A DNA stretch of 41,467 nt from Candidatus Hydrothermarchaeota archaeon (lineage in GTDB: Archaea > Hydrothermarchaeota > Hydrothermarchaeia > Hydrothermarchaeales > BMS3B). Positions 1 to 41,467 of this stretch are shown piece after piece. The translations under genes and the position numbers were made by a program. How positions within the stretch are numbered: position 1 is the stretch's first letter; each line of letters opens with the position of its first letter. The stretch covers positions 1 through 41,467 of the forward strand of contig WANX01000131.1 in assembly GCA_015521565.1 (NCBI GenBank). The letters run 5' to 3'. The notes beneath the pieces are model-generated. The model had not been told where the DNA came from. It saw only the letters and a program-made list of their open reading frames with translations, and searched no databases.

Positions 1-840
1 AATCCTGTCCAGCTCCTCCTCGGGGATGCCTATCCCTGTGTCGGCAACGCAAACCTCAACCTCCCCATCCTTTCTGCGCGCCTCGACGATTACCCTCCCG
101 CCCTCACGGTTGAACTTTATGGCGTTGCTTACAAGGTTGCGCAGCACATGCCTCAGCTGACTGGGGTCTCCCCGCACCCGGGGCAGGCTTTCCAGGTTCA
201 ACTCCATCTTCAGGTCCTCTGCAATCAGCAGCGGTTCGAACTCGCCTGTTACCTGATTTATCAGCCCCACCAGATCCACCGCATCCATGCTTATTTCAGC
301 CCTACCATTTTCAAACTTCGCGGCTTCCAGCAGGTCTGCCACTATGAAGTCCTGCCGTACCAGAGCGTCAATTGCCATCTTAAGCGTCCTCCTCCTGTCC
401 CCGGGGTCCTCCTCATCCATCGCAAGCTCAATCGCACCCTTGGCGATGGTTATGGGGGTGCGCAGCTCATGGCTCACATTCGCAAGTATGTTGCTCTTAA
501 GCTCGTCGATGCTTTTAAGTTCCTGATACGCACGCTGAAGCTCTTCATATGCCATTCTGAGCTCGTTTTCTGTGCGAACACGCTTCTTTATCTCTTCTCT
601 CAGTTTTGTATTGCTCTCCTCCAGGCTTTCTTTAAGTTTACTCTGCTTTAAGAGCTGGTAACCCACAAAAGCCAGAAGAGGTGCCGAAATGAATATGAGA
701 ATGTGGGGAACAGGGTCAGACCGCACATCCTCATAGACACCTGTTCTGAGTATCAAGTGCTTATAGCCCCAGTATGTGATGTTTAGAAGTACGCCGCTGA
801 GCATTACAGATACCGCAAGAGCCTCTATGCGCTGCAGCAT
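1..840 (-). CDS. Membrane-anchored sensor histidine kinase (C-terminus truncated by left window edge)
   Basis: Manual minus-strand translation from ATG at 840: MLQRIEALAVSVMLSGVLLNITYWGYKHLILRTG... two hydrophobic segments, then SNILANVSHELRTPITIAKGAIELA (H-box) and LRHVLRNLVSNAIKFNREGG...VCVADTGIGIPEEELDRI (N/G1 boxes); open to position 1. Confidence 0.93.
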   Translation of the reverse strand, partial: MLQRIEALAVSVMLSGVLLNITYWGYKHLILRTGVYEDVRSDPVPHILIFISAPLLAFVGYQLLKQSKLKESLEESNTKLREEIKKRVRTENELRMAYEELQRAYQELKSIDELKSNILANVSHELRTPITIAKGAIELAMDEEDPGDRRRTLKMAIDALVRQDFIVADLLEAAKFENGRAEISMDAVDLVGLINQVTGEFEPLLIAEDLKMELNLESLPRVRGDPSQLRHVLRNLVSNAIKFNREGGRVIVEARRKDGEVEVCVADTGIGIPEEELDRI

Positions 841-868
841 TGGAAAACACCCGCTTACCCATCGAATT

Positions 869-886
869 GTTAGAGTAGAATCTAAC
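869..886. promoter_or_regulatory. Inverted repeat GTTAGA-N6-TCTAAC upstream of the histidine kinase
   Basis: Perfect 6-bp arms read directly; lies between an AT-rich TATA-like element (minus strand aaaagatttatta, ~895-910) and the kinase start at 840. Confidence 0.45.
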
Positions 887-1076
887 TGGCAAAGCTAATA
901 AATCTTTTCATTAACTGTCCTGTAAAACTGATGCAAAATCGCTGACAAAAATTAAAAAATAATTTATAAACTCGTCCCGCCGCTGCCAGAAAGACCTTTT
1001 CAAAAAACCATGCCCTTGATAAAACTTTACAATTAGCAAGCAAAAATTTACAAAAGTAAAGATATGGCGAAGAGGA

Positions 1077-1532
1077 ATGGTGAGCGAGAAGCAGCTTCAG
1101 GTGCTGCGCAAGCTTTATGAGGGTGCGCGCAGCTTAAAGGTTCACTCGACGCACAGGACGCAGGCAGAGCTTGCGGCTGAGCTCGGGATAAGCCGCCAGG
1201 CGCTCAGCGCTCATCTTCGCGAGCTCAGAGAGCAGGGCCTAATACGCACTGGCAGGGGCTTTATAGACCTCACCGATAAGGCGCTCGCGGAGATAGGAAA
1301 GTTCGGCGAGGAGGCGTTCGTGCTCCTCAAGGTCAAGCCTGCGTACCGCGAAGCCACGTACCGCAGGCTTCGCTCTTTACCTGCGGAGCGCGTGTACCGC
1401 GTCGCGGGAGAGTATGATGTCATCGCGGTTGTACCCGCGTCGAGGCTTCGCGAGTTTCTGGACGCAGCTTCAAAGCTTAAGGGCGTCGAGGCCACGGCGT
1501 CGCATGTGGTAATAGAGATGTACCAGGTGTGA
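1077..1532 (+). CDS. Lrp/AsnC-like transcriptional regulator (HTH plus ligand-binding-like C-terminus)
   Basis: N-terminal winged-helix TQAELAAELGISRQALSAHLRELREQGLI; C-terminal VYRVAGEYDVIAVVPASRLREFLDAASKLKGVEAT resembles the RAM domain; 4-bp overlap with the downstream ferredoxin ORF. Confidence 0.75.
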   Translation: MVSEKQLQVLRKLYEGARSLKVHSTHRTQAELAAELGISRQALSAHLRELREQGLIRTGRGFIDLTDKALAEIGKFGEEAFVLLKVKPAYREATYRRLRSLPAERVYRVAGEYDVIAVVPASRLREFLDAASKLKGVEATASHVVIEMYQV

Positions 1533-1534
1533 GA

Positions 1535-1792
1535 ATGGGCAGGATAACCATAAACGAGAGGTACTGCAAGGGGTGCAACATCTGCATAGAGTACTGCCCC
1601 ATGAAGGTGTTTGAGCCGGCGGAGGAGCCCAACGAGCGCGGCTACTTCGTGCCCGTCGTGGCTCACCCCGAGAGGTGCACAAAGCTGAAGGTGAGCAAGC
1701 ACCTCAAGCGCAAGGTTTGCTCGCTGTGCGAAGACATGTGCCCCGACTTTGCCATTGAAATAGACGTGTACGCCGAGGAGGAGGAAGAATGA
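1535..1792 (+). CDS. korD: 2-oxoacid:ferredoxin oxidoreductase, ferredoxin-like delta subunit
   Basis: 4Fe-4S motif CKGCNICIEYCPMKVF and second cysteine cluster CSLCEDMCPDFAI; translationally coupled to KorA. Confidence 0.88.
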   Translation: MGRITINERYCKGCNICIEYCPMKVFEPAEEPNERGYFVPVVAHPERCTKLKVSKHLKRKVCSLCEDMCPDFAIEIDVYAEEEEE

Positions 1793-2913
1793 GCCACATG
1801 CACGGGACGCGCTTCCTGCAGGGCAACATCGCCTGCGCCGAAGGCGCAATCGCCGCCGGGTGCAGGTTCTTCGCGGGCTACCCAATAACCCCGAGCACGG
1901 AGGTCGCAGAATGGCTGGCGCAGCGCCTGCCCAGGGTGGGAGGCGTTTTCATACAGATGGAGGACGAGATAGGCTCCATCTCGGCGATAATAGGCGCGCG
2001 CTGGGCAGGGGTGAAGGCGATGACCGCCACCTCAGGCCCGGGGTTCTCGCTGATGATGGAGAACGTGGGCTTCGCGGCAATGACGGAGACGCCCATCGTC
2101 ATTGTAAACATCCAGCGCTCAGGTCCGAGCACAGGGCAGCCCACGATGCCCGCGAGCGGCGACGTGATGCAGGCGCGCTTCGGCTCGCACGGCGACTATG
2201 CGGTAATAGCGCTCTCTCCCAATAGCGTGCAGGAGATGTTTGAGCTCACCGTGGAGGCCTTCAACCTGAGCGAGCGCTACCGCGTCCCAGTTTTTTTAAT
2301 GGCAGACGAGATAATAGGGCACATGCGGGAGAAGGTCCACCTGCCCGAGGAGGTGGAGACCTTCACGGCGCCGCTGAGCAGGCGCGGCGCGAGGTACTAC
2401 TTCAGGCCCGATCCAAAGACGCTCGTGCCCAGGATGCAGGTTTTCGGGCGCGGCTACAATGTGCACGTCACCGGCTTGACCCACGACGAGCGCGGCTACC
2501 CGGCGACCAACGACGCGAAGGTGCACACGAAGCTTGTGCGCAGGCTGGTGGAGAAGATAGAGAGGAATGCGGAGAGAATTATAAAAGTGGAGGGGCACCA
2601 CCTCGACGACGCTGAGGTCGTGCTCATAGCCTACGGCGCGGTGTCGCGCTCCGCTTTAGCTGCGGTGCGCGAGCTCAGAGCGAGGGGGATTAAAGCTGGG
2701 CTTCTCAGACTCATAACCCTGTTCCCCTTCCCCGAGAGGCTGGTGAGGAAGCTTGCAAGGCGGGCAAGGCTTGTGGTGCTGGAGATGAACCTCGGTCAGA
2801 TTCGCCGCGAGGTGGAGCGCTGCTCCAGGCGAAGGGTGCACTTCCTGCCCAAGCTCGGAGGGGAGCTTCACACCCCGCGGGAGATTGTAAAGTTTGTGGA
2901 GGCGCTGAAATGA
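1789..2913 (+). CDS. korA: 2-oxoglutarate (2-oxoacid):ferredoxin oxidoreductase alpha subunit
   Basis: GNIACAEGAIAAGCRFFAGYPITPSTEVAEWLA, TSGPGFSLMMENVGFAAMTETPIVIVNIQRSGPSTGQPT. Confidence 0.93.
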   Translation: MSHMHGTRFLQGNIACAEGAIAAGCRFFAGYPITPSTEVAEWLAQRLPRVGGVFIQMEDEIGSISAIIGARWAGVKAMTATSGPGFSLMMENVGFAAMTETPIVIVNIQRSGPSTGQPTMPASGDVMQARFGSHGDYAVIALSPNSVQEMFELTVEAFNLSERYRVPVFLMADEIIGHMREKVHLPEEVETFTAPLSRRGARYYFRPDPKTLVPRMQVFGRGYNVHVTGLTHDERGYPATNDAKVHTKLVRRLVEKIERNAERIIKVEGHHLDDAEVVLIAYGAVSRSALAAVRELRARGIKAGLLRLITLFPFPERLVRKLARRARLVVLEMNLGQIRREVERCSRRRVHFLPKLGGELHTPREIVKFVEALK

Positions 2914-3908
2914 CCTACCTGGAGCTGCTTCGCAGGGACAGGCTGCCCCACATCCTGTGCGAGGGGTGCGGCGACGGCATAATAGTGAACGCCCTGCTCG
3001 AGGCCATAGTGGAGCTCGGCTTGCCCAGGGAGAAGCTGGTGTTCGTCTCCGGCATAGGCTGCTCCTCCCGAATACCCGGCTACCTGCTCTTCGACTCGCT
3101 GCACACAACGCATGGCAGAGCGATAGCCTTCGCCACAGGCATAAAGCTGGCAAACCCCGAGCTGAAGGTTGTTGTGATAACCGGCGACGGTGACATGGCA
3201 GCGATAGGGGGGAACCACTTTCTCCACGCCGCAAGGCGGAACATAGACATGACGGTTATCTGCTCCAACAACTACAACTACGGCATGACGGGCGGGCAGG
3301 TCTCGCCGACTACGCCGCGTGGGTGGCGCACGACAACGACGCCCTACGGCAACGTCGAGCCTCCCATGGATATAGCAAAGGTGGCCGCCGCAGCTGGGGC
3401 GAACTACGTGGCGAGGTGGAGCACCGCGTCGCCGCTCCAGATAAAGGAGTCCATAAAGAAGGCGCTTACCAGGGAGGGCTTCACCCTGGTGGAGGTGCTC
3501 ACCCAGTGTCCCACCGCCTTCGGCAGGCGCAACAAGCTTCGCAGCGCGGTGGACATGCTGCGCTGGTACAAGGAGAACACCGTCGCCCTGCACCACGCCC
3601 GGGAGCTGGAGGAGAAGGGCGTCGACCTCTCCGCAAAGGTGGTGGTGGGCGAGTTCGCTGACCGGGATAGGCCAGGCTTGGTGCGCCTTCTGGGCCTTGT
3701 AAAGGATGAGAAGGAAGAGAAGAAGGAGGAGCCTCCGGCAGAGGAGCGCGCGGCGAGGCGAAGAGAAGAGGAGGAGCACCTGCGCGAGGCGAGGAAGCGC
3801 ATCCTCGAGGTCATAGCGAAGCTGGGCACGCCGAAGATAAGGCGGATGATAGAGCTGGACATGGACGTGGAGAAGATTGAGAAGGAGCTGCTGAAGCATG
3901 CGCGTTGA
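2910..3908 (+). CDS. korB: 2-oxoglutarate (2-oxoacid):ferredoxin oxidoreductase beta subunit with long charged C-terminal extension
   Basis: CEGCGDGIIVNALLEAIVELG...GIGCSSRIPGYLLFDSLHTTHGRAIAFATGIKLANPELKVVVITGDGDMAAIGGNH (TPP-binding); C-terminal KDEKEEKKEEPPAEERAARRREEEEHLREARKR tail. Confidence 0.93.
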   Translation: MTYLELLRRDRLPHILCEGCGDGIIVNALLEAIVELGLPREKLVFVSGIGCSSRIPGYLLFDSLHTTHGRAIAFATGIKLANPELKVVVITGDGDMAAIGGNHFLHAARRNIDMTVICSNNYNYGMTGGQVSPTTPRGWRTTTTPYGNVEPPMDIAKVAAAAGANYVARWSTASPLQIKESIKKALTREGFTLVEVLTQCPTAFGRRNKLRSAVDMLRWYKENTVALHHARELEEKGVDLSAKVVVGEFADRDRPGLVRLLGLVKDEKEEKKEEPPAEERAARRREEEEHLREARKRILEVIAKLGTPKIRRMIELDMDVEKIEKELLKHAR

Positions 3909-4473
3909 GGTGCGCTTTTCCGGTTTCGGAGGACAGGGCATCGTCACCGCGGGTATAATCTTAGCCAGAGCCGCGAGCATCCACGACGGCAAGCAGGCGG
4001 TGCAGACCCAGAGCTACGGTCCTGAGGCGAGAGGCGGCGCCTCGCGAAGCGAGGTTGTTATAAGCGACGAGGAGATACTCTACCCCAAGGTGCTGCGCCC
4101 GGATATATTTGTGGTCATGTCGGGCGAGGCGATGCAGAAGTACCTGCGCGACCTGAAGAAGGGAAGCGTGGTGATTTACGACTCCTCGCTGATAAAAACC
4201 CCTCCTGCAAAGGGCATCGCCTACCCAGTGCCCGCTACTCTGCTCGCGAAGCGCGAGGTGGGCAAGCCCATCGTGGCCAACATAATTCTCTTGGGAGCGC
4301 TCACCGCAATCACGGGGGTGGTGAGCAGGGAGGCGATGGAGAAGGCGGTGCTCGAGAGCGTGCCAAAGGGCACGGAGGAGATGAACAGAAAGGCGCTGCA
4401 TATAGGCTTTGCCGAGGGCGAGAAGCTGGTTAGGGCACAACCTCGCAGTCGTTGTTTATCTCCGGGTAGCTGA
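3898..4473 (+). CDS. korC: 2-oxoglutarate (2-oxoacid):ferredoxin oxidoreductase gamma subunit
   Basis: VRFSGFGGQGIVTAGIILARAASIHDGKQAVQTQSYGPEARGGASRSEVVIS; 3' end overlaps the convergent radical SAM gene by 44 bp. Confidence 0.92.
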   Translation: MRVEVRFSGFGGQGIVTAGIILARAASIHDGKQAVQTQSYGPEARGGASRSEVVISDEEILYPKVLRPDIFVVMSGEAMQKYLRDLKKGSVVIYDSSLIKTPPAKGIAYPVPATLLAKREVGKPIVANIILLGALTAITGVVSREAMEKAVLESVPKGTEEMNRKALHIGFAEGEKLVRAQPRSRCLSPGS

Positions 4474-5497
4474 AGGCCTTCTCAGGGACAGCGCCTTCCT
4501 TGATCATCCTCTTAATCTCCGGAAGCGCAGCGCTTAGCTCGCCAACAAGGTGGCGTACGGTTGAGCATATCAGCGCATAGCCCCGCTCGCCCACCCACTC
4601 CTTCGCCAGGTTGATGAAGAGGCAGCGCCCGCCGCACACCCAGAGCAGGTCGCAGCTGGCGCAGGGCTCCTTCAGAGAGGCGCAGTTCTTTAGCTCCTCT
4701 GGCGAGGTGTCGAAGATGCTCCCCACGCGCATAAACTCGTACTCCGGGGTCACCGGGCACAGGGTTATCTCACCACTGGGCGAGATGGCGAAGAAGTCCA
4801 CGCCCGCGCCGCAGCGCAGCTTCGCCGGGTTACGGGTCAGCAGCGTCTTTGTTATCCCTATGAAGGGCACCAGCCCGAGAAGCTCGCCCCGCTGCATCTC
4901 GCTCACCCACTCGCGCACCAGCTTTGTGATGCCCGCGTTGTAGCTGCGCAGCCATTCGCGTGCAATCTCGCTTCCGCCGTCCCAGAAGAGCTCGAAGTCC
5001 AGCTGCCAGTGCACGTGGTCGAAGATGCCCAGCCTTGCTAAGTGGAGCACATCCTCGTAGATGTCGCTCCTGAGCGAGGCCACCATTCTTGCTATGAGGT
5101 CTCCGCGGAAGTGCTTCCTCGCCCGGCGGGCGTTTTTTATTATCCTGTCGTAGACGCCCCGCCCGCGGTACGCGTCGGTGACCTCGCGCCTGCCGTCGAT
5201 GGAGATTAAGACGGTGTGGAACCTGCGCAGGTAGCGCGGCTTGACCTTATGGAGCAGCACGCCGTTGGTGTGCAGGATGTAGGTGGCGGGGATGGCGTCC
5301 ATGACCTGCTCCATGAGCTCAAGGCGAAGCAGGGGCTCGCCGCCGTAGAAGGCTATCACGGGCGAGGGGTCTTTTGCGATGAAGCTGCGCAGCGCCTCTA
5401 TGGAATACTCCACCTCCATGTGCTCCGCCTCGCGGGTGCCCCCGCAGTAGCTGCACTCAAGGTTGCACCTCTGCGTGAGAAGCAGGTGGTAGTGCAT
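4430..5497 (-). CDS. Radical SAM protein with SPASM/auxiliary-cluster-like C-terminus (resembles the AF1577-type putative peptide-modifying family)
   Basis: CNLECSYCGG radical SAM CxxxCxxC, IAFYGGEPLLRLEL; C-terminal cysteines LRCGAGVDFFAISPSGEITLCPV...CASLKEPCASCDLLWVCGGRCLF. Confidence 0.85.
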   Translation of the reverse strand: MHYHLLLTQRCNLECSYCGGTREAEHMEVEYSIEALRSFIAKDPSPVIAFYGGEPLLRLELMEQVMDAIPATYILHTNGVLLHKVKPRYLRRFHTVLISIDGRREVTDAYRGRGVYDRIIKNARRARKHFRGDLIARMVASLRSDIYEDVLHLARLGIFDHVHWQLDFELFWDGGSEIAREWLRSYNAGITKLVREWVSEMQRGELLGLVPFIGITKTLLTRNPAKLRCGAGVDFFAISPSGEITLCPVTPEYEFMRVGSIFDTSPEELKNCASLKEPCASCDLLWVCGGRCLFINLAKEWVGERGYALICSTVRHLVGELSAALPEIKRMIKEGAVPEKAFSYPEINNDCEVVP

Positions 5498-5551
5498 GTG
5501 CTTAGAGCGGAAAACCGCACCTGATAAGAGATTTTTATTGTGAACACATAT

Positions 5552-5599
5552 TCACGAAAAATTTAAATAGTTTAAAATATATTTAATAAACACATGTGT
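5552..5599 (+). promoter_or_regulatory. Archaeal promoter-like region with BRE/TATA and the palindrome ACACATGTGT upstream of a mini-ORF
   Basis: cgaaaaatttaaatagtttaaaatatatttaataaACACATGTGT; 10-bp palindrome at 5590-5599, followed by an SD-like ggagggaggt. Confidence 0.45.
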
Positions 5600-5615
5600 A
5601 CAGGAGGGAGGTAAG

Positions 5616-5717
5616 GTGACCGGTGTCCTGAGGTTGTTTTTCAACAAGCTACGGGATGCAGCCATTGCCGTGGGGCTGCTTCCCGGGATTTCGGTGGTAA
5701 GGGTGCGTGAGGATTAG
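5616..5717 (+). CDS. Candidate small peptide, 33 aa (MTGVLRLFFNKLRDAAIAVGLLPGISVVRVRED)
   Basis: GTG start preceded by ggagggaggtaag (SD-like) and an AT-rich promoter; divergent from the radical SAM gene; stop lies 2 bp from the stop of the convergent gene. Too short for the supplied ORF track. Confidence 0.4.
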   Translation: MTGVLRLFFNKLRDAAIAVGLLPGISVVRVRED

Positions 5718-5719
5718 CA

Positions 5720-6700
5720 CTATCCCAGCTTCGCCGCCTCGCCCCTCACAAGAGCCCTGAAGTGCGAGTGTATCCTGAGGGTACGCCGGAGCTTTGTCTC
5801 GCTCTCCGCAGGGAAAAGGGTGTAGGCGGCCTCACCCTGCCCATCTTCAAGACTCCCCGCCTTCTCCAGCGCAGCGCTCCTGCCGCCCTCTGCGAAGGCG
5901 TCCAGAATTGGCAGAATTGCGCTCAGCTTCTCCGAAGCCACCGCAATATCGCAGCAGGGGAGCGAGTACTCGTTGGCGTTGAAGGCTATGGCGATGCCCC
6001 CCCCTCTGCTAACCTCGCGGAGCATCTTGAAGTCTGTGATGCTGTCGCCTATGGCTGCGCACTCGCTGAGCTGCGCTCCGTCTTTCTCAAGGAAGCGGAG
6101 CATCGCCTCCACCTTCCGCGAGCCCCCTACAACGCGAACCTCGTTGAAAACTTTTCCAAGCTCCGTTTGCGGGAGCTTTTTGAAGAAGAACTCGTCCAGC
6201 GTCGCCACGATTTCCTCGTCGCGCATTCGCGGGTAAAGCTTCTCGAGTATAACCCTCTCCACCTCGGCCACGAGCTCCACGCCGGAGATGCCGCGGTACC
6301 TGCTCAGCTCCAGCCTTGTGCACGCGACATCCTCCCTTGCCACGCCGAGCTGAGCTGCTATGTTGTACGCGTGCTGCTGGTAGCTTGTCGAAATTATGTG
6401 CACCTTCCAGTTATTCCTGCGCAGGTGCGCTATTGTTTCTCTTGCTCCGGCTACGATTCTGGCGCGCCTCGAAACGCGCTCTATGTCCGCCTCGGTTATG
6501 CCGTGGTGGATTAAGAAGGGCACGATGAGCTTGAGCGTGTCCCCGGGCTCGTAGTCCTGCCTTCCCTCGAGGGTGAGCAGGTCGTCGTACCTGCTTATCA
6601 CCTCGAAGATCTCCTTACCTCCGGGTATTAGCCCCATCACCTCGTAGGCGTTGTCCTGGGGCGAAAGCGGCCCCTCCAGGTCGAAGCACGCAACAGGCAT
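5720..6700 (-). CDS. HAD-superfamily phosphatase-like archaeal protein
   Basis: N-terminal MPVACFDLEGPLSPQDNAYE (HAD motif I), HIISTSYQQHAYNIA, and AAIGDSITDFKMLREVSRGGGIAIAFNANEY (motif IV). Confidence 0.75.
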   Translation of the reverse strand: MPVACFDLEGPLSPQDNAYEVMGLIPGGKEIFEVISRYDDLLTLEGRQDYEPGDTLKLIVPFLIHHGITEADIERVSRRARIVAGARETIAHLRRNNWKVHIISTSYQQHAYNIAAQLGVAREDVACTRLELSRYRGISGVELVAEVERVILEKLYPRMRDEEIVATLDEFFFKKLPQTELGKVFNEVRVVGGSRKVEAMLRFLEKDGAQLSECAAIGDSITDFKMLREVSRGGGIAIAFNANEYSLPCCDIAVASEKLSAILPILDAFAEGGRSAALEKAGSLEDGQGEAAYTLFPAESETKLRRTLRIHSHFRALVRGEAAKLG

Positions 6701-6843
6701 GGGGAGAGTTCTGCTGTCATGCTTTTAATTCTTTCGCCAGAGAGCACAGACCCGGCGGGAACCCGGGTCAGGCCTCTGTGTTTGTCCCCCTTAGATGGCA
6801 GAGGACACGCCGGGAAAGCGGATTATGCCCGCCCATGCAGGTG

Positions 6844-7779
6844 CTACTCAACCCTCGCCCCCCGGTTGTCCGCACCTGTGAGCCAGACCCTCCGCACATC
6901 CCTCCTATCCCTCAACCTCTCCAGAAACCTTCGTGGCTCCCTGGGAAAGGCGTAGATTACGGGACCAAAGCTGCTCAGACCAGCGCCGTAGCTGAGCCTC
7001 TGACAGAGCTCCAGAATCTCCCTAACATTGGGAGCCTGAAGCATGAGCTCCACCTCTTTAAATCCGGTATGCTGAATAAGATTGACCGCCTCACCGAAGG
7101 CGGATATGTCCTCCTCTGCCAGCGCCGGCAGAAGCTTCATGAGGATTATATGGGAAAGCCGCTCCACCTGGCTAATAGGTACAGGGCAGAATCGCTGAAA
7201 GATGTTTACCTCGCGCGTGCCAAAGACGCGCCTCTGTGGCTCAGGCAGGACCAGCGCAACCTCCCAGTCTGGAAAGTCCCGGCGCAGCACAACAGGGGCA
7301 GGCTTCGCACAGCTTGCGGAAGAGGGCAGAAATTCCGGCTTCTCCTGCCTTGAATGGCCGCCATCCAGGATAAATCCGCCCCCCTCGAAGGCCGCAACAC
7401 CTATCCCGGAGGTGCCGCCCCTGCCCACCACCCTCGCCAGCTCCCTGACGCTCGCAGAAATTCCGTAGGCCTCGCATATCCCGCGGGCCACTGCCAGAGA
7501 AAGCTGTGTCCCGGAACCCAGTCCCACATGCCTGGGATAGCTCTCCACCACGTGCACCTCTGCGCCGGGAAGCGAATACCTGTCAATCACAAGCTCCGCA
7601 GCCCTGAGCGCTGGCTCTTTTGCCCCCCCTCTCACCCTCAAACATTCACTGCGTTTCACCTCCACAACCATCCGCGGATGCCGGAGGGCAAACCCTATGC
7701 CTCCGTCCACCCTGCCCATGGAGCCATTGAGGTCTATCAGGGTCATGTGTATACGTGATGGTGCTGTAACTCTAACCAT
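6844..7779 (-). CDS. Beta-ribofuranosylaminobenzene 5'-phosphate synthase-like GHMP-family protein (methanopterin biosynthesis)
   Basis: MVRVTAPSRIHMTLIDLNGSMGRVDGGIGFALRHPR, YPRHVGLGSGTQLSLAVARGICEAYG, GRGGTSGIGVAAFEGGGFILDGGHS; start at internal ATG 7779 overlapping the upstream stop. Confidence 0.88.
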   Translation of the reverse strand: MVRVTAPSRIHMTLIDLNGSMGRVDGGIGFALRHPRMVVEVKRSECLRVRGGAKEPALRAAELVIDRYSLPGAEVHVVESYPRHVGLGSGTQLSLAVARGICEAYGISASVRELARVVGRGGTSGIGVAAFEGGGFILDGGHSRQEKPEFLPSSASCAKPAPVVLRRDFPDWEVALVLPEPQRRVFGTREVNIFQRFCPVPISQVERLSHIILMKLLPALAEEDISAFGEAVNLIQHTGFKEVELMLQAPNVREILELCQRLSYGAGLSSFGPVIYAFPREPRRFLERLRDRRDVRRVWLTGADNRGARVE

Positions 7780-8296
7780 CCCTCTCACCGAGCAGAAGCT
7801 CAAGGTAGGAACGCCTCTCTATTGCTCTCCTCTCAATACCCATAGCTGCCAGGAAGTCCAGCAGCTCTTCTGGGGAGTATTCCTCCCCCTTCTTTTCCAC
7901 CTCCACAAATTCTCCCAGCCCCTCAACCCTGTCCAGCTCCACCAGATAATCGCCCACCCTGTAGCTCCTCCTCAGCTTCCTGACCTCTGCCACCTTCTCA
8001 AACCCGAGCCTTTCCAGCACGAGCTTCGCACTCTCGAAACTCTCCACACCAACACTCACCTCCTCCCTGGTTTTTGTAACCTCCTCCAGCCTCCTTCCCT
8101 TGTATGTGAGGAAAACCCTCCCGCCACCCCTCCTGAGGCGAAGCGCCTCATCGCTCTGTGCAAAATCCCTGCAGGGATGGGCGAAGTAAACATCCCTCTG
8201 CTCCTCCTCACCCAGGTAGCTTGCCCCCATCTCAAATAGCCTCATCTCCACGTCCTGCAGACTTGAAACTCTGGCCTTTATTTCAACCTCAAGCAT
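7772..8296 (-). CDS. CYTH-domain protein (class IV adenylate cyclase / thiamine-triphosphatase-like)
   Basis: MLEVEIKARVSSLQDVEMRLFEMGA...QRDVYFAHPCRDFAQSDEALRLRRGGGRVFLTYKGRR...YLVELDRVEGLGEFVEVE. Confidence 0.88.
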   Translation of the reverse strand: MLEVEIKARVSSLQDVEMRLFEMGASYLGEEEQRDVYFAHPCRDFAQSDEALRLRRGGGRVFLTYKGRRLEEVTKTREEVSVGVESFESAKLVLERLGFEKVAEVRKLRRSYRVGDYLVELDRVEGLGEFVEVEKKGEEYSPEELLDFLAAMGIERRAIERRSYLELLLGERDG

Positions 8297-8332
8297 GCCA
8301 ATAGTTATATTGCGGGCGATAAATCTTTTTTC

Positions 8333-9226
8333 ATGCTCTCACCCTTCCTCCAGCGCCGCTATGCGGAACTGTTCCCCGGGCTCGCGGATGAGATGCTCAC
8401 CCGCACCCTCCCCCAGGCACTTCGTGTCAACACGCTGCGCATTACCGATTCAGAGCTTGTGCAGCGGCTGCAGGACAGAGGGTTCAGGCTGGAGAAGATT
8501 CCCTGGGTGAAGCACGGCTACTTTATTCGGGAGGCACCCTTTTCACCAGGTGCCACGCCGGAATACCTTCTCGGTTACTACTACCTCCAGGACCCCGCCT
8601 CCATGTACGCCTGCGAGGTTCTGGAACCCCGTGCGCGCGAGCTTGTACTGGACGCAGCAGCTGCTCCAGGAGGAAAGACCACCTACATTGCACAGCTCAT
8701 GCAGAACAGGGGCTGCATCGTCGCAGTGGAGGTAAACAGGCAGCGCATCAAGGCGCTGCGTGCCAGTGTAACCAGGATGGGCGTCGAAAACACCATACTG
8801 GTAAGGATGGACGCCAGGGAGGTCGCAAAGCTTGGACTGCGCTTCAACCGTGTGCTTCTCGACGCTCCCTGCACAGGTACCGGCACCGCTCACAAGGCCA
8901 GGGAAGCGCTCACCAAAGATGAGGCTGACCTGGAGGTGCTTCTGCCCCTGCAGCGTGCCCTGCTGGAATCTGCATACAGCGTTCTCGAGCCCCGGGGCGT
9001 GCTTGTATATGCCACATGCAGCCTCCTGCCCGAGGAGAATGAGCTTCTTCTGCATGACTTTCTGAAGAATAAAGAGGCAAGGATGCTCAGAATAAAGCAC
9101 GGTTCCCCGGCGCTTGACACACCCTACGGAAAAACTCTCCCCGGAAGCATAAAAAAGGCCAGGAGATTCTATCCCTGGATTCACAGCACCCAGGGTTTTT
9201 TCGTGGCCAAGATCCAAAAGCTTTAG
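8333..9226 (+). CDS. NOL1/NOP2/Sun-family RNA cytosine-C5 methyltransferase
   Basis: LDAAAAPGGKTTYIAQLMQNRG, RVLLDAPCTGTGTAHK, LVYATCSLLPEENE (both catalytic cysteine motifs). Confidence 0.93.
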   Translation: MLSPFLQRRYAELFPGLADEMLTRTLPQALRVNTLRITDSELVQRLQDRGFRLEKIPWVKHGYFIREAPFSPGATPEYLLGYYYLQDPASMYACEVLEPRARELVLDAAAAPGGKTTYIAQLMQNRGCIVAVEVNRQRIKALRASVTRMGVENTILVRMDAREVAKLGLRFNRVLLDAPCTGTGTAHKAREALTKDEADLEVLLPLQRALLESAYSVLEPRGVLVYATCSLLPEENELLLHDFLKNKEARMLRIKHGSPALDTPYGKTLPGSIKKARRFYPWIHSTQGFFVAKIQKL

Positions 9227-9546
9227 AGATGGGCTCTTATTTTCTCAGCCAGGTGCTCCCTGGGCACAGCTCCAATTACCTTCTCGACCACCTCACCTTT
9301 TTTGAAGAGTATCAGAGTCGGGATGCTGGTTATCCCGAACCGCATCGCCGTTTTGGGATTCTCGTCCACATTGAGCTTGGCAAAGGTAACCTTTCCCTCA
9401 AACTCCTTTGCAAGCTCCTCGATAGTTGGGGCCACCATCTTGCAGGGAAAACACCACGCTGCCCAGAAGTCCACCAGTATCAGGGGGTGTTCCTTCACCA
9501 TGTCCTCAAAGTTGTCATCGGTAGCCGTTAACACCTTTCCTGCCAT
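9223..9546 (-). CDS. Thioredoxin with CFPC active site
   Basis: LILVDFWAAWCFPCKMVAPTIEELAKEFEGKVTFAKLNVDENPKTAMRFGITSIPTLILFKKGE. Confidence 0.93.
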   Translation of the reverse strand: MAGKVLTATDDNFEDMVKEHPLILVDFWAAWCFPCKMVAPTIEELAKEFEGKVTFAKLNVDENPKTAMRFGITSIPTLILFKKGEVVEKVIGAVPREHLAEKIRAHL

Positions 9547-9650
9547 GATCTCCACCGTTTTTAAAAGGCACCGGATTGGCATATATACTTTTTGGAAGAA
9601 GGAGGTGTGTGTGCAGAAAGGTTAAAGCTGGTGATGGTTCAGAAAAATCC

Positions 9651-11276
9651 ATGCGCAAACTGCTGCCTGCCCTTGCACTGCTTCTCCTCCTGATGGCACA
9701 GGACTATGAAAAGCCACAGCCAGCGCTCTGGGTGGAGGTGCACGACCTCTCACCTGGCTACAACACAGAAGAGGTGGAAAGACTGCTGCAACTTCTGGAG
9801 GGCAGAGCAGAAAGGGTGGTTCTCTTCGTAATACCGGACCGTGACGGCACAGAGCCCATATCCAGATACGCCGGCTTCCTGTCCTTTCTGAAAGAAGCTG
9901 CAGCAGGAGGGGCTGAAATAGGCGCCCACGGCTATACCCACAGAGGATTTGAGTTCCTCACCTCCGGCGAGAGGGCAGAAGCGCTGGTCTCAGAGATCAG
10001 GAGGGAATTCAGGGCCGCGGGCTTTGAGCCCCGGATATTCTCCCCGCCCAGATACCTGCTCACCCCCTCAGCGCTTCAGGTGCTGAGCAGGGAGTTTCAG
10101 GAGGTCTTTTTAATTGGCCGGATTGTCACACACGGGGGCTCCCTCCCCTATCCCTCCAGGGAGTTCACACCGGGCAGGATGCAGAAGCTGTTCATGCCCC
10201 TGGCAAAGCTCTCCCTGCTCACAACCGGCGGGGAGGTCTATCGTCTCAGCGTCCACATGGCCTACCTCAACAACGAGTCGCTGCGGTTTCTGGAGGACTT
10301 CATCTCCTGGGCAGGATTTGAGGCAGGAAAAAGCTGCACCGTGGGCCAGGAGCTTCTTCAAGAAGCCCGCAGAATGGAGCCCCCCGGTGATGTGCGTGGC
10401 GTAAAGCGCAATGCATATGCGCTGCTCTACGCCGCCAACATGTACACGGCCACCCGTGAGGACAGATACCTCGCCATGGCCCACACCCACGCCAGTTACC
10501 TGCTGGAAAGGCAGCTTGCGGAGGGTGGATGGCGTGAGGTTGAAGGAGAAACCACGTCCAGCTACTCCCTGCTGGAAACCGCCGTTGCAACCTGGGCTCT
10601 CTCTCAGGCGTACACCGCCGGAGCCATATCCGGTATGGACGTGGAGAGGAGCATCCTGCGGGCAGGAGATGCACTGTTGCGCAGGACAGAGCTGCTCACT
10701 TCCTTCGGCTACAGCTTTGGCCTGAAGCCCAACGCCATAGGCTTTGCAGCCCTTGCTCTGGAAAGGGTTTCCAGGGCTGCACAGGAGATGGGCGACGCCA
10801 GGAGAGCTGAGCGCTACCGCAGGAAGGCTGTGGAGATAGGTGATGGTCTGGTGAGGATGCAGCTTGAGAACGGTGCCTGGTACGACGGCCCCTACCGTCT
10901 GCCCGGTCATCGCTGGCGAAGCATAAGCTCCTGGTACCAGGGGATGGCGCTCAGCGGCGTGGTCGCAGCGTATGCGGCCTCGGAACCAGGAGAGAGGCTG
11001 AAATTTCTGGAGAGTGCCCGGAAGGGCATAGCTTTTATCAGAACAATGCGGCATGACGGAGGCTACTGGGGTGTGCTGCATCCGAACCGCACCCGCTCCG
11101 GAGACGGCAGTGTAATGGTGCTCCAGGCACTCGCTATAGCAAACTCCTTCGGAGTGCGCGCCGGCTGCGACGGGCTCAAATCCACCGCCTCGAGGGTCGG
11201 GAACTGGGATGCCAACTACGCCTTTGCCGTGAGCCAGCTGCTCGCCACTCAGAAAGGTGCCGGGAAGCGCTACTGA
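9651..11276 (+). CDS. Secreted DUF2334/polysaccharide-deacetylase-like domain fused to an alpha/alpha-toroid (six-hairpin glycosidase-like) domain
   Basis: Signal peptide MRKLLPALALLLLLMAQ; ALWVEVHDLSPGYNTEEVERLLQLLEG, GAEIGAHGYTHRGFEF, FSPPRYLLTPSAL; C-terminal helical repeats (GGWREVEGETTSSYSLLETAVATWALSQAY; RMQLENGAWYDGPY; SSWYQGMALSGVVAAY). Confidence 0.7.
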   Translation: MRKLLPALALLLLLMAQDYEKPQPALWVEVHDLSPGYNTEEVERLLQLLEGRAERVVLFVIPDRDGTEPISRYAGFLSFLKEAAAGGAEIGAHGYTHRGFEFLTSGERAEALVSEIRREFRAAGFEPRIFSPPRYLLTPSALQVLSREFQEVFLIGRIVTHGGSLPYPSREFTPGRMQKLFMPLAKLSLLTTGGEVYRLSVHMAYLNNESLRFLEDFISWAGFEAGKSCTVGQELLQEARRMEPPGDVRGVKRNAYALLYAANMYTATREDRYLAMAHTHASYLLERQLAEGGWREVEGETTSSYSLLETAVATWALSQAYTAGAISGMDVERSILRAGDALLRRTELLTSFGYSFGLKPNAIGFAALALERVSRAAQEMGDARRAERYRRKAVEIGDGLVRMQLENGAWYDGPYRLPGHRWRSISSWYQGMALSGVVAAYAASEPGERLKFLESARKGIAFIRTMRHDGGYWGVLHPNRTRSGDGSVMVLQALAIANSFGVRAGCDGLKSTASRVGNWDANYAFAVSQLLATQKGAGKRY

Positions 11277-11578
11277 TACTCCCTCCAGGTGTACCTGCAC
11301 CTGGTGCACCTGTAAAAACGCGTTTCCGCCTCATCCGCCTTGCGCGTCTGCAGAAGCCACCACTCCGCCTCCATGTTGCCGCACCTGGGACATTCGGCCC
11401 TCGTGGTGGGCAGCGTTCTTACTTCTTCGTCAACCACCACGACACCTTCCTTCCTCTCCCCCCTGCTCACTATCTTGTAGTCGTCCTCATTTTCTATGCC
11501 TGCCACCGCACCGCACCGCTGGCAGATTAGCCTCCTGTCCCTGGGCAGCATCAGCCCGCCGCACCTATCGCAGAACAT
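11270..11578 (-). CDS. tfs: Transcription factor S (TFIIS/RPB9-like)
   Basis: Two zinc ribbons: MFCDRCGGLMLPRDRRLICQRCG and AECPRCGNMEAEWWLLQTRKADEAETRFYRCTRCRYTWREY. Confidence 0.93.
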   Translation of the reverse strand: MFCDRCGGLMLPRDRRLICQRCGAVAGIENEDDYKIVSRGERKEGVVVVDEEVRTLPTTRAECPRCGNMEAEWWLLQTRKADEAETRFYRCTRCRYTWREYQ

Positions 11579-12020
11579 GCTTCCTCCTCAGGTAGTCTCT
11601 TATTATATCAGCATGGTCAAAGGCGAGGCTCTGCTTCAGGGCCTCCCGGGGGTCAAACAGCCTCGCCTCCGCAGCATCACTCCTGCCTTTTAACTTGCCC
11701 TCACCGCGGGCGATGAAGCAGATGCTCACCACATGTCCCCGGGGGTCGCGCTCTGGGTCTGAGTAAACGCCAAGCAGTTCCTTAACCTCAACATTCAAAT
11801 TTGTCTCCTCCTCAGCCTCCCGTTCCGCCGCTTCCTCCACACGCTCACCGCACTCCACGAAGCCCCCGGGCAGAGCCCAGCAGCCTGCGAAGGGCGGATT
11901 CGCTCTTTTTATGAGCACTATGCGTGAGCCCACCTCAATAACCACATCCACCGCCAGGGCGGGAGCCTCGCGTTCACCGCACACGCAGGGACAGCGCAAC
12001 TTTTCACCTCCTGTAGGCAT
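11565..12020 (-). CDS. NUDIX hydrolase
   Basis: Nudix box GGFVECGERVEEAAEREAEEETNL. Confidence 0.93.
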   Translation of the reverse strand: MPTGGEKLRCPCVCGEREAPALAVDVVIEVGSRIVLIKRANPPFAGCWALPGGFVECGERVEEAAEREAEEETNLNVEVKELLGVYSDPERDPRGHVVSICFIARGEGKLKGRSDAAEARLFDPREALKQSLAFDHADIIRDYLRRKHVLR

Positions 12021-12525
12021 GGAGCATTGCCGGAAGCATACCTATCACAGTGCAGGTCTCGAAAGGCACACGCCTGCCTGAAAGTTCCAGGTGATAGTCT
12101 GCGATGCTGAGCACATTCCGCGGCAGACCGCGCCTTCCCAGCCCAATAACCACGAGGAAGGAATTCCTTTCAGCGCGCTGCGCAAGCTCCCGGGGCGCAA
12201 GGAGTTTATCCTCTTCCGGCTCCGGTGTGGCCGCCACCACCTCGCCGAGCTGCGGTGGAAACCCCCGGCGCGGAAAGGGGAAGATTCCGAGCCTGCCCTC
12301 TCTGGCAAGGAGCCTGAGATAGTGTCCGCCCTCACCTATGGTGGTGCTCGCAAGCCGCTCAATTGCGCTGGAAAAGCCCTCCTCCAGCGGAAACCCAAAA
12401 AGCGCCAGGTTGGTCTCAAAGGCGTAGCACACCGGCGCTGCTCTCGCGACGCTCCTCCTGTGGATCTCGTGGAGCTTCGACGGGTCGTAGCTGTTGTACA
12501 GCCCCAGGGTTATCCTTCCTCCCAT
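12004..12525 (-). CDS. DUF531-like archaeal protein
   Basis: MGGRITLGLYNSYDPSKLHEIHRRSVARAAPVCYAFETNLALFGFP...VVIGLGRRGLPRNVLSIADYHLELSG. Confidence 0.7.
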   Translation of the reverse strand: MGGRITLGLYNSYDPSKLHEIHRRSVARAAPVCYAFETNLALFGFPLEEGFSSAIERLASTTIGEGGHYLRLLAREGRLGIFPFPRRGFPPQLGEVVAATPEPEEDKLLAPRELAQRAERNSFLVVIGLGRRGLPRNVLSIADYHLELSGRRVPFETCTVIGMLPAMLHAYRR

Positions 12526-12935
12526 GCAGCTTCACCCGCTCTCGACAGCAGAGCTGCAAACCCCCTGATGGAGGCCTCCTCCAGGTTTTCCGTCTCTGCC
12601 TGCAGCTCCTTCTCCAGCAGTGAAACACACTCCTCCAGGCTCAGGCTTCTCTGCAGAACCACATGAGCCAGCAGACTCTCGGCGAAATCGCCAAGCTCGT
12701 GCCTGCTGACCCGCCTCCCGGCCCGCTCGCGGAGCCCGGCTCTGACGAGGGCTTCTGCGAGAATCAAATTCGGGACTTTTTTTCCCACCACCCTGCCGAG
12801 AACTCTGGAAAGCGCCAGCGAATAAACCAGGTTGGCGATGCTGTCCCCCAGCGGGGATAGCTCTGCAAATCTCGCCTGGAAACCCAGGAGAGGATAATCC
12901 TCCTCAGTTCTCAAGCTTCTTCTGCAGCTCATCAA
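12510..12935 (-). CDS. Archaeal ribonuclease III-like family protein
   Basis: GDSIANLVYSLALSRVLGRVVGKKVPNLILAEALVRAGLRERAGRRVSRHELGDFAESLLAHVVL; embedded in an RNA-processing gene cluster. Confidence 0.5.
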   Translation of the reverse strand: MMSCRRSLRTEEDYPLLGFQARFAELSPLGDSIANLVYSLALSRVLGRVVGKKVPNLILAEALVRAGLRERAGRRVSRHELGDFAESLLAHVVLQRSLSLEECVSLLEKELQAETENLEEASIRGFAALLSRAGEAAWEEG

Positions 12936-13389
12936 ACTCCTTCACAACCTCTTTCAGCACCTGCTTCAGCACATGCCGTGGAGGTGACGGGATGCCGTAG
13001 TCCAGCTTCTTTGCCTCAGCGACGTAGCGCTCCAGTATGCTTCTGGCTATGCCGGTCTTTTCCGCCAGAACCTCAAGGTCTGCCCGAAGCAGGGCGTTCG
13101 CACTGGTTATACCCGCACCGGCGAGCTGCTCCTTGCGCTTTGGACCAATTCCCGGCACAGCTGTGAGCTCAACCTCCTTCTCCCCCTCACGGGGCACCTC
13201 TATTCCCGGCCTCACCCGCAGATAGACCACCGGCTGGGAGAGCAGGGGATGGGCGATGCGGTAGGAGGCAGCCTCCACCGCCTCGTGGCGTGCCAGCGCC
13301 TCCCTGAGCAGATTGCAGAAGGTATGGTCCTCGCCGCGAAGCTCAAATTCCAGCTCCACATCCGACTCCCTGATAAGCCTTATCTCCAC
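12904..13389 (-). CDS. rpoL: RNA polymerase subunit L (RpoL/Rpb11-like) with internal helix-hairpin-helix insertion
   Basis: N-terminus MEIRLIRESDVELEFELRGEDHTFCNLLREALARHEAVEAASYRIAHPLLSQPVVYLRV is typical RpoL; then ELTAVPGIGPKRKEQLAGAGITSANALLRADLEVLAEKTGI (HhH); then a terminal helix HVLKQVLKEVVKEFDELQKKLE. Confidence 0.85.
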   Translation of the reverse strand: MEIRLIRESDVELEFELRGEDHTFCNLLREALARHEAVEAASYRIAHPLLSQPVVYLRVRPGIEVPREGEKEVELTAVPGIGPKRKEQLAGAGITSANALLRADLEVLAEKTGIARSILERYVAEAKKLDYGIPSPPRHVLKQVLKEVVKEFDELQKKLEN

Positions 13390-13400
13390 CCTGCCACCCC

Positions 13401-13970
13401 CTATATCACTCCCTTACCGTACTCGGAGGAGTACTTGCGCGACTCGTACCTGCCGCAGTTCGGACACACAAGGCGCCTGCCCTGCAGCTTGAGCGCAATA
13501 TTGCAGGTGGTGCAGTACGCCTTTATCGCTCCCAGGTTCGTGGCCACTGTGCTCAGAGCGATTGGCACTCGCCGGGTGTTGGTAACCTTCGCCAGGACTA
13601 TGTCTCCCACTTTAATTTCGCGGTCTATGTCCTGCACATAGCTGGAGCGGAGCTGTGAGATGTGAATTGTGCCGTACACATTGCCCGGAAGCTCCCGTGA
13701 GCTGCGCAGCAGGCGGATAAGCCTCACCAGCGCAAACTGCTGCTTCACATCCACCACCCTGCATATTGCCACATCCCCCACTCTGGGCTCGGGTATGGTA
13801 TTCGTTTTTGGCTCAACCTCAATCCTGCGCTCCTTCATATCTATCTTCAGCACACCCGTCAGGGAGGCGAATATCCTGCCGTTCTCCTCGTAGGTCCCCC
13901 TGCCAGGGATGAACTCCTCGCTGAACCCCAGCTCTTCACCGGGTACAACAAACTCACCTGCCTCAACCAT
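13401..13970 (-). CDS. csl4: Exosome RNA-binding protein Csl4
   Basis: FVVPGEELGFSEEFIPGRGTYEENGRIFASLTGVL, S1-like VGDVAICRVVDVKQQFALVRLI, C-terminal zinc ribbon CTTCNIALKLQGRRLVCPNCG. Confidence 0.93.
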   Translation of the reverse strand: MVEAGEFVVPGEELGFSEEFIPGRGTYEENGRIFASLTGVLKIDMKERRIEVEPKTNTIPEPRVGDVAICRVVDVKQQFALVRLIRLLRSSRELPGNVYGTIHISQLRSSYVQDIDREIKVGDIVLAKVTNTRRVPIALSTVATNLGAIKAYCTTCNIALKLQGRRLVCPNCGRYESRKYSSEYGKGVI

Positions 13971-13971
13971 C

Positions 13972-14580
13972 TCAAAGCCTCCTTATCCGGTAGATATCCA
14001 CGTCGATAAACTTCCTCTCCTTCCTGTGAAACGGATAGCTCCTGGGCAGCTCAAAGCGCCTCTCCAGGACCTCCTCCACCCTCGCACCGAGGGTGCGCAC
14101 ATAGCGGTGCACAAACTCCCGCGTCTCGCGCTTGTGAATCGAATAAACCACAGCCGCAACCTGGAGCGCCTTCTCAAGAAACCACCTGTCAGCACCTCTA
14201 ACATGCACCCCAAAAGGCGGATTCTGAACCACCGTCTCTGCTCTCCCGCTTATATCTCTGACATCAGCCAGAATAAACTCTATGTTATCGAGAGCAAATT
14301 TTTCGGCATTCCTTCTGGCAGCGCTCAGCGCTTCTGAATCGGTATCCACGCACACCACACGCTTTGCTCCCAGCAGCGCCGCGCCTATGCCCAGCCTCCC
14401 TGTACCGCACCCCAGGTCGAACACCACCTTTTCCAGAATATCCCCCTTGAGGCAGGCAAGCATCAGGAGCTCGGCCGCAAGGGATGCGGGGGTGGCGTAC
14501 TGCTCCAGCATGAGCCTGGGCCGGGTGAAGGGTTCGCAGCGCTGGAGCATGAGCTCAAGCTTTTTTTTGTTCAGAAGCAT
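13972..14580 (-). CDS. METTL5-like/COG2263-type RNA methyltransferase
   Basis: YATPASLAAELLMLACLKGDILEKVVFDLGCGTGRLGIGAALLGAKRVVCVDTDSEAL...VVQNPPFGVHVRGADRWFLEKAL; internal ATG at 14580 taken as start. Confidence 0.88.
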   Translation of the reverse strand: MLLNKKKLELMLQRCEPFTRPRLMLEQYATPASLAAELLMLACLKGDILEKVVFDLGCGTGRLGIGAALLGAKRVVCVDTDSEALSAARRNAEKFALDNIEFILADVRDISGRAETVVQNPPFGVHVRGADRWFLEKALQVAAVVYSIHKRETREFVHRYVRTLGARVEEVLERRFELPRSYPFHRKERKFIDVDIYRIRRL

Positions 14581-14628
14581 CCCAACCTTTATAACCGCTG
14601 CCTTCAACAATATGCAGGAGGTGGTAGA

Positions 14629-14985
14629 TTGGCAAGAATTGTTGTAACAGCCACTCACGGTCCCGACGACCCCAGCCGCGCGACCCTTGCTTTTCTCGCC
14701 GCAAAGGCGGCAGGAGAGGAGGGCGACGATGTGGTGCTATTTCTGATGAACGACGCCGCTCTTCTTGCAAAGCGGGGTGTGGCGGACCACATTCAGGGCG
14801 TTGGTCTGGCGCCTCTTCCAGAACTTCTGGAGGCGCTTCAGAGCCTGGGTGTGGATATAAAGGTGTGCAGACCCTGCGCAGAGGCGAGGGGCATAACCAG
14901 TGAGGCGCTGGTAGAGGGTGCGAGCTTCGCCGGTATGTACGACCTTATAAAAGCGGTCCGCGGGAGCAGTGTGCTCAGCTTTTAG
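14629..14985 (+). CDS. DsrE/DsrF-like family protein
   Basis: TTG start after ggaggtgg; MARIVVTATHGPDDPSRATLAFLAAKAAGEEGDDVVLFLMNDAALLAKRG...VCRPCAEARGI. Confidence 0.85.
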   Translation: MARIVVTATHGPDDPSRATLAFLAAKAAGEEGDDVVLFLMNDAALLAKRGVADHIQGVGLAPLPELLEALQSLGVDIKVCRPCAEARGITSEALVEGASFAGMYDLIKAVRGSSVLSF

Positions 14986-15565
14986 GCCTTCGGGGAACAG
15001 GGATGAGCGCCGGTACCCGGGAGCGGTAGCTCTCGTAAGCAGAGCCGAAGTCTGCAAGAAGCCGCCGCTCCTCCACATACATGCCAAAGATGAGGTAAAG
15101 TGTCGCCAGGATACACAGCAGCAGGTCAAGCGCGTAGAGCACCGGTGTTGCCCATAAGAAGAGCAGCGCCCCCAGGTACATGGGATGGCGCACCCTTGCA
15201 TACAGCCCAGAGGTCACAAGCCTTTTCCGCTCTGGTTTAAGGCCCAGAAACTCGGCCGCACCTGTCTGGACAACACCTGCAATAATTATCGCAGCGCCCG
15301 CAAGCTTGAGCAGAACAGCAAGAAGCGCTACCCAGCCTTCCAGATGTAGGAGCAGAGGCGTCTCCCTTCTGGCCGAGAGCCAGATTACTGTGAAGGGCAC
15401 AGCGGAGAGCACACTCAGGAGGTTGTAGGCAAGCCGGTAGCTTTTACCCTCCACACCCAGCAGCTTCTTCACCCTGCGCTTGAAGAAGTCTGCCGCCGTG
15501 AGGGAATGCACAAAGGCGAAGAGCAGAAAGAGGAGCGCAAACCTCCCATAGGGGTCTGCTCCCAT
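14975..15565 (-). CDS. Membrane isoprenylcysteine carboxyl-methyltransferase (ICMT)-like protein
   Basis: Several hydrophobic segments; LVTSGLYARVRHPMYLGALL...VEERRLLADFGSAYESYRSRVPALIP. Confidence 0.78.
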   Translation of the reverse strand: MGADPYGRFALLFLLFAFVHSLTAADFFKRRVKKLLGVEGKSYRLAYNLLSVLSAVPFTVIWLSARRETPLLLHLEGWVALLAVLLKLAGAAIIIAGVVQTGAAEFLGLKPERKRLVTSGLYARVRHPMYLGALLFLWATPVLYALDLLLCILATLYLIFGMYVEERRLLADFGSAYESYRSRVPALIPVPRRPKS

Positions 15566-15572
15566 GAAGACC

Positions 15573-18275
15573 TCACTCCTTAAGGGCGGGAAGCACAATG
15601 ATGAAGGTGCTCCCCCTGCCAAGCTCGCTCTCCACGGTTATCTCACCGCCGTGACGCTTGATTATGCTGTGGCTTACAGCGAGCCCCAGGCCGGAGCCGT
15701 CCTTCTCCTTCGTGGTGAAGAAGGGGTCAAAGATTCGCGAGAGGTGCCTCTCCTCTATACCCACTCCAGTATCGCTTATCTTTATCTCCACTGAGCCGTC
15801 CCTGCTGCGCGTGGTTATGCGTATCTCTCCTCCCTGGGGCATGGCCTGGCAGGCGTTTGTTATAAGGTTCACCATCACCTGCTGAAGCATTGTCTTGTCT
15901 CCAGCCACCTTCGGAACTCTCCCCAGGCGTTTTACCACCCGCACGCGGTGACTTTCCATCACCTTCTCCATGAAGCCCAGCATCTCCTCTATTGCGGCGT
16001 TGATGTCCACCTCCTCGAAGTTCACAAAGCCCTCTCTGGAGAACTCCAGCAGCCCGCGGATTATCTGAGAGGCACGCTGCACCTGCTGGAGTATCATATC
16101 CACGTCCTCCTCTCTGGCTCTTCCGGCGTGCAGGTCCTCCTTTATGAGCTGCGCCAGCAGGTAGATGTTGTTGAGGGGATTGTTGAGCTCATGCGCTATG
16201 CCGGCGGCAAGCACACCAAGAGAGGCCAGCTTCTCTGAAATTATAATCTGGCGCTCCATCTGCTTCCGCTTGGTAACGTCCCTGGATATCGCCAGCACCA
16301 CCTTTCTGCCACGGAAGTCCATCAGGCGTGCACTCACCTCCACCGGGTAGCTGCTTCCATCTCTGCGGAGATGTTCCGACTCGAAGAAGATGCTCTTCTT
16401 CTCAAGCAGCTCCTTTATAGCCCCGGAAAACTGCTCCCTTCTCTCTTCAGGGATAATATCCTGAATCCTCATGTTGAGGAGCTCTTCCCTGGAGTATCCC
16501 AGCCGCTCAGCGGCGGCGCTGTTGACCTCGATTATCTTTCCCTCCAGGTCGTGCAGGAATATAGCATCAAGGGCGCTGTCTATAAGCGTGCGGTACTTCT
16601 CCTCACTCTCACGCAGCGCCGCGATGGCGCGCTTGCGCTCTATGGCAAAGGCAATGTGGCTCGCGATGGTGCTTGCAAGGCGTACCTCCTCTTCGGTGAA
16701 GTTGTGGGGGGTGTCGTAGTACGCCATGAACTTCCCCAGCAGCCTGTGCCTGTACACCAGAGGAAAAAAGCCCACCGCACGGATGCCTTCCTCCAGTATC
16801 GTGCTGCGCAGGGATTCGTCCAGCCCCTGCTCAGAGGCAACATCAGATATAAGCACCGGCTCCGGCTTCTTCTCGCCTCTCGGCCAGGGGCAGTGACCCT
16901 CCACCGCCCTCCTGTATCTCTTAGAAATACCGCGCCAGGCCTTGAAGCGAAGCCTGTTTCTGTCGAATAGCAGAATCGCCGCCCTGTCAGCGCGCAGAGC
17001 GCGCTGCAGCGCATTTAGCGCTTCCAGGTATATCTCCTCTATGGCTCTGGCCTTGCTCACCGCATCTGCCATCTGATATACCGCCTTGAGCTGCTCCACC
17101 CGTCTCCGCAGCGCCTTCTCTGCACGCTTGCGCTGGGTTATGTCCCTCATAATCGATATGAAGCCCTTCACTTCGCCCCTCCCATCCCTCAGTGCCGTTG
17201 TGGTGAGCTCCACGGGAAAGCGCTCTCCGCTCTTCTTCATCCTCTCCGTCTCGAAGCCGGAGATGTACCCCCGCTCTGAGGCGAGTTTCATGCAGTACTC
17301 CACTTCATCCCCCCGCTCCTGAGGCACAATTGCAGATATATGCCTGCCCATTATCTCCTCCCTGGTGTAGCCGAACAGTGCCTCCGCGTGGGCATTCCAG
17401 TAGGTTATCCTGCCCTCCAGGTCGAAGCTGCATATCGCCTCTGAAACGTTCTCCACTATGCTCGCCAGCATCTTCAGCTCTTCCTGTGCTTTCTTGATAT
17501 CGGTGATGTCTATTAGGTTACCCTGCACCGCAGGTCTGCCCCTGTATATTATGGGCACAGAGTACACCAGAGCATGCCGCTTCTCACCGTCCTTGCGCAC
17601 CCCTATAAACTCGAAGCGCGCAGGTCCCGCTTCCCCCCGCATCCTCTTCAGGGAGCCCTCCAGGATATGGCTGCTCTCGGGTGCGATCAGCCTCCGGAAG
17701 TCCATGCCCAGAAGCTCCTCCCTGGAGTAGCCGGTTATCTCGCACAGCTTCTGGTTCACAAACTTGAAAACGCAGTCCTGGATAATATATATCCCCGTAT
17801 GGGAGTTCTCCACCAGAGAGCGGTACTTCTCCTCACTCTCGCGCAGTGCCTCCTCCGCACGCTTGCGCTGGGTTATGTCCCGCATTATAACCTGTATCCC
17901 AACCACCCGACCGTTCTTTACAATGGGTCTCCCCCTCGCTTCCACCCAGAAGCTGCCACCCCGGGCATCTATTACCCTGTACTCCTGGAAACTGTCCGGG
18001 GACCTCCTGGTCTTCACAATATACCTCACCCTCTCCCGGAGTATGCGCCTGAACTCCGGGTGTATGAACTCCTCCACACGCCTGCCCAATATCTCAGTCC
18101 TGCTCAGCCCCACCTTTTCCTCAACGGCGCGGTTCACCTCCTCTATCACGCCGTCAAGATTGAAGATGACTATTAAATCGTTGGCATTTTCAAACAGCTC
18201 CCTGTACCTCTCCTCAGACTCCTTCAGTCTCTGCACAAGCTCTCTGAGCTCCGCATCGTCTCTGCCACAGCCCAT
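15573..18275 (-). CDS. Multi-PAS/GAF sensor histidine kinase (soluble)
   Basis: Repeated PAS/PAC modules (RDITQRKRAE), GAF-like region with FFPLVYRHRLLGKFMAYYDTPHNFTEEEVRLASTIASHIAFAIE, H-box LGVLAAGIAHELNNPLNNIYLLAQL, ATPase boxes LITNACQAMPQGG, DTGVGIEERHLSRIFDPFFTTKEKDGSGLGLAVSHSII. Confidence 0.96.
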   Translation of the reverse strand: MGCGRDDAELRELVQRLKESEERYRELFENANDLIVIFNLDGVIEEVNRAVEEKVGLSRTEILGRRVEEFIHPEFRRILRERVRYIVKTRRSPDSFQEYRVIDARGGSFWVEARGRPIVKNGRVVGIQVIMRDITQRKRAEEALRESEEKYRSLVENSHTGIYIIQDCVFKFVNQKLCEITGYSREELLGMDFRRLIAPESSHILEGSLKRMRGEAGPARFEFIGVRKDGEKRHALVYSVPIIYRGRPAVQGNLIDITDIKKAQEELKMLASIVENVSEAICSFDLEGRITYWNAHAEALFGYTREEIMGRHISAIVPQERGDEVEYCMKLASERGYISGFETERMKKSGERFPVELTTTALRDGRGEVKGFISIMRDITQRKRAEKALRRRVEQLKAVYQMADAVSKARAIEEIYLEALNALQRALRADRAAILLFDRNRLRFKAWRGISKRYRRAVEGHCPWPRGEKKPEPVLISDVASEQGLDESLRSTILEEGIRAVGFFPLVYRHRLLGKFMAYYDTPHNFTEEEVRLASTIASHIAFAIERKRAIAALRESEEKYRTLIDSALDAIFLHDLEGKIIEVNSAAAERLGYSREELLNMRIQDIIPEERREQFSGAIKELLEKKSIFFESEHLRRDGSSYPVEVSARLMDFRGRKVVLAISRDVTKRKQMERQIIISEKLASLGVLAAGIAHELNNPLNNIYLLAQLIKEDLHAGRAREEDVDMILQQVQRASQIIRGLLEFSREGFVNFEEVDINAAIEEMLGFMEKVMESHRVRVVKRLGRVPKVAGDKTMLQQVMVNLITNACQAMPQGGEIRITTRSRDGSVEIKISDTGVGIEERHLSRIFDPFFTTKEKDGSGLGLAVSHSIIKRHGGEITVESELGRGSTFIIVLPALKE

Positions 18276-18286
18276 CCATTCAAAAA

Positions 18287-18874
18287 TTAGCCTTCAAGCT
18301 TTTTAAACATTAAGTAGTAGAGGCACAAAAGGGCGGCAAGCGCAAACACCAGAGGGAGGCGCATCTCCACGGGCATGTCAACATCGCTGGGGTGGAGCTG
18401 CCAGGTGTCCAGACTGCGAAGCCGCAGATAGAGGAACAGATTTGCGATTAGCAGGAGCGCTGAGGCGACGGCAAGGAGTCCGGGCTCCCCCAGCCGGTGG
18501 AGAAGCAGGAGAACTAAAATCATACCGTAACTTATCACAAGGAAGTAGAATCTGGGCTCCTCTGCAATAAAGGCACCCCAGGTGACCATCTCAAAGAAGT
18601 AGATTACCACCAGGTTTGCCAGTGCAAATGGAAGCGCCACCACGGCAAGCCTGTGAGACGTCTGGCGGTATCTTTCTGTACTCAAAGACAACACCCCGAG
18701 AAGCGCCGCAAGGTAGAAGGAGCCAAGGGAGATGTAGAGCAGGGGCAGGTGCAGGTACAGCAGCTTGTAGCCCGCGCCCAGAAACTCCTCCTCCGGTGCG
18801 AGGTAGGCGAAAACATACGCTATTGCACCGAAAGCCAGAAAAGCCACAATGCAACGCCTTTCACTCACCCGCAC
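18287..18874 (-). CDS. CcmC/CcsA-like heme-handling cytochrome c assembly membrane protein
   Basis: Six hydrophobic segments; GYKLLYLHLPLLYISLGSFYLAALLGVLSL...FFEMVTWGAFIAEEPRFYFLVISYGMILVLLLL, LHPSDVDMPVEMRLPL; overlaps tgt by 14 bp. Confidence 0.5.
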   Translation of the reverse strand: MRVSERRCIVAFLAFGAIAYVFAYLAPEEEFLGAGYKLLYLHLPLLYISLGSFYLAALLGVLSLSTERYRQTSHRLAVVALPFALANLVVIYFFEMVTWGAFIAEEPRFYFLVISYGMILVLLLLHRLGEPGLLAVASALLLIANLFLYLRLRSLDTWQLHPSDVDMPVEMRLPLVFALAALLCLYYLMFKKLEG

Positions 18875-19970
18875 CTTTCCTGAACCTCCTCATGAAGTCC
18901 TTCACGAACTCGGTGAACTCACCGGAGCGAATCGCGCGCCTTGCATTGCGCATCAGACGCTGCATGAAGTGCAGGTTGTGCAGGGTTACAAGACGCATGC
19001 CCAGGGCCTCGCCGGCACGCATCAGGTGGCTCACATAGGCGCGGGTGTAGTTTCTGCAGGTGTAACAGGTGCATCCCTCTTCAAGCGGCTTCTCGCTTTT
19101 CAAATGCTTTGCCTTGGCGATGCTGTACTTCCCATGCCGGGTGTAGACTGCACTGTGCCGCGCATTGCGCGTTGGAAAGGCGGAGTCGAACACATCCACG
19201 CCCCTCCCTATCGCCTCAAGCACCTCCACGGGCGAGCCAAGGCCCATCAGGTAGCGCGGCTTTTCCGGAGGGAGGACTGAAATGCTAACCTCCAGCATCT
19301 CCAGCATTACGCTGTGGGGTTCACCTATGCTCAGCCCGCCTATGCCGTAGCCGTCGAAGTCCAGCTCCGCAAGCTGGGCGGCGCTCTCCCTGCGCAGGTC
19401 AGCGAAGGTTCCCCCCTGAGCTATGGCGAAGAGCAGCTGCTCATCGCAGGAGTGCGCCTCTTTAAACTGCCTCGCCCAGCGCGTGGTGCGCGCCACGCTC
19501 TCGGCGTAGCGCTCCCTTGCCTCGCCGTAGGGGGGGCAGTCGTCTAAAGTCAGCGCAACGTCGCTGCCAAGAGCCTGCTGCACCTCCATGCAGAGCTCGG
19601 GGGTGAAGAGGTGCCTCGACCTGTCGAAGGGGGAGCGAAAAGCTATGCCGCGCCCTGTAAATTCGGGACAGAACTCCCTCCTGAGGGCCTGGAAGCCGCC
19701 GGAGTCGGTGAAGATGGTGCGGTGGAAGTTCATGAAGCTGTGAAGCCCCCCCTGCTCTGCTATGACCTCCACCCCGGGCTTGAGGTAGAGCACCAGGGCG
19801 TTGCATATAATCGCCTCATAGCCAAGCTCGAGCACTTCTTCGCTGGCGAGGGTTTTTACACTTGCCTTCGTTGCCACGGGCAGGAAGCAGGGGGTTTCGA
19901 CTTCACCATGAGCGGTGCGCAGCTTACCCGCCCTTGCCCTTCCGTCTTCGCAGGAGATGGAGAAGCTCAT
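18861..19970 (-). CDS. tgt: tRNA-guanine transglycosylase, bacterial type
   Basis: ETPCFLPVATKASVKTLASEEV, FTDSGGFQALRRE, TLDDCPPYGEARE, FDGYGIGGLSIGEP, DSAFPTRNARH, CTCYTCRNYTRAYVSHLMRAGEALGMRLVTLHNLHF zinc site. Confidence 0.93.
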   Translation of the reverse strand: MSFSISCEDGRARAGKLRTAHGEVETPCFLPVATKASVKTLASEEVLELGYEAIICNALVLYLKPGVEVIAEQGGLHSFMNFHRTIFTDSGGFQALRREFCPEFTGRGIAFRSPFDRSRHLFTPELCMEVQQALGSDVALTLDDCPPYGEARERYAESVARTTRWARQFKEAHSCDEQLLFAIAQGGTFADLRRESAAQLAELDFDGYGIGGLSIGEPHSVMLEMLEVSISVLPPEKPRYLMGLGSPVEVLEAIGRGVDVFDSAFPTRNARHSAVYTRHGKYSIAKAKHLKSEKPLEEGCTCYTCRNYTRAYVSHLMRAGEALGMRLVTLHNLHFMQRLMRNARRAIRSGEFTEFVKDFMRRFRKGAGE

Positions 19971-20039
19971 CCCCCTTTAAATGCGAAGGAACGTCAGCAA
20001 AGCTCTGCCACTATCAGATATCTGCAGCCTTCTGCATGC

Positions 20040-20069
20040 TGCCAGCTGCCAGCATGATGCCAGCTGCCA
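20040..20069 (+). repeat. Direct repeat TGCCAGCTGCCA x2 (four TGCCA half-sites) upstream of TATA box
   Basis: TGCCAGCTGCCA at 20040-20051 and 20058-20069, GCATGA spacer, 18-bp period; TATA-like cttatattta follows at 20075-20084. Confidence 0.6.
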
Positions 20070-20097
20070 AAACCCTTATATTTATGCTTCTGATATA

Positions 20098-22098
20098 ATG
20101 AACATAGTGTTCTATATGATGGAAAAGGGTGGTAGAATATCGGAGATTCTTGCAAGGAATCTCAGCTCCCTGCGGAAGGAGAGAGGGATTTCACTCAGCG
20201 GTTTAGCGGAAAAAGCCGGAATTTCGAAATCTACGCTTTCTTCTCTGGAGGCCGGGGAAGCAAACCCCACCATCTCTACGCTATGGGCGCTGGCAGACGC
20301 TCTGGGCGTGCCATTCGGCGTGCTGGTTTCTGAAAGAATAGGTGGAAGTGCTGAGGTTGGGGAAGCCGGCGTAAACGTTCGTCTTATCGAACACTCAGAG
20401 GGCGAACCAAGGATCGAGGTATATTTAATGCGAATTGAGGCAAATTGCAGGCGAGAGGCGGCGCCGCATGTTCCCGGGGTGAGGGAGAGGATACTTGTGA
20501 TTGATGGTCGCATGCTCGCTGGTCCGCTCAGCTCTCCGAGCCTCGTTAAGGCCGGGGAGGTATTTTCCTTCAGGGGAGACGAGCCCCACGTTTACATCGC
20601 CCTGGACAAACCAGCCACAGCACTGGTTTCTGTTGAGTATCCAAAAGGAGAAGTTCGCACCGACCGCTATACCATACTATTCCCTTTGCCGCGAGGGGAT
20701 GCAGGGTGGGAAGGTATATCCGTTACGCTCCGCCGGGCATTGGAAGAAGTGGCACTGGGGATTCCGGTGCTGAGGGTAAAGTTGCACTCTCCAGAAGAAC
20801 CCATGCCAGAAGCGGTGGACAGGCTTGTCCAGCAGCTGAGGAAGCTGCAGAATCCCCGCTTCAAGCTACCCATCCGATTTTTCATCGTGATGGAGGAGGA
20901 CGGTCTCTCGGTGTTTATCTTTGCATGCCCCCGGGGGAGGGTGCAGCTGGGATTGCAGCCCGGGGGAAAGGGGGCTCTTGGACAGGCGGCAAGAGTGGCC
21001 AGATTAATGTTTAAAAACAGGCTCTCGGAGCAGGAGCAGAGACTGTTGCGCGGGCTGGTGGGGGGAGAATCCCCCACTCTAAGTGCACTTGCCGCCGAGA
21101 TATTGCTGCATCACGGGCATCCGGCTGTTCCTCCCTCTGTGCTCCGGTTCTTGGACGTAAAAGGGATGAATACCGGCAGTGACATGAAATCACGCCTTTT
21201 CGACCACAGGGTAAGTTGCAGCCCCTATAAGGCGCTTCACCCTGCCCATGCGCTGCAATCATTGACGCTTGCTCACCTGCTAAACAAAACCTTTGAGGGA
21301 GCGTCAGTATCAGCCGTGCATGTGGGAACCGGACCGGGGCTTCACCTACGAATGCTTCTGGAACTTTACCCGCCTTTAAAGGTTGTTGCAGTTGAACCCA
21401 GTGCTGCAGCATGCGAGTATCTAAGGCGCAGCGTGGTGGATGGCCTTGAGGTAAACCTCATTCAAAGCGACTTTCTGAGGGCAGAGCCCGGCCATCGATT
21501 TCCGGTTGTGATATCGGTGGGTGCTTCCCATCATATCACCACCCCTTTCTTTCTGCAGAAGGCATGTGAGCTGCTTCATGACGGGGGTCTTTTACTGGTG
21601 GCGGATGAGTTTTTGTCACCCTATACAACAGCTTCGGAGCGAAACAGAGAGCTTATCAAACACCATTCCGTCTGCATGCTTGCAACGCTTTTCGATGTCC
21701 CCCATGGTGTCAGGGATAAAATCGCTCCTGAGGAGCTGGAGCTTGTGGATATGCTGGGCAGAGAGGTGCCACTTCTCGCCTACGAGGCGGAGTGCGGTGA
21801 GGTGGACTCGGCGACTGCCAGAGCCCGGGAGCTTTTCAGCAAGGTGGGGGAGCTGCACCTTCCCGCCGCTCCCTCTCATGAGCTGCTTGCCTACTACCGC
21901 TTTCAGATACTTGAGCTTGAAGCCCTGGTGGCAGGACTCGATTATGAGGCAGAGCTGAAGACCTATCCAGAGCGCTTCTTAACACTGGCCGAATGCTCGG
22001 GCTTCAGGTTAATGGAGCATTGCAGGGTTTATGCCACCTCTGGATATGGTGAGATGGACGGAGGTACCCATGTTTTTGCGCTCAGGAAGGAAGCGTAG
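20098..22098 (+). CDS. XRE-family HTH + cupin + SAM-dependent methyltransferase fusion (start uncertain: 20098, 20116 or 20119)
   Basis: HTH NLSSLRKERGISLSGLAEKAGISKSTLSSLEAGEANPTISTLWALADALGVP; cupin PHVPGVRERILVIDGRM...LVKAGEVFSFRGDEPHVYIAL; methyltransferase VSAVHVGTGPGLHLRMLLELYPPLKVVAVEPSAAACEYLRR...VVISVGASHHI; single uninterrupted frame. Confidence 0.88.
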   Translation: MNIVFYMMEKGGRISEILARNLSSLRKERGISLSGLAEKAGISKSTLSSLEAGEANPTISTLWALADALGVPFGVLVSERIGGSAEVGEAGVNVRLIEHSEGEPRIEVYLMRIEANCRREAAPHVPGVRERILVIDGRMLAGPLSSPSLVKAGEVFSFRGDEPHVYIALDKPATALVSVEYPKGEVRTDRYTILFPLPRGDAGWEGISVTLRRALEEVALGIPVLRVKLHSPEEPMPEAVDRLVQQLRKLQNPRFKLPIRFFIVMEEDGLSVFIFACPRGRVQLGLQPGGKGALGQAARVARLMFKNRLSEQEQRLLRGLVGGESPTLSALAAEILLHHGHPAVPPSVLRFLDVKGMNTGSDMKSRLFDHRVSCSPYKALHPAHALQSLTLAHLLNKTFEGASVSAVHVGTGPGLHLRMLLELYPPLKVVAVEPSAAACEYLRRSVVDGLEVNLIQSDFLRAEPGHRFPVVISVGASHHITTPFFLQKACELLHDGGLLLVADEFLSPYTTASERNRELIKHHSVCMLATLFDVPHGVRDKIAPEELELVDMLGREVPLLAYEAECGEVDSATARARELFSKVGELHLPAAPSHELLAYYRFQILELEALVAGLDYEAELKTYPERFLTLAECSGFRLMEHCRVYATSGYGEMDGGTHVFALRKEA

Positions 22099-22783
22099 CG
22101 CCCTTGGAAACTTTGTCAGGGGGGTTGAAGCCAGCTTTCCGATAGTTCTCGGATATCTACCTGTGGCTGTAGCCTTCGGAATATCAGCCGCCGGAGCTGG
22201 CATGAGCACAGGTGAGAGTGTGCTGGTCTCTGCCCTGATTTTTGCCGGTGCAAGTCAGTTCTCATTTGTCGGTCTTATTGGTGCAGGCACGCCCATCGCC
22301 ATTGCCACCGTCACATCTCTTGCACTTAACCTTCGCCACATTCTTTACGGTCCTCTGGTGGCGAGATTTTTAAGCCGCCCGAGGCTGCACCACGCTCTTC
22401 CGCTCGCCTTCGGCCTTACCGACGAGGTTTTTGCAACCGCCCTGGTGCGGCTCGAGAAGATTGACAGCAGCGCACGAATGTTCTGGCTTCTGGGGCTGGA
22501 AGCGGGGGCATACCTCTCATGGGTTGCAGGAACTTTTGCAGGTGCTGCGGGCGGAGAGCTACTGCTGCTGGCGTCACCATCCTTCGCTCCGCTCATGTCG
22601 TTTGCGCTGCCCGCACTGTTTGCTGCTCTTCTGCTTCCCCTGCTCAGAGGGGACACCCTGTATGCTGCAGTCACCGGTGCAGCTATTGCGCTAACAGCCT
22701 TTCTGCTGGGATTTACGGCAATGGGAGTACTATTTGCGGGTATTCTGGGCCCGCTGTTTGCCATTGCTGTCAGGAGGAGATAG
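22070..22783 (+). CDS. azlC: AzlC-family branched-chain amino acid exporter large subunit
   Basis: FVRGVEASFPIVLGYLPVAVAFGISAAGAGMS...SALIFAGASQFSFVGLIGAGTPIAIATVTSLALNLRHILYGP; ATG preceded by ggaggt. Confidence 0.93.
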   Translation: MFLRSGRKRSALGNFVRGVEASFPIVLGYLPVAVAFGISAAGAGMSTGESVLVSALIFAGASQFSFVGLIGAGTPIAIATVTSLALNLRHILYGPLVARFLSRPRLHHALPLAFGLTDEVFATALVRLEKIDSSARMFWLLGLEAGAYLSWVAGTFAGAAGGELLLLASPSFAPLMSFALPALFAALLLPLLRGDTLYAAVTGAAIALTAFLLGFTAMGVLFAGILGPLFAIAVRRR

Positions 22784-22785
22784 GG

Positions 22786-23136
22786 GTGGAAGGGGATGTA
22801 TTTGCGGCGATGCTGATTGTGGCTGCAGGAACCTATGTGATGCGTGCAGTGCCCCTCGCCATTGCAGTCGCCAGCCGCAGCAGAATTTTTACACCGGATG
22901 CGAGCGGGCTTCTGAGCATGATGGCTGCTTCATTGATTTCAGCGCTCCTGGTGGTGTCAGCTATGCCGGAACAGCAGAACCTTGCACCACGGGAGCTGCT
23001 GGCACGCACAATCGCAATTATTGCCGTGTTTTTATCCCAGCTCCGATGGAGGAATCTGGGAGTGGCTGTTGTTAGCGGCGTGGCGGTATATGCTGTTTTG
23101 CGGTTTTTTGTAGAATGCCTGGAAAAAGCTTATTAA
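22786..23136 (+). CDS. azlD: AzlD-family small membrane subunit (GTG start)
   Basis: Translated from GTG at 22786: MEGDVFAAMLIVAAGTYVMRAVPLAIAVASRSRIFTPDASGLLSMMAASLISALLVVSAMPE...; directly follows azlC. Confidence 0.85.
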   Translation: MEGDVFAAMLIVAAGTYVMRAVPLAIAVASRSRIFTPDASGLLSMMAASLISALLVVSAMPEQQNLAPRELLARTIAIIAVFLSQLRWRNLGVAVVSGVAVYAVLRFFVECLEKAY

Positions 23137-23269
23137 GGTAGCGTCCAGACTGTTATCTGTTGTTGTGGAGTTGTTCCCCCTTTACCCTGCTCTTACGGCT
23201 AATGAGGTCTAAAAACTGAGATGCAGGTTCTGCAGGGGAATTAAAAAAGCATGGCAGGAGGAGAATTTC

Positions 23270-24444
<1,175 letters not shown>

Positions 24445-24448
<4 letters not shown>

Positions 24449-25497
24449 CCCTCACCCTTCACGAAGATGCGCACAAAGCCCAGGGCTGCAAAAACCACCA
24501 CCGGACCCAGGAGGATGCCCTTCGCACCCAGGCTTGCGGTGCCCGCAATGAAGCCTATAAGAAGGGGCACAACCGGCACCCTTCCTGAGACGCTGGCAAC
24601 AAGCGGGCGGATTACAATATCAGGCAGCACACTTAGCACAGCAACGCAGGTTATGAAGAAGAAGGCGGCTTTGGCTGTGCCATAGGCAAGGTAGAGGTAG
24701 CCCGTCATGGGCGCGTAAACCAGCCATCCCCCCACGATGGGGATAAGGGTGAGCACCCCGGTGAGTGCCGCCAGCAGGCCGGTGAAGGGCACTGAAAAAG
24801 TGCTGTACACAGCGTAGGCGAGCAGGCCTGTGAAGAGGGCCGTGAGGAAGATGCTGTACACTATCTGCCTGAGCAGCGCATCGAGATAGCTGAAGTAGGC
24901 AACCACGCGCCTGTCGCCGAGATGGGTGGCAGCATCTGCAATTTCTTCAGCCTTTGTGAGGAGATACAGCGCTACCAGCACCCCCAGAAACATCTGAAAG
25001 AGGGCACCTCCCAGCGCTTTGAAGAAGCCCACAAACAGAGCAGCAAGACTCTGGAGAAGCGAACCATAGCCGGTGAAGCTTGTGAGAAGCTGCTGAAGCT
25101 CTTCAATGCTCAGCTCCTGAATCCTGGACAGCTCCTCCTGGAGCAGGGCCACATACTCCTGAATGTTTATGCCAGCAAGTGCCAGCAGCTGCCTGGCCTC
25201 GGGGGTGGAGAGAAGGCTCACCGCCTCGGAGGCAACTCTGTATATAACAAAGGAGAAGAAGACCATGCCGGGAAGAAGTACAAAAAGCACAGTCAGCAGC
25301 ATTGCCAGCCATCTTCGCTTCAAACGTGCTTCAAGCCGCGACTCCACAGGGTATAGCAGGTAGAAGACCACCAGCGCAATGAGCAGCGCGGGGTATATTG
25401 GGCTGAGAACATAGAGAAGGAGGAGAAAGCCGAGGAGCACCACACCTGCGAGCAGCGGCTCAAGCACTCCTCTTCTGCTCAGAACCTCCTCAGCCAC
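24445..25497 (-). CDS. AI-2E family transporter/permease (UPF0118-like)
   Basis: Hydrophobic helices; [50 protein letters not shown]...[17 protein letters not shown]; start approximated at GTG 25497. Confidence 0.88.
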
Positions 25498-25679
25498 TCC
25501 ACGACCTCCTCTATAGTCTGGTTCAGAATCGCTTCTGTACTGTTTGCCAGCGCCATTGCAGCTGTCCTGGTCAGCTGGTTGTAGGCCCACACCACAATCA
25601 CCACTGCGACAAGCACTCCCCCCAGCATGAGGATGTACTCCAGAGACACCTGGGCAGCCCTGCTTTTATACGGATTCAT
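25479..25679 (-). CDS. Class III signal peptide (type IV pilin-like) small protein
   Basis: MNPYKSRAAQVSLEYILMLGGVLVAVVIVVWAYNQLTRTAA: QxSxEYxxL motif followed by hydrophobic helix. Confidence 0.85.
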   Translation of the reverse strand: MNPYKSRAAQVSLEYILMLGGVLVAVVIVVWAYNQLTRTAAMALANSTEAILNQTIEEVVEWLRRF

Positions 25680-25895
25680 GTGAAACAAGTGTATGTTTTA
25701 TTTAATGCATTTGAAAAAGCTTTCTGAAATCAGCCACAGGAGCTACTCCGGCTCTATGCCCAGAAGCCCTCTTGCAGGGATGCCGATACCGTGGGTGACA
25801 GCTACAACGCCCGGCGGAATTATCGGGATTGCACTGAGAATTAAAGGCCTGGGTATAGAAAGGTTCTCAAAGAGGAAATAGGGGATGAGAAGAAA

Positions 25896-25935
25896 AGCTC
25901 TTTGAAGGGACTCTGCGGAGTCCACTAAAAGAGCT
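25896..25935. other. Two-part stem-loop in an intergenic region
   Basis: AGCTCTTT-gaag-GGACTC-tgcg-GAGTCC-acta-AAAGAGCT: 8-bp outer and 6-bp inner perfect stems, TGCG tetraloop, symmetric 4/4 internal loop. Confidence 0.6.
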
Positions 25936-25984
25936 GTGGCAGCGAAGATATTTAGTACCTGTCGTTATCCTGCAGCTCTCTTAT

Positions 25985-26248
25985 ATGAGGCTGAGGGAAA
26001 TAGCATGCCACTACGGCACCTGCGGGGGTTCAACGAGCAGGGTGAAAATATACTTTGCCGACAGAAACAGGACCTTTTACTGGGATGAGCTTTTTCCGCA
26101 CAGGATAAAACGCTCTCCTGCAGGGAGTGCGAACAGGGAGGAAGTGCGCGTGATTGTGGAGGTGCTCAGGCGCGAGCTGGCGAGGCGCCGCTTCACCAGC
26201 AACGCCTACTACCTGCGTAAGGCGCTTCGCTCGCTCACGGGAAGGTAA
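25985..26248 (+). CDS. Small uncharacterized basic protein (87 aa)
   Basis: ORF MRLREIACHYGTCGGSTSRVKIYFADRNRTFYWDELFPHRIKRSPAG...; no recognised family. Confidence 0.5.
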   Translation: MRLREIACHYGTCGGSTSRVKIYFADRNRTFYWDELFPHRIKRSPAGSANREEVRVIVEVLRRELARRRFTSNAYYLRKALRSLTGR

Positions 26249-26295
26249 AAGTATTTATACCTCCAGCACCAGTCTAAAATCTGGAGGTAGGAAGT

Positions 26296-26424
26296 ATGGG
26301 AGAGTATTACCATTGTGCAAGATGCAATACAGTCTTTGAACACACAGAGGGTGCCTGGGCCAAGTGCCTGGAATGCGGGGCCCTGGCGGTGACCCGGGTG
26401 GAGGTCACCGGCAGGCACGGCTAA
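26296..26424 (+). CDS. Small zinc-ribbon protein (42 aa)
   Basis: MGEYYHCARCNTVFEHTEGAWAKCLECGALAVTRVEVTGRHG, two CxxC knuckles; ATG preceded by ctggaggtaggaag and TATA-like aaaagtatttata. Confidence 0.72.
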   Translation: MGEYYHCARCNTVFEHTEGAWAKCLECGALAVTRVEVTGRHG

Positions 26425-26438
26425 CCCCCTCTTTTTAT

Positions 26439-26463
26439 TTTTGTTGCGTACTGTGTAACAAAA
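26439..26463. promoter_or_regulatory. Inverted repeat TTTTGTT-N11-AACAAAA abutting the TATA box of the HTH-ppsA operon
   Basis: Perfect 7-bp arms; immediately followed by gatttatata. Confidence 0.55.
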
Positions 26464-26481
26464 GATTTATATAGCGCTGAT

Positions 26482-26506
26482 ACCACTCGTCATTTCGTAG
26501 AGTGGT
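26482..26506. promoter_or_regulatory. Inverted repeat ACCACTC-N11-GAGTGGT in the 5' leader of the HTH-ppsA operon
   Basis: Perfect 7-bp arms, same 11-nt spacing as the upstream dyad; ATG at 26512. Confidence 0.55.
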
Positions 26507-26511
26507 GTGAC

Positions 26512-26946
26512 ATGACAGTAACTTTATCCAGGGTTGATGAGACCTTCTGGAGTCTGGTCAGGAGAATAGGCGGAGAAGTTGTGGCCGCGAGGGAGCCCGG
26601 CAGATACATGAAAAAGCTGAGGGAGGATGCAGGCGTAACTCAGGAGGAGATTGCCAGGATAATAGGCCTGCGCAGGGAGAGCATATCAAGAATAGAGAAT
26701 GGCTCTGTTGCGCCAACCCTTAGCTATGTGCGCAGGTTTGCACGCATAATGGCAGCGCTTAAAATAGTGCGAGAGCTATTGGCGAGGGAGGAGGTGTCCA
26801 TGCTTGCGGGGCAGGGCACAGCATTTTCCCCCCGTGTGCTGAGGCTGTGTCTGAACTTCTCCGCCCGGGAGCTCAGCTTAATCTCAGAGCTCGGATTTAA
26901 GAGTTATCAGCGCACAAAGAAGAAGGTGCTCAGGAGGGTAAGGTGA
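26512..26946 (+). CDS. XRE-family HTH transcriptional regulator
   Basis: MKKLREDAGVTQEEIARIIGLRRESISRIENGSVAPTLSYVRRFARIM; 4-bp overlap region with ppsA. Confidence 0.9.
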   Translation: MTVTLSRVDETFWSLVRRIGGEVVAAREPGRYMKKLREDAGVTQEEIARIIGLRRESISRIENGSVAPTLSYVRRFARIMAALKIVRELLAREEVSMLAGQGTAFSPRVLRLCLNFSARELSLISELGFKSYQRTKKKVLRRVR

Positions 26947-29222
26947 TGAACATAACCTGGTTTGAGGATTTGGATAAGGACGATGTGGCGATAGCAGGTG
27001 GCAAGGGAGCAAACCTGGGGGAGCTCGTCAGGGCGGGGCTGCCGGTGCCGCCCGGCTTTGTTGTGACTGCGCAGGCCTATGCAAAGTTCATGGAAGAGAG
27101 CGGCCTGGCGAAGAGGATAAGCGCAGTTCTCAGCGCTACCGATGTGGACAACAACGACGAGCTCACAGAGGCTTCCAGGGAGATAAGGGAGATGATAATC
27201 TCCACGCCAGTACCGGAAACTCTTGCAAAGGAGATTCTTGAGAGCTACCGCGAGCTCTCAAGGCGGGCGGGCAAGGATGAGGAGTTTGTGGCGGTGCGCA
27301 GCTCTGCAACCGCGGAGGATTTGCCGGGAGCGAGTTTCGCCGGACAGCAGGAAACCTTTCTGAATGTGAAGGGTGAGGAGGTCGTGGATTACGTGCGCCG
27401 GTGCTGGAGTTCGCTCTTCACCCCGCGCGCGATATTCTACCGCGAGAAGAAGGGCTTTGCCCACGAGCGCGTTGCCATCGCCGTTGTGGTGCAGAAGATG
27501 GTCAACGCGGACAAGGCGGGGGTGATGTTCTCCGTTCATCCAGCGACGGGAGAGAGGGACAAAATTGTTATAGAGGCTGCCTTCGGCCTGGGGGAGGGTG
27601 TGGTCTCGGGTGCGGTCACGCCGGACCACTACGTCATCGACAAGGCGAGCAACAGGCTTCTTCACAAGGAGGTGGCGGTGAAGGAGATAATGTTTACCAA
27701 GGACGAGAAAACAGGCAGGACCATCAAGGTTAAGCTACCGCCCGAGCGTGCAGGTGAGCAGGTGCTTAATGAACAGGAGCTTGCCGAGCTGGCAGAGCTT
27801 GGCAAGAAGGTTGAGGAGCACTTCGGCACGCCTCAGGACATAGAGTGGGCCTATGAGGCTGGGAAACTTTACCTGCTCCAGTCGCGACCTATAACTGTGC
27901 TCTACGAAAAGGAGGACAGGGAGGAGGAGTCTGCCGGTGAAGCCAGGGAGGTGCTCGTCAAGGGCCTGGCTGCGAGCCCTGGCATGGGCTCCGGCAGGGT
28001 CAAGGTTATTTTCAGTGTGAAGGAGCTGGATAAGATAAAGGAGGGCGACGTGCTTGTCACCACGATGACGAATCCAGACATGGTGCCCGCGATGAAGCGT
28101 GCATCCGCGATAGTTACCGATGAGGGTGGAATGACATGCCACGCCGCAATCGTCAGCAGGGAGCTGGGCATACCCTGCGTCGTGGGCACAGGCAACGCCA
28201 CAGAGGTGCTGAGTGACGGGATGGAGGTCACCGTTGACGGCACCCGGGGGGTGGTTTACAGGGGAATCTCCAGGATGAAAGAGGAGAGGCGCCAGGAGGT
28301 GACAGCAGCGGCGGCTCCGAAAATAGTTACCGCCACCGAGATAAAGGTGAACATCAGCATCCCCGAGGTCGCACCCAGGGTTGCGCCCATCGCGGACGGC
28401 GTGGGCCTGCTGCGCGTTGAGCACCTCATACTGGGCATCGGCAAGCATCCAATGAAGTTCATCCGCGAGGGTAAGGAGGAGGAGCTTGTAGAGAAGATAG
28501 CCGAGGGCGTGCGAAAGGTGACGCAGCCCTTCTTCCCGAAGCCGGTGTGGTACCGCACCCTCGACGCTCCCACCGACGAGTTCCGCGGCCTTGAGGGCGG
28601 GGAAGACGAGCCCGTGGAGCACAACCCCATGCTGGGCTGGCGCGGAGTGCGCCGCGCCCTGGACCAGCCGGAGCTTCTAAGGGTTGAGTTCAGGGCGATT
28701 AAGAAACTCGTAGACGAGGGCTACACCAACATCGGCGTGATGATACCCCTGGTGCAGCACCCCGAGGAGCTGCGCAGGGCAAAGGAGATAGCCCGGGAGG
28801 TGGGGATAGAGCCCCATCGCGACGTCAAGTTCGGGATAATGGTGGAGATACCCGCGGCGGCGCTGATTATAGAGGAGTTTCTGCACGAGGGCGTGGACTT
28901 CATAAGCTTCGGCACCAACGACCTTACCCAGTACACCCTCGCTGTGGACAGGAACAACGAGAGGGTGGCGAAGCTCTATACAGAGAAGCATCCCGCGGTT
29001 ATGAAGCTAATAGAGATGGTAATTAAAGAGTGCCGCAGGCACGGGGTGGAGACAAGCATCTGCGGCCAAGCTGGAAGCGACCCGGAGGTGGCGAGCAGGC
29101 TGGTGGAGTTCGGCATATCCAGCATCTCCGCAAACCCGGATGCGGTGCAGAGCATACGCGAGATGGTGGCGAGGACTGAGATGAGGCTGCTTCTGGACAG
29201 GGCCCGGCAAGATGCCCCCTGA
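26946..29222 (+). CDS. ppsA: Phosphoenolpyruvate synthase
   Basis: GGKGANLGELVRAGLPVPPGFVVTAQAY, AVRSSATAEDLPGASFAGQQET, DEGGMTCHAAIVSRELGIPCVVGTGNAT, SFGTNDLTQYTLAVDRNNERV. Confidence 0.97.
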   Translation: MNITWFEDLDKDDVAIAGGKGANLGELVRAGLPVPPGFVVTAQAYAKFMEESGLAKRISAVLSATDVDNNDELTEASREIREMIISTPVPETLAKEILESYRELSRRAGKDEEFVAVRSSATAEDLPGASFAGQQETFLNVKGEEVVDYVRRCWSSLFTPRAIFYREKKGFAHERVAIAVVVQKMVNADKAGVMFSVHPATGERDKIVIEAAFGLGEGVVSGAVTPDHYVIDKASNRLLHKEVAVKEIMFTKDEKTGRTIKVKLPPERAGEQVLNEQELAELAELGKKVEEHFGTPQDIEWAYEAGKLYLLQSRPITVLYEKEDREEESAGEAREVLVKGLAASPGMGSGRVKVIFSVKELDKIKEGDVLVTTMTNPDMVPAMKRASAIVTDEGGMTCHAAIVSRELGIPCVVGTGNATEVLSDGMEVTVDGTRGVVYRGISRMKEERRQEVTAAAAPKIVTATEIKVNISIPEVAPRVAPIADGVGLLRVEHLILGIGKHPMKFIREGKEEELVEKIAEGVRKVTQPFFPKPVWYRTLDAPTDEFRGLEGGEDEPVEHNPMLGWRGVRRALDQPELLRVEFRAIKKLVDEGYTNIGVMIPLVQHPEELRRAKEIAREVGIEPHRDVKFGIMVEIPAAALIIEEFLHEGVDFISFGTNDLTQYTLAVDRNNERVAKLYTEKHPAVMKLIEMVIKECRRHGVETSICGQAGSDPEVASRLVEFGISSISANPDAVQSIREMVARTEMRLLLDRARQDAP

Positions 29223-29265
29223 TGAAGGCTCTTTTTTCCACTGCGGAAGACGGCGCTGTCCGGCT

Positions 29266-30015
29266 CTACTCCACCTGATTCAGAGATATCCTGACCTTCA
29301 CCACAGGGTCAACGGGGTCGTTGCTGTAGATGTACACCTCGCGGATAACAAAGCCGCGCAGGTCCTCATGTACACGGGGGTCGTAGTACACCTTCAGGGT
29401 GGCGGTTTCCCCTGGAGATAGCTCTGCCTCCCATTCTGCAGGACCCGAGCCCTGGCCCATGTCCATCCCGAACCTGGGGCCTTCAACACCCCTCACCACC
29501 AGCGCAGCGGTGGTGCAGCCGCAGGAGGTGGCCAGGTTGGTTATGACCAGCCTGTTTTTACCGGCGTTCTTCACCTGGAAGGTGGTCACCACCTCGCCGC
29601 CGGCGATGCTCACGTTGCCCAGGTCTGCACTTTCCGGGGAGACCTCAACTACGGGTCTATCCCTGGGTGCCTTCTTGAGCATATACTCCCGGAACTCTGC
29701 CCTTGCGGTATCATTCCTGAAGGAGTCGATGCCATAGCGTGCCACGTACTTCTCCATGACCTGCATCCTGCCCAGACCAGCGTCTATCAGGCCGGTGGCA
29801 TAGCCCTTGCGCTCAATCGCAAGCTGACAGCAGTCTGCGCTTATGGGCTGGCCACAGCAGGGGCACTGGAATGTATCGTAGATCTCCTCATAGGATACCT
29901 GCACATCCGTGACCGGGGAAGAAGCAAGCTTGGCTGCGGCCAGTCCGCCAGCTCCGCCGAGCAGGAAAACAGCCACGATAATAACCACTAACCTTCCGTC
30001 TCCTTTATCAGCCAT
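29266..30015 (-). CDS. Membrane-anchored protein with CcmH-like cysteine domain fused to a DUF1573-like domain
   Basis: N-terminal anchor; IYDTFQCPCCGQPISADCCQLAIERKGYATGLIDAGLGRMQVMEKYVARYG (CcmH-like); VVEVSPESADLGNVSIAGGEVVTTFQVKNAGKNRLVITNLATSCGCTTAAL (DUF1573). Confidence 0.7.
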   Translation of the reverse strand: MADKGDGRLVVIIVAVFLLGGAGGLAAAKLASSPVTDVQVSYEEIYDTFQCPCCGQPISADCCQLAIERKGYATGLIDAGLGRMQVMEKYVARYGIDSFRNDTARAEFREYMLKKAPRDRPVVEVSPESADLGNVSIAGGEVVTTFQVKNAGKNRLVITNLATSCGCTTAALVVRGVEGPRFGMDMGQGSGPAEWEAELSPGETATLKVYYDPRVHEDLRGFVIREVYIYSNDPVDPVVKVRISLNQVE

Positions 30016-30074
30016 TGAAGAGAGTAGTGCAGGGGCTTTTATTTCATTTTTCCCAAATTGTTCAAAAACATTAT

Positions 30075-30104
30075 ATATCGTGACACGATATCGTTATATG
30101 ATAT
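30075..30104. promoter_or_regulatory. Two overlapping dyads ATATCGT-N3-A(C/T)GATAT upstream of padR-like gene
   Basis: ATATCGT gac ACGATAT (30075-30091) and ATATCGT tat ATGATAT (30088-30104, one mismatch), centres 13 bp apart, overlapping ttatatat TATA. Confidence 0.7.
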
Positions 30105-30105
30105 T

Positions 30106-30402
30106 ATGATGCGGGAGTTCTTCCTGGGCTTCATAAAGGTGCACATCCTGTACCACGCCTCCAGGAGGGAGGTGTGCGGAGTTGAGATGATGGAGGAGCT
30201 GAGGAGACACGGCTACGACATAAGCCCCGGGACGCTGTATCCTGCACTTCACAATCTGGAAAAGTGGGGCTATCTGGAAAGCAGAACAGAAATTGTGGGA
30301 GGGAGGAGGAGGCGGTACTACCGCGCCACCCGGAAGGGGCGCAGGGCGCTTGAGGAGGCGCGCAATAAAATACGCGAGCTGGTGGGGGAGGTGCTGGAGT
30401 GA
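30106..30402 (+). CDS. PadR-family transcriptional regulator
   Basis: MMREFFLGFIKVHILYHASRREVCGVEMMEELRRHGYDISPGTLYPALHNLEKWGYLESRTEIVGGRRRRYYRATRKGRRAL. Confidence 0.93.
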   Translation: MMREFFLGFIKVHILYHASRREVCGVEMMEELRRHGYDISPGTLYPALHNLEKWGYLESRTEIVGGRRRRYYRATRKGRRALEEARNKIRELVGEVLE

Positions 30403-31334
30403 TTGAAGTGGCGATGCTGGTCCTGGGAATAGCGCTCGTTGTATATGGAGCGGAGCGCTTTGTGCAGGGCATCGCCGGCTCTGCCCTCGTGCTGGGGGTC
30501 TCCACCTTTGCACTTGGGGTAATCTTCGGAGGCTTCGACATGGAGAATCTTGCGGCCGGCGTTGCGGCTGCCCTGAATGGGCTGTCCGGAATAAGTCTGG
30601 GAACTGTGATAGGCTCCAGCATATTCCTGCTGGGCGCGGCGGTTGGAATAACTGCCCTGCTCGTCCCTCTGGAAGTCAGGATACCCGCGCGCTATGTTCT
30701 GCTAACCCTGCTCTCCCCGCTGCCCATGTTTTTCCTCATGCAGGACGGCCTGCTTTCGCGCTCCGACGGCCTGATTCTTGTTGCAATCTCCCTGCCGGTA
30801 TTAGGCTACATCCTCAGGGACTCGAGGCGCAGCACCTTTCTTGAGCAGGACGAGGAGTTCCGGGAGGTCGTGCATGAGGCGGGAGGAAAGCCTGTCTGGT
30901 ACTTTCCGGCACTTCTGGTGGTAAGCCTGGGGATTATACTGCTGGGAGCGGAACTCCTGGTGAGGGGCGCAAGGGGGGTAATCCAGAGCTTCGGGATAGG
31001 CGAAACCCTTCTGGGAATGGTTTTCATTGCGGCTGCGGTAAGCTTTGAGGAGGTTGCCCGCATGGTGATACCCGCGTGGAGGGGCAGACCGGAGATAAGC
31101 CTGGGCAACATCCTGGGCACAGTTCTGTTTTTTGTGCTCTTCAACCTGGGGGTAATCGCAGCAGCGGCACCTCTGAGCGTGGAGCGGAGCGTGCTGCTGC
31201 TGCACTTTCCGGCGATGATGCTTCTCCTCACCGTTAACTGTGGATTCATGCTCAGGGGCGGAATCTCCCGCGCAGGAGGGATGCTGCTTCTCCTGCTCTA
31301 CTCTGCATACCTGGGTGTGAACTACTACCTCTAA
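30399..31334 (+). CDS. CaCA-family (sodium/calcium exchanger-like) antiporter
   Basis: Two inverted-topology-type repeats: LVLGVSTFALGVIFGGFDMENLAAGVAAALNGLSGISLGTVIGSSIF and GIGETLLGMVFIAAAVSFEEVARMVIPAWRGRPEISLGNILGTVLFF. Confidence 0.85.
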   Translation: MIEVAMLVLGIALVVYGAERFVQGIAGSALVLGVSTFALGVIFGGFDMENLAAGVAAALNGLSGISLGTVIGSSIFLLGAAVGITALLVPLEVRIPARYVLLTLLSPLPMFFLMQDGLLSRSDGLILVAISLPVLGYILRDSRRSTFLEQDEEFREVVHEAGGKPVWYFPALLVVSLGIILLGAELLVRGARGVIQSFGIGETLLGMVFIAAAVSFEEVARMVIPAWRGRPEISLGNILGTVLFFVLFNLGVIAAAAPLSVERSVLLLHFPAMMLLLTVNCGFMLRGGISRAGGMLLLLLYSAYLGVNYYL

Positions 31335-31425
31335 ACACATGGCATGGCTCAGCAGTCAGCTGTTCTAACATGTTCGCAGATAGGATTAATTTGGAGTAAG
31401 ACCAGTATTAAAGTGGTGGTGAAAA

Positions 31426-31740
31426 ATGCAGGTAATAGACCTGAACGAATATGCGCAGTTCAAAGAGGGGGAGCGAGTGCTGAAGTTGCTGCACGATTCG
31501 CCAAGCTGGCGGATAATAAACTTCAACTTCGACGCGGGTGCCGAACTTCCCGTGCACAGCCACCCCGAAGAAAGCGAGGTTTTAATCCTGGTGCTGGAAG
31601 GGGAGGGCTACTTCACCGACGGGAAGAGGGAAATACAGGCAAAGCCCGGAAGCCTGCTGATAAGCAGGGTTAGCGAGCCCCACGGAGTTAAGGCTAAGAC
31701 GCGCATGCGCGTGCTTGTGGCCATTGCCCCGCCCATATAA
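31426..31740 (+). CDS. Small cupin-domain protein
   Basis: FNFDAGAELPVHSHPEESEVLILVLEGEGYFTDGKREIQAKPGSLLISRVSEPHGVKA. Confidence 0.9.
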   Translation: MQVIDLNEYAQFKEGERVLKLLHDSPSWRIINFNFDAGAELPVHSHPEESEVLILVLEGEGYFTDGKREIQAKPGSLLISRVSEPHGVKAKTRMRVLVAIAPPI

Positions 31741-32547
31741 CTACTTCAGCTTCTCAATCAGCGTCTTAACACTGGCGTGGCGAGCCTCGATGCGCACCTG
31801 CTCCTCACAGGTTTCCCTCTCCTCACTGTAGAAAATTCCTGTGAGTACAGAATCGGCGCTGCAGGCCAGTTTTATGGCCTCTTCCCTGCTCTCAGGCGGC
31901 CGCTCGATGGGGCGTACCTTCTCTTTGTAGAGCTTCCAGGTGTTGTTGAAGGTCACGCAGGGCTGGAGCACATCGATGAAGGAGAAACCCCTGTGGAGAA
32001 TCGCCCGCTTTACAATCTGCTTGAGGTGCGCAGTATCCCCTGCAAAGCAGCGCGCAACAAAGCTCGCTCCAGAGGCGAGCATCAGCGCTATGGGATTTAA
32101 AGGCTCCTCCGGATTTCCCTCCGGCGTGCTCCTGCCTCTGAAGCCTCTGGGAGAGGTGGCTGTTGCCTGGCCGGTTGTCAGGCCATAAACAGAGTTGTTG
32201 TGCACTATCAGAGTGGCATCGATATTCCTCCTGGCCGCGTGTATGAGGTGCACCAGCCCCTCGTTGTACATGTCGCCATCCCCTGCAAAGCCAACCACAA
32301 TCAGCCCGGGATTTGCCAGCTTTATGCCTGTGAGCAGCGGAGGCACCCTGCCGTGGATGGTGTGGAAGCTGCTCAGCGCAATATAGTCTGCAATCTTGCC
32401 GTGGCAGCCCACCCCAGAGACAAGGACAAACCTCTCCAGCTCCACCTCTGCGGAGAGTTCCTCAACCGCCTGTGTAAAGGCTTTTAAAATTCCGAAGTTT
32501 CCACAGCCGGGGCACCACACTATCCTGGCACCGGTGGCAAGCCTCAT
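31741..32547 (-). CDS. 2-oxoacid:ferredoxin oxidoreductase beta subunit (second system)
   Basis: IVWCPGCGNFGILKAFTQAVEEL, GVGCHGKIADYIALSSFHTIHGRVPPLLTGIKLANPGLIVVGFAGDGDMYNEGLVHLIHAARRN. Confidence 0.92.
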   Translation of the reverse strand: MRLATGARIVWCPGCGNFGILKAFTQAVEELSAEVELERFVLVSGVGCHGKIADYIALSSFHTIHGRVPPLLTGIKLANPGLIVVGFAGDGDMYNEGLVHLIHAARRNIDATLIVHNNSVYGLTTGQATATSPRGFRGRSTPEGNPEEPLNPIALMLASGASFVARCFAGDTAHLKQIVKRAILHRGFSFIDVLQPCVTFNNTWKLYKEKVRPIERPPESREEAIKLACSADSVLTGIFYSEERETCEEQVRIEARHASVKTLIEKLK

Positions 32548-34178
32548 GAGAACACCTCCCTCAGCCTTGGAACCAGCTCATCGGGGGTAAAAGGTCTGCC
32601 GTCATGGCGCGGGATTAGCTCTGCTTCTATGCATCCATGTTCTTTAAGCAGTGAGGCAAGCTGTCCCGTGTAGTTGCACTCCACGCATGCGGCGCGCTCA
32701 AACTCCAGGTGCTCAACCTCCCACTTTGGAAAAGGCGAAAGATAGCGCACCTGCACCACTCTCAAACCAAGTTCCTCCGCGGCTTCTATCACCGCACCTG
32801 TGCTCGAGCCCCAGGTGAAGACCACATCCCTGCCGCTGCCAAAGGTTCTAACCGCCTGCCTTCTCCTGAGTTCCTCCTCTATGGCTTTCTCCTTCCTCAT
32901 CCTCTTCTCATACATTGCAGCGCTCTGCGCTGCGTCGTCGGTGGTGTACCCAAGCTCGTCGTGCTCATTGCCGGTTACCTTGAGCATCACCCGGGGCGGG
33001 AACGCAAGCGGACTGATGCCGGAGTCTGTGATGAGGTACCTCCTGTAGTCTTCTGGCTCACCCTCATAGAGCAGAGGCGGCTCCTCCTTCACGGCATCCA
33101 CATCAATCTCGGCGGTGGCTGTGCTCTCCGAGAGGTACCTGTCCATGAGCAGCACCGCGGGAGTCTGAAAGCGCCACGCCAGGTTTAGAAGCTCTCCGGC
33201 GAGGTGGAAGGCGTCTTCAACATCACACGGAGAGGCCACTATACGGGGAAACTCCCCGTGCCCGGCATGCAGAACAAAGCGCAGGTCCTGCTGCGCATGC
33301 CAGGTGGGCAGCCCGGTGCTGGGTCCCGGACGCTGCGCCTCCAGGAATAGCACAGGTATCTCGGCCATCCCCGCAAGAGAAAAGGCCTCCTGCATGAGCG
33401 CGAAACCCCCGCCGGAGGTGCCCACCATGGCTCTTGTACCCGCAAAAGCGGAGCCTATTGCCATTATGGCAGCTGATATCTCGTTTTCAGGCTGGACCAC
33501 TGTTACTCCAAGCTCCCTCCTGTGCGAGGCCAGGAAGTGGAGCAGCGAGGTGGAGGGCGTCATGGGGTAGGCGTAGTAGCACCTCAGCCCTGCTCTGACG
33601 GCGCCAAGACCCGCGCTCTGGTTACCGTCAAGCAGCGCACGGGGTCTGCCTATTTGCTCAACCTCTCTAATCCTCTCAAAGCGCTTCTTCGCATAGCTGT
33701 ATCCCATCTCAGCCAGCACAATGTCCTTTTCTGCCTTCTCTCCGTAGGCGTCGCGGTAGACCTGGTTGAGAACCTCCACATCTATGCCGTACAGGTGGCA
33801 GAGTGCTCCGAGAGCGGCCGCATTCCTGAACACCGGCGGTGCCTCCGTCTGAGCCGCAAACTCGCTCATGGGCAGTGCAAGCCCCTCCTTCAGGGTAAAC
33901 TTCGAGGAGTCGAAGAGCACCTGCTCCACGTAGCGCCTGTGCACAGGTACCACGTAGTCCTGCAGGGCTATCAGCAGGTCCCCATACTTCCTGTGGCAGC
34001 GCAGCTTCTGGGTGCTGACCCTCACAACGGCGGCATTATGCCCACCCCTGATCAGCGACTGATACTCCACATGCACAAAGACATGGTACCCCAGCCTTGA
34101 GAACACCTTTCCCGCAATTATGCCGGCACCCTTAACACCGTCGCCTGCCATTCCGGATACTCTAAATGTGAAATCCAT
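32544..34178 (-). CDS. 2-oxoacid:acceptor oxidoreductase fused gamma-alpha subunit (second system)
   Basis: N-terminal gamma domain FRVSGMAGDGVKGAGIIAGKVFSRLGYHV; alpha domain DGNQSAGLGAVRAGLRCYYAYPMTPSTSLLHFLA...TSGGGFALMQEAFSLAGMAEIPVLFLEAQRPGPSTGLPT. Confidence 0.92.
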   Translation of the reverse strand: MDFTFRVSGMAGDGVKGAGIIAGKVFSRLGYHVFVHVEYQSLIRGGHNAAVVRVSTQKLRCHRKYGDLLIALQDYVVPVHRRYVEQVLFDSSKFTLKEGLALPMSEFAAQTEAPPVFRNAAALGALCHLYGIDVEVLNQVYRDAYGEKAEKDIVLAEMGYSYAKKRFERIREVEQIGRPRALLDGNQSAGLGAVRAGLRCYYAYPMTPSTSLLHFLASHRRELGVTVVQPENEISAAIMAIGSAFAGTRAMVGTSGGGFALMQEAFSLAGMAEIPVLFLEAQRPGPSTGLPTWHAQQDLRFVLHAGHGEFPRIVASPCDVEDAFHLAGELLNLAWRFQTPAVLLMDRYLSESTATAEIDVDAVKEEPPLLYEGEPEDYRRYLITDSGISPLAFPPRVMLKVTGNEHDELGYTTDDAAQSAAMYEKRMRKEKAIEEELRRRQAVRTFGSGRDVVFTWGSSTGAVIEAAEELGLRVVQVRYLSPFPKWEVEHLEFERAACVECNYTGQLASLLKEHGCIEAELIPRHDGRPFTPDELVPRLREVFS

Positions 34179-34342
34179 ACTACCCCCTCCTATTACTTGA
34201 CATGGTGGTAGAAAAAGCTTCCCCCAAAAAGCGCCACCCCTCCGGGACTTCAGGCTTATATATCATGAAAAATCATTACAGAAACAAAAAGTATTTATAG
34301 CGGCCTGGAGAGATAAACCTGAGCGCTGAAAGGAGGTCTGGA

Positions 34343-34528
34343 ATGGCTGAGATAGAGGTTAATAAGGATACCTGCGTCGGCTGCGGGGAGTGCGCCGACA
34401 TATGCCCTGCGGATGTATATGAGCTGCAGGACGGCAAATCCGTGCCTGTGCGCATGGAAGACTGCATCAACTGCTGTTCCTGTGTGGAAGTATGTCCTAC
34501 GGGTTCAATCACCCACGAATCCTGCTGA
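34343..34528 (+). CDS. 2[4Fe-4S] ferredoxin
   Basis: CVGCGECADICPADVYEL and CINCCSCVEVCPTGSI. Confidence 0.93.
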   Translation: MAEIEVNKDTCVGCGECADICPADVYELQDGKSVPVRMEDCINCCSCVEVCPTGSITHESC

Positions 34529-34578
34529 CCCAAAATTAATTATAACTGTTTTACGAGTTTCTACTGCAGGTGGAAGTT

Positions 34579-34998
34579 ATGAAGGTCAGGGATATTATGC
34601 ACGGTGTTACCATAGTTGAGCCATCCACAAGTGTGCTTGAAATTGCTCGCATAATGAGGGAGAAGAACATAGGCTCTGTGCTGGTAAAGCTCAGCGATGT
34701 GGACTGGGGGATTGTGACAGAGAGGGATATAGTGAACAAAGTGGTGGCGAGGGGGCTGAGCTTTAAAGAGGTGAAGGCGAGCGATATAATGAGTGAACTG
34801 ACAGTTACCATAGACGCACAGGCGCCAATAAGCAAGGCGAGCGAGCTCTTCAACATCTACCACATCCGCCGCCTGCCAGTGATGGAGAGAGGTGAGATAA
34901 TAGGGATGATAACCTCCCGAGATGTTGCAAAGTACTGCATGTTCAGGTCGCTCAGGGCAAAGAGAGAGTACGGCAGAAGGGAAGGGTATTTCAGGTAA
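34579..34998 (+). CDS. CBS-domain pair protein
   Basis: MKVRDIMHGVTIVEPSTSVLEIARIMREKNIGSVLV... and ASDIMSELTVTIDAQAPISKASELFNIYHIRRLPVME. Confidence 0.92.
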   Translation: MKVRDIMHGVTIVEPSTSVLEIARIMREKNIGSVLVKLSDVDWGIVTERDIVNKVVARGLSFKEVKASDIMSELTVTIDAQAPISKASELFNIYHIRRLPVMERGEIIGMITSRDVAKYCMFRSLRAKREYGRREGYFR

Positions 34999-34999
34999 A

Positions 35000-36118
35000 T
35001 TAAAACACCATCATCCTCTCTATCTTTTCCGCATCAACGCCGGCTTCTTTGAGCTTCAGCGCTGTGATAATGTTCCTTATCTCATTCTCCCGCAGGAACA
35101 GGTGCGCCATCGGCACGCCTATGTGGAATCTGTCGCCGCGGAAGGCGCCCTGGTAGAGTCCTATCATGTGCCTGCGCAGGGCCATCTCGAGGGGCAGCAC
35201 AGATGCGATGCCCTCCTCAGCTCTCGCGGCCTCTGCGCTCGCCGGAGCATAGCGCATCCCGAAGGGCAGCTCCTTCCCGGTGGCATCGTAGTCTTTGAGA
35301 AGTGACGCAATAAGCGAGGTATAGCCGAAGTGGGGGAGCTCTGTTGCAATCTGGCCGAGATGACGGAGCCCGAGAATTGCTGTTAGAACCTCTCTCCTTA
35401 CGCGGTACATCACCGGTATAAAGTACGCTTCTGCCACGGAAACGTCGCTGCCGCGCAGCCTGAAGGCGGTGAGCACATTGCGCAGGTCTATCTCCCTGCC
35501 TATCAAATCTCTGGCCACAGCCCTGTCCCGGGTAGACAGGGCACTTACCGCAGCCCACAGGTTCTGGTAGAGGAAGCTGTCCAGCGCTGCTGTCAGCACA
35601 GCCACCGAGTTCGTCTCATTGTAGCCAGGAAGTGCCTTTGTCAGCGGCCTGTAGTAGTCGGTACCCTTCAGGGTTTCCACAAGTTCGCGCACGTCCTGCG
35701 CCTCTACCATCTTCTGAACCCTGTCCTCCGGCAGGTCTCTGGTGGTAAAGAGCGGAAAGCTTCTGCGTATAACCTCAGCCTCAGCACCGGCGTGCTTCAG
35801 GCGGAGAAGAGCTTTGACAATCCCGGCTCCAAACTTTTTATAGAGGCGGTCCATCACCGCTCTGGGCTCTCGTCTCAGACCCTTGACTATCCTTTCATAC
35901 TCCTGAGCAAGCCCGGAGAGGAGCTGTCCCTCCACCTTCAGAATACTCGCATCCCGGAGTTTGGAGATGTCCCGCCCGACATGGGTTGACTTCAGCAGCG
36001 CCAGCATGTCCTCAACGCTGGCGACCTCTATGAGGGAGCGCATCTCACTCTGAGTGAGCATCCTGGACCGAAGCGCACCTATCTTTGCATTAACGTAGGC
36101 ATAGTCTCCTGCGGACAT
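35000..36118 (-). CDS. atpC: A/V-type ATP synthase subunit C
   Basis: MSAGDYAYVNAKIGALRSRMLTQSEMRSLIEVASVEDMLALLKST...RDLIGREIDLRNVLTAFRLRG...FLRENEIRNIITALKLKEAGVDAEKIERMMV. Confidence 0.9.
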   Translation of the reverse strand: MSAGDYAYVNAKIGALRSRMLTQSEMRSLIEVASVEDMLALLKSTHVGRDISKLRDASILKVEGQLLSGLAQEYERIVKGLRREPRAVMDRLYKKFGAGIVKALLRLKHAGAEAEVIRRSFPLFTTRDLPEDRVQKMVEAQDVRELVETLKGTDYYRPLTKALPGYNETNSVAVLTAALDSFLYQNLWAAVSALSTRDRAVARDLIGREIDLRNVLTAFRLRGSDVSVAEAYFIPVMYRVRREVLTAILGLRHLGQIATELPHFGYTSLIASLLKDYDATGKELPFGMRYAPASAEAARAEEGIASVLPLEMALRRHMIGLYQGAFRGDRFHIGVPMAHLFLRENEIRNIITALKLKEAGVDAEKIERMMVF

Positions 36119-36155
36119 GCTCCAGCTCCCTAAAAATTAAAGGAAGTTGTGGCTT

Positions 36156-36485
36156 TCAGATCCTCGTCAGGAGCATGAAGGATATAATCAGGCCATAAAG
36201 TGCAATTCCCTCTGCCAGAGCCACAATTATGAGTCCCCAGGTCATCATCTCCGGCTTCTCGGAAATCGCTCCGAGCGCTGCTGCGCCGGTGTGGCCTATA
36301 GCAAAGCCCGCTCCAGCCGCTGCGAGGCCCACAGCAAGAGCCGCTGCTATGGCGTACATTCCCTTCTGGCTTGCTGCAGCCGCCTGTGCATCGCCCGCAG
36401 CCGCCTCCTCGGCGGCAAAGGCTATGCCCAGGGAAGCTACCATCGCTATTCCCAGCACAATACCTAAGGCCATTACCTTCCTCAT
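36156..36485 (-). CDS. atpK: A/V-type ATP synthase subunit K (c-ring proteolipid)
   Basis: KGMYAIAAALAVGLAAAGAGFAIGHTGAAALGAISEKPEMMTWGLIIVALAEGIALYGLIISFMLL. Confidence 0.93.
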   Translation of the reverse strand: MRKVMALGIVLGIAMVASLGIAFAAEEAAAGDAQAAAASQKGMYAIAAALAVGLAAAGAGFAIGHTGAAALGAISEKPEMMTWGLIIVALAEGIALYGLIISFMLLTRI

Positions 36486-36531
36486 ATTTTCACCTCTCCT
36501 TAATTTTTTGCTCTCTTCTCCTATTTTACTC

Positions 36532-38580
36532 TTACTCTCTGTATATTACCTTTAGGGGTGAGAAGGGTATACCATTGCCGTTGTAGAACTTGGAGAATAT
36601 CTCGTAGAAGTGCAGCCTGAGGGTGTGCACAAAGGATATGAAGCCCTCCATTACCAGGATTATCAGATTGCCCATTATGAAGATGGGTATCCAGAGTTTA
36701 GACTCTGGACCCCCCACCGCATACATGGCGTTGACCATCATCATGCTCAGCGCCGCGTGGACAACACCTATTATCGTAATTCGCAGGAAGGAGAGCGTAT
36801 TCGTGAGGTACTTCATTGAGTTCTCGAAGGTTTCTATAATGGAGATGAGGATACCCTCCTTCTTTATCAGCCACCCCTCAATGAAGATCAGGAGTATCGG
36901 CAGACCCACCCCGAGAGCGATGGGCACCGGTTCGAAGGCCTTCCCAAAGACCACATAGCTGCCACCCAGAAGCGCCCAGATTCCCGGCACGCCAAAGGGG
37001 CTGAGCAGCCCATGCTTGAGCTCTCCCCGCATGGCGTGGTTGATTATGTTTATTATGAGGCTGAATATCAGCAGCGCTATTCCCAGGTAGATGGAGAAGT
37101 ACACCGCCCTCATTATCCTGTTCTCCTCAGGAGAGCCGCCAAGCAGTGCTCCGCTGAAGAACCTGTCGAGCACGGGGACCTTGACTGGTTCAAAGCTTAT
37201 CCCCAGGTAGTCCTGGAGGGGGGACCTCCCGTGCACCTCCTCAGCCTCAAGGCCAAACATGGTGCCGTAGATCAGTCCAACCAGTGTTGCCATAATTCCG
37301 CACAGGATAAGCGTCCTTCCCAGCTTTCTGCCCTTATCGCTAAGGCGCTTCATCTTAAAGCCCATAATTGCGCCTATGAGAATTAAAAGAAGTCCTTGAC
37401 CTGCATCACCAAACATAAAACCGAAAATGAAGGGGAAGGTCACGGCAATTATGCTCGTGGGGTCTATCTCCCTGTAGTGGGGTGTGCCATAGGTGGTGGT
37501 GAGCGCCTCCAGGGGCTTTGTTACCTCAGGGTTGATGATCAGCGTTGGCGGTGTTTCCTCCTCATCCGGCTCGCTTACCTGCACAACACATGCTCCATCA
37601 GTGGTCCTCTCTATTATTTCAACGACCTCATCAACACTGGATGCGGGCACCCAACCGGCAAGATAATAGGTGCTCCTTGTCATGAGGAAGTTCTGATTCG
37701 CCTCATCCACTGTTTTTGCGATGTTCAGGAAGCGCCTGTACCTGAGAAGGTTGGGCAGTTCCCTTTCTGCTATCTCACGCAGCTGCTTCAGTATTTCCCT
37801 CTCATCCTTCTCAAGCGTCCTGCTGTCCTCCTCAACCTTCCGCTGTGCCTCCTCCAGGGTGTACGGTATGAGTCTGAGCGGGATACTCACCTCTTCAAAG
37901 CGGTGGATTCTGAGCAGCCTGCTCACCTCAGCCTCAAACTTCTTCAGCACAATAAGCACTGCCAGCGCCTGCTTCTTTGAAACCTCTCTGCTCTCCATCA
38001 GGTACAGGTCGGTTATACCGGAGATGCTCTCCTCAGCGGGTGCTACCTCCTCCGCCGGTATGCTTCCAAAGAACACGGTGGTGTACTTCAGACCCCGCAG
38101 GTCCCTGGGACCGAGGCCGAAGACTTCAAGCTTCTCCAGCGTTGCCCTGAAGCTCTGGAGCTCCTCCTTCTCCTTCCTCACCTCGGCGAGGCGGTTGTTG
38201 AGTGCGAGCACGCGATCCTCCAGGAAGAACAGCCGCTCCGCTATCTCCTCGAAGGCGCGCCTAACCTCTGCCTCGCTGGCGGGCAACCTTCTGGCTATCT
38301 CCTCAAGCTCCCCAAGGTCAGGAGCTTTGACCTCCTCCGGGTATGCCTGCCTCAGAATCTCCAGCAGGTTGTCTATCTTTGAGATGCTCTCGGAGGCTTC
38401 AATCCTGATCCAGGAGCCCTTCGCAGCCTGAAGCTTCAGCTTTTGCAGCAGCTCGCCTCCGTCGGAGGCTGAGTTTATGAAGTGGATTACTCCCCTGTCC
38501 TTGAGCTCCTTGAGCACGTGGTTCTTGTGCTCCTCCAGGAGCACAGCCTCTACCTTCCTCATCGGCAGGGGTTTTAGCAT
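36532..38580 (-). CDS. atpI: A/V-type ATP synthase subunit I
   Basis: MLKPLPMRKVEAVLLEEHKNHVLKELKDRGVIHF; C-terminal membrane domain FPFIFGFMFGDAGQGLLLILIGAIMG...FLRITIIGVVHAALSMMMVNAMYAVGG. Confidence 0.93.
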   Translation of the reverse strand: MLKPLPMRKVEAVLLEEHKNHVLKELKDRGVIHFINSASDGGELLQKLKLQAAKGSWIRIEASESISKIDNLLEILRQAYPEEVKAPDLGELEEIARRLPASEAEVRRAFEEIAERLFFLEDRVLALNNRLAEVRKEKEELQSFRATLEKLEVFGLGPRDLRGLKYTTVFFGSIPAEEVAPAEESISGITDLYLMESREVSKKQALAVLIVLKKFEAEVSRLLRIHRFEEVSIPLRLIPYTLEEAQRKVEEDSRTLEKDEREILKQLREIAERELPNLLRYRRFLNIAKTVDEANQNFLMTRSTYYLAGWVPASSVDEVVEIIERTTDGACVVQVSEPDEEETPPTLIINPEVTKPLEALTTTYGTPHYREIDPTSIIAVTFPFIFGFMFGDAGQGLLLILIGAIMGFKMKRLSDKGRKLGRTLILCGIMATLVGLIYGTMFGLEAEEVHGRSPLQDYLGISFEPVKVPVLDRFFSGALLGGSPEENRIMRAVYFSIYLGIALLIFSLIINIINHAMRGELKHGLLSPFGVPGIWALLGGSYVVFGKAFEPVPIALGVGLPILLIFIEGWLIKKEGILISIIETFENSMKYLTNTLSFLRITIIGVVHAALSMMMVNAMYAVGGPESKLWIPIFIMGNLIILVMEGFISFVHTLRLHFYEIFSKFYNGNGIPFSPLKVIYRE

Positions 38581-38621
38581 GTGGCTACCTCTGCTATGCG
38601 AATACAGGAGGGTAAATGTGC

Positions 38622-40007
38622 TTAGCAGCTTTTAAATTTTTCTGCCAGATTTAAAAAGTTGTTTACCATGCTCGGGTATGAGAGCACGTGCACGTGCATG
38701 TAGTTCGCAAGGGTGTTCTTCACCAGGATGCCGTCGTGGACGCCGTCAATGCCTTTGCCTCTCTCAACGCGGTACGCAAAGCTCAGCTTCTCAAAGGCCT
38801 TAACTTTAGAGTAGTGGAACTCGTGCCCCACCAAGAGGTCACCGCTCCTGCTTACCGGGTTGTCGCGAACCGCAAGGTTTCGAACGTAGCCCAGAGCCTG
38901 AAACTTAGCCTTCATCTCGGTGGCGATGGGCAGGAAGCCCACCATCTCGTATTCATGATTATCTCTGGTATTTATACTTTGCCCCAAGTACATGAGCCCG
39001 CCGCATTCGGCGTAGCAGGGCCTGCCGCTCTCGCAGAACTCGTAGATGCTCCGCCTGAGCGAGCGGTTGCGCTCCAGCTGAGCCGCCATAACCTCGGGGA
39101 AGCCGCCGCCTATGTAGAGGGCGTCCACTTCAGGCAGCGCCGGGTCGCGGAGCGTGTCTATGGGCACGAGCCTTGCCCCCTGCGCCGCGAAGGCGTCCAG
39201 GTTGTCCTGGTAGTAGAAGGTGAAGGCAACGTCTCTCGCCACGCCCATCGTAACCCTTGGCTCCTTCGGCTCAGAGAAGAGCGGGCTCGGCTCAACCTCC
39301 TCAAGGGAGGGTGCGCTTCGCGCCACCTCCACCAGCGCCTCCACGTCGATGTGCTCCTCAACAACGCTCGCCAGGTTGTCGAAGAGCTGCTCGAGTTTGT
39401 CCTTCTCGTAGGCTGGAATTAGACCAAGATGGCGCTCCGGTATCTCTATGCCCGGGTTTCTTGGCACCGTGCCGAAGACGCGCATCTTCGCAAGAACCTC
39501 CACCGCGGTCTTCGCCTTGTACGCGTGCCTGGGGTTGCCCACGCGGTTTAGTATAACGCCGGCAAGGTTAACCTCCGGGTCAAAGAGCCTGTAGCCGAGA
39601 ACAAAGGCGGCGGCGGTGCGGGAGATCCGCTCCACGTTGGCCACGAGCACCACAGGTGCTTTAACAACCTTGCTCACCTCGGCGGTGCTCCCCCTGGCGT
39701 CGACGGCGTTGTGGCTGTCGTACAGCCCCATGGTGCCCTCGATCACCGCTATGTCAGCGCCCCTGGAGCCCCTGACAAAGGCCTCCAGAATATCCCCGTG
39801 GCTCATCATGTATTCATCCAGGTTCCTGCTCACCCTCCCGGTTGCGAACAGGTGGTAGCTGGGGTCTATGAAGTCCGGGCCGACTTTAAAAGGGGCGACG
39901 CGGTAGCCGCGGTTGCGCAGCGCGCGCATCAAACCTATGCTTATCACCGTCTTGCCCGCCCTGCTCGAGGTGCCCGAGATGAGAATGCGCGGTATGTCCA
40001 TAACCAA
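38622..40007 (-). CDS. Cobyrinate / Ni-sirohydrochlorin a,c-diamide synthase (CobB/CbiA/CfbB family)
   Basis: RILISGTSSRAGKTVISIGLMRALRNRGYRVAPFKVGPDFIDPSYH, VIEGTMGLYD, DALYIGGGFPEVMAAQLERN...YAECGGLMYLG (class I glutamine amidotransferase-like). Confidence 0.88.
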   Translation of the reverse strand: MVMDIPRILISGTSSRAGKTVISIGLMRALRNRGYRVAPFKVGPDFIDPSYHLFATGRVSRNLDEYMMSHGDILEAFVRGSRGADIAVIEGTMGLYDSHNAVDARGSTAEVSKVVKAPVVLVANVERISRTAAAFVLGYRLFDPEVNLAGVILNRVGNPRHAYKAKTAVEVLAKMRVFGTVPRNPGIEIPERHLGLIPAYEKDKLEQLFDNLASVVEEHIDVEALVEVARSAPSLEEVEPSPLFSEPKEPRVTMGVARDVAFTFYYQDNLDAFAAQGARLVPIDTLRDPALPEVDALYIGGGFPEVMAAQLERNRSLRRSIYEFCESGRPCYAECGGLMYLGQSINTRDNHEYEMVGFLPIATEMKAKFQALGYVRNLAVRDNPVSRSGDLLVGHEFHYSKVKAFEKLSFAYRVERGKGIDGVHDGILVKNTLANYMHVHVLSYPSMVNNFLNLAEKFKSC

Positions 40008-40053
40008 GCCTCTCCGCCAGAACCCCGCCTAACGTAGCAAAGCAAAACTGTAG

Positions 40054-41467
40054 CTACGCCTCAACCGCAAAGATTTCCCTGCCCTCCTCCACGTAGCTGA
40101 GCAGGGCGTTGCCAATCTCGCTGTTTTTAGCCAGCTTCACTTCCCCCTTCCTGCCTATCGTAGCTGTAAACAGGTACTCCTCACCCGCGTAGAACTTCAT
40201 CATCCTGCCCGCGAAGCCCTTGCCCACGATGAGGTGCACGTAGTGCTTCGTCTCCGCCACGTCCACGGGTATTCGCGCCGCTCCGCGCTCCGGCTGTGCC
40301 CTCTCCCCGAAGGTGCGCACGTCTATGGCAAGGCCCAGCTTCTTCTCCAGTGCAGAGATGCGCTTCCCGCGCTTGCCTATAAGCGCCGGAAGGTGGCGCT
40401 CGTCCACGTAAATCGTTGCCCTGCCGTCGCTCACCTCCACCTCCACGGCGGCGCTGCCCGGCAGGCGGCGGCGCACCTCCTGGAGCACGCGCTCCGAGGC
40501 GAGCCTCTCCACCGGCTTTGCCTCGCGTAGCTCGCCCACAGGCATGACGATGGTCTCCTCGCCGAAGGTGTATATCTCGTACTCTGTGGCGTCGCTCTCG
40601 AAGTCCTTGACCTCTATAACCGGCCTGGCAAGGTCTGCCTCGGTCATGCCGGCAGGAACCTTGACGGAGAAAACCACCTTGTAGACCTTCTCAACCCTGC
40701 CGTCCTTGATGAATATCACTGTATCCACTATCTGGGGAATCATTCCCAGCTCCACCCTGCCGATGAGGCGCTGCAGCGCGTCTATCGCTTTTGTGGCGTG
40801 CACCACGCCAACCATCCCCACGCCTGCGAGGCGCATGTCCGCGAAGATTCTAAAGTCCCTCGTCTTGCGCACCTCGTCGTAAATGGTGTAGTCGGGGCGC
40901 ACCAGGAGCAGAATATCGGCGGTCTTCTCCATATCCCCCTCCAGGGGTGCGTACTGGGTAATCTCATCGCTCACCTGCAGGTCGCGGGGCGACTCCATGG
41001 TCTTCACTATCCTGCCCAGGGAGCGGTAGAACTCCGCCAGAGCCTGAGAGAAGGTGCTCTTACCCGCGCCCGGCGGCCCAGCCACGAGTATCCCCTCGGC
41101 GCGCTCGCGGAGGCGCCTCATCAGCCTGTCGCTAAGCTTATAATCTTCCAGCGAGACCTTCGCTATTGCGCGCACAGCGGTTATCTCAAAGCCGTCGCTG
41201 AAGGGCGGCTTCGCTATTGCGATGCGTATCTCGCGCAGCTGCACAACGCTCGCACCGCGGCGCTCTATCTCTATGAAGGAGTCGGGGTCAACCTTCGCAT
41301 ACTCCAGAATCTCCCGCGCGAGCCTTGAAAGCTCCCTCTCGGTGAGGGGCTTCTCGCCTATGGGCACGAGCTTTATATTGCCCGGCTTGCCCTTCTTTGC
41401 GAGGGGCACAACGCGCTCGCGCAGGTGCACCGACATCGTGGTTTCGTCGAAGTACTTCAGTATCCCC
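40054..41467 (-). CDS. PINA-type PIN/KH-domain ATPase, N-terminus truncated by right window edge
   Basis: Frame stays open to the window edge (GILKYFDETTMSVHLRERVVPLAKKGKPG); Walker A ILVAGPPGAGKSTFSQALAEF; ALIGKRGKRISALEKKLGLAIDVRTFGER (KH). Confidence 0.92.
   Translation of the reverse strand, partial: GILKYFDETTMSVHLRERVVPLAKKGKPGNIKLVPIGEKPLTERELSRLAREILEYAKVDPDSFIEIERRGASVVQLREIRIAIAKPPFSDGFEITAVRAIAKVSLEDYKLSDRLMRRLRERAEGILVAGPPGAGKSTFSQALAEFYRSLGRIVKTMESPRDLQVSDEITQYAPLEGDMEKTADILLLVRPDYTIYDEVRKTRDFRIFADMRLAGVGMVGVVHATKAIDALQRLIGRVELGMIPQIVDTVIFIKDGRVEKVYKVVFSVKVPAGMTEADLARPVIEVKDFESDATEYEIYTFGEETIVMPVGELREAKPVERLASERVLQEVRRRLPGSAAVEVEVSDGRATIYVDERHLPALIGKRGKRISALEKKLGLAIDVRTFGERAQPERGAARIPVDVAETKHYVHLIVGKGFAGRMMKFYAGEEYLFTATIGRKGEVKLAKNSEIGNALLSYVEEGREIFAVEA

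Follow-up and report, generated by a model that had tools for sequence, protein, structure and literature searches.

An internal helix-hairpin-helix domain in RNA polymerase subunit L fixed across Hydrothermarchaeota

Few RNA polymerase subunits are as small or as conserved as RpoL. Archaeal RpoL/Rpo11, of the Rpb11/AC19 family, habitually consists of one compact domain about 86-100 aa long, in which a core of beta-beta-alpha-beta-beta order carrying a GEDHTFCN motif is completed by a long terminal helix; this compactness is a habit of archaeal RpoL and no defining requirement of the family. In bacterial RNA polymerase, the alpha-family platform bears a tethered helical domain of the helix-hairpin-helix (HhH) fold class, the alpha-CTD, which follows the terminal helix on a long flexible linker, and to our knowledge archaeal and eukaryotic polymerases lack it. 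HhH domains of the HHH_5 type are also found at the N-terminus of the recombinase RadA/Rad51 and as a terminal extension of the haloarchaeal ribosomal protein eL32. The D-L platform already has a described extra domain on its D side, the cysteine-rich ferredoxin-like domain inserted in RpoD, which supports assembly in other archaea (PMC5300874; PMC13374769). In Hydrothermarchaeota, a phylum of uncultured archaea, a fold that usually grips DNA has been spliced into RpoL, a finding relevant to the question of whether the polymerases of archaea and eukaryotes can carry an alpha-CTD-like tethered domain on their alpha-like platform.

The window, that is, the whole stretch of 41,467 nucleotides analysed here, comes from an organism close to Ca. 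Pyrohabitans and encodes rpoL/rpo11 on the minus strand (12904..13389). The frame, read from 13389 to 12904, starts with GTG, runs without an internal stop and specifies 161 aa. Pfam assigned residues 12-60 to RNA_pol_L_2 (PF13656, the Rpb3/Rpb11 dimerisation domain; E 1.5e-17, over the curated cut-off), a core that includes the GEDHT motif, and residues 74-128 to HHH_5 (E 8.4e-10; 39.4 bits against a curated cut-off of 27). The NCBIfam match was to RpoL (best E 1.8e-17), its score falling under the full-length cut-off because the match ends where the insert begins. Together with the archaeal L chain 4qiw_L, which Foldseek placed at rank 1 for the predicted structure, these matches confirmed the preliminary description of the frame as RpoL. 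A search of the genome with RNA_pol_L_2 returned the insert-bearing RpoL as its sole match, which ruled out a second, canonical RpoL; as the only copy, this protein is therefore not a spare paralogue. Its partner RpoD is ordinary in the same genome, with 258 aa and, by sequence, the ferredoxin-like cysteine pattern.

The protein departs from canonical archaeal RpoLs in a block of about 65 extra residues that follows the last beta strand and precedes the terminal helix, close in size to the roughly 70 first estimated. Residues 1-60 (13210..13389, minus strand), comprising beta1, beta2, helix 1, beta3 and beta4 with the GEDHTFCN motif, and the terminal helix at residues 136-160 (12910..12984, minus strand) align with ordinary archaeal RpoLs, and the HHH_5 domain lies between them (residues 74-128; placed at 13006..13170, minus strand, by the genome search). 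An AlphaFold model built from 19 relatives (mean pLDDT 90.7, pTM 0.72) displayed core elements at E2-8, E12-18, H22-34, E38-44 and E54-59, followed by four insert helices at 83-91, 97-102, 105-112 and 116-126 and then the terminal helix, with block values of pLDDT of 92-95 from residue 71 onward. Foldseek superposed the core on the archaeal L chains 4qiw_L and 8cro_L at an rmsd of 1.1-1.3, and a gapped match to 8xmc_K extended over 160 columns (TMt 0.76), again recovering the terminal helix. Outside RNA polymerase, the best matches were to chains of RadA and extended over about 51-57 columns, in keeping with the RadA N-terminal HhH domain; a profile of the insert alone likewise ranked RadA first among solved structures. 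Unlike the RpoL insert, however, that domain sits on a recombinase, and a tree of the domains separates the RpoL inserts from RadA and Hel308 (support 89/97). The insert is thus an autonomous (HhH)2 domain that interrupts the Rpb11-type fold at the turn from beta4 to the terminal helix, and this structural reading is supported by Pfam, the alignment, the model and Foldseek, as the preliminary description of an internal HhH flanked by core and terminal helix had proposed. The same evidence bears on whether the domain could be an artefact of annotation or assembly, a terminal appendage of a mis-called frame or a fusion of two genes. We reject this explanation as scarcely credible: the model places the canonical terminal helix after the insert, the architecture occurs as a single open frame in 22 MAGs, some of them with long contigs (1.9 Mb in G012), and no evidence in its support was found.

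As with ordinary archaeal RpoL, the neighbour immediately upstream is csl4, encoding an exosome subunit (13401..13970, minus strand; NCBIfam NF034126, E 2.4e-56). Downstream on the same strand lie genes for an RNase III-like protein (12510..12935; Pfam Ribonucleas_3_2, E 5.9e-23), a DUF531 protein (12004..12525; Pfam E 2.5e-60) and, beyond a NUDIX-like frame named by eye, the transcript-cleavage factor TFS (11270..11578; NCBIfam TIGR01384, E 1.9e-31), in agreement with the neighbours first noted, namely Csl4, RNase III-like and TFS. The RNase III-like frame as listed overlaps the 3' end of rpoL by 32 nt, so the true start of this gene may lie further down than listed. The order csl4, rpoL, RNase III-like, DUF531, NUDIX-like, TFS is largely kept in relatives, and the adjacency of csl4 and rpoL is retained. 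In the genus of the window, DUF531 is flanked by the RNase III-like gene and the NUDIX-like one, and in G021 it also follows the RNase III-like gene; it was not detected at this position in other families of the order.

The insert is present in all class genomes in which the locus is assembled (22/22), spanning nine families, and no secondary loss was found among them. A contig scan with a motif derived from an 11-row alignment recovered insert-bearing relatives in Ca. Pyrohabitans, Ca. Hydrothermarchaeum profundi and further Hydrothermarchaeota-type MAGs. The insert-bearing proteins measure about 145-163 aa, compared with 86-100 aa in the canonical archaeal comparators; Hadesarchaea, Thermoprotei, Bathyarchaeota, Woesearchaeota and others carry an RpoL of about 86-100 aa without the insert. 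The one class genome without the insert, G011, yielded neither an RNA_pol_L_2 nor a Csl4 match over the cut-offs, and because both are missing, this exception is most likely an assembly gap. Outside the class, the insert was not found among the matches listed when 394 archaeal genomes were surveyed and an 85,462-species genome collection was scanned once. Long RpoL frames elsewhere (G286, G058, G076, G067, G335 and G110) were rejected as candidates, their extra length being N-terminal read-through. We conclude that the insert is fixed across Hydrothermarchaeota, a new form, shared by the whole phylum, of a universal RNA polymerase subunit and a clean clade marker. The preliminary description had allowed that all relatives might carry the domain as a known feature. 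All relatives in the phylum do carry it; a published description was not found in the literature searched, which comprised few subscription journals. A 2026 study of archaeal RNA polymerase small subunits concerns Rpo8 and Rpo6 and not the RpoL insert, and the accessible text of a 2026 review of alpha-like subunits (PMC13374769) makes no mention of it.

Comparison of sequences within the family of the window indicated that the insert evolves under purifying selection, with a dN/dS about as low as that of the core. Pairs with the window gave 0.10-0.19 for the insert and 0.07-0.44 for the N-terminal core, values that are rough owing to high dS, and the mean majority-residue fraction was 0.67 in both. 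Recurrence of the architecture in 22 genomes and this selection place the insert far beyond chance. They also bear on the explanation that it is a neutral ornament, an insertion tolerated once fixed and retained, in the absence of a role of its own, only because its loss would disturb folding. According to the model, the turn evidently accepts a domain without disruption of the core fold, and decay of the hairpin in one lineage, described below, is compatible with relaxed constraint there; yet a dN/dS about as low as the core's and retention through 22 genomes of nine families without secondary loss argue against neutrality, which we consider unlikely.

The first HhH motif of the window RpoL contains the canonical GxG hairpin (P79-G80-I81-G82; 13144..13155, minus strand), of which G80 and G82 are invariant in 19 relatives, whereas the second hairpin lacks GxG in its sequence. 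HHH_5 was matched by Pfam in 19/19 members of alignment A1, at E up to 1. In G020, G021 and G022, the three deepest-branching members, the GxG hairpin is gone from the first motif and the domain itself is retained; a model of the G022 RpoL displayed four helices in the insert (mean pLDDT 94). The insert of G022 is thus predicted to fold without the hairpin, so the domain can outlive the canonical nucleic-acid-binding motif, which weakens DNA binding as its sole role. The insert carries no net charge in the window RpoL, and among the members as a whole its net charge varies between -3 and +6. Given the inconsistent charge and the loss of the hairpin in one lineage, the nucleic-acid binding predicted from sequence is graded only as plausible. 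Nor need the insert bind nucleic acid, because a similar HhH domain is appended to an apparent glycan-processing enzyme in another archaeal family.

The reading that we favour, tentatively and at somewhat short of an even chance, is that Hydrothermarchaeota possess an RpoL with a selected (HhH)2 insert that keeps its pairing with D while the domain projects, that hairpin-bearing members contact nucleic acid and that one sub-lineage has repurposed the domain. Because the insertion begins and ends on opposite sides of a single turn, pairing of L with D, and with it the D-L platform, would be preserved, and the HhH domain would project from the enzyme on short tethers. In most members, we suggest with moderate confidence, the intact GIG hairpin may make sequence-independent contacts with nucleic acid beside the polymerase, the candidate targets being the duplex DNA that flanks it or the RNA that exits from it. 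Such contacts would raise the affinity or processivity of the polymerase, as the alpha-CTD does in bacteria, a role treated in PMC13374769. In the sub-lineage without the hairpin, the domain has presumably been kept for protein contacts or for stabilisation.

The main rival extends that last role to all members, the insert being a protein-protein or assembly module that stabilises the D-L platform at high temperature by docking on D, on A' or on a factor specific to the lineage. Retention of the fold in G020-G022 despite hairpin loss, the lack of conservation in the charge and the short linkers of several members are consistent with docking, and the RpoD ferredoxin-like domain is an earlier example of an added domain that serves assembly on this platform (PMC5300874; PMC13374769). 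However, invariance of G80 and G82 in 19 of the 22 members is not required by pure docking. The ferredoxin-like domain is an unrelated fold and sits in D rather than L; RpoD of this genome has its own, so the insert is no replacement for it. We regard docking or stabilisation as a sole function as a serious possibility, albeit a less probable one than the favoured reading with nucleic-acid contacts in hairpin-bearing members. Archaeal RNA polymerase can be reconstituted from recombinant subunits, so the role of the insert is testable without culturing the organism.

Related HhH modules were found on ribosomal proteins of the class. In six genomes (G000, G001, G003, G004, G012 and G015), eL13 ends in a C-terminal HHH_5 related to the RpoL insert, as at G000:C36:12791-13189 (L103:1753-2196, plus strand), and in G014 uL10 (Ribosomal_L10 with RL10P_insert; L108:481-1644, plus strand) does so as well; in eL13 of G006 and G008 no HhH was matched, the match covering the ribosomal part only. 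In the domain tree, the eL13 and uL10 copies are interspersed with the RpoL inserts and separated from RadA and Hel308; the tree rests on 61 alignment columns, too few to orient the copying between RpoL and the ribosomal proteins. These copies are terminal extensions, as in haloarchaeal eL32, whereas that of RpoL is an internal insertion in RNA polymerase. This grouping, and the co-purification of Rpo subunits with ribosomal proteins in Haloferax (PMC8576121), would fit a module that links the transcription and translation machines, its copies on RpoL, eL13 and uL10 binding one shared partner or nascent mRNA. We consider such a link improbable, given that the ribosomal copies are patchy, that the tree is short and that HHH_5 is promiscuous in archaea, the eL32 of haloarchaea being a case in point.

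A bolder proposal joins this link to the bacterial parallel: the insert would be an archaeal counterpart of the alpha-CTD, gained independently on L and contacting promoter-region DNA or nascent RNA, with the copies on eL13 and uL10 giving RNA polymerase and the ribosome a partner in common. Both domains are tethered helical domains of HhH type on an alpha-family platform, but the RpoL domain is inserted in a turn instead of following the terminal helix, and we hold the proposal to be doubtful at best. Homology with the alpha-CTD was rejected, as hhalign against the E. coli domain gave a probability of 0.9% and no usable similarity; RNA_pol_A_CTD is absent among the Pfam matches listed for the RpoL members.

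Beyond the class, the nearest HhH domains occur in other proteins, in frames of about 640-770 aa, mostly from the archaeal family f14, and in frames of about 320 aa, which would fit RadA. One protein from family f14 (L172:37-1401, in G215) ends in an HhH similar to the RpoL insert; by eye it reads like a GH57-type branching enzyme, a putative glycan-processing enzyme. In G167, an N-terminal HhH was observed on an open frame (L170:413-844, minus strand) whose end reads NIGLVGHVDHG, which we take to resemble the start of a translation-type GTPase.
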